Origin: Methylobacterium sp. 17Sr1-1
GTDB lineage: Bacteria > Pseudomonadota > Alphaproteobacteria > Rhizobiales > Beijerinckiaceae
Reading direction: 5' to 3'
NCBI RefSeq assembly: GCF_003173775.1
Contig: NZ_CP029552.1
Coordinates: 5,539,001 to 5,603,000, forward strand
Length of the DNA stretch: 64,000 nt
Position 1 is the first letter of the stretch. Each line of letters starts with the position of its first letter. The translations under genes were made by a program, and so were the position numbers. The notes below the pieces were generated by a model that did no database searches, was not told the DNA's origin, and saw nothing but the letters and a program-made list of their open reading frames with translations. Positions 1 through 64,000 of this stretch are shown piece by piece.

Positions 1-347
1 TGATGTCCGTGCTCCCCCACCCGCGACCTCATCCTGAGGTGTCTGGCGATCAAAGATCGCGAACGACGTGAGCCTCGAAGGAGGCCTCCAGAGATCTCAG
101 CGGGATCTGGAGGCCTCCTTCGAGGTCAGTCAATCGTCGATCGACTGACACCTCGGGATGAGGTCGTGGTTGGGATGAGGGGTGAGGACGCGGACGTCGG
201 GCGATCGGCGTCTGCCGTCCCCGCCAGGGTCCACATCCGAAACGGTTCCCATCCCGCACTGCGGCACAGGCGCGGTTGCGCGGGCGCGAGCGGGGCGGCA
301 CAGTGCGGCAGGCTCCCGGTTCGGCCGGACGATGAAGCGGTAGGGGT
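1..347. other. Intergenic region upstream of dacA
   Basis: No gene is supported here. The first half is filled by a nested palindromic repeat, listed separately. The rest, about 170-347, is the leader of the D,D-carboxypeptidase gene. Short reading frames in this stretch have no recognisable content. Confidence 0.6.
25..165. repeat. Nested palindromic repeat element
   Basis: The outer arms at 25-43 and 147-165 are inverted copies of GACCTCATCCTGAGGTGTC with a mismatch. An inner hairpin has 19-bp arms, CCTCGAAGGAGGCCTCCAG at 73-91 and its complement at 107-125. A diverged half copy lies in opposite orientation at about 45003-45069. The structure fits a dispersed palindromic or MITE-like intergenic repeat that folds into a long cruciform. 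Its function is unknown. Confidence 0.7.
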
Positions 348-1574
348 ATGCGTGTGATAGCGACCACCGGAGCGGGCAGGGCGCTCGCGCGCCGCGCCGC
401 GGGATTGGCTCTGGCAGCCCTCCTCGGCGCCGCCATGGCGGCCTCCGACGCCCGCGCGCAGGCCTTCCAGACCCTGGCGCCGCACGCGATCCTGATCGAC
501 GCCGATACCGGCGCGGTGCTGTTCGAGAAGGGGGCCGACGAGCCGTTCTCGCCTGCCAGCATGGCCAAGCTGATGACCGTCGAGGTGCTCTTCGACGAGA
601 TGCGCAAGGGCAAGCTCGGCCCCGACACCGAGTTCACCATCAGCGAGAATGCCTGGCGCCGCGGCGGCGCCGGCGGCGGCGGCTCGTCGATGTTCGCCCA
701 GCTCAACAGCAAGGTGAAGCTGCCCGACCTCCTGCGCGGCATCATCGTGCAGTCGGGCAACGACGCGGCGATCGCGGCGGCCGAGGGCGTCGCCGGCACC
801 GAGGACAACTTTTCCCAGATCATGAACCGGCACGCGAAGGAGATCGGGCTCGAGCGCTCGACCTTCCGCAACGCCACCGGCTACTCCGCCCCCGACCAGA
901 AGGTGACGGCCCGCGACCTCGCCAAGCTCGCCATCCACCTGATCGAGACCTATCCGGAGAACTACAAGCTCTTCGCCGAGCGCGAGTTCACCTGGAACAA
1001 GATCCGCCAGCAGAACCGCAACCCGCTGCTCACCCTCGACGTCGGCGCCGACGGGCTGAAGACCGGCTACCTCGAGGAATCCGGCTACGGCCTGACCGGC
1101 TCGGCGGTGCAGAACGGCCAGCGCCTAGTCCTGGTGGTGAGCGGCCTCAAGACCGCCCGCGACCGCGCCGCCGAGTCGCGCAAGCTGATCGAGTGGGGGT
1201 TCCGCGCCTTCGAGGCGCGCCAGGTCTTCAATGCCGGCGAGACCGTGGTGGAGGCCGAGACCTTCGGGGCCGAGAAGGGCCGGGTGCCCCTCGTCACGAA
1301 GAAGCCGGTGCGGCTGATGCTGCCGCGGGGCAACAGCGACCGGCTGGTGGCCCGCGCCACCTACCAGGGCCCGCTGACCGCCCCGGTGGAGGAGGGGCGC
1401 GAGGTCGGCCGGCTCAAGGTCACCCGCGGCGAGCAGGTGGTGCTCGACATGCCGCTCTACACCGCCGAGGCCGTGCCCGCCGGCACCATGACCCAGCGCG
1501 CCCTCGACGCGGCCATGGAGGTCGGCACCGGCTGGTTCCGCCAGGCCCTCGGCCGGATCACCAGCCGGTCGTGA
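348..1574 (+). CDS. dacA: D-alanyl-D-alanine carboxypeptidase (PBP5/6 family)
   Basis: This is a penicillin-binding protein of the PBP5/6 type, which trims the terminal D-alanine from peptidoglycan pentapeptides in the periplasm. All three signatures of the serine peptidase S11 family are present: SMAK at residues 71-74 with the nucleophile Ser71, SGN at 136-138 and KTG at 238-240. Residues 1-38 form a signal peptide ending near ARA-QA. A C-terminal PBP5-associated beta domain spans roughly 290-385, and the last 20 residues could be the amphipathic membrane anchor. At 408 residues the length is normal. Its TGA overlaps the GTG start of the downstream kinase gene, so the two are likely co-transcribed. 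The ATG at 348 gives a full signal peptide. Confidence 0.93.
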   Translation: MRVIATTGAGRALARRAAGLALAALLGAAMAASDARAQAFQTLAPHAILIDADTGAVLFEKGADEPFSPASMAKLMTVEVLFDEMRKGKLGPDTEFTISENAWRRGGAGGGGSSMFAQLNSKVKLPDLLRGIIVQSGNDAAIAAAEGVAGTEDNFSQIMNRHAKEIGLERSTFRNATGYSAPDQKVTARDLAKLAIHLIETYPENYKLFAEREFTWNKIRQQNRNPLLTLDVGADGLKTGYLEESGYGLTGSAVQNGQRLVLVVSGLKTARDRAAESRKLIEWGFRAFEARQVFNAGETVVEAETFGAEKGRVPLVTKKPVRLMLPRGNSDRLVARATYQGPLTAPVEEGREVGRLKVTRGEQVVLDMPLYTAEAVPAGTMTQRALDAAMEVGTGWFRQALGRITSRS

Positions 1575-2308
1575 GCGAGGCGTCCCCGACGGCCGCGACG
1601 GTCGACTCCCGACGCCCCGGCTGCTTCATCACCTTCGAGGGCGGCGAGGGCGCCGGCAAGTCGACCCAGATCGCCCGGGCCGCGGCCTGGCTGCGCGCCG
1701 ACGGCACGGCCAAGACCCACGAGACGGTGACCACCCGAGAGGTGGTGACCACCCGCGAGCCCGGCGGCTCGCCCCGGGCCGAGCGGATCCGCGCCGCGGT
1801 GCTGTCCGGCGTCGCCAAGCCCCACGGCCCCTTCGCCGAGGCGCTCCTGTTCGCCGCCGCCCGCCTCGACCACCTCGCGACCCTGATCCGCCCGAGCCTC
1901 GCCCGCGGCGCCGTCGTGCTGTGCGACCGCTTCAGCGACTCGACCCGGGCCTACCAGGGCGCCGCCGGCGGGCTCGAGCCCGAGACGCTGTCGGCCCTGG
2001 AGCGGGTGGTGGTCGGGACGACCCGGCCGGACCTGACCCTGATCCTCGACCTGCCCCCCGAGATCGGCCTCGCCCGGGCGCGCCAGCGCGGCCGCGCCGC
2101 CGCGAGCGGCCCCGACCGGTTCGAGGCCGAGGCCCTTGAGTTCCACGAACGCCTGCGGGCCGCCTTCCTCGCCATCGCCGAGGCCGAGCCGGCGCGCTGC
2201 GCGGTCATCGACGCGCAAGGCGCCCCCGACCGCGTCGCGCAGGCGATCCGCGCGGCGATCGCGGCCCGGCTGCCGCATCTCGTCCAGGACCGGTTCGATG
2301 CCGCCTGA
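1571..2308 (+). CDS. tmk: Thymidylate kinase
   Basis: This enzyme phosphorylates dTMP to dTDP in the cytoplasm for DNA synthesis. The P-loop GGEGAGKS is at residues 24-31, the DRFSDSTRAYQG segment carries the Asp-Arg motif, and the lid is Arg-rich. The GTG start at 1571 overlaps the dacA stop by 4 bp (GTGA), which fits translational coupling and removes a long spurious N-terminal extension. There is an oddity at 1727-1759: GTGACCACCCG(A/C)GAG occurs twice at an 18-bp period, so the normally single TTREPGG motif reads as a duplicated VTTRE. With 245 residues the protein is longer than typical homologues of about 210, owing to the N-terminal extension and this duplication. Confidence 0.92.
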   Translation: MSEASPTAATVDSRRPGCFITFEGGEGAGKSTQIARAAAWLRADGTAKTHETVTTREVVTTREPGGSPRAERIRAAVLSGVAKPHGPFAEALLFAAARLDHLATLIRPSLARGAVVLCDRFSDSTRAYQGAAGGLEPETLSALERVVVGTTRPDLTLILDLPPEIGLARARQRGRAAASGPDRFEAEALEFHERLRAAFLAIAEAEPARCAVIDAQGAPDRVAQAIRAAIAARLPHLVQDRFDAA

Positions 2309-3335
2309 CAAGGGAGACGACGGTCTCGAGCCGGGCGAGATCCCGGGCGTGCCGCGCCCGCGCGAGCGCCAGGACCTCCTCGGCCAGGAGGCGGCCGAGC
2401 GGGCTTTTCGCGAGGCGATCGGCGCCGGGCGGCTGCACCATGCCTGGCTCCTCGGCGGGCCGAAGGGCATCGGCAAGGCGACGCTCGCCTTCCGGGTCGC
2501 CCGCCACCTGCTCGCCCACGGCGACCGGGCCGGCCTGCCCGACAGCCTCGACCTGCCCCCCGGCCACCCGGTGGCGCGCCAGGTCGCGGGCCTCTCGCAT
2601 CCCAACCTCGTGCTCCTGCGGCGCCAGAAGGCGCCGGGCGCCAAGACCGTGCCGACCCAGATCGGCGTCGATGCGGCGCGGCGCGCGCTCCACCTCTTCG
2701 CCGAGACCTCGGCCGATGCGGGCTACCGGATCTGCATCGTCGACTGCGCCGACGAGTTGAACCTCGCCAGCGCCAACGCGCTCCTGAAGGTGATCGAGGA
2801 GCCGCCGCCGCGCTCGCTGTTCCTGATCGTCAGCCACGCCCCCGGACGCCTGCTGCCGACCATCCGCTCGCGCTGCCGGCGCCTAGCCCTCAAGCCGCTC
2901 CCGGCGGCTGAGGTGGCGCGGGTGCTGCGCGGCCTCGGGCCGGCCCAGGCCGGGGCCCCGCCGGAGCTGATCGAGCGGGCCGCCGCCTTGAGCGAGGGCT
3001 CGGTCGCCCGCGGCCTCGAACTCCTCGACCCCGACGCGATCGGGGTGGTCGACGAGGTCGAGGCCCTGCTCGACCAGGGCGACCGGCCGGACTGGCGCCG
3101 GGCCCTGCGGCTCGCCGAGCGGCTCGCCGGCCGCGAGGCCGACGCGCTCTACGCCACCGCCCTCGACACGGTGCAGCGCAGGCTCGCCGCCGAGATCGAG
3201 CGCCGCCAGGGCGAGCCGCCGTCCCGCCTCGCGGCCCTCGCCGACGCCGCCGAGCGCGCCGCGAAGGCCGCCCGGGAGGCGCAGGTCTACAACCTCGACC
3301 GGCGGCCGGTGGTGCTGTCGCTGTTCGGCGCCTGA
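2298..3335 (+). CDS. holB: DNA polymerase III subunit delta-prime
   Basis: This is the clamp-loader delta-prime subunit, a AAA+ fold protein that helps load the sliding clamp at the replication fork. It has the P-loop-like GGPKGIGKAT at residues 53-62, the segment ANALLKVIEEPP and the conserved SRC motif (TIRSRCRR). The ATG at 2298 overlaps the tmk stop by 11 bp. A tmk-holB pair is the usual arrangement in alphaproteobacteria. The C-terminal region is Ala/Arg-rich and contains the collar domain. The 345-residue length is normal. Confidence 0.92.
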   Translation: MPPDKGDDGLEPGEIPGVPRPRERQDLLGQEAAERAFREAIGAGRLHHAWLLGGPKGIGKATLAFRVARHLLAHGDRAGLPDSLDLPPGHPVARQVAGLSHPNLVLLRRQKAPGAKTVPTQIGVDAARRALHLFAETSADAGYRICIVDCADELNLASANALLKVIEEPPPRSLFLIVSHAPGRLLPTIRSRCRRLALKPLPAAEVARVLRGLGPAQAGAPPELIERAAALSEGSVARGLELLDPDAIGVVDEVEALLDQGDRPDWRRALRLAERLAGREADALYATALDTVQRRLAAEIERRQGEPPSRLAALADAAERAAKAAREAQVYNLDRRPVVLSLFGA

Positions 3336-3339
3336 CGCC

Positions 3340-4212
3340 GTGCGCCTCTTCCCGCTCTCCGACCTGCACCTGGAGCGCCGGCCGCTCGCCGCCGTGCCGG
3401 CCCCGACGCAGCCCTTCGACCTCCTGGTCTGCGCCGGCGACGTCTGGGAGGGCGAGCCGGAGCGGGGGCTCGCCGCGCTCCTCCACCTCGCCGGCGAGCG
3501 GCCCGTGGTGCTGGTGCCGGGCAACCACGAGCGTTACGCGCCGTCGGGCGATCCCCGCACCGCCCCGGAGCTGCTGGCGGCGCTGGCGGACGGGGCGGCG
3601 GCGGTCAACCGCGCGGCCGGCCGCGAGCAGGTGGCGCTGCTCCAGGACGGCGAGGCGCGCGTGATCGGCGGCGTGCGCTTCGTCGGCGCGACGCTGTGGA
3701 GCGACTGGCGCCTCGCCGGGCGCTGGCTCGCGGCGGACGCGCCGGACCGGCCCGCCGACCCGGTCGCGTACGCCGCCGCCCGCATGACCGATCCGGCGAC
3801 CGGCTCGCGCGAGTACCGGGCGATCCGCCAGGGGGACGGCACGCCCTGGACGCCGCAGGCCGCGATGGCGGCCCACGCGGCCGACCGGGCCGCGGTGACG
3901 GCGGCCCTCGCCCGGCCGCATCCGGGCCCGACCGTCGCGGTCACCCACCACCCGCCTCTCCCTGAGGCCGCCGACCGCTACCGCGACGCGCCCGGCGTGC
4001 CCTGGTGGGTGCCGGCCTTCTACGCCACGACGCTGCTCGCCGACCTGGCCGACGCCCACCGGCCGGCCCTCTGGATCTCCGGCCACTTCCATGCCGGCCA
4101 CGACCTCCGGCTCCACGGCACGCGCTGCCTCGCCAACCCGGTCGAGGGCCGGACCTTCGATCCCGGGCTGGTGGCGGAGGTTTCGGCCCGAGGACCTACC
4201 GGTCGTACTTGA
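3340..4212 (+). CDS. Calcineurin-like metallophosphoesterase
   Basis: The metal-binding motifs of the calcineurin-like phosphoesterase fold appear in order: DLH at residues 8-10, GDVW, GNHE, HHPP and GHFH near the C-terminus. The protein should therefore be a di-metal hydrolase, but the substrate cannot be told from sequence. It starts with GTG five bases after the holB stop, suggesting it belongs to the dacA-tmk-holB operon. Its 3' end overlaps the convergent pterin dehydratase gene by 17 bp. There is no signal peptide, so a cytoplasmic location is expected. Confidence 0.85.
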   Translation: MRLFPLSDLHLERRPLAAVPAPTQPFDLLVCAGDVWEGEPERGLAALLHLAGERPVVLVPGNHERYAPSGDPRTAPELLAALADGAAAVNRAAGREQVALLQDGEARVIGGVRFVGATLWSDWRLAGRWLAADAPDRPADPVAYAAARMTDPATGSREYRAIRQGDGTPWTPQAAMAAHAADRAAVTAALARPHPGPTVAVTHHPPLPEAADRYRDAPGVPWWVPAFYATTLLADLADAHRPALWISGHFHAGHDLRLHGTRCLANPVEGRTFDPGLVAEVSARGPTGRT

Positions 4213-4564
4213 TGTAGGCGAAGCGCGGGTCGCTCGGCGTGCCCTCCAGGGCGCCGCCCTCCAGCCCCGGCTGCCAGCCGACCACCTCCTCGATCTTGCG
4301 GGCGAGGGCGAAGTCCTTCTCGGTCAGGCCCTTGGCGGAGTGGGTGGTCAGCCGCACCTCGACCCAGGCGTAGGAGGCGGTGAGGTCCGGGTGGTGCCAG
4401 GCCGCCTCGGCGAGGTGGCCGACGGTGTTGATCACCATCAGGGTGCCCTTCCAGCCGTTCGTCCGGTAGGTGCGGGTGATCCAGCCGTCGGCGTGCTGCC
4501 AGGCCGGCAGGTCGGCGAGGCGCGCGGCGATCACGTCGGGCTTGAGAACGTCGTCCCTCGGCAT
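4196..4564 (-). CDS. phhB: 4a-hydroxytetrahydrobiopterin dehydratase
   Basis: This is a pterin-4a-carbinolamine dehydratase, which recycles oxidised pterin cofactor after aromatic amino acid hydroxylation. At 122 residues it has the family core: EAAWHHPDL with the active-site HHP, then YAWVEVRLTTHSAKGLTEKD and an amphipathic C-terminal helix. No phenylalanine hydroxylase gene is visible in the window, so a role in molybdopterin metabolism or as a regulatory cofactor is also possible. The chosen start is the ATG whose complement ends at 4564. The upstream extension of this frame has no family similarity. The gene is convergent with the phosphoesterase gene. Confidence 0.9.
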   Translation of the reverse strand: MPRDDVLKPDVIAARLADLPAWQHADGWITRTYRTNGWKGTLMVINTVGHLAEAAWHHPDLTASYAWVEVRLTTHSAKGLTEKDFALARKIEEVVGWQPGLEGGALEGTPSDPRFAYIKYDR

Positions 4565-4766
4565 GGCGTCCCTCTCCCTTGGAACCCGCCCGACGATAGT
4601 ACAAGTGACCACGGCAGCGGGTCCGCCCAGGGTGCGGCCTCGCACCTCCGTGCGCAAGCGGTGGACGCCGCCGGTCCCGCCGCCTACCTCTGAGGGGCGA
4701 CAGGACCGGGAGAACCGGCCGGGTGAACGAGGCCGGGCGCGAGCCGGGCAACAGGGAGAGGCGCCC

Positions 4767-5777
4767 ATGCTCTCACGGCGCGGATTGATGGCGGCGGCCG
4801 GGCTGTGGCCGATCGCGCAGCTCCGTCCCGCCGGAGCGCAGACCGCCACCCCGCGGGCTTCCACGGCCTCCAGCCTGAAGGTCGGGCTCCTGCCGTTCGG
4901 CACCGTCGCCTGGGAGGCGGCGGTCATCAAGGCGGAAGGGATCGACGCGGCGGAGGGGCTGTCGCTCGAAGGCGTGCGCCTCGCCGGGAGCGACGCCGCC
5001 CGCATCGCCTTCCAGGGCGGCCAGGTCGATACCATCGTGTCGGACCTGCTCTGGGCCGCGCGCCTGCGGGCGGAGGGGCGGGCGGTGAAGTTCCTGCCCT
5101 ATTCCTCCACCGAGGGCGCCCTGATGGTGCCGGGGACCAGCTCCCTCGCCACGGTCGCCGGCCTCGCGGGCAAGCGCCTCGGGGTGGCGGGGGGGCCGCT
5201 CGACAAGAACTGGCTGCTCCTGCGGGCGCGGGCCCGCGAGAAGGACGGGCTCGACCTCGAGCGCGAGGCGAAACCCGTCTTCGGCGCGCCGCCGCTCCTG
5301 ATGCGCAAGCTCGAAGCGGGCGAGCTCGACGCCGCGCTGCTGTACTGGACCTTCTGCGCCCGGCTCGAGGCGCGGGGCTTCCGCCGCCTGATCGGCGCCG
5401 ACGGCATCGCCGCCTCGTTCGGGGTCGAGGGGCCGATCGCGCTCCTCGGCTACGTCTTCGACGAGGCCCTGCTGCAGCGCGAGCCCCGCACGGTCGCGGG
5501 CTTCGCCCGCGCCTCGGCCCGGGCCAAGCAGGCGCTGGCGGCCGGGGAGTCGGCCTGGACGTCCGTTCGCCCGCTGATGGCGGCGGAGGACGAGGCGACC
5601 TACGCCACGCTCAAGCGCGCCTTCCTGGAGGGCATCCCGCACCGGAAAGCCGCCGCCGAGCGGGCGGATGCCGAGCGCCTCTACGCGGTGCTGGCGCGGC
5701 TCGGCGGCGAGCGCCTGGTGGGCGCGGCCGCGACCCTGCCGGAGGGGCTGTACTGGGACGGCGGGCCGAATGGCTGA
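4767..5777 (+). CDS. ABC transporter periplasmic substrate-binding protein (SsuA/NMT1-like)
   Basis: This is the solute-binding component of a three-gene importer. The first 25 residues form a twin-arginine-like signal (SRRGLMAAAG) ending near AGAQ. The mature part resembles the aliphatic sulfonate/nitrate/thiamine-precursor binding family, with VGLLPFGTVAWE, then GKRLGVAGG and GAPPLLMRKLEAGELDAAL. The ligand cannot be assigned. The permease and ATPase genes follow at once, in the order binding protein-permease-ATPase. The start was chosen for the signal peptide and the AGGGAGAGG ribosome site just upstream. Confidence 0.85.
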   Translation: MLSRRGLMAAAGLWPIAQLRPAGAQTATPRASTASSLKVGLLPFGTVAWEAAVIKAEGIDAAEGLSLEGVRLAGSDAARIAFQGGQVDTIVSDLLWAARLRAEGRAVKFLPYSSTEGALMVPGTSSLATVAGLAGKRLGVAGGPLDKNWLLLRARAREKDGLDLEREAKPVFGAPPLLMRKLEAGELDAALLYWTFCARLEARGFRRLIGADGIAASFGVEGPIALLGYVFDEALLQREPRTVAGFARASARAKQALAAGESAWTSVRPLMAAEDEATYATLKRAFLEGIPHRKAAAERADAERLYAVLARLGGERLVGAAATLPEGLYWDGGPNG

Positions 5778-5804
5778 GCCGCCCCCGCGCGCGTCGACCG
5801 CCTG

Positions 5805-6539
5805 ATGGCCCTCATCGCCCGCCTCGGCTCGGTCGCTCTCCTCGTCGTGATCTGGTGGCTCGCGAGCCGCACCACCGACCCCCGCACCCTGCCGTCGCCG
5901 GAGGCGGTGGCGGCGTTCGTGGGGCGGGAGGCGGCCTCGGGCGACCTCCTGCGCAACATCGGCATCACGCTCTGGCGGGTCGCGGCCTCGTTCTGCCTCG
6001 CCATGGCGACGGGGGCTTTGCTCGGCATCGCGCTCGGCCGCTCGCGGGCCGCCGACCGGCTCCTCGACACGCCGCTCCTCGTGCTGCTCAACACCCCGGC
6101 CCTGGTCATCACCGTGCTGGCCTACATCTGGCTCGGCCTGACCGAGACCGCGGCGATCCTGGCGGTGGCGCTGAACAAGATGCCGAACGTGGCGGTGATC
6201 CTGCGCGAGGGCGCCCGCGGGCTCGACCCGGGCCTGGAAGAGATGGCGCAGGCCTTCCGCTACGACCGCCGCACCTGGATCCGCCACGTGCTCCTGCCCC
6301 AGCTCGTGCCCTTCGCGGTGGCGGCGGCGCGCTCCGGGATCTCGCTCGCCTGGAAGATCGTGCTGGTGGTCGAGCTGCTCGGCCGTCCGAACGGCGTCGG
6401 CTACGCCATCTCGTACTACTTCCAGCTCTTCGACGTCGCGGCGCTGATCGGCTACAGTCTCGTGTTCAGCGCCGTGATGCTGGCGGTCGACGTCCTGCTG
6501 CTCCAGCCCCTCGACGCCCATGCCCGCCGCTGGCGATAA
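5805..6539 (+). CDS. ABC transporter permease (SsuC/TauC-like)
   Basis: This integral membrane subunit of the importer has about six hydrophobic segments. It carries the cytoplasmic coupling-helix motif EEMAQAFRYDRRTWIRHVLLP, equivalent to the EAA loop of the nitrate/sulfonate/taurine permease family. The 244-residue length is usual. It lies 28 bp behind the binding-protein gene, and its end overlaps the ATPase gene by 20 bp, so the three subunits are almost certainly translated from one message. Confidence 0.88.
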   Translation: MALIARLGSVALLVVIWWLASRTTDPRTLPSPEAVAAFVGREAASGDLLRNIGITLWRVAASFCLAMATGALLGIALGRSRAADRLLDTPLLVLLNTPALVITVLAYIWLGLTETAAILAVALNKMPNVAVILREGARGLDPGLEEMAQAFRYDRRTWIRHVLLPQLVPFAVAAARSGISLAWKIVLVVELLGRPNGVGYAISYYFQLFDVAALIGYSLVFSAVMLAVDVLLLQPLDAHARRWR

Positions 6540-7305
6540 AACCTCCGCCGCTGGCGCCGACCTCCGCCGCGAGGCGGCCGCCCCGATCCTCACCCTGGCA
6601 ATCCGCCGCAAGGTCTACCGCCCGGACAGGTCCGAGCCGGTCGAGGCGGTGCGCGACCTCGGCCTCACGGTCCGGGCGGCCGAGACCCTGTGCCTGATCG
6701 GCCCGTCGGGGGCGGGCAAGACCACGACCCTGCGCATCCTGCTCGGCCTCGACCGCGACTTCGAGGGAAGCCTCGCCACCCGCCCGGACTTGCGCATCGG
6801 CATGGTGTTCCAGGAGCCGCGGCTCCTGCCCTGGCGGACCGTCGAGGAGAACGTGCGCCTGTCCCTGCCGCGAGCCGAGCGCGGGCAGCCCCTCGACGCG
6901 CTGTTCGAGGAACTGGGTCTCACGGCCTGGCGCGGGCGCTATCCCCGGGCTTTGTCGCTCGGCATGGCCCGCCGGGTCGCGCTCGCCCGGGCGCTGGCGC
7001 TCGCCCCCGGCCTCCTCGTCCTCGACGAGCCCTTCGTCTCCCTCGACGACGCGGCGGCAGCCGGTCTGCGCGCCGCGGTGTTCGGCAGCGCGGCCTCGCG
7101 CGGCGCGGCGGTGCTGATGGTGACCCACAACGTGCCCGAGGCCCTGGCGGTGGCCGACCGGCTGCTGCTCCTCTCCGGCCGGCCGGCGAGCCTGGTGGCG
7201 GAGGTGCCGATCCGGACGCCGAAGGAAGAGCGCGACCGGGACTGGATCGAGGCGATGCGGCGGGACCTCGCGGCGCGCTACCCGAAGACGGTGGCGGAGG
7301 GGTGA
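6520..7305 (+). CDS. ABC transporter ATP-binding protein with atypical signature motif
   Basis: This is the nucleotide-binding subunit of the preceding importer. It has the Walker A GPSGAGKTT, the Q-loop FQEPRLLPW, Walker B LLVLDEPF and the H-loop VTHN. The signature motif reads LSLGMARR, where relatives have LSGGM(R/K)QR, so the first signature glycine is replaced by leucine. The N-terminal 35 residues are extended before the first beta strand. Overlap with the permease gene fits coupled translation. It could still be active, because the second glycine and the following basic residues are kept. Confidence 0.88.
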   Translation: MPAAGDKTSAAGADLRREAAAPILTLAIRRKVYRPDRSEPVEAVRDLGLTVRAAETLCLIGPSGAGKTTTLRILLGLDRDFEGSLATRPDLRIGMVFQEPRLLPWRTVEENVRLSLPRAERGQPLDALFEELGLTAWRGRYPRALSLGMARRVALARALALAPGLLVLDEPFVSLDDAAAAGLRAAVFGSAASRGAAVLMVTHNVPEALAVADRLLLLSGRPASLVAEVPIRTPKEERDRDWIEAMRRDLAARYPKTVAEG

Positions 7306-7401
7306 GCCGGAGCGGGCGGGGGTTGCGCCGGGATCGCTCCTCGCACGCCGCCCCGCCTGCTACAGCCTCGGACAAACCATAACCGAGTCGAGGAAACGCC
7401 C

Positions 7402-8628
7402 GTGCCGACCCGCCCGCTGCCCGCCGACGGCCTCGATTCCGCCGCCGCCTGGCGCCGCCTCGTCGTCTCCGTGCTGCTGACCACCATCGGGGGCGTCGGC
7501 ATGTGGTCGGTGGTGGTGGTGCTGCCCGCCGTGCAGGCGGAGTTCGGCGCCGCCCGCGGGGCCGCCGCCTTGCCCTACACCCTCACCATGGTCGGCTTCG
7601 CCTTCGGCGGCGTGCTGATGGGGCGGCTCGCCGACCGGTTCGGCATCCTGGCGCCGCTGGTGCTCGGCGGCCTCTGCCTGTTCCTCGGCTACGGCGCCAC
7701 CGCGCTCTCGACGAGCCTGTGGCAGTTCGCGCTCGCGCACGGGATCCTGATCGGGCTGCTCGGCTCCTCCGCCGCCTTCGGGCCCCTGATGGCCGACATC
7801 TCGCTGTGGTTCGCCCGCCGGCGCGGCATCGCGGTCTCGGTCTGCGCCGCGGGCAACTACCTCGCCGGCACCCTGTGGCCGCCGCTGGTCCAGCACGCGG
7901 TCTCGGCCTGGGGCTGGCGCGCCACGCAAGCCGGTATCGGCCTGTTCTGCCTCGCCACCATGCTGCCGCTGGCGCTGCTGATGCGCGCCCGCCCGCCGGC
8001 CGCGACCGTCGATCGGGGCGAGGCGGCGGGGGGCGGCACCCTCGGCCTGCCGCCGACCATGCTCCAGGGCCTGCTCGTGGTGGCGGGGCTGGCCTGCTGC
8101 GTCGCCATGTCGATGCCGCAGGTCCACATCGTCGCCTATTGCGGCGATCTCGGCTACGGCGTCGCCCGCGGCGCCGAGATGCTGTCCCTGATGCTGGGCT
8201 TCGGCATCGTCAGCCGGGTCGCCTCCGGCTTCCTCGCCGACCGGATCGGCGGGCTGCCGACGCTCCTCGTCGGCTCGGTGCTCCAGGGCGTGGCGCTCCT
8301 CCTCTACCTCGCCTTCGACGGGCTGACCTCGCTCTACGTGATCTCGGCCCTGTTCGGCCTGTTCCAGGGCGGCATCGTGCCGGCCTACGCGATCATCGTG
8401 CGCGAGCTGTTTCCGGCGAGCGAGGCCGGCGGCCGGGTCGGCATCGTCATCATGGCGACCCTGTTCGGCATGGCGCTCGGCGGCTGGCTGTCGGGCGTGA
8501 TCTTCGACCTCACCGGCTCCTACGCGGCGGCCTTCGCCAACGGGGTCGGCTGGAACCTGCTCAACGTCGCCATCAGCCTGTGGCTGGTGCAGCGCCGGGC
8601 CGGGCAGGGGCGGGCGCTGCCGGCCTGA
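7402..8628 (+). CDS. MFS transporter (monocarboxylate/oxalate-like)
   Basis: This 408-residue major facilitator has twelve predicted membrane segments. The loop 2-3 motif GRLADRFG is present, repeated in the second half as SGFLADRIGG. The overall pattern resembles the OFA/monocarboxylate-porter branch, with FARRRGIAVSVCAAGNYLAG after helix 4. The substrate is unknown. The start is a GTG preceded by GAGGAAACGCC. The gene stands alone, about 100 bp after the ABC importer. Confidence 0.85.
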   Translation: MPTRPLPADGLDSAAAWRRLVVSVLLTTIGGVGMWSVVVVLPAVQAEFGAARGAAALPYTLTMVGFAFGGVLMGRLADRFGILAPLVLGGLCLFLGYGATALSTSLWQFALAHGILIGLLGSSAAFGPLMADISLWFARRRGIAVSVCAAGNYLAGTLWPPLVQHAVSAWGWRATQAGIGLFCLATMLPLALLMRARPPAATVDRGEAAGGGTLGLPPTMLQGLLVVAGLACCVAMSMPQVHIVAYCGDLGYGVARGAEMLSLMLGFGIVSRVASGFLADRIGGLPTLLVGSVLQGVALLLYLAFDGLTSLYVISALFGLFQGGIVPAYAIIVRELFPASEAGGRVGIVIMATLFGMALGGWLSGVIFDLTGSYAAAFANGVGWNLLNVAISLWLVQRRAGQGRALPA

Positions 8629-8988
8629 CGGCGGATCGGGCCCAAGGGCCGAGCCAAGCCCAAGACCGGGCACAGTGGAAGCCCGGCTCGTCTGGCCGAC
8701 GCTGCGGCAGGAACCCGCCGGCACTTCGTCCGTTTGCAGTACGTCGCAGTCATGGTGAAACAGGATACCAATCGAGAGCCGGTTCGGTACGGCCACTCCG
8801 GCAGTTCGCCGCCGTGGTGCGGAATGTCACCGCGGCGTCGCGCCCGCGTGTTTACCGTTTTCGCAACGGACACGCTTGTCCGACGCAACTCTTCGGGCGC
8901 TCGCGACTTATCCATGGCAAGAGAGAGCGGTCCAGAGCCATTTCGCCGGACGTTGCCGCTCGGCATTCAACCGATGGGATCACCGACC
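8629..8988. other. Intergenic region without recognised content
   Basis: About 360 bp between the MFS gene and a small secreted protein. A short hairpin, CCGGGC at 8666-8671 pairing with GCCCGG at 8681-8686, may be a weak terminator for the MFS gene. It lacks a clear T tract. Nothing else is recognised. Confidence 0.5.
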
Positions 8989-9267
8989 ATGCGTGCGCGT
9001 CCCTGCGCCCGACTGCCCCTGTTCGCCCGCCTGGCGGTCGTCCTGGCCGCCCTGGCCACGGCCGGCGCCCCGCTCTGCGCGAGCGCCGCCCCCGCGGTCG
9101 ACAAGGCGCCGAAGGCCGGAGCGGGCGCCACCCGCGACGTCGCCGCCACCGCGAGCGTCACCGCCCCCGCCGCGGAGGCCGACGACGCCCAGTGCTCGAC
9201 CTCGCGCAAGAAGCTCTTCGTCGACGGGGAAGGCTGGATCGTGCGGCGGGTGACGACCTGCCGGTGA
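8989..9267 (+). CDS. Small secreted protein of unknown function
   Basis: The predicted product is 92 residues with a clear signal peptide, hydrophobic from residues 8 to 23 and cleaved near ASA-AP. An Ala/Lys/Thr-rich linker follows, then a short conserved-looking C-terminal block CSTSRKKLFVDGEGW ending VRRVTTCR, with two cysteines that could pair in the periplasm. An upstream start in the same frame would lack a proper signal sequence. No function can be assigned. Confidence 0.6.
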   Translation: MRARPCARLPLFARLAVVLAALATAGAPLCASAAPAVDKAPKAGAGATRDVAATASVTAPAAEADDAQCSTSRKKLFVDGEGWIVRRVTTCR

Positions 9268-9375
9268 TCGACCGGCATGGACGAGGTGTGGGGCCCGTCT
9301 CGATTGAGGCGGGCCTTTGTCGTTCGGGATCAGTGCCGGGTCTTCGTCCGATTTCCGCGACGGAGGTGATACCTT

Positions 9376-9520
9376 CCGGGTCAGCCCGGGGCCGCGCGGC
9401 GGAGCCCGGAATCAGAGCCGCCGAGTGTTCAGGACGAGGCGGAACGCGATCCGCCTCCTTCTTCGACGTCGGCGGTCATGGATCCCGGGTTCTCGTCTTC
9501 GACGAGCCCCGGGATGACGG
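9376..9520. repeat. Inverted-repeat (MITE-like) element, diverged copy
   Basis: The ends are inverted copies of a GTCATCCCGGGG(C/G)-type sequence: left TCAGCCCGGGGCCGCG, right CCCCGGGATGAC. The interior, with GTTCAGGA, GGCGGAACGCGATCCGCC and CTTCTTC, is recognisably related to the interior of the better preserved element at 35061-35221. No coding capacity is visible. Confidence 0.65.
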
Positions 9521-9550
9521 CAAGTAGGGAAACAGCGTCGGCTCGAACAA

Positions 9551-9590
9551 GAAAAGGCGCCCGCAGCCTCAAGCCGCGGGCGCCTTCTTA
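9551..9590 (-). terminator. Rho-independent terminator of the MHS symporter gene
   Basis: The arms AAGGCGCCCGC (9554-9564) and GCGGGCGCCTT (9576-9586) form an 11-bp stem. On the minus strand it is followed by TTTTCTTGTTC. It sits about 20 bp after the stop codon of the minus-strand gene ending at 9608. Confidence 0.85.
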
Positions 9591-9607
9591 TCACACCATC
9601 CTCATCG

Positions 9608-11308
9608 TCAATGCGCGGCGGTATCCCGCTCGTCGAAGATGTCCCGGTCCTTGGTCTCGGGCACGAGGAGCAGGCCGAGCACGAAGGTCATCAGCGCGAT
9701 GACGATCGGGTACCAGAGGCCGTAATAGATGTCGCCGGTCTGGGCCACCATCGCGAAGGCGGTGGCGGGCAAGAGGCCGCCGAACCAGCCGTTGCCGATA
9801 TGGTAGGGCAGGGACATCGAGGTGTAGCGGATCCGGGTCGGGAACAGCTCGACCAGGGCCGCGGCGATCGGGCCGTAGACCATCGTGACGAAGAGCACGA
9901 GGACGAAGAGCAGCCCGATCACCCCGGCGACCTGCGGCCGGAAGATGTCGAACGGGTTCGACATCTTCACCACCTGGGCATCGCCCGCCTTCGGGTAGCC
10001 CGCCGCCTGGAGCGCCGAGGCCGCCGCCTTGTTGAACTCCGCCGCCGGCGCACCCGCCGCGAACGGGACCTCGGTGCCGTTGATCCGCACGACCGTCGGC
10101 TGGCCGGCTGGACCGGCCTCGGTGGCGTAGCGCACCGAGGACTTGGCGAGGTAGTCGCGGGCGAGGTCGCAGGGGGCCGAGAACACCCGTGTGCCGACGG
10201 GGTTGAACAGGCTGCCGCACTGGGCCGGATCGGCCACCACGGTCACCTTGACGGTCTCGATCGCCTTCTCGAGGGCCGGGTTCGCCAGCGTGGTGATCTG
10301 CTTGAACACCGGGAAGAAGCTGAGCGCCGCGATCAGGCAGCCGGCCAGGATGATCGGCTTGCGGCCGATCTTGTCCGAGAGCCAGCCGAACACCACGAAG
10401 AAGCCGGTGCCGAGGAGCAGCGCCCAGGCGATCAGGAGGTTGGCCGTGTAGCCGTCGACCTTCAGGATCGATTGCAGGAAGAACAGGGCGTAGAACTGGC
10501 CCGTGTACCAGACCACGCCCTGGCCGGCGACGAGGCCGAGCAGCGCGATCAGCGCGATCTTGGCGTTGCGCCACTGGCCGAAGGCCTCGGTGAGGGGGGC
10601 CTTCGAGGTCTTGCCCTCCTCCTTCATGCGCTGGAAGGCCGGCGACTCGCTGAGCTGGAGGCGGATCCAGAGCGAGATGCCGAGCAGCAGCACCGAGACC
10701 AGGAACGGGATGCGCCAGCCCCATTCGGCGAAGGCGGCCTCGCCGGTGAAGGTCCGCACCGCCAGGATCACCACCAGCGACAGGAACAGGCCCAGCGTCG
10801 CCGTGGTCTGGATCCAGCTGGTGTAGAAGCCGCGCCGGCCCTGCGGCGCGTGCTCGGCGACATAGGTCGCGGCGCCGCCGTACTCGCCGCCGAGCGCGAG
10901 CCCTTGCGCGAGGCGTAAGGCGATCAGGATGATCGGCGCCGCGATGCCGATCTGCGCGGCGTTGGGCAGGATGCCGACGATGAAGGTCGACAGGCCCATG
11001 ATCAGGATGGTGACCAGGAAGGTGTACTTGCGCCCGACGATGTCGCCGACGCGCCCGAACACCAGGGCGCCGAACGGCCGCACCAGGAAGCCCGCCGCGA
11101 AGGCGAGCAGCGCGAAGATGTCCCGGGTCGCCGGCGGGTAGGACGAGAAGAACTGCGCGCCGATGATGCCGGCGAGCGAGCCGTAGAGGTAGAAGTCGTA
11201 CCACTCGAACACGGTGCCGAGGGAGGAGGCCAGGATGACCTTCTTCTCCTCCCGCGTCATCGGGCGCGCGGCATCGCCGGCGGACCCGAGGGCGGCTGAG
11301 CTTGCCAT
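9608..11308 (-). CDS. MHS-family metabolite/proton symporter (MFS)
   Basis: This 566-residue permease belongs to the metabolite:H+ symporter branch of the MFS. Typical blocks are SLGTVFEWYDFYLYGSL near residue 30, GRVGDIVGRKYTF and ALRLAQGLALGGEYGGA. A hydrophilic insertion of roughly 100 residues (about 365-470) separates two late membrane segments. It carries two cysteines and reads like a soluble periplasmic or cytoplasmic loop. Such insertions occur in a subset of these symporters. The chosen ATG has an excellent ribosome site (AAGGAGGAA) a few bases upstream. A dicarboxylate or osmolyte substrate is possible but not shown. Confidence 0.88.
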   Translation of the reverse strand: MASSAALGSAGDAARPMTREEKKVILASSLGTVFEWYDFYLYGSLAGIIGAQFFSSYPPATRDIFALLAFAAGFLVRPFGALVFGRVGDIVGRKYTFLVTILIMGLSTFIVGILPNAAQIGIAAPIILIALRLAQGLALGGEYGGAATYVAEHAPQGRRGFYTSWIQTTATLGLFLSLVVILAVRTFTGEAAFAEWGWRIPFLVSVLLLGISLWIRLQLSESPAFQRMKEEGKTSKAPLTEAFGQWRNAKIALIALLGLVAGQGVVWYTGQFYALFFLQSILKVDGYTANLLIAWALLLGTGFFVVFGWLSDKIGRKPIILAGCLIAALSFFPVFKQITTLANPALEKAIETVKVTVVADPAQCGSLFNPVGTRVFSAPCDLARDYLAKSSVRYATEAGPAGQPTVVRINGTEVPFAAGAPAAEFNKAAASALQAAGYPKAGDAQVVKMSNPFDIFRPQVAGVIGLLFVLVLFVTMVYGPIAAALVELFPTRIRYTSMSLPYHIGNGWFGGLLPATAFAMVAQTGDIYYGLWYPIVIALMTFVLGLLLVPETKDRDIFDERDTAAH

Positions 11309-11732
11309 GGGGTGTTCCTCCTTGGGGGCGTTTCCGTCGTGAACGGCACGCGCCGCCCGCGCGAATCTTCGCCGCGTCGGGGTCGTCGCGCTGGGGGTGA
11401 ACCGGGTGCCGGGCAGCGCCTTTACGCGGGGCGGGGGATTGGGACCGCCCGCTCGCACGTGTTCCGCCGCCGACACCAATCGTTAAGCCAGCCGTGCCGT
11501 CCGGCCCATCCGACAATTCGTCGTGAGACTTAGGTCGTGAGACTTCCGTCGGGGGCTCGGAGGTCGCCCGCATGCGGAGAGCCGGGAGCGGAGCGTTGCC
11601 GTTCCTCGACACCGCAGGGGAAGCGTGTCACGCTGGCCGCGATGATATGGTCCATGGATGCAATCCGCCAGATCCGGGCTCGGGCGCAGCAGGAACTCGC
11701 TGCGTCTCTCGCCGACATACCCGGGGGCCGTG
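11309..11732. other. Intergenic region between divergent genes
   Basis: About 420 bp hold the promoters of the minus-strand symporter and the plus-strand Imm50-like gene. A short tandem repeat of GTCGTGAGACTT occurs twice near 11519-11544. A 30-codon frame starting ATGGATGCAATCCG near 11654 has no recognisable content. Confidence 0.5.
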
Positions 11733-12095
11733 ATGTCCTCGATTAGTTCGATGGTCCCCCCGAGTTTGGGGGACGCCGAGATCGTCAGTCTGCATCTCGA
11801 CCGCCGCGGCCCGGGTACGCTCCGCATCGCGCTCGATCAGTGCGGCAAGAGCGCGATCTTCGTGTTCGACCTGTCCGCCTGGATCGACGCGGACCTGCGC
11901 GGCTTCAGTCATCAGAACGTGATCAGCAGCCTGACGCTTCGTCGCGCGGAAGAGCGCGAGGTGCAGCTGTGGGAACTCGGCGTCGGGTGTCGTCCGGGGG
12001 AATGGACGATCGAACTCGGACCCTGCTTCGGCGCCTACGGCACGATCCGCGCCGACATCGCGCGGATCGTCATCGAGCAGGCACCGGATGCCTGA
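11733..12095 (+). CDS. Imm50-like immunity protein
   Basis: The product is a small protein of 120 residues. Its pattern resembles the Immunity protein 50 family by recall: PPSLGDAEIVSLHLDRRGP, then LRGFSHQNVISSLTL, and a C-terminal PCFGAYGTIRADIARIVI. Such proteins usually neutralise polymorphic toxins, but no toxin gene is visible nearby, so this is an orphan. Its last 8 bp overlap the start of the adjacent DUF4279 gene, indicating a former two-gene operon. The ATG at 11733 or the one at 11751 could be the start. The longer upstream extension looks non-coding. Confidence 0.6.
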   Translation: MSSISSMVPPSLGDAEIVSLHLDRRGPGTLRIALDQCGKSAIFVFDLSAWIDADLRGFSHQNVISSLTLRRAEEREVQLWELGVGCRPGEWTIELGPCFGAYGTIRADIARIVIEQAPDA

Positions 12096-12492
12096 GATCG
12101 CGGGCATCGCCGTGGGCCTCCGCATCGTCGGGGATACGCTCGATCCGGACGAGATCACGCGGCGGCTGGGCGTCGAACCGACCGGCTGTGCCCGCAAGGG
12201 CGACACGCGTCACACGGCATCAGGAAGAGAGGTCATCGCCTGATCGGGAACCTGGCTGCTCAGAACCGGTGCCTCCGGTGATCTCAACACCCAGATCGCC
12301 GCGCTCCTCGCCGAACTTCCGGACGATCCATCGCTTTGGGCCGATCTCTCTCACCGCTACCGATGCGACATATTCTGCGGTTTGTTCATGGATGACATCA
12401 ACGAAGGAACAGAGCTTCAGCCCAAATTGCTATCAGCGCTCGGCGGGCGTGGCCTGCGACTCAGCCTCGATATCTACGGCTGTTCCGACTGA
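12088..12492 (+). pseudogene. DUF4279-like gene interrupted by an in-frame TGA
   Basis: Reading from the ATG at 12088 gives MPEIAGIAVGLRIVGDTLDP then ITRRLGVEPTGCARKGD, typical of the start of DUF4279 proteins. Codon 52 (12241-12243) is TGA. The same frame then continues without another stop for 82 codons: GTWLLRTG, LLAELPDDPSLWADLS, LFMDDINEGTELQPKLLSAL and LSLDIYGCSD before TGA at 12490. Both halves align end to end with the family, so a single nonsense change, or a sequencing error, broke a 134-residue gene. It overlaps the Imm50-like gene by 8 bp. Confidence 0.75.
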
Positions 12493-12654
12493 TCAAAGTT
12501 TCACTCCGGGCTTGAATGGACCCTACGCGTGGTCAAGCCGACGACGTCACGGCCCTCCGCACTCTGCCACGGCTGGCGCGGCTCCCGCACGGGAACGAGG
12601 ATGGCACCCCGGCATTGACCCCAAGCCGAGTGCCGGGAGCCGGGAAGACACACC

Positions 12655-13140
12655 ATGCGTCGCGACCTGATCGTCCTCACCCTCGCCGCCACCCTGGTGG
12701 GCGCCGGCGCCGAGGCGCAGCCGCTGCGCGGCCCCGGGACCCCGGGACAGGGCGGGCGGGCGCATCTCGCGCCGGCCCACCAGGGCCGCGCCGCCATCTA
12801 CGACGTGCGCGGGCGTCACGGCCGGGGCGGGGCGCTCATCGGCCGGGATTTTCGGGGCCGCCGGTTCGCCGCCTATGGCGGCACCACCTTCGCGGGGCCG
12901 CTGGGCGTCTACGGGACGAACGGCGTGCTGGAGCCCGGCCTCGTCGCCGAACCGTACTTCAAGCTGCCGCGCCCGAGCGAGCTCGTGCCCTCCGCCTGGG
13001 GCGAGGGCACCTACGGCATCCCGACCGTGTCGGGCATCCCGCCCCAGCCGAAGGCCGATCCGGTGCTCTACGTCATCAACGGCGGCGAGCGTCAGGTCGG
13101 CGGCGCCCGGGTGATCTCGGTTCAAGCGCCGCGGCGGTAG
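12655..13140 (+). CDS. Secreted Gly/Arg-rich protein of unknown function
   Basis: The predicted product is 161 residues with a signal peptide (hydrophobic residues 5-18, likely cleavage at AEA-QP). The mature part is rich in Gly, Arg and Pro: RAAIYDVRGRHGRGG, then FRGRRFAAYGGTTFAGPLG, and a C-terminal ADPVLYVINGGERQVGGARV. No enzymatic motif is seen. A purine-rich site, GGGAAGACACACC, precedes the ATG. The protein is probably envelope-associated, and its function is unknown. Confidence 0.65.
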   Translation: MRRDLIVLTLAATLVGAGAEAQPLRGPGTPGQGGRAHLAPAHQGRAAIYDVRGRHGRGGALIGRDFRGRRFAAYGGTTFAGPLGVYGTNGVLEPGLVAEPYFKLPRPSELVPSAWGEGTYGIPTVSGIPPQPKADPVLYVINGGERQVGGARVISVQAPRR

Positions 13141-13318
13141 AACGCAGGAACAGGCGCGGCGCGACCCGGCAAGCGCGACCGCGGACGCTCGCCTGACCGG
13201 CCGCGATTTGTTATGCCATCCGGGTGAGACCGACCTCAGCCCCCGCCCCGGCGCCGCAGAGCCGGAAGGCCGCCCGCCGGAGCGCCGCCGGCCCCCGCTG
13301 CCCCGGGCGGCCGGCCGC

Positions 13319-14104
13319 ATGAGCGGCCCGGTGAGGCTGCGCGACGTCGCCGATCCGGCCGAGGCTGCCGACGAGGCGGCGGCCTTGCGCCGGGAGGTCG
13401 CCTCCTTACGCCGGGCGCTCGCCGAGCGCGACGCGTTCCTGGCCGGCGTCGCGCACGAATTGCGCAACCCGATGACCCCGATACTCGGCCAGGTCGAGCG
13501 CCTGCTCGGCGCCGCCCAGCGCGAGGCGCCGGAGGGCAGGGTGGCGCAGGGGCTGGCGCAGCTGCGCTGGCTCGTCGAGCGCTACGTCCGCCGGGCCACC
13601 ACCCTCCTCGACGTGTCCCGGGCCCAGACCGGGCAGCTCGCGCTGCTCGCCGCCCCCGTGCCCCTCGCCGAGGTGGTGCAGGAGGTGGTGGCGGCCCTGA
13701 CCCCGATGGCGGCCCATGCCGGCAGCGCGATCGCGGTCGCGGTACCGGAGGACCTCGTGCTCTCCTGCGAGCGCCTCGCCCTCGACCAGATCCTCGACAA
13801 CCTCGTCACCAACGCGATCAAGTACGGCGACGGCAGCGCGATCACGGTCTCGGGCCTCCGGGACGGGGCCGTGGCGCGGATCCGGGTGAGCGACCGGGGC
13901 ATCGGCATCGCGCAAGGGGACCAGGCCCGCATCTTCGAGCGCTTCGAGCGGGCGGTGGGCGACCCCGCGGCGGCCCCGACCGGGTTCGGGGTCGGCCTGT
14001 GGCTGGTGCGCCGCCTCGCCGAGGCGATGGGCGGCGGCGTCGCCCTCGACAGCCGCCCTGGCGAAGGCGCGACCTTCACGGTAACGCTTCCCCTCCACGT
14101 GTAG
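13319..14104 (+). CDS. Sensor histidine kinase without sensory domain
   Basis: This is a soluble two-component kinase of 261 residues. After a short coiled-coil (about 18-45) come the H-box VAHELRNPMTP with the phospho-acceptor His, the N-box DNLVTNAIKYGDG, the G1 box DRGIGIA, the F box FERFERA and the G2 box GFGVGLWLVRRLAEAMGGG. No PAS, GAF or membrane segment is visible. The input may therefore come from a partner such as the KaiC-like ATPase encoded 52 bp downstream. The ATG at 13319 is preferred over an upstream start that adds a Pro/Arg-rich stretch without similarity. Confidence 0.82.
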   Translation: MSGPVRLRDVADPAEAADEAAALRREVASLRRALAERDAFLAGVAHELRNPMTPILGQVERLLGAAQREAPEGRVAQGLAQLRWLVERYVRRATTLLDVSRAQTGQLALLAAPVPLAEVVQEVVAALTPMAAHAGSAIAVAVPEDLVLSCERLALDQILDNLVTNAIKYGDGSAITVSGLRDGAVARIRVSDRGIGIAQGDQARIFERFERAVGDPAAAPTGFGVGLWLVRRLAEAMGGGVALDSRPGEGATFTVTLPLHV

Positions 14105-14156
14105 ACGAGCGCGGCGGCTGCGAGCGCCGCGCGAATGTCCGGCGAGAGAGCACAGG

Positions 14157-15743
14157 ATGACCGGGGTGGGACCCAGCATGGAACAGGCCGGTGCCTACGG
14201 AGAGCTGGAGCGGGTTCCGACGGGAATCGCCGGCCTCGACGACATCCTCGGCGGCGGGCTGTTTCGCGGCGGCGTCTACATCGTCCAGGGCACGCCGGGC
14301 GCGGGCAAGACCATCTTCGGCAACCAGGCCTGCTACACGCATGCGGGCGCCTCGCCCGCCCTGTCGTCTTCGGGCGCCTCGCCCGCCCTCTCGTCGTCGG
14401 GCGCCTCGCCCGCCCTGTCACCTTCGGGCGCCCCGCCCGAGCACCGGGCGCTCTACGTCACGCTGCTGGCCGAGAGCCATGCCCGGATGCTCGGCCACAT
14501 CGCGCCGCTCGGCTTCTTCCGGGCCGGGCTGATCCCCGACCGGATCACGTACCTGAGCGCCTTCCGTACCCTGCAGGACGAGGGGCTCGCCGGCCTCCTG
14601 ACCCTGCTGCGCCGCGAGATGGCCGCCCGCGAGGCGAGCCTCCTCGTCCTCGACGGGCTGGTGGCGGCGGAGGAGACCGCGGCCTCGACCCTCGAGTTCA
14701 AGACCTTCATCCACGAATTGCAGACCCAGGCCGCCGCGACCGGCGCCACCGCCCTCCTCCTCACCAGCGCCTCGGCCGGGGCCGACCTGGTGGCGGCCGA
14801 GCACACGATGGTCGACGGCCTCATCGTCCTGTCGAGCCGGCTCACCGGGTGGCGGGCCGAGCGCGAGCTGGAGGTGCGCAAGTTCCGCGGCAGCGGCTTC
14901 CTGCGCGGGCGCCACGCCTTCCGCATCACCGATGACGGGATCCGGGTGTTTCCGCGCATCGAGGCGCGGTTGCGGCTGCCGAGCCGGCGCGACCACGTCG
15001 AGGGCGCGGCCCTCACCACCGGCTCGCCCGCCCTCGACGCGATGCTGGGCGGCGGCCTGCCGCACGCTTCCACCACCCTGGTCGGCGGCCCGGCCGGCAT
15101 CGGCAAGACGACGCTCGGCCTGCAGTTCCTCGGCGCCGACCAAGGGGCGCCGGGCCTGCTCTGCGGCTTCTACGAGAGCGAGGCGGCGCTCCGCGCCAAG
15201 GCCAGGGCGCTGGACCTGCCGGTCGCCGACCTGATCGAGGCCGGCCGGGTCGGGGTGCTGTGGCAGCCCGCCACCGAGGGGCTGATCGACGAGATCTGCA
15301 CCGATCTCCTCGGCACCATACGGAACCGCGGGGTCCGGCGCGTGTTCATCGACGGTCTGGACGCGATGTGCCGGATCGCAGGGGATCAGGACCGGATCGT
15401 CCGCATCTTCGCCGCTCTCACGGCCGAGATGAGGGCCCTGGGCGTGACGGCGATGTACACCCGAGAAACAGACCTGCGCGGCACCTTCCTCGACGCCCCC
15501 TCCGGCGCGCCCTCCCTGCGGCAGGCCTCCAGCGTCGCCGAGAACGTGGTGCTGATGCGCTCCTGCGTCCTGCGCTCGGGTGTCCACCGCCTGATCGCGG
15601 TCGCCAAGGCCCGGGACGCCCGGATCGATCCCCGCCTGCGCGTCTTCGACATCCGGCCGGGCGGTCTGGCGATCGACGATCGCCCCGAGCGGGCCGAGGC
15701 GATCCTGGCCGACCGGGACGCCGCGGGACGCGGCGGGGAATAG
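14157..15743 (+). CDS. KaiC-like double RecA-type ATPase
   Basis: This protein is a tandem of two KaiC-type P-loop domains. Domain CI has GTPGAGKT at residues 45-52. Domain CII has GPAGIGKT near 314-321, followed by FYESEAALRAKA and VRRVFIDGLDAM as Walker B. At the place of the KaiC autophosphorylation pair (Ser-Thr) the CII domain reads Ser-Ser (RQASSVAENVVLM), by my own hand alignment. A Ser/Pro/Ala-rich insert after the CI Walker A helix (residues 64-91) is encoded by 27-bp tandem repeats. Located between a kinase gene and a CheY-like gene, it probably works with them. KaiA and KaiB are absent, so a clock role is not implied. Confidence 0.82.
   Translation: MTGVGPSMEQAGAYGELERVPTGIAGLDDILGGGLFRGGVYIVQGTPGAGKTIFGNQACYTHAGASPALSSSGASPALSSSGASPALSPSGAPPEHRALYVTLLAESHARMLGHIAPLGFFRAGLIPDRITYLSAFRTLQDEGLAGLLTLLRREMAAREASLLVLDGLVAAEETAASTLEFKTFIHELQTQAAATGATALLLTSASAGADLVAAEHTMVDGLIVLSSRLTGWRAERELEVRKFRGSGFLRGRHAFRITDDGIRVFPRIEARLRLPSRRDHVEGAALTTGSPALDAMLGGGLPHASTTLVGGPAGIGKTTLGLQFLGADQGAPGLLCGFYESEAALRAKARALDLPVADLIEAGRVGVLWQPATEGLIDEICTDLLGTIRNRGVRRVFIDGLDAMCRIAGDQDRIVRIFAALTAEMRALGVTAMYTRETDLRGTFLDAPSGAPSLRQASSVAENVVLMRSCVLRSGVHRLIAVAKARDARIDPRLRVFDIRPGGLAIDDRPERAEAILADRDAAGRGGE
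14345..14440 (+). repeat. 27-bp in-frame tandem repeat within the KaiC-like gene
   Basis: Three full copies start at 14345, 14372 and 14399, each beginning GGGCGCCTCGCCCGCCCT, and a partial fourth starts at 14426. Each copy adds nine residues of the form ASPALS(S/P)SG. The repeat length is a multiple of three, so gain or loss of copies keeps the frame. Confidence 0.93.
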
Positions 15744-15747
15744 GCCG

Positions 15748-16110
15748 GTGGCGACGGTGCTCATCGTGGACGACGAGTTCGGCATCGCCGAATTGCTGGA
15801 CGCCGTCCTCTCCGACGACGGCCACACGGTGGTCACCGCCGCCAACGGACGGCAGGGCCTCGCCCGCGTCGCGGCCGGCCGGCCCGACCTGATCTTCCTC
15901 GACTTCATGATGCCGGTGATGGACGGGCCGGCGATGCTGGCCGCCCTCACGGCCGATCCGGAGACGCGCGGGATCCCGGTCGTGCTGATGAGCTCGATGC
16001 CGGAGGACACCGTGCGGGAGCGCGCCGCCGGCCACGTCGCCTTCCTGCGAAAACCCTTCCGGCTCAGGCAGGTGCACGACCTCGTGGCGCGGCTGCTCAA
16101 AGATAGTTGA
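15748..16110 (+). CDS. CheY-like single-domain response regulator
   Basis: This 120-residue receiver domain has no output domain. The acidic pair is in LIVDDEFG, the phospho-acceptor Asp in DLIFLDFMMPVMDGP, a Ser in LMSSMPED at the switch Thr/Ser position, and the conserved Lys in AFLRKPFRL. Its GTG start is five bases after the KaiC-like stop, so the two are co-translated. It is probably the phosphorylation target of the kinase at 13319. Confidence 0.88.
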   Translation: MATVLIVDDEFGIAELLDAVLSDDGHTVVTAANGRQGLARVAAGRPDLIFLDFMMPVMDGPAMLAALTADPETRGIPVVLMSSMPEDTVRERAAGHVAFLRKPFRLRQVHDLVARLLKDS

Positions 16111-16162
16111 CCGAGTCAAATATCTCGGCGATCCTGCTGCCCTTGGACGGGAGCCGGCGCCG

Positions 16163-17101
16163 ATGATGCACGCAGACGAGATCGATGCCGCGGCGGTCGC
16201 GGCGGTGCGGGCCTTCGGCCGGTTCTACACCCGGCAGATCGGCCTCCTGGAGGAGGGGCTGCACCGCAGCGCCTTCTCGCTCACCGAGGCGCGGGTGCTC
16301 TACGAGCTCGCCCATCGCGATGGCCTGACCGCCTCGGTCCTCGGGCGGGACCTCGGCCTCGATGCCGGCTATCTCAGCCGCCTGCTCAAGCGCTTCGAGG
16401 AGCAGGGCCTCGTGACCCGCCGGAGCGCGGCGGGCGACGGGCGGCGCCAGGTCCTCGCCCTGACGCCGGAGGGGCAGGCCGCCTTCGCGCCGCTGGACGA
16501 GGCCTCGCGGGCGGAGGTCGAGGCACTGCTGGCCCGGCTCCCGGCCGCCGACCGGACGGCCCTCGTCGGCGCGATGGCGCGGGTGCGCCGCCTGCTCGGG
16601 GATCCGTCGGAGGGCCTCGAGGCGGGCGCGACCCTGCGCGGCCTGCGGCCCGGCGACATCGGCTGGATCGCCCACCGCCAGGGCGTGCTCTACGCCCGGG
16701 ACTACGGCTTCGACCTCACCTTCGAGGCCCTGGTGGCCGAGATCCTGGCCGGGTTCGTGCACGACTTCGATCCGGGCCGGGCCGGGGCCTGGATCGCCGA
16801 GCAGGCGGGCGAGGTGGTCGGCAGCGTCTTCCTGGCGCCCGCCTCGGACACGGTGGGGAAGCTGCGCCTGCTCTACGTCGAACCGGCCGCCCGCGGCCAG
16901 GGCCTGGGCCGGCGCCTCACGGCGTCCTGCGTCGACGGCGCCCGCGCGCGGGGCTACCGGCAGCTGACCCTCTGGACCAACGACGTGCTGGCTGCGGCGA
17001 GACGGATCTACGCCGAAGCGGGCTTCCGCCTGATCGAGAGCGCCCCGCACCGCTCGTTCGGGCAGGATCTGGTCGGGGAGACCTGGATGCTGGACCTGTG
17101 A
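16163..17101 (+). CDS. MarR-type regulator fused to GNAT acetyltransferase
   Basis: This is a two-domain protein of 312 residues. Residues about 30-145 form a MarR winged helix (FSLTEARVLYELAH, then LSRLLKRFEEQGLVTRR). Residues about 155-305 form a GNAT acyltransferase domain with the acetyl-CoA motif AARGQGLGRRL. This architecture is common in alphaproteobacteria. The substrate and regulated genes are unknown. Spacing of 52 bp from the response regulator gene allows, but does not prove, co-transcription. Confidence 0.87.
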   Translation: MMHADEIDAAAVAAVRAFGRFYTRQIGLLEEGLHRSAFSLTEARVLYELAHRDGLTASVLGRDLGLDAGYLSRLLKRFEEQGLVTRRSAAGDGRRQVLALTPEGQAAFAPLDEASRAEVEALLARLPAADRTALVGAMARVRRLLGDPSEGLEAGATLRGLRPGDIGWIAHRQGVLYARDYGFDLTFEALVAEILAGFVHDFDPGRAGAWIAEQAGEVVGSVFLAPASDTVGKLRLLYVEPAARGQGLGRRLTASCVDGARARGYRQLTLWTNDVLAAARRIYAEAGFRLIESAPHRSFGQDLVGETWMLDL

Positions 17102-17201
17102 GGCAGGGGCCTCATACGATTTCCGATTGATCGCTCGGCGATTGCTGCGCAATCGCTGTCGCGATGCGGAAATCGGCCTCGCTCACGCGCCGCGCGGGCT
17201 G

Positions 17202-17243
17202 GTGAGACGATTTCCGAACTGATCCGTCCGCAAATCGTCTCAC
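17202..17243. terminator. Hairpin at the 3' end of the CinA-type gene
   Basis: The 12-bp perfect arms GTGAGACGATTT (17202-17213) and AAATCGTCTCAC (17232-17243) flank an 18-base loop. The right arm includes the stop codon of the minus-strand amidase gene. The stem lies between convergent genes and could terminate either, although it has no long T tract. Confidence 0.55.
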
Positions 17244-17737
17244 ACCTTCTCCAGCCCCATCTCCAGGAAGCCGAGCGCGTCCTCGACGGCGCAGCGCCGG
17301 ACCTCGGAGCGGCCGAGATCGCCGTAGCGGCGCTCGATGTGCCGGGTCGCCCGGCCGGCGGCGACGAGGCCGAAATGGACGAGGCCGACGGGCTTGGCCG
17401 CCGTGGCGCCGCCCGGGCCCGCGATGCCCGTGATGGCGAGCGCCACGTCGGCGCGGGAATGGGCGAGCGCCCCTTCGGCCATCGCCCGGGCCACCGGCTC
17501 GCTCACCGCGCCGTGGGCCGAGATCAGGTTGAAGTCGACGCCGAGGATCTCGGCCTTCGCCTCGTTCGAGTAGGTGACGAAGCCGCGCTCCACCACCAGG
17601 GAGGAGCCCGCCACCTCGGTGAGCAGCGCGGCGACGAGGCCGCCGGTGCAGGATTCGGCGGTGACGAGGCGGGCCTGGCGCACGCGATAGGCGGCGATCA
17701 GCACGCTCGCGCGGGTGACGAGGGCGGCATCGAACAT
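17240..17737 (-). CDS. CinA-type nicotinamide-nucleotide amidase
   Basis: This is a stand-alone C-terminal CinA domain of 165 residues, the PncC type that hydrolyses nicotinamide mononucleotide to nicotinate mononucleotide in pyridine nucleotide salvage. The core motif TAESCTGGLVAALLTEV and the segment GIAGPGGATAAKPVGLVHFG are intact. Its ATG overlaps the ispDF stop by one base (TGATG), so it is the second gene of that operon. Linkage of cinA to ispDF is common in this lineage. Confidence 0.88.
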   Translation of the reverse strand: MFDAALVTRASVLIAAYRVRQARLVTAESCTGGLVAALLTEVAGSSLVVERGFVTYSNEAKAEILGVDFNLISAHGAVSEPVARAMAEGALAHSRADVALAITGIAGPGGATAAKPVGLVHFGLVAAGRATRHIERRYGDLGRSEVRRCAVEDALGFLEMGLEKV

Positions 17738-18969
17738 CAGGACCGCGCCTCCGGCAGGCGGATGGTCGCCGCAGCCTGGGCGGCGAGGCCCTCGGCCCGG
17801 CCGACGAAGCCGAGCTTCTCCGTCGTGGTCGCCTTGATCGAGACCGCCGAGAGCGGCACCCCGGCGATCTCGGCGATCCGGCTGCGGATCGCCTCGCGAT
17901 GGGCGCCGATGCGCGGCGCCTCGGCCAGCACCGTGATGTCGAGGTGGTCGATCACCCCGCCGCGCTCGGCAACCCGGCGCACCGCGTCGGCGAGGAACTG
18001 GTCGGAGGAGGCGCCGCGCCAGCGCGGGTCGCTCGGCGGGAAGTGGACGCCGATATCGCCGTCGGCGAGCGCGCCCAGGATCGCGTCGGTGAGCGCGTGC
18101 AGCACCACGTCGCCGTCCGAATGGGCGAGCACGCCGCGGTCGGCCGGGATGCGCACGCCGCCGAGCCACACGTGGTCGCCCTCCGTGAAGGCGTGCACGT
18201 CGAAACCGGTGCCGAGGCGGGTCAGAAGGGTCATGGCATCATCCTGGGCGGCCGGGCTGGATCCCGGCGAGAAGGCGCGGTCGGCCTCGACAAGGTCGGC
18301 GGCCTGGGTGATCTTGCGGTTGCGCAGGTCTCCGGGGAAGACCGCCACCGGCAGGCCGGCCCATTCGGCGAGCGCGCCGTCGTCGGTGAAGCCGTCATGC
18401 CCCTCCGCTGCGGCCCGGCCATGCGCCTCGGCGAGCAGCGCGAAGCGGAACGCCTGCGGGGTCTGCACCGCGCGCAGCTCCTCGCGCTTCGGGGTCTCGC
18501 GCACCCTTCCGTCCGGCTCGACCACCTTGATCGTGTCGCTCACCGGCACGCCCGGCACGGCGGCGCCGTGGCCGTCCGCCGCCGCGATCGCCCGGTCGAT
18601 CAGCGCCTCGTCGACGAAGGGGCGGGCGGCGTCGTGCACCAGCACCAGGTCGGGCGCACCCTCTCGCGCCAGCGCCTCGAGCCCGGCCCGGACCGAGGCC
18701 TGCCGCGTCGCGCCGCCCTCGACCGGCCGGGCGAGCTTGTCCCGCGCCGCCTGGTCGAGGTCGCCGAGGCACTCGTCGTAGAAGGCCGCGGCATCGGCGG
18801 CGATCACCACCTGGATCCGCGTGATGCCCGGATGGGCAGCCAGGGCCGCCAGGGTCCGGGTCAGGACCGCCTGGCCGCCGACGCGGCGATACTGCTTGGG
18901 CGTGTCGCCGCCGACGCGGATGCCGCGCCCCGCGGCGACGACCACCGCGGCGATCTGGGAAAGTGTCAA
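17737..18969 (-). CDS. ispDF: Bifunctional IspD/IspF enzyme of the MEP pathway
   Basis: This fusion carries two non-consecutive steps of isoprenoid precursor synthesis. The N-terminal half (about 1-230) is the cytidylyltransferase, with [16 protein letters not shown] and [10 protein letters not shown]. The C-terminal half (about 245-405) is the MEcPP synthase, with [28 protein letters not shown] and DIGVHFP carrying the metal-binding Asp/His residues. Fused ispDF is typical of alphaproteobacteria. It is transcribed away from dusB, with which it is commonly linked. Confidence 0.94.
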
Positions 18970-19752
18970 AATGGTCGCTCCCGGAATGTCCGCTCCTTAG
19001 CGGCGGCGGTCCCGCGAGGCAAATGCACCAGGGGAAGGGCGGTGCCGCGCGGGAAGGAGAGGAGGGCGGGGGCGGTGGGGCCTGTCGGTCCCTGCCACCG
19101 TGTTGTCGCGGTCCGGGGTTGCATAGGGCGCATGCCGAGGCGGCCATCCAAGATCTTCCCAAGACAAGGAAGCCGCGGGATCCCCTGCCCGTGTCGGAGA
19201 GGGGTAGGGGCGATCGGAGATCGCGCAGGGTGGCGTGCTTCCGTGTGAAGCTCTGAACGTGGTGCTGGCAGCTGAACGGTCGGAGTCCCGTCCGGCACCG
19301 TCTCCACCCTGACCCCTCACCCCGCTCCCACACGGGAGAGGGGGACGCGATAGACTTTGAAATATCGTTTGGATACGCAACGAATTTATACAATTCAATG
19401 ACGTGCGACGCGCTCCAAGGCGGGAAAAGCCGACGGCCTGCGCCTCGTCGCGGCCCGGGCCAGCCTCCATCCCGCAGCGCAGCAAAGCCCGCGCCCTCAC
19501 CGCTTCCATTCCGCCGCGATGCCCCGTTATCCTCCCAAAAGAGCCCGAGCCGCCGCGGAACGCCACCGCACCGGGCCGACCGGCCCGAACAGGGTCACTT
19601 CACCAGCCAATTCGCGGGCAATTCGGGGATCGAAGCCCGAACGCGCTTGCGTATGAGCGGGTTTTGGCTATTTGCTGTGCACAATGACGACTGACCATTA
19701 TTTGAGCGACGGGGCGCCGGGGGCCGGGCCGGCAGCGCTGCCAGAAGGACGG
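18970..19752. other. Long intergenic region between ispDF and dusB
   Basis: About 780 bp separate divergent genes and must hold both promoters. It includes an inverted-repeat element (19181-19345). Close to dusB lies a perfect 8-bp palindrome TGTGCACA (19676-19683), at a plausible operator position. Nitrogen control by NtrC is conceivable but unsupported. No convincing gene is present. Confidence 0.55.
19181..19345. repeat. Inverted-repeat element of the CCCTCTCCC...GGGAGAGGG type
   Basis: The left arm contains CCCGTGTCGGAGAGGGGTAG, and the right arm contains CACCCCGCTCCCACACGGGA followed by GAGGGGG. They are imperfect inverted copies. The same arms recur much better preserved at 63084-63234. 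It is a dispersed intergenic repeat without coding content. Confidence 0.6.
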
Positions 19753-20775
19753 ATGTCCGCCGGGCCTTCGCGGTTGCGCGGGGCGCTGCTCGCGCGCGGG
19801 GCGCTGCTCGCGCCCCTGTCCGGCGTCACCGACCTGCACATGCGCCGCATCGCCCGCCGGCTCGGGGCCACCGCGACCGTGTCCGAGATGGTGGCGGCGG
19901 AGGATTTCGCCCGCGGCACCGAGGAGGCGCGCCTGCGGGCCGAGGGCGAGGGCGTGCTGCCCCACGTGGTGCAGCTCGCCGGCTGCGACCCGCGCTGGAT
20001 GGCGGAGGGCGCGCGCCTCGCCGAGGCCAACGGCGCCGACGTGATCGACGTCAACATGGGCTGCCCGGCCAAGGCCGTGACCGGCGGCCAGGCCGGTTCT
20101 GCCCTGATGCGCGACCTCGACCATGCCGAGCGCCTGCTCGCCGCGGTGCGCGAGGCGGTCTCGGTGCCGGTCACCGTCAAGATGCGGCTGGGCTGGGACG
20201 ATGCCACCCGCAACGCCCCCGACCTGGCGCGCCGCGCCGAACGGCTCGGCTACGCCGCCGTCACGGTGCACGGCCGCACCCGGCAGCAATTCTACACCGG
20301 CCGCGCCGACTGGGCGGCGATCCGGGCGGTGCGCGACGCGGTGGCGATCCCGCTCGTCGCCAACGGCGACGTCACGAGCCTCGACGACGCCCGGGCCTGC
20401 CTGCGCGAATCCGGCGCCGACGCCGTGATGATCGGGCGGGCGGCGGTCGGGCGGCCCTGGCTCGTCGCCGCAATCGCGGCGGGGCTGGCCGGAGAGGCCT
20501 TCGCGGAGCCCGATGCCGCCGCGCGGGCGGAGCTCGCCGCCGAGCATTACGAGGGACTCATCGCCCTCTACGGCGCCCGGATGGGCGTGCGCCACGCCCG
20601 CAAGCATCTGGCGGCCTATGCCGACCAGGCTGGCGGGTTGTCCGCCCCCGAGCGGACCCGGCTTCTCACCACCACCGACCCGGCCGAGGCCGCGCGGCTG
20701 CTGCGGCGCGCCTTCGAGGCGCCGGCCGCACGGCCCGCATCGCGGGCCGCACGGTCTGCGCAGCAGGCCGCATGA
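19753..20775 (+). CDS. dusB: tRNA-dihydrouridine synthase (DusB/NifR3)
   Basis: This flavoenzyme reduces uridines in tRNA. Seen motifs are [12 protein letters not shown], then [20 protein letters not shown] with the catalytic Cys, [22 protein letters not shown] and the FMN-binding IPLVANGDV with [10 protein letters not shown]. It is the classical first gene of the alphaproteobacterial nifR3-ntrB-ntrC operon, and its stop overlaps the ntrB start (ATGA). The ATG at 19753 has AGAAGGA upstream. Starts at 19672 or 19684 would add up to 27 residues. Confidence 0.92.
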
Positions 20776-21932
20776 GGATGAGCGATGCGCCCGCACCCCC
20801 TGCCGCCCGCAGCCGGAAAACGTCGCCCATGAGCGCCCCGACGAGCGAGATGATCATCAACGCCCTGCCGCTGCCCGTCCTGACCATCGGCCCGGACGAG
20901 CGCATCCTCCAGGTCAACATGGCGGCGGAGCACTTCTTCGACTATTCGCGCCGGATGATGCAGCGCCAGCGCCTGCGCGACATCATCCCGTTCTCCTCGC
21001 CGATCATCGCGCTGGTCAACGAGGTGCGCCGGCGCCGGGCCAGCGTCAGCGAGTACCGGGTCGAGCTCGCCTCGCCGCGCACCGGCATCGAGCGCAGCGT
21101 CGACGTGTTCGCGACCCATCTCGACGACGACCTCGTGGTGCTGATGCTCCAGGAGCGCACCATCGCCGACAAGATGAACCGCCAGCTCACCCACCGGGGC
21201 GCCGCCCGCTCGATGGTGGCCTTGGGCGCGATGCTCGCCCACGAGATCAAGAACCCGCTCGCCGGCATCCGCGGCGCGGCCCAGCTTCTCGAGCAATCGG
21301 CGGCCGAGGACGACCGCCTCCTGACCCGGCTGATCTGCGACGAATCCGACCGGATCGTGCGCATCGTCGAGCGGATGGAATTGTTCGGCGACGAGCGCCC
21401 GGTCGAGCGGGGCCCGGTCAACGTCCACGGCGTCCTCGACCAGGTGAAGCGCTCGGCCCAGTCGGGCTTCGCCCGCCACATCCGCTTCGTCGAGAACTAC
21501 GACCCCTCGCTGCCACCGGTGCTCGGCAACCGCGACCAGCTGATCCAGGTCATCCTGAACCTCGTCAAGAACGCCGCCGAGGCGATCGGCGCCGACGCGG
21601 TCGACGGCGAGATCATCCTCTCGACCGCCTTCCGCACCGGCTTGCGCCTCCAGGTGCCGGGCTCGCGCGAGCGGGTCAGCCTGCCGATCGAGGTCGCGGT
21701 GCGCGACAACGGCCCGGGCGTCTCGGCCGAGCTACTGCCGGACCTGTTCGACCCCTTCGTCACCACCAAGGCGCAAGGCTCGGGCCTCGGCCTCGCGCTG
21801 GTCGCCAAGATCGTCGGCGACCATGGCGGCATCGTCGAGTGCGACCCCGCCCCCCGCCGCACCACCTTCCGCGTCCTCCTGCCGATGTCGCATTCCCGCG
21901 ACGGGCGCGAATCCTCCGCCGAGACCGAGTGA
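20772..21932 (+). CDS. ntrB: Nitrogen regulation sensor kinase NtrB
   Basis: This soluble kinase and phosphatase of NtrC responds through PII to the cell's nitrogen state. It has an N-terminal PAS domain (about 25-130, [20 protein letters not shown]), the H-box [14 protein letters not shown], the N-box [10 protein letters not shown], the G1 box VRDNGPGV and the G2 box [18 protein letters not shown]. Its order and overlap with dusB and ntrC are standard. The 386-residue length is normal. Confidence 0.93.
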
Positions 21933-21937
21933 GCGCC

Positions 21938-23395
<1,458 letters not shown>

Positions 23396-24227
23396 GCTTT
23401 TCGCCCCCCCGCCGAGCGTCGCCCCTCGGCGCCGGGACGGGCTCAGCCCGTGGACAACGGCCCCGTCCCGACGCGGCATTCCGACGCATTCGGTCGCCGT
23501 GTCCCCCATGCAAGGGTGCGGATTGGGATAATCCGGCAAGTCCGGGTGGCGGAGAGGCCGGCTTGGCTCGCTTTTGGCCTCGCGCGCGCCGTGCCCTCCC
23601 ATCTCCCGAAATGCCAGGAGACCGCACCGACCCGGCATCGACGAGCGTAGGGCCCCGGTTCCGACGCCGCACCGCACAGTGAAACGCGGTTGCCCGCGCC
23701 GTCATTCGCCGCAACCAAAAGTCGAAAAGCCTCCTCTCGCCGCCGAAACATCCCGTTTCGTCTTGCAATGACATCGCAGGATCGCGGCACCGGGCGGGCG
23801 TGACCGATCTCCTTCCGGCACGGCCCGGTTTCGACCGATCAGGCCGGGTCGCGACAGCCGGAGCCCGGATGCCTGGATTGGATCTCTGCGGGAGGGTCGA
23901 TCGCGCCGTAGCGTATCGGATCGTAGTTTTTATCAATTATTAAGTGGTAACCTGGACGAACCGGATTTCGGGCGATCGCGGTGCGGCGCGGCCTCGCTCG
24001 CTCCATCAACCCCATGAAAAATAAAGTTTTTTCTTGCCCGTCCGCGCCTCGCCGGGGATCCCGTCCCGGGGCGCCGGCCGCCGCGACGGCAGGGCGCCAT
24101 GACCTTGGGGAAGCAGAGAGACCTAATGCAGTGCCGTCTCTTCTGTTGATCGTGACACCTTGCAGTTGACGGAGACTGGCGTAACATCCATCACCTCGGA
24201 CGGGGGACGCACTTCTCGAGGACCGCA
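23396..24227. other. Long intergenic region between ntrC and mucR
   Basis: About 830 bp show no convincing gene on either strand. The 3' half is less GC-rich than its surroundings, with ATCAATTATTAAGTGG near 23933 and AAAAATAAAGTTTTTTC near 24016. It probably holds the mucR promoter and perhaps regulatory RNA or DNA structure. No tRNA-like cloverleaf was found. Confidence 0.5.
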
Positions 24228-24665
24228 ATGAGCTCAGCAGACCACGTCGAAACGCCTCAGATGATCGGCCTGGTGTCCGACATTGTGTCGGCCTACGTGT
24301 CGAACAACAGCGTGCCGGTGGGCGAGCTGTCGAGCCTGATCCGCAGCGTCCACGAGGCGGTGGCCCGGCTCGGCTCGGCAGTCCCGGCGGAGCCCGAGCG
24401 GCTGACCCCGCCGGTGCCGATCAAGAAGACCGTCTCGCCCGACTACCTGATCAGCCTTGAGGACGGGCGCCGGTACCGGACGCTCAAGCGCCACCTGGCC
24501 GGGCGCGGGCTCACCCCTGAAGCCTACCGCCAGAAATGGGGCCTGCCGCCGGACTACCCGATGGTCGCCGCCAACTACGCTGCCCAGCGCTCCGAGCTCG
24601 CCAAGAGCATCGGGCTCGGCCAGAAGCCGGTGGTCCGCCGCCCGCGCTCGACCCAGGCCGCCTGA
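24228..24665 (+). CDS. MucR/Ros-family transcriptional regulator with lost zinc ligands
   Basis: The product is a 145-residue member of the Ros/MucR family of alphaproteobacterial DNA-binding proteins that control envelope, motility and symbiosis genes. The N-terminal part matches the oligomerisation region. The C-terminal part has ISLEDGRRYRTLKRHLAGRG, then LTPEAYRQKWGLPPDYPMVA. At the positions of the prokaryotic zinc-finger ligands (Cys-X2-Cys/Asp ... His ... His) I read Ser76, Asp79, His89 and Arg, so at least two ligands are missing. Zinc-independent family members are known. It lies between ntrBC and ntrYX. Confidence 0.88.
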   Translation: MSSADHVETPQMIGLVSDIVSAYVSNNSVPVGELSSLIRSVHEAVARLGSAVPAEPERLTPPVPIKKTVSPDYLISLEDGRRYRTLKRHLAGRGLTPEAYRQKWGLPPDYPMVAANYAAQRSELAKSIGLGQKPVVRRPRSTQAA

Positions 24666-24804
24666 GCGTCGAGCCCGAGGCTCCCGACCAGGGGGCTCCG
24701 AGCCGGGGGACCGGATTCACCGGGGCCGACCGGCGCGGGGCCCGATTGCCGCCGCGCCGACATCCGTATTAATTTCGCCACACTGTAGTGGCCTTGCACC
24801 ACGG

Positions 24805-27207
24805 ATGCTGTTCACACGTCGCCCCCGGGCTTCGGCGCCCCCCTCCGGCGCGGCCGGCCACCCCCCCAGGCAGGTCCCGCCCAGGCAGGTCCCGCTCGGG
24901 CCGGCACAGGATGCCGCGCCGCGGGGTCCAGGCTGGTTCGGTGCGCTCGCGGTCATCGTCGCCCTGGCGCTGGCGCTCGCCACCTTCCTGATCCTGGTCG
25001 GCGCCACCGCGATCGCGCCGACCCACACGGTGGTGGTGACGCTGCTGCTCAGCAACGTCGCCCTGGTGCTGCTGCTCGTCGTCGTCATCGCCTGGGAGGC
25101 GCGGGTCTTCCTGCGGGCGCGGCGCACCAACGCGGCGGCCGCCCGGCTCCACACCCGCATCGTCGGCCTGTTCAGCCTGATCGCGACCCTGCCGACGGTG
25201 CTGCTCGCCGTGGTGGCGTCGATCACCCTGGAGCGCGGCCTGTCGCCCTGGTTCTCCGACCGGATGCGCAACGTCGTGCTGATGTCGGTCGACGTGGCCG
25301 ACGCCTACCTGACCAACCAGTGCCAGAGCCTCGCCCGCGAGGCGCGCATCCTCTCCGACGACCTCACCCGGGCGCGCCCCGCCTTCGACGTCGAGCGGGC
25401 CTGGTTCGAGAACTTCCTCACCGCGCGCGCCGCCTCGCTCGGCCTGCCCATCGCCCGGATCATGCGCTCGCCGACCGAGACCGTGGCGCGGGCCAACATC
25501 GACATCCTCAAGGACCCGCCGCTGCCCTCGGCCAGCGACTTCGAGGAGGCGGCGAAATCCGCCGACGCCACCTGCCTCCTGCCGCGGGAGGGGCGGGTCT
25601 TCGGCACGCTGATGAAGCTGCCGGCCTACGACGACGCCTTCCTCCTGGTCGAGCGCGAGGTGACGCGGCTCGCGGTCGAGTTCCCCGGCGTGTCGCGGGC
25701 CGCCGCGACCGAGTTCCTGACCATCGACGCCGGGCGGCGCAGCGTGCAGATCGCCTTCGCGACGATGTTCGCGCTGATCGCGCTGATCGCGCTGCTCTCG
25801 GCGGTGTGGTTCGGGCTCAACTTCGCCAACCGCTTCGTGACGCCGATCCGCCGGCTGATCAACGCCGCCGACCAGGTCGCGTCCGGCAACTACTACGCCC
25901 AGGTCCCGTTCCGGAAGACGGAGGGAGACCTCCAGCACCTGGGCGAGAGCTTCAACAAGATGACCCAGGAGCTCAGCCGCCAGCGCGCCACCCTGATCGA
26001 GCAGAGCGAGCAGATCGACAGCCGCCGCCGCTTCACCGAGGCGGTGCTGGCCGGGGTGCCGGCCGGCGTGATCGGCGTCGACGGGCGCGGGGTCATCACC
26101 ATCGCCAACCCCTCCGCCGAGCGGATGCTCGGGCGCTCGGTCGCCGACCTCGTCGGCGAGCCGCTCGAGGCGGTGATGCCGGAATTCGGCGGCCTGCCGG
26201 GGGATTCCCGCGCCCGCCCGACCCAGCAGCAGATCCAGATCGCCCGCAACGGCCGCGAGCGCACCATCGACGTGCGCACGACGAGCGAGCAGTCGCAGGA
26301 CGGCGACCGCGGCTACGTCGTCACCCTCGACGACATCACCGACCTCGTGACCGCGCAGCGCACCTCGGCCTGGGCCGACGTCGCCCGCCGCATCGCCCAC
26401 GAGATCAAGAACCCGCTAACCCCGATCCAGCTCTCGGCCGAGCGCATCCGCCGCAAGTACGGCAAGGTGATCACCACCGACAAGGAGGTGTTCGAGCAGT
26501 GCGTCGCCACGATCGTGCGCCAGGTCGACGACATCAAGCGGATGGTGGACGAGTTCTCGTCCTTCGCCCGGATGCCGAAGCCCGCGATCGCCCGCAACGA
26601 CCTGACCGAGATCGTCAAGCAGAACCTGTTCATGATGCGGGTGGCCCATCCCGACGTGACCTTCACGCTGGAGGAGGGCGTGAACCGCGTCAGCGCCGCC
26701 TTCGACACGCGGCTCCTGTCGCAGGCAATCACCAACATCCTCAAGAACGCCGTCGAGGCGGTGCAGGCGGTGCCCGAGGACGTGCGGGGCGAGAGCCTGA
26801 TCGCCGTGCGCCTCTACGAGGAGGGCGAGGCCGCGGTGATCGAGATCACCGATACCGGCAAGGGATTCCCGCCCGAAGGGCGCCAGCGGCTGCTCGAACC
26901 CTATATGACCACCCGCGAGGGGGGCACGGGCCTCGGATTGGCGATCGTGAGCAAGGTCTTGGAAGAGCACGGCGGCGGCATCGAGCTGAACGACAACCCG
27001 CGCGGGCGCGGCGGGCAGGTGCGCATGCGCGTCCTCCGGGAGGTGCGGCGCGACGAGCCGCCGGCCGCCGGCGCGGGCAAGCCCGCCGCAGGCGAAGTCA
27101 AGCCCGCCGCAGGCGCGGGAAAGCCCGCCGCAGGCGCGGGAAAGCCCGCACGGCCGGCCCAGAGCCCGGCGCCCTCGCCGGAGACCTCGCCGGAGCCCGC
27201 CGCGTGA
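24805..27207 (+). CDS. ntrY: Membrane sensor kinase NtrY
   Basis: NtrY is the transmembrane kinase partner of NtrX, linked to nitrogen and redox control. Residues about 45-150 hold several membrane segments. A periplasmic domain of about 160 residues and another membrane segment near 320 follow. Then come a HAMP domain (FVTPIRRLINAADQVASGNY), a PAS domain (about 405-510), the H-box [20 protein letters not shown] and an ATPase domain with ITDTGKGFP and GTGLGLAIV. The last 40 residues repeat (A/G)GKPAAGA and are Pro/Ala-rich. With 800 residues it is slightly longer than usual because of this tail and an N-terminal Pro-rich extension. Confidence 0.92.
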   Translation: MLFTRRPRASAPPSGAAGHPPRQVPPRQVPLGPAQDAAPRGPGWFGALAVIVALALALATFLILVGATAIAPTHTVVVTLLLSNVALVLLLVVVIAWEARVFLRARRTNAAAARLHTRIVGLFSLIATLPTVLLAVVASITLERGLSPWFSDRMRNVVLMSVDVADAYLTNQCQSLAREARILSDDLTRARPAFDVERAWFENFLTARAASLGLPIARIMRSPTETVARANIDILKDPPLPSASDFEEAAKSADATCLLPREGRVFGTLMKLPAYDDAFLLVEREVTRLAVEFPGVSRAAATEFLTIDAGRRSVQIAFATMFALIALIALLSAVWFGLNFANRFVTPIRRLINAADQVASGNYYAQVPFRKTEGDLQHLGESFNKMTQELSRQRATLIEQSEQIDSRRRFTEAVLAGVPAGVIGVDGRGVITIANPSAERMLGRSVADLVGEPLEAVMPEFGGLPGDSRARPTQQQIQIARNGRERTIDVRTTSEQSQDGDRGYVVTLDDITDLVTAQRTSAWADVARRIAHEIKNPLTPIQLSAERIRRKYGKVITTDKEVFEQCVATIVRQVDDIKRMVDEFSSFARMPKPAIARNDLTEIVKQNLFMMRVAHPDVTFTLEEGVNRVSAAFDTRLLSQAITNILKNAVEAVQAVPEDVRGESLIAVRLYEEGEAAVIEITDTGKGFPPEGRQRLLEPYMTTREGGTGLGLAIVSKVLEEHGGGIELNDNPRGRGGQVRMRVLREVRRDEPPAAGAGKPAAGEVKPAAGAGKPAAGAGKPARPAQSPAPSPETSPEPAA

Positions 27208-27349
27208 GGCGGGCCCGCCCGCCGGGACCGGCGCCCCTCAGCCGCCGCCTTCGTCACAGTCCTGTTCGTCACAGCCGAATTCGTCACAGCACCGGGTGCC
27301 GCGGGGCCGTCAGGACCGCCGCCCGCGTCGCGGGGAGGCCCGAGAAGCC

Positions 27350-28720
27350 ATGAGCGCCGACATTCTGATCGTCGATGACGAGGCCGACATCCGCGAGCTC
27401 GTCGCCGGCATCCTCGACGACGAGGGCCACCGCACCCGCACCGCCGGCTCCTCCGACGAGGCGCTGGCGGCGATTGAGGCGCGCCGGCCGCACCTCGTCT
27501 TCCTCGACATCTGGCTCCAGGGCTCGCGCCTCGACGGGCTGCAGGTGCTCGACGTGATCAAGGCCCAGGCCCCGGACCTGCCGGTGGTGATGATCTCGGG
27601 CCACGGCAACATCGAGACCGCGGTCTCGGCGATCAAGGCGGGCGCCTACGACTTCATCGAGAAGCCGTTCAAGGCCGACCGGCTGATCCTGGTCGCCGAG
27701 CGGGCGCTGGAGGCCTCGCGCCTCAAGCGCGAGGTGCGCGACCTCAAGGCGCGCTCCGGCCAGGCGAGCCGCATCGTCGGCGCCTCGGTGGCGGCCAACC
27801 AGCTGCGCCAGACCGTCGAGCGCGTCGCCCCAACCAACGCCCGGGTGATGATCTCGGGCGCGCCGGGCTCCGGCAAGGAGCTCTCGGCCCGCACCATCCA
27901 CGCCGCCTCGTCGCGGGCGAACGGCCCCTTCGTGGTGATCAACGCCGCGACCATCACGCCCGAGACGATGGAGGCCGAGCTGTTCGGGGTCGAGGCCCAG
28001 GACGGCAAGCCGCGGCGCGTCGGCGCCCTCGAGGAGGCCCATGGCGGCAGCCTCTACATCGACGAGGTCGCGGACATGCCGCGCGAGACCCAGAACCGCA
28101 TCCTGCGGGTCCTCGTCGACCAGAACTTCCAGCGCGTCGGCGGCACCACCCGGGTCCATGTCGACGTGCGGATCATCTCGTCCTCGTCGCGCGACCTGGC
28201 GGAAGAAATCGCCGGCGGGCGCTTCCGCGAGGACCTGTTCCACCGCCTGAGCGTGGTGCCGATCCGCATCCCCTCGCTCGCCGAGCGGCGCGAGGACGTG
28301 CCGGAGCTGATCGCGTTCTTCATGGAGCAGATCTCGGGCGCCACCGGCCTGCCGCAACGGCGCATCGCCGCCGACGCGATGGCGGTGCTGCAGTCCCACG
28401 ACTGGCCCGGCAACGTCCGCCAGCTGCGCAACAACGTCGAGCGGCTGATGATCCTGACGCAGGGAGACCCCGAGACCGAGGTGACGACCGAGATGCTGCC
28501 GAGCGAGGTCGGCGCCCTCGTCCCCACCACCCCGAGCGGCGCCGGCGGCGAGAAGCTGATGAGCCTGGCGCTCCGCGAGGCGCGCGAGATCTTCGAGCGC
28601 GAATACCTGGTGGCGCAGATCGCCCGCTTCTCCGGCAACATCTCCCGCACCGCCGAGTTCATCGGCATGGAGCGCTCGGCCCTGCACCGGAAGCTCAAGT
28701 CCCTCGGCATCGGCGCGTGA
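27350..28720 (+). CDS. ntrX: Response regulator NtrX lacking the GAFTGA loop
   Basis: This is the partner regulator of NtrY. The receiver has Asp53 in VFLDIWLQGS. The AAA+ domain has Walker A GAPGSGKE at 170-177. Where NtrC has GAFTGA after ELFG, this protein reads VEAQDGKPRRV, so direct sigma-54 activation is not expected. This is a known trait of alphaproteobacterial NtrX. The C-terminal helix-turn-helix is GNISRTAEFIGMERSALHRKL. The ATG at 27350 directly precedes the receiver domain. The gene starts 142 bp after ntrY. Confidence 0.93.
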   Translation: MSADILIVDDEADIRELVAGILDDEGHRTRTAGSSDEALAAIEARRPHLVFLDIWLQGSRLDGLQVLDVIKAQAPDLPVVMISGHGNIETAVSAIKAGAYDFIEKPFKADRLILVAERALEASRLKREVRDLKARSGQASRIVGASVAANQLRQTVERVAPTNARVMISGAPGSGKELSARTIHAASSRANGPFVVINAATITPETMEAELFGVEAQDGKPRRVGALEEAHGGSLYIDEVADMPRETQNRILRVLVDQNFQRVGGTTRVHVDVRIISSSSRDLAEEIAGGRFREDLFHRLSVVPIRIPSLAERREDVPELIAFFMEQISGATGLPQRRIAADAMAVLQSHDWPGNVRQLRNNVERLMILTQGDPETEVTTEMLPSEVGALVPTTPSGAGGEKLMSLALREAREIFEREYLVAQIARFSGNISRTAEFIGMERSALHRKLKSLGIGA

Positions 28721-29001
28721 CCGGGGACGGCCCCGAACCGCGATTTCTCAGTGCCAAGCCCGGGCCGTTCTGCTAGGGCGGCCTGTGGCCGGAGCGCGAC
28801 AGGGTCGCGGGCACGGCCGGTCGCGGCAGGTCCGGCGGGCACGGGGACTTCCCCTGCGGCCAGTCTGCACTTGCGCCCGGGCGAGCTTCACCGTGTAATG
28901 GGGCGGCCGGTTCCCCGGGCGGCGCGTCGCGCCTCCCGCAGCACAACAACACGGACCGACCCGTCAACCGGGACTGGCAGCGGGTTCAAAGGACAAGAAG
29001 A

Positions 29002-29256
29002 ATGGCGGGCGAACGCGCTCAGAATCTGCAGGACACCTTCCTCAACCACGTTCGCAAGAACAAGATCCCGCTGACGATCTTTCTGGTCAACGGGGTGAAG
29101 TTGCAGGGTGTCGTGACCTGGTTCGACAACTTCTGCGTGCTGCTGCGGCGCGACGGCCACTCGCAGCTCGTCTACAAGCACGCGATCTCGACAATCATGC
29201 CGGGCCATCCCGTGCAGCTGTTCGAGCAGGGCGAGGAGGGGGCCGAGAAGGCCTGA
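29002..29256 (+). CDS. hfq: RNA chaperone Hfq
   Basis: This Sm-like hexameric RNA chaperone mediates sRNA-mRNA pairing. The 84-residue protein has the Sm1 motif ([20 protein letters not shown]), the distal and proximal face residues, and the Sm2 motif [11 protein letters not shown] short acidic tail follows. An AAAGGACAAGAAG ribosome site precedes the ATG. A strong terminator lies 105 bp downstream, so hfq can be transcribed separately from hflX. Confidence 0.96.
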
Positions 29257-29360
29257 TTCCGCCTCGGGAACCGGCCTGCGCGCATGCGCCGCGGGCCGAT
29301 CGGGTCCCGCGGGCGCGCCCGTGCCGTGAGCCCCGTGCCTCGAGTTCCCATGCCAGTGTC

Positions 29361-29387
29361 CAGGCCGCATGATGCGGCCTGTTTTTT
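29361..29387 (+). terminator. Rho-independent terminator downstream of hfq
   Basis: A perfect 10-bp stem, CAGGCCGCAT / ATGCGGCCTG, with almost no loop, is followed by TTTTTT. It is oriented on the plus strand after hfq and before hflX. Confidence 0.92.
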
Positions 29388-29534
29388 GCCGGCCCGCTCG
29401 TCGAGACCCGCCTCTTCGATCGCCGACGCCGTCAAATCCCGGCCACGAATGCGCCCGGCCGCTTGATTCTCGCGAGGCCCCATCCAACCTCTATCCGATG
29501 GACTCCCAGCCCTACGGGAGCAGCCGGAGAGACG

Positions 29535-30926
29535 ATGGAACCGCGGACACCGGGCGAGATCCGCCTGCAGAGCCAGGCCGAGCCGGAGGCCGCGATCGCG
29601 GCCGAGACCCGCACGCTGGTGATCGGCCCCTACCAGACAAGGCGCGACGCCGGCGAACCCCGCCCCGTCCTCGCCCGCCTCGACGAGGCGGTGGGGCTGG
29701 CCGCCGCGATCGAGCTCGACGTGGCCGACAAGCTCCTCGTCACCGTGCAGCAGATCCGGCCCTCGACCTTCCTCGGCAAGGGCCGGGTGGAGGAGATCGC
29801 CGGGCGGATCGAGGCCGACGGCATCCGCCTCGTGGTGATGGATTGCGCGCTCTCGCCGGTGCAGCAGCGCAACCTGGAGAAGGCCTGGGGCGTCAAGGTC
29901 ATCGACCGGACCGGGCTGATCCTGGAGATCTTCGGGCGGCGCGCCTCGACCCGCGAGGGCACGCTCCAGGTCGAGCACGCGCACCTCGCCTATCAGCGCA
30001 GCCGTCTGGTGCGGTCCTGGACCCACCTCGAGCGCCAGCGCGGCGGCTTCGGCTTCCTCGGCGGCCCGGGCGAGACCCAGATCGAGGCCGACCGGCGGAT
30101 GATCCAGGAGCGGATGACCCGGATCGAGCGCGAGCTCGAGACCGTCACCCGCACCCGCGGCCTGCATCGCCGATCCCGCCGCCGGGTGCCGTACCCGATC
30201 GTGGCGCTCGTCGGCTACACCAATGCGGGCAAGTCGACCCTGTTCAACCGCCTGACCCGGGCCGAGGTCCTGGCGGAGAACATGCTGTTCGCGACCCTCG
30301 ACCCGACCGCCCGGGCGATCAAGCTGCCGCACGGCGAGACCGCGATCCTGTCCGACACCGTCGGCTTCATCTCCGACCTGCCGACCATGCTGATCGCCGC
30401 CTTCCGGGCGACGCTGGAGGACGTGATCGAGGCCGACATCCTGCTCCACGTCCGCGACATCGCCCACGAGGACGCGGAGGCGCAAGGAGCGGACGTGGCG
30501 CAGGTGCTGGCCGAGCTCGGCATCGAGCCCGACGCCGACCGCATCATCGAGGTCTGGAACAAGGCCGACCTCCTCGACGAGGCCGAGCGCGAGCGCCTGC
30601 TCAACCTGAGCCGGCCGAACGGCAGGAGCCCGACAGGTCAGGATGGGCCGAAGCCCGTCCTGCTCTCGGCGCTGACCGGCGAGGGCATCGACCGCCTGAT
30701 GAGCCGGATCGAGGCCCGGATCGCGGCGGCTCGCACGAGCTTCGCGGTGATCCTGGAGCCGGCGCAGGGCGCCGAGTTGCACTGGCTCTACGAGAACGCC
30801 GAGGTGCTCGATCGGCGCGAGGACGCGTCGGGCGACCTCCACCTCGTGGTCCGGGTCGCGCCGGAGAAGGAACCGCGCTTCCTCAACCGGTTCGGGGCGG
30901 CGCGGCGGCTGAAGGGGGTTGCGTAG
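29535..30926 (+). CDS. hflX: Ribosome-associated GTPase HflX
   Basis: HflX is a GTPase that splits or rescues stalled ribosomes under stress. The N-terminal glycine-rich domain ([13 protein letters not shown]) precedes the G domain with G1 [10 protein letters not shown]3 DTVGFI, G4 NKAD and G5 SALTGEG. It has 463 residues. The ATG at 29535 has GGAGAGACG just upstream, and earlier starts add unrelated sequence. The hfq-hflX order is conserved in the proteobacteria. Confidence 0.94.
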
Positions 30927-31015
30927 GAATTCACCGACCGTCCCTTTGCAGGATCTCCCACTCGGAGCCTGTGCCCTGGCCACGGTGAATTCGGACGATC
31001 TCGCTCTCGTCACGC
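30927..31015. other. Short spacer after hflX
   Basis: Nothing recognisable is seen in this short stretch between hflX and the decayed DUF6883-like gene. It marks the point where synteny with the usual hflX-mazG neighbourhood ends. Confidence 0.4.
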
Positions 31016-31365
31016 GTGCCGCGACGTGACCTGTCGGATTGGCCAGCCGAGTGGCTGATCGCGCCACGCAAGGTCACGCATTACCTTCTGAACGACGCCC
31101 ACAAGGCAGGGTGGGCCCAAAGCGCGCTTCTTCCTGCGTTTCGGTTTTTCGGCAGCCAACCCGAACGAGTTCGTCTTCGCACTTCTGGAGCATCCGGGAA
31201 GGGATCGCCTCGCGCGCGACGTGAGGACGGACGCAGGCGACCGCAAGCTGGTCTTCGAGGGAGAAATCCAGGCACCCGCTGGCCGCGAGCCACGCGTGCG
31301 AACCGTCAGTCGATCCGAACGGCCATGCGCGGTTCGTCACCGCCGTCCCGCTCACGCGGGACTGA
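31016..31365 (+). pseudogene. DUF6883-like gene with two frameshifts
   Basis: The protein can be rebuilt from three frames. Frame one gives [20 protein letters not shown] up to about 31111. After one extra base (near 31112) the next frame reads GPKARFFLRFGF, EFVFALLEHPGRD and LVFEGEIQAPAGREPRVRTV. After a second extra base (near 31308) the third frame reads VDPNGHARFVTAVPLTRD and stops at 31363-31365. The assembled product of roughly 115 residues matches the DUF6883 pattern (KL.YLL, KA.FF..GF, G....VRTVW, VTA.P) as I recall it. Two separate insertions make true decay more likely than sequencing error. Confidence 0.65.
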
Positions 31366-31459
31366 GCGGAGGGTGATTCGGCAGCGGGCCCAGGGCTCCT
31401 CGACCCTCGGCGGAGCCACGCCTCTCCCTACGGGACGATCGGCCAGATAGAGTTGCACG

Positions 31460-32425
31460 ATGCACTCGTCGTCGCTACGCCAAACATCCCCGGCCGCGAC
31501 GGTCACGCCGTCCGCCCTCGGCCTGATCGGCAACACGCCGCTGCTCGCCCTCGACCGCGTGCACCCGGGACCCGGCCGCCTCCTGGCAAAGGCCGAGTTC
31601 ATGCAGCCCGGCGGGAGCGTCAAGGATCGGGCGGCCCGCGCCATCCTCCTCGCGGCACGCGAGGACGGACGACTGGCCCCGGGAGCCCCCGTCGTGGAGA
31701 TGACCAGCGGCAACATGGGCGCCGGCCTCGCCGTGGCCTGCGCGGCTCTGGGCCATCCGCTCGTGGTCACGATGTCGTCCGGCAACAGTCCCCAGCGGGC
31801 GCAGATGCTGGAAGCCCTCGGGGCCGAGGTCGTGCTGGTGCCCCAGGTGGACGGCGCTCCCGGGCAGGTCACCGGCGCCGACGTGACGGCGGCGGCGGAG
31901 GCCGCGCGCCGCCTCGCGGCGGAGCGGGGCGGCTTCTACGTCGACCAGTTCCATGCCCCGGACGGCGTGCGCGCCCACGCGGAGACGACCGGGCCGGAGA
32001 TCTGGGCGCAAGCCGCCGGCCGGGTCGATGCCTGGCTGGCCGCCGTGGGGACGGGGGCGACCTTCCTCGGGGTGGCCGCCGCCCTGCGCGCGCGCAACCC
32101 CCGGGTGATCTGCGCCGCCGTCGAGCCCGACGGGTGCCGACCCCTGGCGGGGCTGGCGGTGACGAAGCCCCGCCACCTCATCCAGGGCACGAGCTACGGC
32201 AGCGTCCCGCCGCACTGGTCCGAGGGCCTGATGGACCTGTCCCTCGCCGTGACCGATCAGGAGGTCGAACGCTGGCGCCGGGCGCTCGCGACGCAGGAAG
32301 GTCTGCATGTCGGCTACTCGGCCGCCGCCAACGTCGCCGCGGCCGCCGCGCTGCTGCGCTCCGGGCGTCTCCCCGCCGACGCGACCGCCGTCACCGTGCT
32401 CTGCGACACGGGCTTGAAATACTGA
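31460..32425 (+). CDS. Cysteine synthase-like PLP enzyme
   Basis: This is a fold-type II PLP enzyme of the cysteine synthase/cystathionine beta-synthase family, 321 residues long. The N-terminal motif GLIGNTPLLAL and the PLP lysine in PGGSVKDRAAR are present. The substrate loop reads TSGNMG where O-acetylserine sulfhydrylases have TSGNTG, so Thr is replaced by Met. The PLP phosphate-binding loop GTGATF is present. The altered loop suggests a different substrate, such as another activated amino acid, so a housekeeping CysK role is doubtful. It sits alone in the accessory stretch after hflX. Confidence 0.83.
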   Translation: MHSSSLRQTSPAATVTPSALGLIGNTPLLALDRVHPGPGRLLAKAEFMQPGGSVKDRAARAILLAAREDGRLAPGAPVVEMTSGNMGAGLAVACAALGHPLVVTMSSGNSPQRAQMLEALGAEVVLVPQVDGAPGQVTGADVTAAAEAARRLAAERGGFYVDQFHAPDGVRAHAETTGPEIWAQAAGRVDAWLAAVGTGATFLGVAAALRARNPRVICAAVEPDGCRPLAGLAVTKPRHLIQGTSYGSVPPHWSEGLMDLSLAVTDQEVERWRRALATQEGLHVGYSAAANVAAAAALLRSGRLPADATAVTVLCDTGLKY

Positions 32426-32571
32426 CGGCGGTCCCTTCCGCTTCCCACCTGCCGCGCGGTCGGATGTCATGACCTCGCGCGGCGGGCCTTCGGAGGCTCG
32501 GCGTCGCCGTCGAGCCGATTCGGCGGCGGGTCCCAGGCGCATCGCTCCCCCGAGGGAACAGGCGAGATTTC

Positions 32572-33732
32572 ATGCCGATCCACCGCCTCGCCATCTCCGG
32601 CTACCGCAGCTTACGCGATATCGTGCTGGGCCTCGACCGGCTGACCGTGGTGACGGGAGCCAACGGCAGCGGCAAGTCGAGCCTCTACCGCGCGCTTCGC
32701 CTCCTCGCCGAGGTCGCGCAAGGGAGGGCGATCCCGTCGCTCGCGCATGAAGGTGGCTTCTCCTCGGCCCTGTGGGCGGGGCCGGAGACCTTCGGGCGCC
32801 GGGTCCGCGACGGCTCGCACCGGGTCGAGGGCACGGTGCGGCGCCATCCCGTGGAGCTGAAGCTCGGCTTCTCCGACGACGATCACGGCTACGCCATCGC
32901 GCTGGGCCTGCCGGCGCCGTCCTACGCGGGCACGTTCTTCTCCCACGACCCGGAGATCAAGGCGGAGAGCGCCTGGAACGGGCCGACGATCGGGCGCGCC
33001 AACGTCTTCGCCGAGCGCCGCGGGCCGCTGGTGCGCCTGCGCGACGCCACCGGCGCCTGGACCGAGGCCCTGCGCGACCTGCCCGCCTACGACAGCCTGA
33101 TGACCCACGGCGCCGATCCGCGCGACGCCCTCGACGTGCTGATGTTGCGCGAGCGGATGCGGGCCTGGCGCTTCTACGATCATTTCCGCACCGACCGGGA
33201 CGCGCCGGCCCGCCGGCCGCAGATCGGCACCCGCACGCCGGTTCTCGCCGGCGACGGCGCCGACGTCGCGGCGGCGATCCAGACCATCCGGGAGATCGGC
33301 GATTCCGACGCCCTCGACGCGACCATCGCCGAGGCGTTTCCGGGATCGTCCCTCGCGGTCGCGAGCAACGAGGGCCATTTCTCGCTCGAACTCCGCCAGC
33401 ACGGGCTGCTGCGCCCCTTGCGCGGGTCGGAACTCTCCGACGGGACCCTGCGATACATCCTGCTCGCCGCAGCCCTGCTGTCGCCGCGGCCGCCCGACCT
33501 GATGGTGCTCAACGAGCCCGAGACCAGCCTGCATGCCGACCTGCTGGCGCCGCTGGCCTCGCTGATCGCCCGGGCCTCGGAGCGCACGCAGGTCCTGGTG
33601 GTGTCGCACGCCGCCGCCCTGGTGGCGGCCCTGGAGCCGCAGGGCGCGGCCCGCATCACCCTGGAAAAGCGCCTCGGCGAGACCCTGGCGCCGGACCACG
33701 ACCCGCCGTCCTGGGTCTGGCCCAGGCGGTGA
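32572..33732 (+). CDS. Predicted AAA-type ATPase (COG4637/RecF-like)
   Basis: This ABC/SMC-like ATPase of 386 residues has the N-terminal GYRSLRD and the P-loop GANGSGKSS. A long middle region follows, then a signature-like LSDGTLRYILLAAALLSP, Walker B LMVLNEPETSLHADLL and VVSHAAALVAAL. The Asn in place of the usual Walker B Asp is typical of the COG4637 branch, as I recall it. These ATPases occur singly or next to nucleases in defence islands. No nuclease partner is seen here. The convergent MFS gene begins one base after its stop. Confidence 0.82.
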   Translation: MPIHRLAISGYRSLRDIVLGLDRLTVVTGANGSGKSSLYRALRLLAEVAQGRAIPSLAHEGGFSSALWAGPETFGRRVRDGSHRVEGTVRRHPVELKLGFSDDDHGYAIALGLPAPSYAGTFFSHDPEIKAESAWNGPTIGRANVFAERRGPLVRLRDATGAWTEALRDLPAYDSLMTHGADPRDALDVLMLRERMRAWRFYDHFRTDRDAPARRPQIGTRTPVLAGDGADVAAAIQTIREIGDSDALDATIAEAFPGSSLAVASNEGHFSLELRQHGLLRPLRGSELSDGTLRYILLAAALLSPRPPDLMVLNEPETSLHADLLAPLASLIARASERTQVLVVSHAAALVAALEPQGAARITLEKRLGETLAPDHDPPSWVWPRR

Positions 33733-33733
33733 G

Positions 33734-34951
33734 TCACGCCGTCGCGAAGCGCCGCCCGTGCAGATGCGCGGTGAGCCGGCGCCGGACGAGGCAGAGCGCG
33801 CCGGAGATGCCGAGGCAGTAGATCCCCATCCCGGTGACGATGCCGGCGAACGGCACGCCGGCATCGATGAGCAGGCCCGACAGGAAGGGGCCGAGCGCCG
33901 TGCCGAGCACCATGATCGCCACGATGGCGGCGCGGATCGCCCCGAGATGCCGGGTGCCGTAGACCTCCGGCCAGAGCGCGCCGAACAGGGTGAGCGAGAT
34001 CCCGTCGGTGACGCCGTAGAGCAGCATGAAGGCGAAGGCGGCCCATGGCGCAGAGACCCCGCCGAGGATCAGGCAGGCGAGGCCGAACGGCACCAGGTAG
34101 AGGGGCAGCAGCGCCAGGGCCGAGGACCGGTCGACGAGGCGGCCGGCGAGGAGCAGGCAGAGGAAGGTCGCCACCGCGTAGGGCGGGAAGGCGGCCGCCA
34201 GCACCTCCGGCGGCCAGCCCCGGCTCTCGGCGAGATGCACCTGGTGGAAGAAGATCGTGTTGCTGGTGAAGGAGGGCGGCAGCATCGCGGCGAGCAGCCC
34301 GTAGAGATACGGGTCGGCGAGGGCCTGCGCCCGGGTCGCGCCTTCGCCTGAGCCGGAACGGATCGTCGCCTCCGGCACCCGCTCGCGCCGCACGAGATGC
34401 CGGGCGAGGGGCAGGGCGACGAGGACGAGGAGCAGGGCGATGCCGAGCCAGGCCCCGCGCCAGCCGAGGAGGGCGGCGACCGTGACGAAGCCGAGGGGCA
34501 GGCAGGCCTGGCCGGCATTGAGTCCCAGCGCCGCCAGCGACACCGCCCGGCCGCGCTCCGCCGAGAACCAGCGTCCGAGGAGCGTGTAGGCGGTCTGCAG
34601 CATCAGCCCCTGGCCGGCGAGGCGGAGCAGGAACAGGCTCGGGGCGAGGACGAGGAGGTTGGGCGCCACGCTGAGGCCGGCGGCGCCGGCGGCCAGCAGG
34701 CCGGCCGCGAGGCTCACAACCCGCGACGCCGGCCAGCGGTCGATGAGCCCGCCGAGCCCCGCCAGCGCCACAGCCGAGGCCAGGGTGACGCCGGCATAGA
34801 GCGCCCCGAACGCCCCGTCCGACAGCCCGAATTCCCGCCGGATCGCCCCGCCCGACAGGGCGACCACGAAGGTCTGGCCGAAGCAGCCGCAGAACAGGAG
34901 CAGGAACCCGGCCGCGAGCCAGCGCAGGTTGGCCTTGAGGAAGGGGGTCAT
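33734..34951 (-). CDS. MFS transporter
   Basis: This 405-residue major facilitator has twelve predicted membrane segments. The helix 2-3 loop reads GGLIDRWPASRV. The N-terminus FLKANLRWLAAGFLLLFCGC leads directly into helix 1, supporting the ATG at 34951 over upstream starts in the repeat-rich flank. The substrate is unknown. The gene is convergent with the COG4637-type ATPase, separated by a single base. Confidence 0.83.
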   Translation of the reverse strand: MTPFLKANLRWLAAGFLLLFCGCFGQTFVVALSGGAIRREFGLSDGAFGALYAGVTLASAVALAGLGGLIDRWPASRVVSLAAGLLAAGAAGLSVAPNLLVLAPSLFLLRLAGQGLMLQTAYTLLGRWFSAERGRAVSLAALGLNAGQACLPLGFVTVAALLGWRGAWLGIALLLVLVALPLARHLVRRERVPEATIRSGSGEGATRAQALADPYLYGLLAAMLPPSFTSNTIFFHQVHLAESRGWPPEVLAAAFPPYAVATFLCLLLAGRLVDRSSALALLPLYLVPFGLACLILGGVSAPWAAFAFMLLYGVTDGISLTLFGALWPEVYGTRHLGAIRAAIVAIMVLGTALGPFLSGLLIDAGVPFAGIVTGMGIYCLGISGALCLVRRRLTAHLHGRRFATA

Positions 34952-35262
34952 GAGGGTGGGCGTAGCGGTGACGTGTGACAGCCGCAACGACGATCTTCCC
35001 GAGTCGCAAAGATTGTGCGACGCTGTTGCCAGTGTAGACTCAGCGCCCTCGTTTCCGCCCCTCCGAGTCATTCCGGGGCCGCGCAGCAGAGCCCGAAGTG
35101 CCGAAGGCACGCTCAGAACCGCTGATCGTTCAGGGTGATACGGAGAGCGTTCCGCTTCTTTCTGCACCAACTGAGTGTCTGGATCCCGGGCTCCGCTGCG
35201 CGGCCCCGGGATGACTCGGAGGGTGTCGATACCGTCGAGCAGAAGCGGATATTCCGCTGCTC
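34952..35262. other. Repeat-filled intergenic region upstream of orphan higA
   Basis: Of the 311 bp, 161 are an inverted-repeat element (35061-35221). Just before the antitoxin start lies an imperfect palindrome, GAGC...AGCGGATATTCCGCT...GCTC (35237-35262), a possible operator. No HigB-type toxin frame exists in this stretch on either strand. Confidence 0.6.
35061..35221. repeat. 161-bp MITE-like element with 35-bp inverted ends
   Basis: The left end begins CTCCGAGTCATTCCGGGGCC and is matched by the reverse complement of the right end in about 33 of 35 positions. The interior (about 90 bp) is non-coding. A diverged copy is at 9376-9520. A fragment of the ends forms a hairpin at 50908-50955. 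It looks like a non-autonomous mobile element or a large palindromic repeat. Confidence 0.8.
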
Positions 35263-35622
35263 TTGTTCTCTTGCCTGAAAGAACCGCAACGGGACCGCCC
35301 CACGGCGATCGAACCGGAAACCGACGACCTGCTTCCGCCGCTCCATCCCGGAGAGATCTTACGCGAGGAGTTCATGGTCCCGCTCGGCCTCACGCCCTAC
35401 GCGGTCGCCAAGGCTTGCGGCGTGTCGCGCACCCGGATCGAGCGGATCGTGCGGGAGGAGACGCCGGTCACCGCCGACACCGCGCTCCGGCTCGGTCGCA
35501 CTTTCGGCGTGAGCCCGCAGGTGTGGATCAACCTCCAGGGCGATCACGACCTCCGGCGCGCGCAACGGCAGATCGGGGCGGAGATCGACCGCATCCAGCC
35601 CTTGCCGCGCGAGGCGGCGTAA
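35263..35622 (+). CDS. higA: HigA-family antitoxin, apparently orphan
   Basis: The helix-turn-helix core is LHPGEILREEFMVPLGLTPY, then VAKACGVSRTRIERIVREET, then TADTALRLGRTFGVSPQVWINLQ. This is the signature of HigA antitoxins of the HigBA addiction systems. With 119 residues it is slightly longer than usual. The start codon is uncertain: a TTG at 35263 is the first in the frame, and the domain begins around residue 25. The partner toxin, normally encoded just upstream, is absent, and a MITE-like element occupies that place. Confidence 0.82.
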   Translation: MFSCLKEPQRDRPTAIEPETDDLLPPLHPGEILREEFMVPLGLTPYAVAKACGVSRTRIERIVREETPVTADTALRLGRTFGVSPQVWINLQGDHDLRRAQRQIGAEIDRIQPLPREAA

Positions 35623-35656
35623 GGGAGGCGCGCGGCCGAGCCGCGCGCCCCATCGC

Positions 35657-36661
35657 TCACTGCGAGCGGCGGCCGAACGAGATCGCGTAGGCCTGCACCC
35701 GGGCGTCGATCAGCGGATCGTCCGAGACCTCGACGCCGTCCGGCAGGTTGTTGGGCATGAACAGCAGCGCCTTCTCGGCGGTCTCGCTGTCCGGCACCGC
35801 CTTGGTCAGGGTCAGGGTGCCGAGATCGACGAGCCGCCTTTCCTCCGGCCAGGGAATCGTCGCATCCTTGGTCGCGTCGCCGGGTTGGGCGATCTGGGCC
35901 AGCACCCGGAACGACACCGGCTCCTTGGCGAGGCGCGCCGGCATCTCCTCGACGAGGTAGTTCGGACCCTTGGCCTTGGCGTCGTCGGCGCTCAGGATCT
36001 CCTCGCCGGCCACCGGCACGATGCGGTAGCGGAAGGCGTTGCGCTTGCCGACGGCATCGACCAGCACGAAGGCGTTGACGCCGTGATAGGTCTGGCGGGC
36101 GAAGCTCGACGGGGTCCGGGCGGTGGCGAGCGCCTTGGGGGCGGCCGGGTGCGCCGCCATGAACTGCTCGACCGGAGTCGGCTTCGGCGCGTCGGGGCCG
36201 CTCCGGGTGATCGCCACCAGGAGATCGCGAAATTCCTCGCCGGTCGCCACAGGGAAGAACTTCAGCGAGTTGGTGACGATGTCCATCTCGGCGCCGTCGG
36301 CGGGCTTGAACTTGACCGACAGGCCGTGCGGGTTGGCCTCGGGCGCGCCGTCCGGGATCTGCGGCAGGCCGGTCGCGTCGGAGAAGCGCACCGTCACCGG
36401 CACGGCCGCGCCGGCGAACACGCTCGCCTTGCTCAAGGTCTTGGCGTCCTTCGAGGGGGTGAAGCTGCCCTCGACCACCACGCCCTTGGCGTGGTTCGCG
36501 CGCTTGCCCGGATGGTCGCCGAAGATCTTGGTCATCGTCGCGATGGTCTGCTCGGCCGTGGACGCGGCATCCTGAGCGAGAGCCGCCGGCGCGATGAGCA
36601 TGAGGGCGGCGCCCAAGACTGCCGAATTCGTGAGCGCGCGCCGGAGCGTGGTGTGGGTCAT
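35657..36661 (-). CDS. Periplasmic catalase-like peroxidase
   Basis: This 334-residue mini-catalase has a signal peptide cleaved near ALA-QD. The catalytic His lies in RANHAKGVVVEG. The segment SFARQTYHGVNAFVLVD matches the catalase core. The proximal haem ligand Tyr lies in ARVQAYAISFGRR (the R-x3-Y motif) at the C-terminus. Such truncated, exported catalase relatives act as organic-peroxide or H2O2 peroxidases. It is transcribed from a monocistronic-looking unit and faces the HigA gene. Confidence 0.88.
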   Translation of the reverse strand: MTHTTLRRALTNSAVLGAALMLIAPAALAQDAASTAEQTIATMTKIFGDHPGKRANHAKGVVVEGSFTPSKDAKTLSKASVFAGAAVPVTVRFSDATGLPQIPDGAPEANPHGLSVKFKPADGAEMDIVTNSLKFFPVATGEEFRDLLVAITRSGPDAPKPTPVEQFMAAHPAAPKALATARTPSSFARQTYHGVNAFVLVDAVGKRNAFRYRIVPVAGEEILSADDAKAKGPNYLVEEMPARLAKEPVSFRVLAQIAQPGDATKDATIPWPEERRLVDLGTLTLTKAVPDSETAEKALLFMPNNLPDGVEVSDDPLIDARVQAYAISFGRRSQ

Positions 36662-36754
36662 CGTCGGATCGTCCCCTCGCAGGGCCGAGGCGGCCCGGCG
36701 CGACCTGACCCGAGGATTCGATTGCGCGCAAGCGATCGGCGCATCAAAAGTTCG

Positions 36755-37297
36755 TCAAGTTCCAATCTGACGAGGAGAAGCCTGGAGGCGCTTGTGCATG
36801 AAGGTGCAGGCCTCCGGCACGCCCTCGGGCGAGCAGGCGTAATCCGGCACCACGCCGGTGACCGCGTAGCCGAGCGCCCGGTAGAGCGCCTCGCCGGCAT
36901 CGTCGGACCGCGTGTCGAGGATCAGGAGCGAGCGGCCCTCGGCCCGGGCGACGTCTTCCGCCGCCAGCATCAGCGCCCGGCCGAGACCGCGGCGGCGCGC
37001 CTGCGGATGGACCAGCACCTTGGTGATCTCGGCCCGGTGACGGCCGTTCGGCGGACCGGCGAGGCCGACCTGGGCGCTGCCGAGGATCCGGCCGTCCCGC
37101 CGCGCCACCAGCAGCCGGCGTGCGCCGCTGCGCAGGGCCGGCAGCCCGTCGCGCCAGAACGCCTCGGCTTCGCGGAGGGTGAAGGGCAGCACGAAACCGA
37201 TGCTGGCGCCGTCGAGCACGCAGGCATGGAGCAGGGCGGCGAGGCCGGGCAGCGCGGCCTCGGCCGCCTCGGGGGAGAGGGTGTCGATCGACATCAT
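36755..37297 (-). CDS. GNAT-family N-acetyltransferase
   Basis: This 180-residue GNAT protein has the acetyl-CoA binding motif VHPQARRRGLGRALM and the C-terminal strand EALYRALGYAVTGVVPDYA. The target is unknown. It is encoded just after the XRE-cupin regulator. A GTG at 37309 would overlap that gene's stop by 4 bp (GTGA) and could be the true start, giving 184 residues. The pair probably forms one operon under control of the regulator. Confidence 0.83.
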   Translation of the reverse strand: MMSIDTLSPEAAEAALPGLAALLHACVLDGASIGFVLPFTLREAEAFWRDGLPALRSGARRLLVARRDGRILGSAQVGLAGPPNGRHRAEITKVLVHPQARRRGLGRALMLAAEDVARAEGRSLLILDTRSDDAGEALYRALGYAVTGVVPDYACSPEGVPEACTFMHKRLQASPRQIGT

Positions 37298-37305
37298 GGA
37301 CGCAC

Positions 37306-37926
37306 TCACGGCCGGCAGATCGCGATGAGGTAGCGGGCCTCCGGGCCCGGGCAGGCGAAGCGCGAGGCGCCGGCGAGGAGGTAGCGCAGGCAATCCCCCG
37401 GCGAGAGGGCGTGGGTAACGCCGTCGAGGGTGAGGTCGAGCCGGCCCTCCAGCATCCAGAGGTGATGCTCGAGGCCGCCGACCGGGGGTGCTTCGTAGGC
37501 GATGGCCGCCCCCGCCGGCAGGGTGCCGTGGACGAGCTCGGCGGAGAAGCCGTGGGCCGGGGGCGAGACGAAGCGGCGGCGAAAGCCGGTCTCGGGATCG
37601 ACCCAGACCGCCTGCTCGGCCTCGCGCACCAGCCGGGCCGGGTCGGCCTCGATCTCGGCGAGCAACCGCGACATCGGCCGTCCGTAGACGGTGCAGAGCC
37701 GGCCGAGCAGCGAGGCGGTCGGGCTGGTGTCGCCACGCTCCAGCCGCGACAGGGTCGCCCGGCTGATGCCGCTCGCGCCCGCGAGTTCGTCGAGGGAGAG
37801 ACCCCGCTCCTGGCGTAAGGAGGCGAGGCGGGCGGCGAGGCGCAGGTCGATGTCGGAGGCCTGGGCGTCGGGCAGGGGATCGGGGTCGCGATCGGGGTCT
37901 CGATCGGGTGCGAGAGCTTTTCTCAT
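37306..37926 (-). CDS. XRE-family regulator with C-terminal cupin
   Basis: The protein has 206 residues. An N-terminal helix-turn-helix (residues about 30-90, LSLDELAGASGISRATLSRL) is followed by a small-molecule-sensing cupin domain (about 115-205). Regulators of this type often control a neighbouring enzyme gene, here the GNAT gene. The 13-bp perfect dyad just before its start codon suggests autoregulation. Confidence 0.87.
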   Translation of the reverse strand: MRKALAPDRDPDRDPDPLPDAQASDIDLRLAARLASLRQERGLSLDELAGASGISRATLSRLERGDTSPTASLLGRLCTVYGRPMSRLLAEIEADPARLVREAEQAVWVDPETGFRRRFVSPPAHGFSAELVHGTLPAGAAIAYEAPPVGGLEHHLWMLEGRLDLTLDGVTHALSPGDCLRYLLAGASRFACPGPEARYLIAICRP

Positions 37927-37929
37927 AAA

Positions 37930-37942
37930 AGAGAAATTCTCT
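37930..37942. promoter_or_regulatory. Candidate operator for the XRE-cupin regulator
   Basis: AGAGAAATTCTCT is a perfect 13-bp dyad, four bases upstream of the start codon at 37926. It overlaps the ribosome-binding region. Its position suits autorepression, but no binding data exist. Confidence 0.4.
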
Positions 37943-37994
37943 CACATTCGACCAGCGGTCAAGCCCGGCCGATCACGTCGTCCGATGAGCCGCC

Positions 37995-38789
37995 TCAGCG
38001 CTCCCGCCGTTTCACCGCGACCCAGGCCGCCTCCATGGCGGCGAGGCCGGCCTCCGGCAGGGTGCGGCCGTCCTTCGTCACCTCCTCCTCCATCGCGGAG
38101 AAGCGGCGCTGGAATTTGAGGTTCGCCCGCCGCAGGGCCTCCTCCGGATCGACACCGGCATGGCGGGCGAGGTTGGCGACCGAGAACAGCAGGTCGCCGA
38201 TCTCCTCCGCCACCGCCTCCGGGCCTTCGCCGGCGAGCGCCTGGGCGACCTCGTCGGTCTCCTCGCGCACCTTGGCGATGACCTCGGCGGCGTCCGGCCA
38301 GTCGAAGCCGACGGCCGCCGCCTTGCGCGAGATCTTTTCGGCCCGGGCGAGGGCGGGCAGCGCGAGCGGCACGCCGGCCAGCGTGCCCTCCTGTGCCGGG
38401 CGGCCCTTCGCCGCCCGCTCCTCTGCCTTGATCGCCGCCCATTGGGCTTTCACCGCGGCCTGATCGAGACCGCGGACCTCGCCGAAGATGTGGGGGTGGC
38501 GGCGCACCATCTTGTCGGCGATGGCGGTGGCCACGTCGTCGAAGGCGAAGGTGCCGGCCTCCTCGGCGATCCGGGCCTGGAACACGACCTGGAACAGCAG
38601 GTCGCCGAGCTCGTCGCGCAGCTCCTCCGGATCCCCGCTCTCCACCGCCTCGGCGACCTCGTAGGCCTCCTCGATCGTGTAGGGGACGATGCTGGCATGG
38701 CTCTGCGCCAGGTCCCAGGGACAGCCGCCGTCGGGATCGCGCAGGCGCGCCATGATCCCGAGAAGCCGCGCGATCGGGGGGGTGCTCAT
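37995..38789 (-). CDS. mazG: Nucleoside triphosphate pyrophosphohydrolase MazG
   Basis: MazG hydrolyses NTPs and dNTPs to monophosphates and helps to cleanse the nucleotide pool. The 264-residue protein has two MazG repeats. The N-terminal one has EEAYEVAEAVESGDPEELRD followed by ELGDLLFQVVF. The C-terminal one has KVREETDEV and EEIGDLLFSVANLAR. In related genomes mazG commonly follows hflX. Here it is about 7 kb away and on the opposite strand. Confidence 0.93.
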   Translation of the reverse strand: MSTPPIARLLGIMARLRDPDGGCPWDLAQSHASIVPYTIEEAYEVAEAVESGDPEELRDELGDLLFQVVFQARIAEEAGTFAFDDVATAIADKMVRRHPHIFGEVRGLDQAAVKAQWAAIKAEERAAKGRPAQEGTLAGVPLALPALARAEKISRKAAAVGFDWPDAAEVIAKVREETDEVAQALAGEGPEAVAEEIGDLLFSVANLARHAGVDPEEALRRANLKFQRRFSAMEEEVTKDGRTLPEAGLAAMEAAWVAVKRRER

Positions 38790-39696
38790 GCTCGCTCGCC
38801 ATCCGCCCGCGCCGCCTCCGGCGGCGCCTCGAACCCGCTCATAGGCGCCGCCGGGCGCCCGGGGAAGCGCGTGCGCCGACAGGGCAGGGGCCTGATATTC
38901 CTCATTTATTCCGTAAATTCCTAAAAAGCCTCGATTGTATCCAATCCGCGCCGAAGGCGCGTCATGACGTTCTTCAAAACGAACCCTCTCTCGGGCCTAT
39001 AGGTGACTTATCAGTCATGGAGTCTCAGAGAGTCAGTTATGTGGATTATATGGAGGGGCGAATTCCGATGACCCGGCAACGGTTTACGGGGTGATCGCGC
39101 ATACGGCTCTGCGTGGATCGGCATCGGACTCTGCGTGGAGGCGCATGGGATTCTGCGGGGATTTCGGGGATTCGCGCATCGGATTCGGCGTGGCCGCGCA
39201 TCGGATTCGGCGTCGGGCCCCGCCGCGTCCCTCGGCAACCGGCCGGTCTCGCGGGGTCCCCTGCGTATCGAACTCTGCGCGGGCCACGATCCCGCGATCC
39301 GGCCCCGTATCGAAGTCTGCGCCGGCTCACCCACTGCCCGTCCACCGGTTCGCCCACAGGCTCCGGACGGGCTCGTCCGGAGCCCGTCCCGGTCCGGCCC
39401 ACAGGGCCGTGCACAGGCCGCCCACAGGCCCGGAAGCGGGCAGGGGGCTCCCAGGGGGCTCCAGCCCTGAAACCGGGCTGTGGGGGGGCTCCCGGCGGGT
39501 CCGCGCGGCCCCCGCGGCGGGCGGGCGCCGGAATCCGCGCGGGATAACGGGGACGAGTCGCGGGAATCTTGGGATAACCCGTCCCGGCCCCCGGAATCCC
39601 GGGATCGGAATCGTGCATGAAGGCTTAGGCGTCCGGGGTTCGGCCCATCACCGGCGGGGAGCGCCGGGCACGGCCGGCAGGCAAGAAACGTCACGC
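38790..39696. other. Candidate plasmid-type replication origin
   Basis: This 900-bp gene-free stretch upstream of repA has an ordered set of origin-like parts. An AT-rich tract at about 38895-38945 has three ATTCC repeats (38898, 38909, 38918). TGTGGATTA at 39040-39048 differs by one base from the DnaA box TGTGGATAA. At least seven iteron-like copies lie between 39098 and 39325. A cluster of CCACAGG repeats spans about 39353-39430, and two GGGATAAC repeats lie near 39540 and 39571. Whether it is active is unknown. Confidence 0.55.
39098..39325 (+). repeat. Iteron-like repeat array upstream of repA
   Basis: The copies approximate CGCATCGGATTCTGCGTGG. The core (C/T)TC(T/G)GCG(T/G)(G/C)G is found at 39107, 39129, 39151, 39184, 39206, 39273 and about 39315. 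The distances are 22, 22, 33, 22, 67 and 42 bp, close to multiples of half or whole helical double turns. Spacing and position fit RepA binding sites. Confidence 0.7.
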
Positions 39697-40791
39697 ATGA
39701 GCATCGAGGCCAGGATCGCGGCGATCCACGACGAGGACCTCCTGGCCGAGCTGGAAGCGGCCCGGGGCGGGTTCCTGTTCGCGGTCATCGTCGAGCACAT
39801 CGCCCACCGCCAGGCCCTGCGCGACGCCGAGCGGGCGGAGGCCGGCCGCCAGCAGGATGCCCGCGCCGCCATGGGGCGCGACCAGCGCCGGCGCGACGCG
39901 GTGCGGATGGTGATCGAGGCCGAGCCCGTCACCCCGGACACGATCCAGCACATCCACTCCGTGCTGGCGCTCTGCGGATTGCCCTATCGCGATCCCGGCG
40001 AGGAACGGGAATTCTTTCGGGAATACGGCCGCAACACGCTCAGCATCCTGGCCGGCCGGCTGAAGAACCCGACCACCGGCCAGATGGAGCTGCAGGGGCT
40101 GCCCTACGGCCCCAAGGCCCGGCTGGTGCTGCTGCATCTCTGCACCGAGGCGGTGCGCCAGCGCAGCCCCACGGTCGAGGTCGCCGACAGCCTGTCGGGC
40201 TTCATGCGCGAGATGGGCTTCGCCGTCACCGGCGGCGAGCGCGGCACCATCCGGCAGTTCAAGGAGCAGCTGCATCGGCTGGCCGCCTGCACGATGCAGA
40301 TCGGCCTGTGGGACGGGCAGTCGCGCTCCTCGACCATCACCATGCCGCCCTTCCGCCAGCTCGACCTCTGGCGCTCCGGCGGCCAGGACGGCATCGCCTG
40401 GTCGAAGACGGTGCAGTTCCACCAGGATTTCTACGACAACCTGGTCCAGCACGCCCTGCCGGTCGACATCCGGGCCGCCCGCGCCTTCTCGGGCTCGGCG
40501 CGCAAGCTCGACCTGCTGTTCTGGGTCGGCTACCGCCTGCGCAGCCTGCAGCGGCCGCTGCGCCTCTCCTGGGATACGGTCCACAAGCAGTTCGGCGCCG
40601 ACAACGCGTCCCTCCGAAGCTTCCGCCAGGCGTTCAAGGCCGACGTGGCCCACGTCAAGGAGGTGTTTCCGAAGCTGCCGATCAGCCTCGACGAGGCCGG
40701 CCTGCAGCTGATGCCGACCGATCCCGGCACCCTCCTGGTGCCGCCGAAGCCCGCCCGCCGCAAGGCGGTGGCGCGGGCCGGGGCGGCCTGA
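39697..40791 (+). CDS. repA: Plasmid-type replication initiator RepA
   Basis: The product is a 364-residue member of the plasmid-encoded RepA family (PF04796 by recall). The hallmark is LQGLPYGPKARLVLLHLCTE, then AVRQRSPTVEVADSLSGFMR and a TGGERGTIRQFKEQLHRLAAC winged-helix segment. A C-terminal FWVGYRLRSL and WDTVHKQFGAD follow. Such proteins start replication of broad-host plasmids by binding iterons. Finding one beside mazG, ntr and dnaK-independent core genes suggests an integrated plasmid or a secondary origin. The ATG at 39697 begins the family-like region, and the upstream part of the frame is the repeat array. Confidence 0.82.
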   Translation: MSIEARIAAIHDEDLLAELEAARGGFLFAVIVEHIAHRQALRDAERAEAGRQQDARAAMGRDQRRRDAVRMVIEAEPVTPDTIQHIHSVLALCGLPYRDPGEEREFFREYGRNTLSILAGRLKNPTTGQMELQGLPYGPKARLVLLHLCTEAVRQRSPTVEVADSLSGFMREMGFAVTGGERGTIRQFKEQLHRLAACTMQIGLWDGQSRSSTITMPPFRQLDLWRSGGQDGIAWSKTVQFHQDFYDNLVQHALPVDIRAARAFSGSARKLDLLFWVGYRLRSLQRPLRLSWDTVHKQFGADNASLRSFRQAFKADVAHVKEVFPKLPISLDEAGLQLMPTDPGTLLVPPKPARRKAVARAGAA

Positions 40792-41070
40792 GGGGAGGGT
40801 GGTTCCGGGGTGCGCTCGGAAATGCGGAATGAAAAGCCGCCGGTGTCGTGTGGCGCAGCGGCCGTGGCCGTTCCGGCCTGACCCGTCGACGACCATGAAT
40901 TCTGATTCGCTGCGAGGGCTAGAGATCGCAAGAAAAGGAATATCTAGCCTTTCGATCGATGGAATGTTTCGCATTCATTCGTAGCGCTTCGAGGATTCGT
41001 CAGGTTCGTGCTTCGACCGGTACCGCCTTCACGTGTGAGGTAGGCTGTCGGAAAACAGGAAATGGCGCTG

Positions 41071-41343
41071 AAATTCTCCTCTCCCCGCGGGCGGGGAGAG
41101 GACTTCATCGACCTTGTCGTCGATGAAGTGAGCGCAGGCGAAAGCCGAAGCGAGGGTGAGGGGGGTTCCGGAGGAGTCTTATCCGGAGACACCCCCTCAC
41201 CCTCGCGGCGAACCTGCGGTTCGCTGCTCCCTGAGCCCCTTCGGAGTTCAGGCCTCTCCCCGCGAGAAGTCGGGCTTGCCCGACTTCGTCTGTTGCTTGC
41301 AGATCCCGCGCAAGCCCGGGATCTGTCGGGGAGAGGAGAATCT
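41071..41343. repeat. 273-bp inverted-repeat element
   Basis: The ends AAATTCTCCTCTCCCCG (41071-41087) and CGGGGAGAGGAGAATCT (41327-41343) are inverted copies with one mismatch. Further internal hairpins (CTCCCCGCGGGCGGGGAG) are present. It resembles the CTCTCCC-type intergenic repeats elsewhere in the window but has a different interior. Confidence 0.7.
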
Positions 41344-41452
41344 CGGTGCCATTCCTTCTTCTCGACAGCCCCGAGCGAGGGAAGATCCGGATATGCAGCC
41401 CCTTCGTGGTGGATCGCGACAGAGCGATCCGATGACGGGCTTGCACTCTTGT

Positions 41453-41517
41453 GGAATATTCCTATTCTGCAAATTCCGGCGGACCACGATGCGATCTGCT
41501 GGAAAAAGGAATATTCC
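41453..41517. promoter_or_regulatory. Paired palindromes GGAATATTCC upstream of HTH gene
   Basis: The perfect 10-bp palindrome GGAATATTCC occurs at 41453-41462 and 41508-41517, 55 bp apart. The second copy ends 11 bp before the ATG of the winged-helix gene. Two identical dyads in the promoter of a DNA-binding protein gene suggest an operator pair with DNA looping or cooperative binding. Confidence 0.5.
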
Positions 41518-41528
41518 AAGAGGCCAGC

Positions 41529-42062
41529 ATGTTCCTGTCGGAAGCGGAAACGGAGGCCCGGCTGGACGACCTGCGGCGCCAGCGCGCCGCCCTCGACCGG
41601 GCCATCGCCGAGCACGAGCTCTACCTCGATCTCGGCCGCCGGCTCGCCGGGGCTGCCCCGGCCCCGACGAGGTCCGCGGAGCCGCCGCGACCGGACCCGG
41701 CGCCGCGGGCCGCGTTCGAAGCGCCCCGGGCCGAGCCTGTCCCGCCGCCCGCCGTCGAGCCCGCCCCCGCTCGTCGGCAGGGCGATCCGTCCGAGTCCCC
41801 CACCGGCGCGACGGCGCGCCAAGAGAGGCGCCAAGAAAGCCGCCAGGAGGGCCGCCGGCTGATGGAAGCGGCGGAGGAGATCCTGGCCGAGGCCGGGCGG
41901 CCGATGCACGCCGCCGAGATCTGGGAGCAACTCGCCGCCCGCGGCCTGACCCTGCCGGGCCACGATCCGGTGGCGGCGCTCAACACCCGGCTGTGGAAGC
42001 GCGCGCAAGCCGGCACCGTCTTCCGCCGCCTCGGCGACGCGGTCTACGGGCTCGCCTCCTGA
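41529..42062 (+). CDS. Coiled-coil protein with C-terminal winged helix (HARE-HTH-like)
   Basis: The 177-residue product starts with a coiled coil (MFLSEAETEARLDDLRRQRA). A Pro/Ala/Arg-rich linker of about 70 residues follows, and then a winged-helix domain from about 115 on: LMEAAEEILAEAGRPMHAAE, IWEQLAARGLTLPGHDPVAA, LNTRLWKRAQAGTVFRRLGD. That domain resembles HARE-HTH. DNA binding is therefore likely. It may bind the paired palindromes just upstream of its own start. No specific function can be given. Confidence 0.72.
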   Translation: MFLSEAETEARLDDLRRQRAALDRAIAEHELYLDLGRRLAGAAPAPTRSAEPPRPDPAPRAAFEAPRAEPVPPPAVEPAPARRQGDPSESPTGATARQERRQESRQEGRRLMEAAEEILAEAGRPMHAAEIWEQLAARGLTLPGHDPVAALNTRLWKRAQAGTVFRRLGDAVYGLAS

Positions 42063-42254
42063 TGCCGGCATCGATGCTGCCCACCTTCCTGTCAGGCTCT
42101 GGTCGATGCGGCGCGCGCATCGACCCATTCAGCCTTTGACTTGGACCTCGCCCCGACGCCGCCCCTAGGGTCCCGTCCCGGAACGCCCCTTTTTGCAAGG
42201 TGGGGCGCGACCAAGACGCCGTCGCGGTTCCCTGGACCGCCCGGGAGGAGATCC

Positions 42255-43580
42255 ATGAGCGCAGTCCTCGGCCTCGCGGCCGCGAAGCGGAGCCGCATCC
42301 GCCTCGTCATCCTGGCGATGCTGTTTGCCGCCACCGCCATCAACTACGCCGACCGGGCGACCATCGCCATCGCCGGCCCGGCCATGGCCAAGGATCTCGG
42401 CTTCGACGCCGTGACCATGGGCTACGTGTTCTCGGCCTTCGCCTGGTCCTACGTCCTCGCCCAGCTCCCCGGCGGCTGGCTGCTCGACCGCTACGGCGTG
42501 AAGTGGGTCTACGCCGCGGCGATTTTCCTGTGGTCGGCCTTCACGCTGATGCAGGGCGCGGTCGGCTTCTTCTCCGGCTTCGCCGCCGTCGCGGTGCTGT
42601 TCTGCTTGCGCCTCGCCGTCGGTCTCGCCGAGGCGCCGGTCTTCCCGGCCAATGCCCGCATCACCGCCGCCTGGTTCCCGGCGAACGAGCGCGGCATGGC
42701 CTCGGCCTTCTTCAACTCGGCGCAGTACTTCGCCACCGTGCTGTTCGCGCCCCTCATGGGCTGGATCGTGCACGCCTTCGGCTGGCACCACGTCTTCACG
42801 GTGATGGGCGCGCTCGGCATCGCCTTCGCGCTGCTCTGGACCCAGGTGGTGCACGGCCCCCGCGAGCACCCCGCGATCAACCCGGCCGAGCGCAACTACC
42901 TCGAATCCGGCGGCGCCCTGATGGACATGGACGGCGCCAGGGCCGAGACCGCGGCCCGCGCCGGCCGCACCCTGCGCCAGCTGCTCTCGGAGCGGATGCT
43001 GCTCGGGATCTATGTCGGCCAGTACTGCATCAACACGCTGACCTACTTCTTCCTCACCTGGTTCCCGGTCTACCTGGTGAAGGAGCGCGGCCTGTCGATC
43101 CTGCAGGCCGGCTTCGCCGCGACGCTGCCAGCCCTGTGCGGGTTTTTGGGCGGCATCCTCGGCGGCGTGATCTCGGACCAGCTCCTGCGCCGCGGCTGTT
43201 CCCTGACCGCCGCCCGCAAGATCCCGATCGTGTCGGGCATGCTGCTCTCGATGGCGATCATCGGCTGCAACTATGTCCAGGCCGACGCCCTGGTGGTCGG
43301 GCTGATGGCGCTCGCCTTCTTCGGCAAGGGCATCGGCGCGCTCGGCTGGGCGGTGGTGTCGGACACCTCGCCGAAGGAATCGGGCGGCCTGAGCGGCGGC
43401 CTGTTCAACACCTTCGGCAACCTCGCGGGCATCACCACGCCGATCGTCATCGGCTACATCGTGCGTGAGACCGGCTCGTTCAACGGCGCCCTGGTCTTCG
43501 TCGGCCTCAACGCCCTGGTGGCGGGCCTGTGCTACCTCGTGGTGGTCGGGGAGATCCGCCGGGTCGAGCTCCGGCCGTGA
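42255..43580 (+). CDS. MFS permease of the hexuronate/glucarate (ACS) type
   Basis: This 441-residue major facilitator belongs to the anion:cation symporter branch. Marks are FAATAINYADRATIAIAGPA in helix 1, GWLLDRYGVKW, RLAVGLAEAPVFPANARITA with AWFPANERGMASA, and FLTWFPVYLVKERGLS. Close relatives carry glucarate, galactarate or hexuronates. The downstream DapA-like gene could belong to sugar-acid breakdown, but that protein lacks its catalytic lysine. The ATG at 42255 follows GGGAGGAGATCC. Confidence 0.87.
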   Translation: MSAVLGLAAAKRSRIRLVILAMLFAATAINYADRATIAIAGPAMAKDLGFDAVTMGYVFSAFAWSYVLAQLPGGWLLDRYGVKWVYAAAIFLWSAFTLMQGAVGFFSGFAAVAVLFCLRLAVGLAEAPVFPANARITAAWFPANERGMASAFFNSAQYFATVLFAPLMGWIVHAFGWHHVFTVMGALGIAFALLWTQVVHGPREHPAINPAERNYLESGGALMDMDGARAETAARAGRTLRQLLSERMLLGIYVGQYCINTLTYFFLTWFPVYLVKERGLSILQAGFAATLPALCGFLGGILGGVISDQLLRRGCSLTAARKIPIVSGMLLSMAIIGCNYVQADALVVGLMALAFFGKGIGALGWAVVSDTSPKESGGLSGGLFNTFGNLAGITTPIVIGYIVRETGSFNGALVFVGLNALVAGLCYLVVVGEIRRVELRP

Positions 43581-43587
43581 CGCCGGC

Positions 43588-43785
43588 ATGCGGGGCAGGG
43601 GCCTGATCCGCCTCCTCGTCGGTCTCGTCCTCGCCCTCGCGGCCCTCCGCGGGGGCGTCGCCGCGTGGGGACAGGCCCGCGGCGCGCTAGGGTATGCTCG
43701 CGGCCTCGCGCCGAAACCATACGGGATCCTGATACCGGGGCCGGTCCGCCCGCCTCGATCCTTGACGCCGACCGGGACACCTTGA
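43588..43785 (+). CDS. Possible small membrane-anchored protein
   Basis: This 65-codon frame starts 7 bp after the permease gene. It encodes one hydrophobic segment (LIRLLVGLVLALAALRGGVA) followed by a Pro/Gly-rich tail. No homologue is recognised. The coding assignment rests on position and the hydrophobic segment only. Confidence 0.3.
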   Translation: MRGRGLIRLLVGLVLALAALRGGVAAWGQARGALGYARGLAPKPYGILIPGPVRPPRSLTPTGTP

Positions 43786-43829
43786 GGGGGCGGCCGCGAC
43801 GACGGCCGCGCGAACCGAAGAAACCCCCG

Positions 43830-44060
43830 ATGCCCCACCCCGCGGACGTCATCGCGCCGGCCCCGAGCCCGGCCCGTCTCCCCCTCGCCTTCCTCGTCGG
43901 CCGCAGCGCCGAGGGCCACTGGCTCGCCGTCGAGACGCACGGCCTCGGCGGCGGCCTCTTCCGCACCTGCCGGGACGCGCTGCATTACGCCGCCGCCGAG
44001 ACCGGCCGCCGGCCCGACGCGGTGCGCCTCGCCGACACCACCCTGGCGCTGGCCCCGTGA
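43830..44060 (+). CDS. Conserved-looking 76-residue protein coupled to the DapA-like gene
   Basis: This small soluble protein contains LPLAFLVGRSAEGHWLAVET and GGLFRTCRDALHYAAAETG. Its stop codon overlaps the GTG start of the next gene by 4 bp (GTGA), which supports real translation and joint regulation with the DapA-like protein. No family was recognised. A partner or regulatory role is a guess. Confidence 0.6.
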   Translation: MPHPADVIAPAPSPARLPLAFLVGRSAEGHWLAVETHGLGGGLFRTCRDALHYAAAETGRRPDAVRLADTTLALAP

Positions 44061-44986
44061 CGGGGCGCGAGCCCCCGCCCGGCGGCGCGCTCACCGCCCT
44101 CGTCACGCCCTTCACTGCCGGCGGGACCGGCATCGACGAGCGGGCGCTCGGCGACCTCGTCGCCGCCCAGGTCGCGGCGGGTACCGAGGGGCTGGTGGTC
44201 GGCGGCCCCACCGGCGAAGGGCCGACCCTGACCGAGGCGGAGCGCGACCGCGTGGTGCGCGTCGTCGTCGCGGCGGCCGGGGGCCGGATCCCGGTGATCG
44301 CCGCGACGGGGAGCCACTGCACCCGCACGGCGATCGACCGCACCCGGCGCGCGGAGATCGCCGGAGCCGACGCCACCCTGGCGGTCACGCCCTACTACAA
44401 CCGCCCGACGCAGGAGGGGCTCTACCGGCATTGCGCCGCCATCGCCGCGGCGTGCGGGCGGCCGCTCCTGCTTCACGCGGACCCGGCCCGCACCGGGATC
44501 GAGCTGCGGCCCGAGACCCTGGCGCGCCTCGCCGCCCTGCCGCGGATCGCCGGCCTGGTCGATGCCGCCGGCGACCTCGCCTCCTCGAGCGCGGTCGCGC
44601 GGGCGGCCGGCCCGGGCTTCCCGGTGCTCTCCGGCAACGACGCCTCCGCCGTCGCCCACGGCGCGATGGGCGGGCGGGGCTGCGTTTCGGTCGTCGCCAA
44701 CCTGGTGCCGGGCCCTTGCGCCGCCCTGCAGCGGGCGATCCGGGCCGGCGACCTTGCCCGTGCCCGGGCGATCCAGGCCGGGCTCGCGCCGCTGATCGCG
44801 GCCCTGTCCCTCGAGACCGATCCGGGCCCGGTCAAGCTCGCCCTCGCGCATCTGCGCCCCGGCGTCGCGCCGGACCTGCGCCTGCCCCTGGTGCGGCCGC
44901 GGCCGGAGACGGAGGCCGCCGTCGCGGCGGCGCTCGACGCCTTCCGTCCGGAGGAGGCCGCACGACCGGTCCCGCGCGGACGCTGA
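44057..44986 (+). CDS. DapA-family protein without the Schiff-base lysine
   Basis: The 309-residue product has the DapA/N-acetylneuraminate-lyase fold: ALVTPF at 14-19, GPTGEG at 50-55 (usually GTTGE), VTPYYNRPTQEGLY at 110-123 with the proton-relay Tyr, and ARTG at 144-147. The strand that should read G(I/V)KE(A/S) reads GLVDAAGD, so the lysine that forms the Schiff base is Val168. The whole protein has only one lysine, in the C-terminal GPVKLAL. Classical aldolase or dehydratase chemistry is therefore not expected. It may be a pseudoenzyme or use another mechanism. It is coupled to the upstream 76-residue gene. Confidence 0.85.
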   Translation: MTGREPPPGGALTALVTPFTAGGTGIDERALGDLVAAQVAAGTEGLVVGGPTGEGPTLTEAERDRVVRVVVAAAGGRIPVIAATGSHCTRTAIDRTRRAEIAGADATLAVTPYYNRPTQEGLYRHCAAIAAACGRPLLLHADPARTGIELRPETLARLAALPRIAGLVDAAGDLASSSAVARAAGPGFPVLSGNDASAVAHGAMGGRGCVSVVANLVPGPCAALQRAIRAGDLARARAIQAGLAPLIAALSLETDPGPVKLALAHLRPGVAPDLRLPLVRPRPETEAAVAAALDAFRPEEAARPVPRGR

Positions 44987-45002
44987 CAGCAGGGAGATGA
45001 CG

Positions 45003-45069
45003 GGAGGCTTCCTTCGGGCAGCGATCGTCGATCGCCCGTTACCCCCAGGATGATGTCGCGGGTGGGATG
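45003..45069. repeat. Half copy of the palindromic repeat seen at 25-165
   Basis: Read on the minus strand it gives CCCACCCGCGACATCATCCT, then GGGCGATCGACGATCGC and CGAAGGAAGCCTCC. This closely follows the first half of the element at the window start. The second half is missing. Confidence 0.6.
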
Positions 45070-45099
45070 GGAGCAGTGACACGCACCGGTCTCCCCGGC

Positions 45100-45381
45100 T
45101 CAGCCCCCGCCCGCCTCGTGCGTCTCGCGCACGAAGGCCGCCCGCGCCGCCGCGTCGGGTGCGGTGCCCTTCGCGCGGCACCAGGCCAGGAAGGTCTCCG
45201 GCTCGATCCGGATGCGGGCCACCGCCACCCCGCTGCGCGACACCTCGCGCTCGACCTGGGTCGCCGACATCTGCCAGGTGGCGTAGCTCTCGGGCAGGCC
45301 CGATTCCGCCATCGCCTCCCGGATCCGGGCATAGTCGCCCGGCTCGTACCAGGCGATGCCGACGCTCCGTGGGCGCTCCAT
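45100..45381 (-). CDS. Hypothetical small protein
   Basis: The 93-residue product begins MERPRSVGIAWYEPGDYARI and contains REAMAESGLPESYATWQMSA and RIRIEPETFLAWCRAKG. The composition is like a real globular protein. It has no signal peptide or membrane segment. Similar small proteins occur in related genomes as hypotheticals, from recollection. The start was chosen at the ATG whose complement ends at 45381, since the upstream extension is Arg-rich. Confidence 0.6.
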   Translation of the reverse strand: MERPRSVGIAWYEPGDYARIREAMAESGLPESYATWQMSATQVEREVSRSGVAVARIRIEPETFLAWCRAKGTAPDAAARAAFVRETHEAGGG

Positions 45382-46076
45382 CGATCGATCTCCCGCGCGG
45401 CCCGGACCCTCGCCCGCACCACGAGAGTGCCGCCGCGGGAGTCGTGCGCGCAACAGAAAAAAGGCCGCCCTTGCGAGGCGGCCCGAAGTCTAGGGAGGAA
45501 ACGCCCAAAGAGGGCTGCACCGCCGCGACGCCATCGCGACGGTGCGAGAACGTTTTCTCATGTTGCGGCGCACAAGGCAATCGATTGCATCGCACAACGG
45601 CCATGCTTGCGGCGCATGGAACATGCCTGCGGCGCCTGGAACATGCCTGCGGCCCCTGGAACATGCCTGCGGCCCCTGGAACGGACTCGCGGCCGGCGCG
45701 ACGCTCCCGGAGGGCGTCAAACCGCCCCTTGCCCCACGGTCCCGACCTGTTAGACGACACGTCTCCCTCGTGGACGTACCCTGTGGCGCTCCGGCTCCGC
45801 CGACAGGCTGGACCGTGAGGGAGCTCGTGACGACGAGTTGGCGGTGGACCAGTTCTCCCCGCCAGCCTGTGAGGCTCAGTGGGCCGGGTGGTTGCGGGAG
45901 GGTCGGCGCAGCGGGGAACAGGAACCGCGTCGCCGGCTGATGGCCCACACATTCACCCCTCGCGAGCGAGGATGCTTGCGGAACGGGCCGGGGTAGCGCG
46001 CCGCCGCGCAAGTTCAAGAATTTCGCAAACGGCCACGCTTCGCTAACCATGCGCCCGGTTCGCCTGGGGAGTTCGC
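45382..46076. other. Intergenic region with a 20-bp tandem repeat
   Basis: About 700 bp contain four copies of a 20-bp repeat (45601-45680) and no convincing gene. The stretch 45740-45960 has stop-rich frames and no similarity that I recognise. It may be a relic of a decayed gene. Confidence 0.5.
45601..45680 (+). repeat. 20-bp tandem repeat, four copies
   Basis: The units start at 45601, 45621, 45641 and 45661. The consensus is ACATGCCTGCGGCSCCTGGA, and the first unit is diverged (CCATGCTTGCGGCGCATGGA). The units are contiguous without spacers. Confidence 0.93.
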
Positions 46077-46325
46077 ATGGGAGCACGCATGAGAACGGCA
46101 GCGAGAGCCTACCGGTTCGTAGATCCAGCCCTGGGCGGAGAGCCCCGCCGGTCCGATCGATCCTGCGAGACGCGGCGCGGCGAGGTCCGGCACGCCAGTG
46201 ATCCCGCCGGGGCGCGGCCGGTCGGGGAGATCTGGTCGCAGCAGGACAGCCGCGGCCTGACCGCCCGCGAGCTGATCCGCCTGGCCCAGGCGGTGCGGCT
46301 GCGGCCCGCCCGCCCGCCGGAGTAG
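46077..46325 (+). CDS. Possible small hypothetical protein
   Basis: The frame encodes 82 residues, or 78 from the next ATG at 46089. It includes YRFVDPALGGEPRRSDRSCE and a C-terminal LTARELIRLAQAVRLRPARP. It is followed after 35 bp by a terminator-like hairpin, which supports transcription. No family was recognised. Confidence 0.4.
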   Translation: MGARMRTAARAYRFVDPALGGEPRRSDRSCETRRGEVRHASDPAGARPVGEIWSQQDSRGLTARELIRLAQAVRLRPARPPE

Positions 46326-46357
46326 TTTTTCGGCCCGCGCCACGGACCCTCAACGAG

Positions 46358-46386
46358 AGAAGGCCCCGCCGGACGCGGGGCCTTCT
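46358..46386. terminator. Bidirectional terminator hairpin
   Basis: AAGGCCCCGC (46360-46369) and GCGGGGCCTT (46375-46384) form a 10-bp stem with a 5-base loop. It sits between the convergent small hypothetical gene and the cyclase gene ending at 46399. The T tracts are short on both sides. Confidence 0.7.
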
Positions 46387-46398
46387 TCGTCCGGGGCC

Positions 46399-47808
46399 TC
46401 ACCCGTCCCCGGGCGGGACGACCGGAGCGAAGATCGTGATGGCCTGCTTGCGGCCGGCGAGGGGCTCGCGGCCGACCTCGCGCCAGGCGGCCGGGTCCGA
46501 CGAGCCGGCGACCGCGGCCTCGGAGGCGAGCACCACCGCGCCGTAGCGCTTGGTCGCCTGTTCGAGCCGGGAGGCGACGTTGACCGCGTCGCCCAGCACC
46601 GTGAACTCCATCCGCTCCTCGTCGCCGACGATGCCGCAGAACACCTCGCCGACATGGATGCCGATGCCGATCTTCACCGCGCGGGGCAGCTCCCGCGTCT
46701 CGTTCCAGGCCTCGACGATGCCGACGAGGTCCTGCGCGAAGGCGAGCGCGCGGGCCGCGTCGTCGCCGCCCTCGTCCGGCACCCCGAACAGGATCAGGGC
46801 GCCGTCGCCGATGAACTTGTCGACGAAGCCGTGGTGCCGGCGCACGCAGGCCAGGATGCGGGTGCGGAAGGCGGTGAAGAACCGCGACAGCCCCTCCGGA
46901 TCCATGCCCTCGGCCATCCCGGTCGAGTCGCGGATGTCCACGAAGGCGATCACCGCCCGCTGGCGGCGGCCGCGGCGGAGCGCGGCATCCCCCGCCGCGA
47001 GCCGGGGCGCGATCTCCGCCGGCAGGAAGCGCGACAGGCTGGCGCGCCCGACCGCGTCCCGGACCGCGGAGGCGAGGAGCCGGCGCGAGCGCACGATGCC
47101 GAAGGCCGTGGCGGCGCCCGCGAGCAGGATCAGCGTGAGGCGCATCACGTTGACGGGCATCGAGAACAGCTGGGTCCAGGCCGGCCTGCCGGCGGAGGCC
47201 GGATCGAGGACCAGCTGGTGCTCGAGCCCAACCGCGATGGCGAGCAGGCCGAGGGTGAGGAGCGCGACGGCGCCGAGCTGCACCTTCACGTCGTAGCGGA
47301 GCGCCCCGACCGCCAGGACCAGGGGGATCGCCCAGACGATCGGCGCCGAGGGCAGGGCGTTGCCGGGCAGGTCGCGCTCGCCGAGGGCCAGCACCGTGAT
47401 GGCGAGCACCAGCCCGACATCCAGCGCCATGAACAGGTAGGCGTAGGCGTGCCGCCAGCGCTGCGGCACCGCGAGCGCGATGCTGACGAGGCCGACGCCG
47501 ACGAAGCCCAAGGCGGCGATCCAGGCGTTGCGCTGGAAGATCCCGAGCGACACGCCGGCGAGCGCGTGCAGCAGGTCGCTGGCGACGATCACCGTGACGA
47601 AGACGCAGGCCCCGATCCCCACCCGCAGCCAGCCGATCAGCCGCTCGGCCGCGACCTCGTGGCGGCGCATCAGCCCGGCGACGAGGTCGCCCGCGAGGGG
47701 GGCGACCAGCGGATTGGTCAGGAGGTCGGCCGCGGCGCCCGCCGGCGGGCCGGCGACCGGGACGGGTTCTCGGGGCGGATTCTGCTGCACGCGCAATCGT
47801 GGCTGCAT
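46399..47808 (-). CDS. Membrane-bound class III adenylate/guanylate cyclase
   Basis: The 469-residue product has about six membrane segments between residues 60 and 240 and a C-terminal cyclase catalytic domain from about 270. Metal-binding acidic residues are seen in AFVDIRDSTG and FIGDGALILFG. The dimer-interface segment is VLGDAVNVASRLEQATKRYG. It probably makes cAMP in response to a membrane signal. The N-terminal 40 residues are Pro-rich and cytoplasmic. The gene stands alone. Confidence 0.87.
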   Translation of the reverse strand: MQPRLRVQQNPPREPVPVAGPPAGAAADLLTNPLVAPLAGDLVAGLMRRHEVAAERLIGWLRVGIGACVFVTVIVASDLLHALAGVSLGIFQRNAWIAALGFVGVGLVSIALAVPQRWRHAYAYLFMALDVGLVLAITVLALGERDLPGNALPSAPIVWAIPLVLAVGALRYDVKVQLGAVALLTLGLLAIAVGLEHQLVLDPASAGRPAWTQLFSMPVNVMRLTLILLAGAATAFGIVRSRRLLASAVRDAVGRASLSRFLPAEIAPRLAAGDAALRRGRRQRAVIAFVDIRDSTGMAEGMDPEGLSRFFTAFRTRILACVRRHHGFVDKFIGDGALILFGVPDEGGDDAARALAFAQDLVGIVEAWNETRELPRAVKIGIGIHVGEVFCGIVGDEERMEFTVLGDAVNVASRLEQATKRYGAVVLASEAAVAGSSDPAAWREVGREPLAGRKQAITIFAPVVPPGDG

Positions 47809-47976
47809 GCCGGCCTCCTGTCGCCCCGGACAGGGCGGAGAAAGACCTGATTAGAGCATGGCCGTGATCGCGCGGCTACTGGGGCTGACTTGACCCGCCC
47901 GGTCCGCCAGTCGCTCCTAAAGCTGTTGGACGGGGCGGGACAGGCTCCCGGTACTATGCCTGAGACGGGCCTTTCG

Positions 47977-49269
47977 TCAGGCCGGATCGTCGCGCAGCAG
48001 GTGGTAGAGCAGGATCGCGGCCGCCGTGGCGGTGCCGATCCCGCCGAGCTTGAAGCTGCCGAGGCTGACCGTGAAGTCGCCGGCGCCGAGCACCAGGGCG
48101 GTGCCGACGGTGAGCAGCACCCGGGTGCGGGAGAAATCGACCCGGTTCTCGACGAAGATCCGCCCCGCCGCGGCGGCGATCAGCCCGAACACCACCACCG
48201 ACAGGCCGCCGATCACCGGGCCCGGGATCACCAGGATCGCGGCGCCGAATTTCGGCGACAGCCCGAACAGGATCGCCACCAGCCCAGCGACGGCGAAGAC
48301 CAGGGTCGAGTAGATCCGGGTCACCGCCATCACGCCCATGTTCTCGGCGTAGGTGGTCACGCCGGTGCCGCCGAAGAAGCCCGACAGCATCGTGGCGAGC
48401 CCGTCGCCGAGGAAGGCGCGACCGAGATACGGATCGAGGTTGCGCCCCGTCATCGCGCCGATCGCCTTCACGTGGCCGAGATTCTCCGCGACCAGCACCA
48501 GGGCGACGGGGGCGATCAGCCAGATCGCGGAGGCCTCGAAGACCGGCGTGGTGAAACGCGGCCAGCCGAACCACGGGGCGTCGGCGATCCGCCCGAGGTC
48601 GAGGGGCTTGGCCAGCCCGAAGCCGTTCGCCAGCACGCCGTAGAGCAGGGTGGCGGCCACCGCCCCGATCAGCAGCGGCAGGCGCCGCGCGGAGCCCGGC
48701 AGGTAGGAGGCGGACAGGCCGACCGCCAGGATCGTGAACAGCCCGATCCCGACATCGAGGCCCGATCCCGAGATGCCCTTCACGCCGATCGGCGCGAGGT
48801 TGAGGCCGATCGCCCCGACGATCGCGCCGGTCACCGCCGGCGGCATCAGCCGGCCGATCCAGGCATCGCCCGCCCGCATCACCGCGATGCCGATCAGGGC
48901 GTAGACCGCGCCGGCGGCGATGATGCCGCCGAGGGCGACCGCGAGGTTCGGGTTCGGCCCGCTGCCGCCGTAGCCGGTGGCGGCGATCACCACCGCGATG
49001 AAGGCGAAGCTGGAACCGAGATAGCTCGGCACCCGCCCGCCGACCACGACGAAGAACAACAGCGTGGCGATGCCGGAGAACAGGATCGCCAGGTTGGGAT
49101 CGAAGCCCATCAGCAGCGGGGCCAGCGCCGTGGAGCCGAACATCGCCACGACGTGCTGGAGCGCCAGCACCACCACCTGGCCGAGCGGCGGCCGCTCGTC
49201 CGGCAGAACCACCGGCCCCCGGGCGAGCCGCCAGCGCGGAAAGCCGCGCTCCCGTGTCTCCGGTTCCAT
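47977..49269 (-). CDS. NCS2-family nucleobase permease (uracil/xanthine type)
   Basis: The 430-residue permease has about 14 hydrophobic segments. Family marks are ALQHVVAMFGSTALAPLLMG near the start, YLGSSFAFI, LVLVAENLGHVKAI with the substrate-binding Glu, and FGGTGVTTYAENMGVMAVTR. The pattern is closest to uracil/pyrimidine transporters (UraA/RutG). No rut or xanthine dehydrogenase genes are near, so the substrate is not certain. Confidence 0.88.
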   Translation of the reverse strand: MEPETRERGFPRWRLARGPVVLPDERPPLGQVVVLALQHVVAMFGSTALAPLLMGFDPNLAILFSGIATLLFFVVVGGRVPSYLGSSFAFIAVVIAATGYGGSGPNPNLAVALGGIIAAGAVYALIGIAVMRAGDAWIGRLMPPAVTGAIVGAIGLNLAPIGVKGISGSGLDVGIGLFTILAVGLSASYLPGSARRLPLLIGAVAATLLYGVLANGFGLAKPLDLGRIADAPWFGWPRFTTPVFEASAIWLIAPVALVLVAENLGHVKAIGAMTGRNLDPYLGRAFLGDGLATMLSGFFGGTGVTTYAENMGVMAVTRIYSTLVFAVAGLVAILFGLSPKFGAAILVIPGPVIGGLSVVVFGLIAAAAGRIFVENRVDFSRTRVLLTVGTALVLGAGDFTVSLGSFKLGGIGTATAAAILLYHLLRDDPA

Positions 49270-49419
49270 GTCTTCCCCCTGATTGCTTGTGCGGGGAAGG
49301 CCTTAGAGGATTTGGGGTGGGGGCGGGAATAGCAGGGTGGGGGAACGCGTGGGACGGCTTGCGCGGGTGGGCGGTCCTGCGCGAAGGATCCGTCCCGATC
49401 CCGAGCACCGGCAACTCTC

Positions 49420-50163
49420 ATGATCCCGCCCGACGCCGTCACCACCGACCTCACCGTCATGATCTCGGGCGGCTTCGCGCTCGCCTACGAGGCGGTGCTG
49501 CCGGATTTCGAGCGCGCGACGGGCGTGAGGGTCCGGACCCTGTCCGGCGCGTCGCAGGGGCAGGGGCCGCGGACCATCCGGTACCAGCTCGCGCACGGCG
49601 CCCAAGGAACCCGGACCCACGTCGACGTGGTGATCCTCTCGAACGAGGGCCTGCACGAGCTGACGGGGGAGGGCCGGATCGTCGCGGGTTCGGCGGTGGA
49701 GCTCGCCACCGCGCCGCTCGCCGCCGCGGTGCGGGCGGGGGCACCGCACCCCGAGATCGGGACCGCCGCCGCGCTGGCGCGGGCCCTGACGGCCGCCCGC
49801 CTCGTCGTGATGCCGGGCAGTACCAGCGGATTGTTCATCCAGGACACGGTGCTTCCGCGGCTCGGCGTCGCCGAAACCGTGCGCAAGCGGGTGCTGCCCC
49901 GCGGCACCGATTCCGCCGCGGCCCTCGCGGCGGGCGAGGCCGACCTCGCCCTCGGGCCGGTGAGCGAACTCGTCGACGTGCCGGGGATCGAGGTGGTGGG
50001 CGCGCTCCCCGACGAGGTCCAGCTCGTCCAGACCTTCACGGCGGCGATCGTCGCGGGCTCGGCGGCCGTCGCGCCGGCGCGGCGGCTGATCGCCCACCTC
50101 GTCTCGGACCGGGCCGCGGCGGCGATCCGGCGGACCGGCATGGAGCCGGTCGCGCGGGGGTGA
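49420..50163 (+). CDS. ModA-like substrate-binding protein without signal peptide
   Basis: The 247-residue product belongs to the extracellular solute-binding family near ModA (molybdate): VMISGGFALAYEAVLPDFER, DVVILSNEGLHELTGEGRIV, and GTDSAAALAAGEADLALGPV. No hydrophobic signal sequence precedes the first beta strand, and none is seen in any frame upstream. No ABC permease or ATPase follows. It may be a cytoplasmic sensor-like protein, or a secreted protein with a lost leader. Confidence 0.75.
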   Translation: MIPPDAVTTDLTVMISGGFALAYEAVLPDFERATGVRVRTLSGASQGQGPRTIRYQLAHGAQGTRTHVDVVILSNEGLHELTGEGRIVAGSAVELATAPLAAAVRAGAPHPEIGTAAALARALTAARLVVMPGSTSGLFIQDTVLPRLGVAETVRKRVLPRGTDSAAALAAGEADLALGPVSELVDVPGIEVVGALPDEVQLVQTFTAAIVAGSAAVAPARRLIAHLVSDRAAAAIRRTGMEPVARG

Positions 50164-50234
50164 GGGGCCGCGCGTCGCGCGGCCCCACCGATGACCCATG
50201 AGAAGCCAGGAGCCGCGCGGCTCCCGTGAGAGCG

Positions 50235-50711
50235 TCAGGCGAGGGCGGCGCCCCACTTGTCGGCGTCGGGCGCCTTCTCCTTGTAGATCTTTCCGGTGGC
50301 GTCGACGTGGAGCTCGGTCCAGGGGCCGTCGCCCCGGCGCGCCAGCACCTCGACGTGCTTCGGCTTGCGCCGCGGCTCGCCCGTCGGCATCCAGCCCGCG
50401 GCCGTCACGGCGGCGAGGGCGGCGGCGGGATCGACGGCTGCGTCGGATCCGGATTTGCCCGGGTGGTGCGGCTTCTTGTGGTGGATCTCCACCGGCGCGC
50501 GGCCCGCGGTGGAAATCCGCGCGACCTTGATCTCCGAGGGGCGGCGCTCGCCCTCGAGGGTCACGCGCAGGCCGGCGGCGAGGGGAAAGGCCTCCGCCCC
50601 CTTGGGCCCGAGATCGGCGAGGTGGATCGCGCCGTCCGCCTCCAGGGTGAAGCGGTGCGCGAAGACGTGCTGGATCGTGCCCGAGAGGGCAGTGGTGTCG
50701 TGGTGCGGCAT
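50235..50711 (-). CDS. Hypothetical protein
   Basis: The 158-residue product begins MPHHDTTALSGTIQHVFAHR and continues FTLEADGAIHLADLGPKGAE. It is Lys-rich in the middle (EIHHKKPHHPGKSG) and ends WTELHVDATGKIYKEKAPDA. The N-terminal part may be a small beta-barrel fold. No function was recognised. Start: ATG complement at 50711. Confidence 0.65.
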   Translation of the reverse strand: MPHHDTTALSGTIQHVFAHRFTLEADGAIHLADLGPKGAEAFPLAAGLRVTLEGERRPSEIKVARISTAGRAPVEIHHKKPHHPGKSGSDAAVDPAAALAAVTAAGWMPTGEPRRKPKHVEVLARRGDGPWTELHVDATGKIYKEKAPDADKWGAALA

Positions 50712-51269
50712 GATCTTCTCCGAAGAGCGCCCAACCGCAGGCGCGACCGGCAGATGGAGAGAGAGAGCGGGCGGTTCAAGGCCGTCCTTACGCAATCTTT
50801 CCTGCGCGAAAAGCCGGATCGTCGATGCAACGCGGCGCGCCTGACGCTGGGATCGGGCTGAAAGCGTCACTGAGAGCCTGATTGGCTTGATCGACGGGAG
50901 GTCCACCCTCCGCGTCACTCCGGGCTCCGCTGCGAGACCCCGGAATGACGCGGAGAGCGATGATTTTGCAGGAGGTCAATCAACCAGGCTCTGTGAACCG
51001 GGACCGCTGCGGATCTGCATCGGTGGGGCCATCGCCTCGCCCGAGCCGGGAATCGTCGTCTCGCGGGTCCCTGCCGCAGAACCGGCGACCGCCGCCGCCA
51101 ATCCGGCACGAGGCGGGGACCGGAATCCGCGCCCGCCTCGCCCGGCGGTCATGCAAGTGGCGCGGACCTTGTCGCGGGGATGAAATTCCGCGGCATCTTG
51201 CCCCTCGGCTCGGGGAATGCGACCACAATCACAGATGTTAACGATTGCTCTCCGCGTTAGGCAGGTTGC
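50712..51269. other. Intergenic region upstream of the LuxR-type gene
   Basis: About 560 bp between divergent genes contain a hairpin derived from the MITE-like ends at 50908-50955 and no convincing gene. The luxR promoter must lie in the 3' part. No 18-20-bp lux-box-like dyad was seen. Confidence 0.5.
50908..50955. repeat. Solo hairpin related to the MITE-like ends
   Basis: CTCCGCGTCACTCCGGG (50908-50924) pairs with CCCGGAATGACGCGGAG (50939-50955), 16 of 17 positions. The sequence resembles the terminal part of the 161-bp element at 35061-35221, joined end to end without its interior. Confidence 0.7.
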
Positions 51270-51998
51270 ATGAGCCGGAAGCGCCTCGATCTGACCCTCG
51301 CCTTCCTGCGCTCCCTCGACCGGACCGCGAGCGCGCAGGACGTCTCCGAGCTCCTGCTCCGTCTCCTCGGCCGCTTCGGGATCGAGCACGCGCTGGCCGG
51401 AACCTTGCCGGTCGTCGGAGCCAAGCCGCGCCAGCAATACGAGCACGCCCTCCTCGACGCGATGCCGGCGGACTGGAAGACCCGCTACCTGTCCCGCGGC
51501 TACCTGTTCCGGGACGCCACCGTGCGCCACCTCGGCGGGGCGAACGCGCCCTTCGCCTGGTCGGAGATCGCCGAGCAGTACCGCGAGGACCCGGCGGCCC
51601 TGCAGGTCATGCACGAGGCCGGCGAGCACGGCCTGCGCCACGGAGTCACCGTGCCGCTCCTGACCCTCGACGGGCAGCTCGCGGGATTCAGCTTCTCTGG
51701 CGCGCGGGTCGAGGTCTCGCCGGAGGATCTCGGCACGCTGCAGCTCGTGGCGACCTACGCCTTCGCCCAGCTCGTGCTGCTGCGCTCGGAGGCCGGCGCC
51801 GAGATCCGCCTGTCGCCGCGCGAGCGCGAGGTGCTGCAATGGGTCGCCGAGGGCAAGACGAGCTGGGAGATCGGCGAGATCCTGGCGATCTCCTCCAAGG
51901 GCGTCGAGCACCACCTGCGCACCACCCGGACCAAGCTCGGCACGCTCAACAGCGCCCAGTCGGTGGCGGTGGCCCTGCGGCGCGGGCTGATCTCCTGA
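51270..51998 (+). CDS. LuxR-family regulator with autoinducer-binding-like domain (solo)
   Basis: The 242-residue product has an N-terminal autoinducer-binding domain (about 15-165) and a C-terminal GerE helix-turn-helix (LSPREREVLQWVAEGKTSWE, then IGEILAISSKGVEHHLRT). Several ligand-pocket residues of TraR-type proteins are recognisable: Trp and Tyr in WKTRYL, Asp in FRDAT, Trp in PFAWSEI and Gly in GLRHGVTVPL. The Pro that normally follows the Asp is Ala. No luxI-type synthase gene is in the window, so it is a LuxR solo here. Confidence 0.86.
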   Translation: MSRKRLDLTLAFLRSLDRTASAQDVSELLLRLLGRFGIEHALAGTLPVVGAKPRQQYEHALLDAMPADWKTRYLSRGYLFRDATVRHLGGANAPFAWSEIAEQYREDPAALQVMHEAGEHGLRHGVTVPLLTLDGQLAGFSFSGARVEVSPEDLGTLQLVATYAFAQLVLLRSEAGAEIRLSPREREVLQWVAEGKTSWEIGEILAISSKGVEHHLRTTRTKLGTLNSAQSVAVALRRGLIS

Positions 51999-52137
51999 TC
52001 CCGGTCGAGACGATCAAGGCCCTATGCCGTTTCCTGTATTTGACAATCGTCCATCATAGGAGATGATGGCGGCCAGACAGGAGCCGCGCCATGCCCACTC
52101 GCCCCACCTCTCCCCCGCTGTCCGTAGGGGCCGCCCG

Positions 52138-52620
52138 ATGACCGGCGCGGCCCTGCTCTGCCTCGTCGCGGGGGCGGCCCTGGTGGTCCAGAATGCCCTG
52201 ATGGGGGCGATCGTGGCCCGGGGGACCGGGCTGACCGGGGCGCTCCTGTGCAACTCGCTGGTCGGGCTGTCGCTGCTCGGCCTCGTCGAGGCCTGGCGCA
52301 ACGGCCCGGCCTTCCCGCTGCGCCTGGCGGAGCGGGCGGAGCCGTGGTTCCTGATCCCGGGCCTGCTCGGCACGCTGGTCGTGGCCGCGAGCCTCTACGG
52401 CTACCGCCAGCAGGGCGCGACCGTCACGGTGGCGATGGTGGTGGCGGGCCAGCTCGCGGCGGGGATCGCCGGCGACGCGATGGGGCTGACCGGCCGCAAG
52501 GGCGGCCTGGGCCCGGAAACCTCCATCGGTCTTCAGGCTCTGGGTCTTCAGACTTGGATCGGGGCCGCGCTGCTGGTCGCCGGTGCGGTCCTGATCCTGC
52601 GGGGGCGGGGGGCGGTCTAA
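52138..52620 (+). CDS. DUF606/YdcZ-like membrane protein (DMT superfamily)
   Basis: The 160-residue protein has about five hydrophobic segments. The pattern is of the DUF606 family: LVAGAALVVQNALMGAIVAR, then LLCNSLVGLSLLGLVE and PGLLGTLVVAASLYGYRQQG. These are small transport-like membrane proteins of unknown substrate. The ATG at 52138 starts the first membrane segment. An earlier start at 52063 adds 25 polar residues. Confidence 0.78.
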   Translation: MTGAALLCLVAGAALVVQNALMGAIVARGTGLTGALLCNSLVGLSLLGLVEAWRNGPAFPLRLAERAEPWFLIPGLLGTLVVAASLYGYRQQGATVTVAMVVAGQLAAGIAGDAMGLTGRKGGLGPETSIGLQALGLQTWIGAALLVAGAVLILRGRGAV

Positions 52621-52775
52621 TACCAACGGTCGTTGAAAACGACCTTTGGTTCCGTTCTCGACTTTTCGCCAAGCCTTCGGCTTGGGGTCGAACATTCGAG
52701 ATGGGTCAACGGCCTCGTCGATCTCGGGCCTGCCCGAGATCGACGTTGATGGGTCAGCATCTTGGGCCGTTGGTA
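52621..52775. repeat. 155-bp palindromic element starting at the stop codon of the DUF606 gene
   Basis: The ends TACCAACGGT (52621-52630) and GCCGTTGGTA (52766-52775) are inverted copies with one mismatch. Three inner hairpins are visible: GGTCGTT...AACGACC, AAGCC...GGCTT and GATCTCGGGC...GCCCGAGATC. The element begins exactly after the TAA, so it may act as the 3' structure of that message. Confidence 0.7.
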
Positions 52776-52840
52776 CAAGGCAACCGGGGCGGCCTGACGC
52801 AACGGAGGCGGACCGAGTCGGTCGAGCCGACCCGTCGGCG

Positions 52841-53050
52841 TCAGCCCCGGCCGCCCCGGGGTGCCTCGGCGGAGACGGCCGAGACGAGGCCGTCCGGCGC
52901 AGGCGCGGCGCCGAGCAGGTTGACGGCCACGTGGAGGCCGATGGCGGGTCCGAAGACCAGGGCCAGCATCAGAAGAAGCACGGTCACGACGCTGCGGTCG
53001 CGGCGGGTGGCGGCGGCGCCGGAGCGGGCGCCCGTCGTCATCAGGGTCAT
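52841..53050 (-). CDS. Small single-span membrane protein
   Basis: The 69-residue product has one membrane helix (VVTVLLLMLALVFGPAIGLH) after a basic N-terminus, and a Pro/Ala-rich C-terminus. No homologue was recognised. Its existence rests on the membrane helix and reasonable start codons. Confidence 0.4.
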   Translation of the reverse strand: MTLMTTGARSGAAATRRDRSVVTVLLLMLALVFGPAIGLHVAVNLLGAAPAPDGLVSAVSAEAPRGGRG

Positions 53051-53509
53051 GGCTCACCTCGTTCGACCGGCCGCATCGGCGCCGGTCGCGGGCGAGCCCG
53101 ATCGGCGATCAGGCGCGGGTCACGCGAGGCGGCACCGAGGCGGCGCGGTCCGTCGACTACTGTCGCTGGGCATGGGGGATGAAGGATTCCGGTGATGCCG
53201 CGCGCAGCCGATTCGTCGGCCCCGCACGGATGAGGGCCACATGCGTGCGAACCCCCGCCGCGTCAAGGGCAAAGATGCGCATCTCAGTGCGCTTTTTCCC
53301 CGCTGCGGGCGCGGGGCGACGTGCGGGCGGGGGCCCGCCCCCGGAACGCACAGCCGTCGGGCGCGGGAACCCTTTGTTCTCGCCGCATTTCTTTGCCACA
53401 AGCGGGGGACCCAGCTCCCACGACCCATCCCCGGGTCTCGTGCCGTGCGCCGCCGCCCCCGCGCCGCCGCTTCGATGACCAGCCCGCCGAGACAGTCAGC
53501 CTGCCCTCC
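53051..53509. other. Intergenic region upstream of the second KaiC-like gene
   Basis: About 460 bp between divergent genes show no recognised gene or repeat. Open frames here look like artefacts of base composition. The promoter of the KaiC-like/HWE-kinase operon should lie in it. Confidence 0.45.
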
Positions 53510-55072
53510 ATGCCCGATCCCGTGCTCTCCCCCTCCGACGATGCGGCCCCGGTCCCGACCGGCGTGTCGGGCCTCGACTCGATCCTGGAGGGCGGCTATG
53601 CGGCCAACCGCGCCCACCTGATCGAGGGCCGGCCGGGCTCGGGCAAGACGACGCTCGCGCTGCAATTCCTCCTCGACGGCGCGCGGCTCGGCGAGCGCTG
53701 CCTCTACATCACCCTGTCGGAGAGCCGGCGCGAGCTCGCCTCCGTCGCCTCCCGCCACGGCTGGTCGCTCGACGGCATCGAGATCTTCGAATTGGTGCCG
53801 CCCGAGCTCAGCCTCGACCCGCGCCAGCAGCAGAGCCTCGTCCACTCCTCCGACCTCGAGCTCGGCGAGACCGTGCGGCTCGCCATGGCGGAGATCGACC
53901 GGGTCAGGCCGCAGCGGGTGGTGTTCGACAGCCTGTCGGAGATCCGCCTGCTGTCGCAGGGCTCGCTGCGCTACCGGCGCCAGGTGCTGGCGCTCCGCAG
54001 CTACCTCCTCATCCACGACACCACCGCGCTCCTCCTCGACGACCTCACCGCCGAGCAGGACGACCTCAACCTGCACAGCCTCTGCCACGCGGTGATCCGG
54101 CTCGAGCAGCTCGCGCCCCTCTACGGCGGCGAGCGCCGGCGCCTGCGGGTGATCAAGATGCGCGGCACGCATTTCCGCGGCGGCTTCCACGATTTCGTCA
54201 TCCGCCGCGGCGGCCTCGCGGTGTTCCCGCGCCTGATCGCGGCCGAGCACGGCCACCCCTACGAGACCGACCGCCTCGGCAGCGGCAATGCCGGCCTCGA
54301 CGCGCTGCTCGGCGGCGGACTCGACCGGGGCACCAGCACGATGCTGCTCGGCCCCTCGGGGGTCGGCAAGTCCTCGACCGCGCTCACCTACGTCACGGCG
54401 GGGCTGGCGCGCGGCGAGCGCGGGCTGATCCTGAGCTTCGACGAGCCGACCGGGATCCTGATGCGCCGGGCCGCCGGCCTCGGCATGGACATCGCCGCGG
54501 CGGTCGCGGAGGGGCGCCTGCGGGTCGAGCAGATCGACCCGGCGGAGGTCTCGCCGGGCGAGCTCGCCGCGATGGTGCGCGACGCCGTCGAGCGCGAGGG
54601 CGTGCGCCTGGTGCTGATCGACTCGCTCACCGGCTACCAGAGCGCGATGCCGGGCGAGCAGTACCTGCTGCTGCAGATGCACGAGATCCTGACCTACCTG
54701 AACCAGCAGGGCGTGACGACGCTGCTGGTGCTGGCCCAGCACGGGCTCGTCGGGCAGATGTCGGCGACGGTCGATCTGACCTACCTCAGCGACACCGTGG
54801 TGCTGTTCCGGTTCTTCGAGGCGGATGGGCACTTGCGCCGGGCGGTGTCGGTGGTCAAGAAGAGGGTGGGGCCGCACGAGGACACCATCCGGGAACTTCG
54901 GATCGACGGCGACGGTTTGCGTGTCGGCGAGCCGCTGGCGGGCTTCCGGGGTGTCCTGACGGGCGTGCCGAGCTATCGCGGCTCCCCCGGCCACCTGCTG
55001 GCCGAGCGTGACGAGTCGGAGTGGGATCGGCCAGTGACTCTCCCGGATCTGGACAGTGATGAGAGAGAGTGA
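53510..55072 (+). CDS. KaiC-like double RecA-type ATPase (second paralogue)
   Basis: The 520-residue product has two KaiC-type domains. CI has GRPGSGKTT at 40-48 and the paired-residue strand YITLSESRREL. CII has GPSGVGKSS near 282-290 and VRLVLIDSLTGYQ as Walker B. In CII the positions of the KaiC autophosphorylation Ser-Thr read Thr-Tyr (VDLTYLSDTVVLF), in my hand alignment. The stop overlaps the downstream HWE kinase gene by 14 bp. The protein lacks the 27-bp repeat insert of the paralogue at 14157. A non-clock, signalling-type KaiC role is more likely. Confidence 0.84.
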   Translation: MPDPVLSPSDDAAPVPTGVSGLDSILEGGYAANRAHLIEGRPGSGKTTLALQFLLDGARLGERCLYITLSESRRELASVASRHGWSLDGIEIFELVPPELSLDPRQQQSLVHSSDLELGETVRLAMAEIDRVRPQRVVFDSLSEIRLLSQGSLRYRRQVLALRSYLLIHDTTALLLDDLTAEQDDLNLHSLCHAVIRLEQLAPLYGGERRRLRVIKMRGTHFRGGFHDFVIRRGGLAVFPRLIAAEHGHPYETDRLGSGNAGLDALLGGGLDRGTSTMLLGPSGVGKSSTALTYVTAGLARGERGLILSFDEPTGILMRRAAGLGMDIAAAVAEGRLRVEQIDPAEVSPGELAAMVRDAVEREGVRLVLIDSLTGYQSAMPGEQYLLLQMHEILTYLNQQGVTTLLVLAQHGLVGQMSATVDLTYLSDTVVLFRFFEADGHLRRAVSVVKKRVGPHEDTIRELRIDGDGLRVGEPLAGFRGVLTGVPSYRGSPGHLLAERDESEWDRPVTLPDLDSDERE

Positions 55073-56099
55073 TCCCCCGGTCCTGATCCTCGCCCCTGCC
55101 GGGCGCGACGCCGCGGTGGCGGGCAGCATCCTGGACGAGGCGGGCCTGCGCTCTGAGATCTGCGGCGACCTGCCGGCGCTCGTCGCCCGGCTCGACGTGG
55201 GCAGCTGCGCGGTCCTGACCGAGGAGGTCCTGCGCGCCTCCGACCGGCACGGGCTCGCCGCCTACCTCGCCGGGCAGGAGCCGTGGTCGGACTATCCCTT
55301 CGTGCTGCTCACCCTGCGGGGCACCCCGCCGGACGCGCGGCTGATGGAGTCCCTCGGCAACGTCACCCTGCTCGAGCGGCCGTTCCATCCCGCCACCCTG
55401 GTCACCGCGACCCGCTTCGCCGTGCGGGCGCGGCGGCGCCAGCGCGAGGCGGCGGCCTTCCTGCACGAGCGCCAGCAGACCGCCGAGCGTCAGGCCCTGC
55501 TGATCCGCGAGTTGCACCACCGGGTGAAGAACACGCTCGCCACCGTGCAGGCGCTGCTCGGCGCCTCGGCCCGCGGCGCCACCAGCGTCGACGAGTTCTA
55601 CCAGGGCTTCTCGGCCCGGGTGATCTCGCTCGCCAAGACCCACAACCTCCTGACGGAGGATTACTGGCAGATGGCTTCGCTCCAGGAGATGCTGGAGAAC
55701 GAGCTCGGCCCCTACAACGACGAGGCCGGCCGGCGCATCGCCCTCGAAGGCCCGCATGTCGAGCTCACCGCCGACCTCGCGGTACCGACCGGCATGGCGA
55801 TCCACGAACTGACCACCAACGCCGCCAAGCACGGCGCCCTCTCGGTGCCCGAGGGGCGCATCACCGTGGCCTGGGCCGTCGACCAGGGCGAGACCGGCCG
55901 CCGCCTGCGGCTCGACTGGACCGAGCGCGGCGGCCCGCGCACCGCGGAGCCGACCCGCAAGGGTTTTGGCTCGACCCTGCTGCAGAGGGTCCTCACCATG
56001 CAGTGCGGCGCCGACATCCGCTTCGACTTCAAGCCGACCGGCCTGCATTTCCGCATGGAGGCGCCGCTGATCGAGAACCGGACGGTGCCGCATTACTGA
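55059..56099 (+). CDS. HWE/HisKA_2-type histidine kinase with pseudo-receiver
   Basis: The protein has 346 residues. Residues about 5-125 form a receiver-like domain (VLILAPAGRDAAVAGSILDE). At the phospho-acceptor site it has CAVLTEEVLR instead of an Asp-bearing strand, but it keeps VTLLERPFHP. Then follow a coiled coil, the H-box RELHHRVKNTLATVQALLG, the N-box HELTTNAAKHGAL and the G-box GFGSTLLQRVL. The gene overlaps the KaiC-like gene by 14 bp, so both proteins are made together. A KaiC-HWE-kinase pairing is known from other alphaproteobacteria. Confidence 0.85.
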   Translation: MRESDPPVLILAPAGRDAAVAGSILDEAGLRSEICGDLPALVARLDVGSCAVLTEEVLRASDRHGLAAYLAGQEPWSDYPFVLLTLRGTPPDARLMESLGNVTLLERPFHPATLVTATRFAVRARRRQREAAAFLHERQQTAERQALLIRELHHRVKNTLATVQALLGASARGATSVDEFYQGFSARVISLAKTHNLLTEDYWQMASLQEMLENELGPYNDEAGRRIALEGPHVELTADLAVPTGMAIHELTTNAAKHGALSVPEGRITVAWAVDQGETGRRLRLDWTERGGPRTAEPTRKGFGSTLLQRVLTMQCGADIRFDFKPTGLHFRMEAPLIENRTVPHY

Positions 56100-56176
56100 G
56101 GGTTTGTAAAATCACCCGACGATATTGACGCGGAGGGTGTGAGATCTTCAGGGTCTCATCAAGCGGGTATCGCCCG

Positions 56177-56872
56177 TCACGCCGCCCCCGGCAGCAGCGC
56201 CGCCGCCACTGCCTCGGGCGTCGCGAACAGGTGGGCCGGCCCCGCCGCCGCCAGCGCCTCCGCCCGGGTGTAGCCCCAGGTCACCGCCCCGAAGGCGAGG
56301 CCGGCGCGCGTCGCGGCGGCGTGGTCGCGCAATTCGTCGCCGAGGCACAGGATCCGGTCCGGGGCGACGCCGCTCGCCCGCGCCACGGCCCGGAACCGCC
56401 GCGCCTTGCCGAACAGGGCCGTGCCGCAGGCATAGAGGTCGATCAGGCCGGCGCTGCCCGGCCCGAGCACCCGGCGCACCACGTCCTCGCGGTTCGAGCT
56501 GACGAGCGCCAGGCTGAGGCCGCCGGCCCGCAGGCGGACGAGCAGGGCGGGGATGCCCGGAAAGGGCGCGAGGGCGCCGGCGTCGCGGGCGGCGAGGCCG
56601 CGCATGTGGCGGGCGATCAGCGGCAGCTTCCAGAGCGGCACGCCGAGGTGCCGCATCACCGCCCGCGCCTCCAGCGCCCGCAGGGACTCGGCCTCGTGCG
56701 TGGCCGGCCGGCGGAAGCCGTAGCGGTCGGCGACGCCGGGGAGCACCCGGGTGAACCACGGGAAGGTGTCGGCGAGGGTGCCGTCGAAGTCGAGGATGAC
56801 GAGCCGGTAGGGCGGACCGCTACGGTCCGCTGCAGGATCGTGCCGATCCGCGATCCGGTCCGTTACCAGCAC
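56177..56872 (-). CDS. HAD-family hydrolase (phosphoglycolate-phosphatase-like)
   Basis: The 231-residue HAD phosphatase has motif I ILDFDGTLADT, motif II LALVSSNRED, the Lys of motif III in FGKARRFR, and motif IV ILCLGDELRDHAA. The arrangement matches the beta-phosphoglucomutase/Gph branch. The substrate is unknown. The GTG start overlaps the 3' end of the upstream Pro/Ala-rich gene by 10 bp, so the two are co-transcribed. Confidence 0.82.
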   Translation of the reverse strand: MLVTDRIADRHDPAADRSGPPYRLVILDFDGTLADTFPWFTRVLPGVADRYGFRRPATHEAESLRALEARAVMRHLGVPLWKLPLIARHMRGLAARDAGALAPFPGIPALLVRLRAGGLSLALVSSNREDVVRRVLGPGSAGLIDLYACGTALFGKARRFRAVARASGVAPDRILCLGDELRDHAAATRAGLAFGAVTWGYTRAEALAAAGPAHLFATPEAVAAALLPGAA

Positions 56873-57765
56873 ACGCGGGGCAGCCGTCGCTTCCAGCGCT
56901 GGCCGATGCGCAGGTCCTCGTCGACGGTGCGGCGCTTCACCCGCGGGCGAATCTCGCCGGGCCGGGGCTCGCCCTCGTCGGCGGCGTGCGGCGCGGCCTC
57001 GTTCTGCGGAAGCTCGACCCTGGCGAGCTCGATCCGGTCTTGAGACCGGGGCGGAGCCGGCATGGCGATCGGCGCGGGGGTCTGGATCGGGGCCTCGTCG
57101 GGCCAGTCCTCGGGCCACACGAAGGCCGGGCGCGGACCGGCGGTGCGGCGGGGTGCGGCGGACGCGGCGGCGCGGTAGCGGCGGACCCGGGGCAGCTTCG
57201 GCTCGGGCTCGGGCGCGACCTCCGGCTCGGGCTCGGGCGCCGGCGGGGCGATCAGGCTCGGCAGGACGCGCTTTGCGGGCGCCGCATCCTTGGCGGGCGC
57301 GGCATCTTTGGCGGGGGCAGCGTCCCTGGCGGGCGCGACGTCCTTGTCGGACGGCTTGTCGGCGGGAGCCTTGCTGAAGATCGGCAGATCCGGCGGGTCG
57401 AAGCGGCCGGACTTGGTGGCGGCGGCGGCCTCCTCCAGGAGGCCGGTGCCGGCCCAGAGATTGCGGCCGGGAGAGGCGGGCCGGGGCTCGGGCTCGGCGG
57501 GCGCGCTCGCCGACAGCTTCGACGGGCCCGCCGGGGACTTGAACAGGGCCTCGGCCGGATGGGGCGGGGCCGCTGCCGGCTTGCTCATCCCTGCCGGAGG
57601 CTTGCTCATCCCCGCCGGGGGCTTGCTCATCCCTGCCGGGGGCTTGCCCACCGCCGGCTTGAGGACGGGGCGCTCGCTCTGGGGCCGCTCGCCATCGGGC
57701 AGGGGGGAGGTGCGGCTGCGCTTGATCTCGACCGTGAATGACGGTTTCGCGCGGTGGCGCGTCAT
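56863..57765 (-). CDS. Low-complexity Pro/Ala-rich protein with short repeats
   Basis: The predicted product is 300 residues, mostly disordered. It has three copies of PPAGMSK (residues about 41-62), three of DAAPAK, and EP repeats. The C-terminal 60 residues are more ordered: SQDRIELARVELPQNEAAPH, then RPRVKRRTVDEDLRIGQRWK. No family was recognised. The C-terminal block may bind nucleic acid or another protein. Confidence 0.6.
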   Translation of the reverse strand: MTRHRAKPSFTVEIKRSRTSPLPDGERPQSERPVLKPAVGKPPAGMSKPPAGMSKPPAGMSKPAAAPPHPAEALFKSPAGPSKLSASAPAEPEPRPASPGRNLWAGTGLLEEAAAATKSGRFDPPDLPIFSKAPADKPSDKDVAPARDAAPAKDAAPAKDAAPAKRVLPSLIAPPAPEPEPEVAPEPEPKLPRVRRYRAAASAAPRRTAGPRPAFVWPEDWPDEAPIQTPAPIAMPAPPRSQDRIELARVELPQNEAAPHAADEGEPRPGEIRPRVKRRTVDEDLRIGQRWKRRLPRVCW

Positions 57766-58003
57766 TGAATGTCCTGAAGCGATCTGTTCGGAATCAGTCG
57801 CCCGGCGCCATGCGCACGGGCACGATCCTCACTTAGGATGGGTGACAGGGATTGTCCATGCCAAGAATTGATAAAGTCTCAACGGAGGTCACAGTGACGG
57901 CACCGCGATGGTCAGGCACCGGCGTTGTTCTGCCGCGCGCGAGCTTTGACACAATCGTGTCCCAGTCGTCGCCCGAATCGCGACACCGGCGGGAGGGCCG
58001 CGC
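57766..58003. other. Intergenic region before the sirtuin gene
   Basis: The 238 bp hold the divergent promoters of the low-complexity protein gene and the sirtuin gene. No repeat or hairpin stands out. Confidence 0.4.
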
Positions 58004-58741
58004 GTGAACGTCTTCGTCCTCACCGGGGCCGGGATCTCGGCCGAGAGCGGGCTCGGCACCTTCCGGGATCCGGGCGGGCTGTGGCGGCGGTTCGATCCGA
58101 TGCGGCTCGCCACGCCCGAGGCCTTCGCGGCGGAGCCCGAGGAGGTCCACGCCTTCTACAACCTGCGCCGGCAGGGGGTGCGGGAGGCCGCGCCCAACGC
58201 CGCCCACGCGGCGCTCGCGCGGCTGGAGGCGGGCCTGTCCGCCCGCGGCGGCCGGCTCTTCCTGTGCACCCAGAACGTCGACGACCTGCACGAGCGCGCC
58301 GGCTCTCGCAAGGTCACCCACATGCACGGCGAGCTGATGCGGGCGCGCTGCACCGCCTGCGGCGCGGGCCGCCCCTGGGCGGAGGATCTCTCCGTCGACA
58401 CCGCCTGCCCGTCTTGCGGGCGGCGGGGCGGGATGCGCCCGGACGTGGTCTGGTTCGGCGAGATGCCGCTCCACCTCGACGTCATCGCGCAGGCCCTCGA
58501 CGAGTCCGACCTGTTCGTCGCCATCGGCACCTCCGGGGCGGTCTATCCGGCGGCGGGCTTCGTGGCGCGGGCGCGGGAGGCCGGGATCCCGACCCACGAG
58601 ATCAACCTCGCCCCGTCCGACACGGCCGGCCTGTTCGCGCACGCCACCTACGGCCCGGCCACGCAGGCGGTGCCGGCCTTCGTGGACGATCTCCTGCGGC
58701 AGGTCGGCGGCGGCAAGGTCAGCGGCAAGATCAACGGATAG
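58004..58741 (+). CDS. cobB: NAD-dependent protein deacylase (sirtuin, CobB-like)
   Basis: The 245-residue sirtuin removes acyl groups from protein lysines with NAD+. It has the NAD-binding GAGISAESGLGTFRDPGG, QNVDDLH, the catalytic His in HMHGEL, a zinc-binding pair CTAC and CPSC, and RPDVVWFGE. It starts with GTG. The last 11 bp overlap the convergent hypothetical gene. The Tyr-X2-Arg of desuccinylases is not plain, so the acyl preference is open. Confidence 0.93.
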   Translation: MNVFVLTGAGISAESGLGTFRDPGGLWRRFDPMRLATPEAFAAEPEEVHAFYNLRRQGVREAAPNAAHAALARLEAGLSARGGRLFLCTQNVDDLHERAGSRKVTHMHGELMRARCTACGAGRPWAEDLSVDTACPSCGRRGGMRPDVVWFGEMPLHLDVIAQALDESDLFVAIGTSGAVYPAAGFVARAREAGIPTHEINLAPSDTAGLFAHATYGPATQAVPAFVDDLLRQVGGGKVSGKING

Positions 58742-59297
58742 ACACCTTGACGTCGAGGGTGGTGGCCGAGCCGTCGGGCTGGATGAGCAGGACCCGGAAG
58801 GCGTCGAGGCCCTCGTAGCCCTCGGCGGCCTCGAAGATCATCTTCAGGCCCTCGACCTTGCGGGCGTTGCAGGCGGCGAGCGGCGACGAGGGGGCGTAGC
58901 GCGGGAACGAGGCTTCCGCCGTGAAGCGCACGCTGCCGTGCTTCGGCGCCTCGACGAGGCGGGCCACCACCGGCCCCTGGACCGAGCAATCCGGAAAAAG
59001 GCTGGTGAAGAACCCGATGGTGCGGGCCTCGTTCATCGGCACGACCCGGAAGTAGGGCATCGCCGGCAGGGCCGGGAAGCCGCCCGGGGCCAGCGCGGCG
59101 GGCGGTGCCTCCGGCGGGGCCGGCGCAGGACTCGGCGCAGGACTTGGCGAAGGGGCGGCTTGGACCGGGGATGGCGCCGGCTGGGCCGGCGCGCCGGCGC
59201 AGGGCAGGGCGGCGAGGCAGGCGAGCGCCCCGGCCCAGGCGGCGCCACCCCTGGTCCAGGCGGCGCGACGAGGCCGGCGCTTCTGTGATGGCGTCAC
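58731..59297 (-). CDS. Secreted Pro/Ala-rich protein of unknown function
   Basis: The 188-residue product has an N-terminal signal sequence (AWAGALACLAALPCAGAPAQ), a Pro/Ala/Ser linker (about 40-75) and a C-terminal domain: PYFRVVPMNEARTIGFFTSL, then FPDCSVQGPVVARLVEAPKH and FRVLLIQPDGSATTLDVKVS. The two cysteines may form a disulphide. The GTG at 59297 gives the signal peptide. A much longer reading frame on this strand continues upstream through the AsmA-like gene, but it has no protein-like features. Confidence 0.62.
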   Translation of the reverse strand: MTPSQKRRPRRAAWTRGGAAWAGALACLAALPCAGAPAQPAPSPVQAAPSPSPAPSPAPAPPEAPPAALAPGGFPALPAMPYFRVVPMNEARTIGFFTSLFPDCSVQGPVVARLVEAPKHGSVRFTAEASFPRYAPSSPLAACNARKVEGLKMIFEAAEGYEGLDAFRVLLIQPDGSATTLDVKVSIR

Positions 59298-59341
59298 GGG
59301 CGCTCCTTGTGTTCGAAGGTTCCGCTTGTTCGGGACTCCGC

Positions 59342-61207
59342 TCAGGGCGCGTAGGCGCTGGCGGCGGCCGGCAGGGTCGCGGGGGCCGGCATGCGGGCGG
59401 CCAGCGGCCGCAGGCTCGGGCGCAGCCACGGCCCCTCGATGGCGAATCGCCCGCCCGTCCGCCCGTCGGGTCCGGGCTCGATCCGCGCCTCGGCGCTCAG
59501 GCGCCGCTCGGCGAGGAAGATCCGGCCGCCGAGGCTCGCGGCCAGCGCCGCGCCGCGCAGCTGCCCCTGGCCGATCTCGGCGACGCCGTCGCTCACCGTC
59601 AGGCCGATCCGGGCGCGCTCGAAATGGGTGCGGCCGCCCCGGCGCAGGGCGGTGGCGGCGGTCTCGGGGCGCTGGGCGAGGTCGGCGAGGTTCAGCCCCA
59701 GGATCTCCCCGCCCTCGACCGTGACGGCGGCCCGGCCGGCGAGGCGGCCGACGAGGTCGGCGAGGCTCGATCCGGCGCCGTCGAGGGCGACCGAGGCTTG
59801 GGCCCGGCCGAGGATCCAGCGCGGCCAACCGAGATCGGCGAAGAGGCCGCCGAGGTCGATCCGGTCGGCGCTGCCCTGGAGGCGGGCGTCGAGGCCGGCG
59901 GGCAGGGCGGCGAGCGCCGCCCGTCCCTTGACGGTGCCGCCCTGCACGGTGGCCCGCCCGAGCGTCGCCTCCACGGTGCCGTCGCGCACCAGCAGGCCGG
60001 CGGCGACGTCCTGCGCCTCGACCGGGCCGAGGCGGGCGGAGGCCGCCGAGAGGCGCAGGTCGAGGTCGCCACGGCTGAGCCCGTCGAGGGCGAGCGGCGC
60101 CCGGCTCCAGGCGCCGCCGGCCGCCGCCTCGGACAGGAATCCCGCCTCGGGCACCAGGCCCGAGAGGTCGAGCCGCTCGGCCGCGAGCGTGCCGGTGACG
60201 GAGAGCCGCCCGCGCACCAGGGCGGCGGCGCCGGCGCCTTCGAGCCGGCTGTCGCCGACCCGCACCCGGATCTCGGGCCATTCCACCCCGCCGGGGCGGG
60301 CGAGGAAGCGCCCGTCGAGGCTCACCGGGCCGGCGAGCGAAGCGGGGCCGGGCGCGATCCCGAGCCAGGCCAGGGTGCCGGGCAGGGCGGCGGTGGAGAA
60401 GCGGCCCTGGCCGGACAGGCGCGGGCCCCCGGCCGCGGCCTCCTTCGCGGGGCTGCCCTTCGAGGCCTCTCTTGTCCAGGCCAGGCTGCCCTCGATCTCG
60501 GCGCTGCCCTCGATCCGGGCGTCGCTGCCCGCGGCGCGCGCGCCCGCCCCGTTCCAGGTCAGGGCGGCGACGACCGGGGTCTCGGCCCCGGCCGCGAGCT
60601 CGCGCGGGCGCAGGCCCGACAGGGTGAGGGAGGCCGGCACGCCGCGCCAGGTGAAGGCGGCGGAGAGGTCGAGCCCAGCGCTCGGGCGCGGCCAGTTCGC
60701 CACCAGGTTGAGGCCGGTCACCGTCTCGGGGGCGCCGGTGCGGGGATCGCGCAGGGAGAGCGTCGCGTCGACGAGGACGAGGCGGCGCAGGTGCCGGCCG
60801 CGGCCCGCGGCGACCCGCGCGGCGAGCCGGGCCGCCGGCTCGGTCCAGTCGCGGTCGGCGTCCGGAGACAAGGCGATCCGGGCCCGGTCGAGGACGAGGC
60901 CGGTGATCTCGGCCCGGCCGGCGAGGAGACCGGCGAGGCCGAGCTGCACCTGCAGGCCCTCGCTCGCGACGAGGTCGTGGCCGCCGCGGCTGAGGCGCAC
61001 GCCGGCGAAGGTCAGGCGCGGGGCCGGCAGCAGCGTCAGGGTGGCGGGGCCGGCGACCGCGAGGCCGAGGCCGTAGCGCCGCGCCAGGTCCCGCTCCGCG
61101 AAGGCGGCCGCCCGCGGCGCCGCGATCGTCCAGGGCAGGGAGGCGGCCGTGACCGCGAGCGCCGTGACGGCGGCGCCGCTCAGGGCCAGGGTGGTTCGGC
61201 GCGACAT
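59342..61207 (-). CDS. AsmA-family envelope protein
   Basis: The 621-residue product is anchored by an N-terminal hydrophobic helix (residues 8-28) and has an AsmA-type domain: GPATLTLLPAPRLTFAGVRL in the first part, and the C-terminal EGGEILGLNLADLAQRPETA, then HFERARIGLTVSDGVAEIGQ. AsmA-like proteins sit in the periplasm and are tied to outer-membrane lipid transport or assembly. The start is the ATG complement at 61207. It is followed on the same strand by a small secreted protein gene. Confidence 0.85.
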   Translation of the reverse strand: MSRRTTLALSGAAVTALAVTAASLPWTIAAPRAAAFAERDLARRYGLGLAVAGPATLTLLPAPRLTFAGVRLSRGGHDLVASEGLQVQLGLAGLLAGRAEITGLVLDRARIALSPDADRDWTEPAARLAARVAAGRGRHLRRLVLVDATLSLRDPRTGAPETVTGLNLVANWPRPSAGLDLSAAFTWRGVPASLTLSGLRPRELAAGAETPVVAALTWNGAGARAAGSDARIEGSAEIEGSLAWTREASKGSPAKEAAAGGPRLSGQGRFSTAALPGTLAWLGIAPGPASLAGPVSLDGRFLARPGGVEWPEIRVRVGDSRLEGAGAAALVRGRLSVTGTLAAERLDLSGLVPEAGFLSEAAAGGAWSRAPLALDGLSRGDLDLRLSAASARLGPVEAQDVAAGLLVRDGTVEATLGRATVQGGTVKGRAALAALPAGLDARLQGSADRIDLGGLFADLGWPRWILGRAQASVALDGAGSSLADLVGRLAGRAAVTVEGGEILGLNLADLAQRPETAATALRRGGRTHFERARIGLTVSDGVAEIGQGQLRGAALAASLGGRIFLAERRLSAEARIEPGPDGRTGGRFAIEGPWLRPSLRPLAARMPAPATLPAAASAYAP

Positions 61208-61586
61208 CGCTCTCCGGCTGCCGGCGTGGACGAGAACTCGTGCGCCCCCCCGGGCCGCCGCCCAGGCCGGCCTCGTTGAGCCCGCCGGCGGCATACGCCT
61301 TCCCCGATCTCCTATAATCCCTCGCGCGCGGCTTGTCTCCCCGGCAGGATTTTCCCGCCGGCCGGGATTTCTGCCCCGGAGTTCCTGGCCCAGAGTTCCT
61401 GGCCCGGGGTTCCTGGCCCGGGATTCTTGCCCATGGCGCTCCCTCCCGCAGCGGGGCATTTTCCTCGCGCCGCCCGGTGGTGCGGCGCCGCAACGATGCT
61501 AAACAGGGCGGCGAGGCGCCGCATCCGTGCGGGACAACGAGGGCGCTCGCGCGCTCCGGCGGCACCAGAATTTGGGGAAACGAGGG
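61208..61586. other. Intergenic region with 14-bp tandem repeats
   Basis: The 379 bp lie between divergent genes. At 61381-61422 the unit GTTCCTGGCCC(A/G)G(A/G) repeats three times at a 14-bp period, and a degenerate fourth follows. The rest is the promoter region of the CoA-transferase operon and of the AsmA-like gene. Confidence 0.6.
61381..61432. repeat. 14-bp tandem repeat
   Basis: GTTCCTGGCCC starts at 61381, 61395 and 61409. GATTCTTGCCC at 61422 is a degenerate copy. It is non-coding. Confidence 0.85.
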
Positions 61587-62354
61587 ATGAAGAAGGTATA
61601 CCCCGACGCCACCGCCGCCCTGGCGGGCGTCCTGCGGGACGGCATGACGATCATGGCCGGCGGCTTCGGCCTGTGCGGCATTCCGGACGTCCTCATCGAC
61701 GCGGTGCGCGAGAGCGGCGCCAAGGACCTCACGGTCATCTCGAACAATGCCGGCATCGACGGCGTCGGCCTCGGCGTCCTGCTCGAGACCCGCCAGATCA
61801 AGAAGATGATCTCGTCCTATGTCGGCGAGAACAAGACCTTCGCCAAGCAGTACCTCGCCGGCGAGCTCGAGATCGAGTTCAACCCGCAGGGCACGCTGGC
61901 CGAGCGCATCCGCGCCGGCGGCGCCGGCGTCCCGGCCTTCTTCACCAAGACCGGCGTCGGCACCCTGATCGCCGAGGGCAAGGAGACCCGGGAGTTCGAC
62001 GGCGAGACCTACGTGATGGAGCGCGGCCTGTTCGCCGACGTCTCGCTGGTCCACGCCTGGAAGGGCGACACCGAGGGCAACCTCGTCTATCGGAAGACCG
62101 CCCGGAACTTCAACCCGATGATGGCCTCCGCCTCGCGCATGACCATCGCGCAGGTCGAGCACCTGGTTAAGCCCGGCGAGATCGACCCCGACCACATCAT
62201 CACGCCCGGCGTGTTCGTGAAGCGGATGATCCACGTGCCGAACGCGCAGAAGCGCATCGAGCAGCGCACCACCCGCAAGCGGCAGGAATCCAGCATTGGG
62301 GCTGCGCCGAACGCCGAGCCCGCGCCCGCCCCGACGGGCGGCGGCGCCATCTAA
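61587..62354 (+). CDS. scoA: 3-oxoacid CoA-transferase subunit A
   Basis: This is the alpha subunit of succinyl-CoA:3-oxoacid CoA-transferase, which activates acetoacetate for use as acetyl-CoA. The 255-residue protein has the CoA-transferase family I signature MAGGFGLCGIPDVLIDAV and continues SNNAGIDGVGLGVLLETRQI. An unusual Gln/Ala/Pro-rich C-terminal tail of about 20 residues follows. The gene starts after GAAACGAGGG. Subunit B begins 21 bp downstream. Confidence 0.92.
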   Translation: MKKVYPDATAALAGVLRDGMTIMAGGFGLCGIPDVLIDAVRESGAKDLTVISNNAGIDGVGLGVLLETRQIKKMISSYVGENKTFAKQYLAGELEIEFNPQGTLAERIRAGGAGVPAFFTKTGVGTLIAEGKETREFDGETYVMERGLFADVSLVHAWKGDTEGNLVYRKTARNFNPMMASASRMTIAQVEHLVKPGEIDPDHIITPGVFVKRMIHVPNAQKRIEQRTTRKRQESSIGAAPNAEPAPAPTGGGAI

Positions 62355-62375
62355 CGAGCGAGAGAGGAGACGACC

Positions 62376-63041
<666 letters not shown>

Positions 63042-63083
63042 GGGTGGTTTAGTCTCCGGACTGCACTTCGACGTGAAGAATGT

Positions 63084-63234
63084 CCCCCTCTCCCGTGTGG
63101 GAGAGGGGTCAGGGGTGAGGGTGGCTCGGGTTTAGGATAAATCGCTGAGCGTTGAGCTGCGCAGCTCGACGGTCGAGTTCAATCCGGAGCCGTCTCCACC
63201 CTCACCCCTACCCCTCTCCCACACGGGAGAGGGG
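63084..63234. repeat. 151-bp element with about 40-bp inverted ends
   Basis: The left arm (63084-63124) contains CCCCTCTCCCGTGTGGGAGA, then GGGGTCAGGGGTGAGGGTGG. The right arm (63195-63234) is its near-perfect reverse complement. Each arm itself contains a short hairpin. It lies between convergent genes and may stop transcription from both sides. A diverged relative is at 19181-19345. Confidence 0.8.
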
Positions 63235-63271
63235 ATCCCGCGCCATATTCTTCAACATTATTTTATCGTTA

Positions 63272-64000
63272 TCAGTGCTGCCCCGGATACGCGGCATCCA
63301 GCACGAACGGGTACGGCCCGTCGAAGCTCTCGACATAGACCATGTGGCTCACGATCCCGCTCTCCGGCGTGTAGCGGTGCAGCAGGTAGGCCGGCGGCTC
63401 GAAGACCAGGGCGCCCTCGTGCTCCGGCGTGAGATCGAAGGCGACCTGGTGGGTCACGCTCGGGGCGATCTGCGCGATCGTGCCGGCGTAGCGGGTCAGG
63501 ATCGGCCGGTGGTGGTGGCCGCACAGGATCCGCTCGATCGAGGTCTGGCCGGCGATCAGCCGCCGGAACTGCGCCTCTCCGTCGAGGAGCCGGATCTGGT
63601 CCATGTGGACGAGGCCGCATTCGAAGGGCGGGTGGTGCATGAACACCAGGGTCGGACGGCCGTCGCCCCCGTCGAGCGCCCGCTCCAGGAAGCCGAGGCG
63701 CTCGGTGCAGAGCGCCCCGTGGCTCGCGCCCGCCACCAGCGTGTCGAGGGCGATCAGGCGGACCGGGTGGTCCTCGACCGTGTACTGGACGAAATTTTCG
63801 GTGGCGCCGGGCATCCAGGCCGCCGGCAGCACCTCGCGCATCGTCTCGCGCCGGTCGTGGTTGCCCGGCACCACGTAGACCGGCATCGGCAGGCGGGCGA
63901 GGAGCCCGCGTAAAAGCTCGTATTCCTCGGGCAGGCCGCAATCGGTGAGGTCGCCGGAGATCAGCACCAGATCGGGGCGGGGATCGAGGGCGAGGAGGTG
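63272..64000 (-). CDS. CpdA-like metallophosphoesterase (5' part beyond window)
   Basis: The visible 242 residues are a calcineurin-like phosphoesterase: LISGDLTDCG, VVPGNHDRRE, VFMHHPPFECG and ILCGHHHRP provide the metal ligands. The first metal motif (DxH) should lie just outside the window, because the frame stays open to base 64000. The family includes 3',5'-cyclic-nucleotide phosphodiesterases, which would suit the adenylate-cyclase gene elsewhere in the window. The C-terminal part (about 180-230) is typical. Confidence 0.85.
   Translation of the reverse strand, partial: HLLALDPRPDLVLISGDLTDCGLPEEYELLRGLLARLPMPVYVVPGNHDRRETMREVLPAAWMPGATENFVQYTVEDHPVRLIALDTLVAGASHGALCTERLGFLERALDGGDGRPTLVFMHHPPFECGLVHMDQIRLLDGEAQFRRLIAGQTSIERILCGHHHRPILTRYAGTIAQIAPSVTHQVAFDLTPEHEGALVFEPPAYLLHRYTPESGIVSHMVYVESFDGPYPFVLDAAYPGQH

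Follow-up and report, generated by a model that had tools for sequence, protein, structure and literature searches.

A plasmid-type RepA and iteron module kept near dif in Methylobacterium chromosomes, a possible late or conditional origin

It is commonly assumed that a bacterial chromosome replicates from a single working origin. What, then, is the role of a locus with the layout of an iteron-controlled plasmid origin among the core genes of a Methylobacterium genome? The 64,000 nucleotides analyzed here (hereafter the window) are bases 5539001-5603000 of a single 6,542,583-base contig (6.54 Mb), which bears dnaA (469) and a parS-like site (4725372) and is therefore a chromosome, neither a plasmid nor a chromid; the module does not sit on an autonomously replicating plasmid. 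A preliminary description of the window had reported, within core chromosome and beside mazG, a RepA of the PF04796 type, at least seven upstream iterons mostly at 22-bp steps, a one-mismatch DnaA box at 39040 and an ATTCC tract, and each of these elements was recovered, as listed here in window coordinates:

about 29463-30926, putative hflX-like ORF, read from the ORF list
37995-38789, minus strand, mazG, upstream neighbor of the module in 47 of 76 relatives
38895-38933, no strand assigned, AT-rich tract with ATTCC repeats, candidate unwinding region (sequence, alignment)
38969-38984, no strand assigned, GTTCTTCAAAACGAAC, partly conserved, with inverted GTTC/GAAC ends (alignment)
38996-39053, plus strand, conserved 5' box CCTATAGG...TTATCAG...TCAGAGAGTCAGTTATGTGGATTATATGG (alignment of the window and 25 relatives)
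39040-39048, minus strand, DnaA box TGTGGATTA, one mismatch (sequence, alignment)
39099-39113, plus strand, iteron 1, core GCATACGGCTCTGCG (motif scan, as for all iterons below)
39121-39135, plus strand, iteron 2, GACTC in core
39143-39157, plus strand, iteron 3, GATTC in core
39176-39190, plus strand, iteron 4, GATTC in core
39198-39212, plus strand, iteron 5, GATTC in core
39265-39279, plus strand, iteron 6
39307-39321, plus strand, iteron 7
39697-40791, plus strand, repA1, full-length chromosomal PF04796 RepA of 364 amino acids (profile match, orthologs, alignment with plasmid RepA)

The RepA1 protein matches PF04796 (RepA_C) over residues 136-292 with 70.2 bits against a cut-off of 26, and this is the sole Pfam family above cut-off; an NCBIfam search with the protein gave no match. 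A search of solved structures with a RepA1 profile likewise returned no match up to an E-value of 5, and an AlphaFold2 prediction came out poor, at a mean pLDDT of 52.6. For close relatives of the protein, several database entries bear the name pirin, apparently a misannotation.

The cores of the seven iterons are separated by steps of 22, 22, 33, 22, 67 and 42, and the last ends about 375 bp before the repA1 start codon. No iterons were found on the minus strand of 38790-39696, and an eighth iteron-like match at 39525, with four mismatches, looks like chance. When the whole genome was scanned with the 15-base core, the only matches with at most one mismatch were four members of this array, while two mismatches gave 18 matches elsewhere versus 11 for a reversed control pattern. 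As the genome lacks a second iteron cluster, the action of RepA1 would be local, and a role as global regulator was rejected.

This architecture has close counterparts on free plasmids. Iteron plasmids with a PF04796 RepA, e.g. those of Xanthobacter dioxanivorans, Bradyrhizobium septentrionale (pBs1S1c) and Mesorhizobium jarvisii (pMJ700743b), share the RepA family, the iteron steps (about 22, 22, 32-33, 22, 66) and an AT-rich box beside the array; in the free plasmids of Xanthobacter, Bradyrhizobium, Mesorhizobium and Agrobacterium the steps are about 22, 22, 32, 22 and 66 and the array adjoins a TTCTG-repeat or TATATATGG-like box. The box at 38996-39053 is likely the counterpart of this plasmid box: among the alignment columns listed for the window and 25 relatives it is conserved just 5' of the array, and its strict pattern recurs in 50 of 75 loci. 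When the 220 bp 5' of the array were scanned in the 75 loci, the lowest GC content of any 40-bp piece had a median of 0.35. The module thus combines a RepA_C domain above cut-off, helically phased direct iterons by repA and a plasmid-like geometry. It differs from the plasmids in being chromosomal and core to the genus, in lacking any visible parA or parG beside repA1, and in its iteron sequence, which often contains GANTC. Furthermore, in free Rhizobiales plasmids the array lies downstream of repA in the opposite orientation, whereas the chromosomal array lies upstream, and the distance from box to array is longer in the chromosomal module. The near-identical steps and the box, with the array on the other side of repA, indicate that the plasmid-origin architecture was kept while repA was turned around; the flipped repA and the longer box-to-array distance mean that the ori may have been remodeled for another role.

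One such role would be purely regulatory or structural and no longer replicative, RepA1 being an autoregulated DNA-binding protein and the array now only its own operator. The placement of the array 5' of repA, the reverse of the plasmid order, means that it could serve as an operator, and there are no other sites in the genome. Nevertheless, seven phased sites plus box and AT-rich tract, spread over about 430 bp, exceed the needs of an operator, the last core is remote from the start codon, and no target beyond RepA1 itself was found; we therefore regard simple autoregulation as unlikely.

The protein of the window was used to scan public genomes, yielding 79 loci, of which 77 have Methylobacterium, Microvirga or Methylobacteriaceae in their titles, the remaining two being Beijerinckiaceae MAGs. 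A RepA1 match is present in all 111 genomes of the genus, with at least 70% identity in 110 of them, a figure that includes three genomes whose match is a fragment (G202, G259, G295) and three others whose match is interrupted by a single TGA (G235, G265, G288); in the one other (G198) the best match is only 65%, like the paralog. A second genus, probably Microvirga to judge from the named loci, has a match of at least 70% in 10 of 48 genomes, and across a family sample RepA1 occurs in 16 of 199 genomes, in two of 41 genera. The ratio dN/dS for repA1 is about 0.03-0.21 in ten pairs, which points to purifying selection on the protein, and 57 columns are identical throughout an alignment of 32 sequences (24 chromosomal RepA1, one RepA2 and seven plasmid RepA).

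The preliminary description had left it to relatives to show whether the repeats are conserved where repA is kept, and they are. Three of the 79 loci (L008, L073, L080) start right at the edge of a contig, so that nothing upstream is available; in all 76 others iterons occur upstream of repA in the forward direction, 2 to 7 each with up to three mismatches allowed, the locus with two (L070) having only 299 bp upstream. With L070 left out of the step and DnaA-box counts, the commonest steps over 75 loci are 22 (155 times), 33 (65), 68 (28) and 66 (15). A reverse iteron match occurs once each in four loci, the motif read backwards has no match in the 76 related upstream regions, and the arrays of Microvirga are less regular. 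A plasmid-style replication gene with its ordered binding sites is hence a fixed part of Methylobacterium chromosomes.

These observations bear on the options proposed at the outset, namely a plasmid integrated between hflX and mazG, a second origin that is dormant or conditional, or a RepA with a new function on the chromosome. Provided that the genomes are grouped correctly, recent integration is rejected by the genus-wide presence, the conserved iterons and the low dN/dS; the other two both fit. The RepA family and the iterons are certainly plasmid-type, as an ordinary recent integrant or a decaying relic would predict. Such a relic is, however, extremely improbable in view of the same genus-wide presence and low dN/dS, iterons conserved in 76 loci, and the absence of any other adjoining plasmid gene when the window's ORF list was inspected by eye.

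A further possibility is plasmid exclusion, in which RepA1 and its iterons would hinder the establishment of related plasmids that enter the cell. Consistent with this, none of the 863 plasmid records with a RepA1 match reaches 60% identity (the best plasmid RepA among the matches listed is 48.2% identical over 93% of the query), and effective exclusion would give just such an absence. Similarly, the array region gives short weak matches, covering at most 14% of the query, in eight plasmid records, on which ground plasmid carriers of the repA1 array were rejected. On the other hand, the iterons differ from those of known plasmid relatives except for part of TCTGCG, which makes cross-binding doubtful; nothing positive speaks for the idea, and the searches behind these absences may omit records near the window's own genome. 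We accordingly consider plasmid exclusion quite improbable.

Two kinds of potential control site accompany the array. The DnaA box at 39040 keeps its position only in the nearest clade, and in other clades DnaA-like boxes precede the first iteron by about 175-200 bp or lie within the array. Such boxes are found in 34 of 75 regions versus 81 of 3000 random 520-bp pieces, a comparison in which loci of the same clade are not independent; they are absent from the other 41 loci, and their positions vary by clade. The second kind is GANTC, which we take to be the CcrM methylation site. Its density is 19.5 per kb in the box and array versus 2.3 per kb in the whole locus, an approximately eightfold enrichment seen in the same direction in 76 of 76 loci, and explained in part by the iteron sequence itself, since 246 of 421 iterons contain GANTC. 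The window has seven GANTC in 346 bp, and only three of its 1274 sliding pieces reach seven, all three overlapping the array region. The GANTC-rich array, the purifying selection and the nearness to dif described below are new beyond the preliminary description.

The GC-skew analysis that it had proposed was computed and proved too weak to use. In its place we used the polarity of KOPS-like (FtsK) motifs, modeled on those of E. coli, and these are strand-polar in these genomes. In G209, for example, the motifs diverge mainly at one place, beside a parS, and converge mainly at another, 5.709-5.711 Mb. A dif-like site lies at the convergence in G209 (5709693), G232 (3789873) and the genome of the window, G000 (5612972), and the dif pattern is found in 110 of 111 genomes, the one without a match being G267. 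In a search for dif near RepA in Microvirga, 285 kb of one contig of G305 contained no dif-like site with fewer than five mismatches.

Distances could be taken where one contig carries both RepA1 and a dif-like site (at most one mismatch), as in 39 of the 77 genomes, out of 111, for which dif places were listed; the other 38 have the two on different contigs and are mostly drafts, G230 having only three contigs. The median distance is 62 kb (range 2.6 to 699 kb), with 17 of the 39 genomes within 50 kb and 30 within 150 kb, although seven of them have several dif-like sites, and there the closest was used, a choice that favors short distances. In 38 of the 39 genomes repA points towards dif, G236 being the exception. 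Where mazG is not the neighbor, dif is 2.1-2.8 kb from repA in six loci, and a position beside mazG is not essential for the module. This nearness may be passive, as symmetric inversions keep terminus-proximal genes near the terminus and in the same direction.

Could the module then organize the terminus or slow forks? RepA bound to phased iterons, possibly paired by handcuffing, might form a barrier or anchor near dif without any initiation. For such a reuse of a plasmid protein in termination there is a precedent in the Tus/ter fork trap, a chromosomal terminus function for which one study proposes an origin in plasmid genes, tus being probably domesticated from plasmids (PMC6549158). Tus, though, is of a different family, and repA1 encodes an initiator with iterons. 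The short distances in the six loci lacking the mazG neighbor, the orientation towards dif and the missing footprint of routine firing (below) would suit a barrier; against it, a range of up to 699 kb is loose for a fork trap, the FtsK-motif switch lies at dif and not at the iteron array, the full set of plasmid-origin features retained here is unneeded by a barrier, and pointing to dif is expected of any gene co-directional with replication. All told, a barrier or anchor seems to us a rather unlikely explanation.

A routinely used origin should be visible as a divergence of motif polarity at the locus. In the window, GGGNAGGG counts 22 to 2, with no divergence there; none was seen with strict motifs in G203, G209, G232 and G241, nor with GGGNAGGG nearby in G239 and G257, and at fine scale the motifs around the locus are mixed in G209 (6 to 11) and G232. 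The eighth genome, G221, is the exception: a predominantly minus polarity gives way to a predominantly plus one at about 330 kb, roughly 20 kb 5' of repA (350 kb), and switches back at dif (371.7 kb), leaving a 40-kb plus segment with minus polarity on either side. This segment (G221:C1, about 330-372 kb) might reflect a small inversion; alternatively, it may have been left by forks moving outward, of which it would be the one hint. A routinely active origin is thus unsupported, there being no divergence in seven of eight genomes, and any firing must be rare or short-range; firing of the repA1 module may be rare, late or conditional.

Among the readings considered, a late or conditional origin is probably the best for what looks, from the features above, like a domesticated RepA/iteron module, and we adopt it tentatively, as somewhat short of an even chance. 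The exception of G221, the further non-divergent genomes and the ParA-ParB pair at 3.39 Mb of G000 (below) pull in different directions and leave this estimate as it was. The chromosome would have acquired a plasmid-type module comprising RepA, phased iterons and an AT-rich/box region no later than the common ancestor of today's Methylobacterium, and would have retained it near dif under purifying selection. RepA would bind its own array and could open the adjacent AT-rich region, yet the module would stay silent in most cycles or fire only late, while the terminus finishes. Its gating might come from RepA autoregulation or handcuffing and from methylation by CcrM at the GANTC sites of the box and the array, and we infer that it would serve the terminus as an origin for rescue or timing. 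This suggests a spare or specially timed replication switch kept near the end of replication. A genus-wide, selected and complete origin module of plasmid type near dif offers a natural test of the fate of a second origin, which might be silenced, timed or used for finishing the terminus.

A close parallel in kind is chromosome 2 of Vibrio cholerae, where RctB, iterons and adenine methylation control the origin. In both cases a plasmid-type iteron initiator has been adopted by the genome; however, RctB drives a separate chromosome, whereas repA1 lies inside the main chromosome near dif and its locus is without the footprint of routine firing. Another comparison, which bears on the multi-dif chromosomes described below, is provided by the fused dicentric chromosomes of Agrobacterium, in which extra plasmid-type origins and centromeres lie in one chromosome (PMC12153318). 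Those fusions are strain-level events joining two large replicons with both origins active, as opposed to the genus-wide and small RepA1 module, which is without its own ParAB or polarity. Among open-licence papers, none appeared from its listing to concern the repA1 locus or multi-dif Methylobacterium chromosomes.

Several genomes of the window's clade have two to five or more dif-like sites each. The 6,988,191-base contig of G203 has five at polarity convergences, although at 1187639 the motifs are mixed at fine scale and the convergence depends on a minus run at 1.59 Mb; each of the four divergences examined there has a ParA-ParB pair, three of them RepB-type and one the canonical ParAB/parS. 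In G241, three dif-like sites (at most one mismatch) correspond to two clear convergences and a mixed one, and both divergences examined have ParAB. G000 has a ParA-ParB pair at each of its divergences at 0.27, 1.71, 3.39 and 4.73 Mb, the one at 3.39 Mb (3388596-3390832) with an RPA (PF10134) initiator 10 kb away, while 40 kb at a fifth candidate divergence, 5.86 Mb, holds neither ParA-ParB nor initiator genes. Two of its convergences have dif; near 1.24 Mb, 75 kb around a further convergence contains none with up to four mismatches, and another convergence lies near 4.1 Mb. The 1.57-Mb plasmid pMaq22A_1p of M. aquaticum has an RPA with 94.2% identity to that of G000, and in the 450 kb of the plasmid covered, polarity converges at a dif-like site (two mismatches) and diverges at a ParA-RepB pair. 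What is a free unit in one species thus appears fused in others. The dif flanks of G203 and G000 match plasmids partially, mainly through neighboring coding sequence.

As assembled, then, chromosomes in this clade have the appearance of several megaplasmid-like replicons fused together, and several dif and ParAB loci at polarity switches would make replicon fusion a lasting architecture rather than a strain accident. It is conceivable, if on the doubtful side, that Methylobacterium chromosomes have a terminus-proximal, RepA-driven, methylation-gated second origin and that, in this clade, the chromosome is moreover a stable fusion of such replicons, each with ParAB, dif and possibly an origin; if true, this would be a naturally multi-origin bacterial chromosome.

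A second RepA also occurs at such switches. In G000 a parA-RepB-repA2 locus (L152 7888-11475; G000:C1 about 269.9-273.5 kb) lies at the 0.27-Mb divergence; its RepA2 is 64% identical to the RepA of the window and has iteron-like repeats of its own downstream, as judged by eye. One of the RepB-type divergences of G203, with mixed motifs, has a second RepA that is 96.6% identical to this one. Further downstream of repA2 (L152 13345-18976), the translated ORFs look like an imuA-imuB-dnaE2 mutagenesis cassette.
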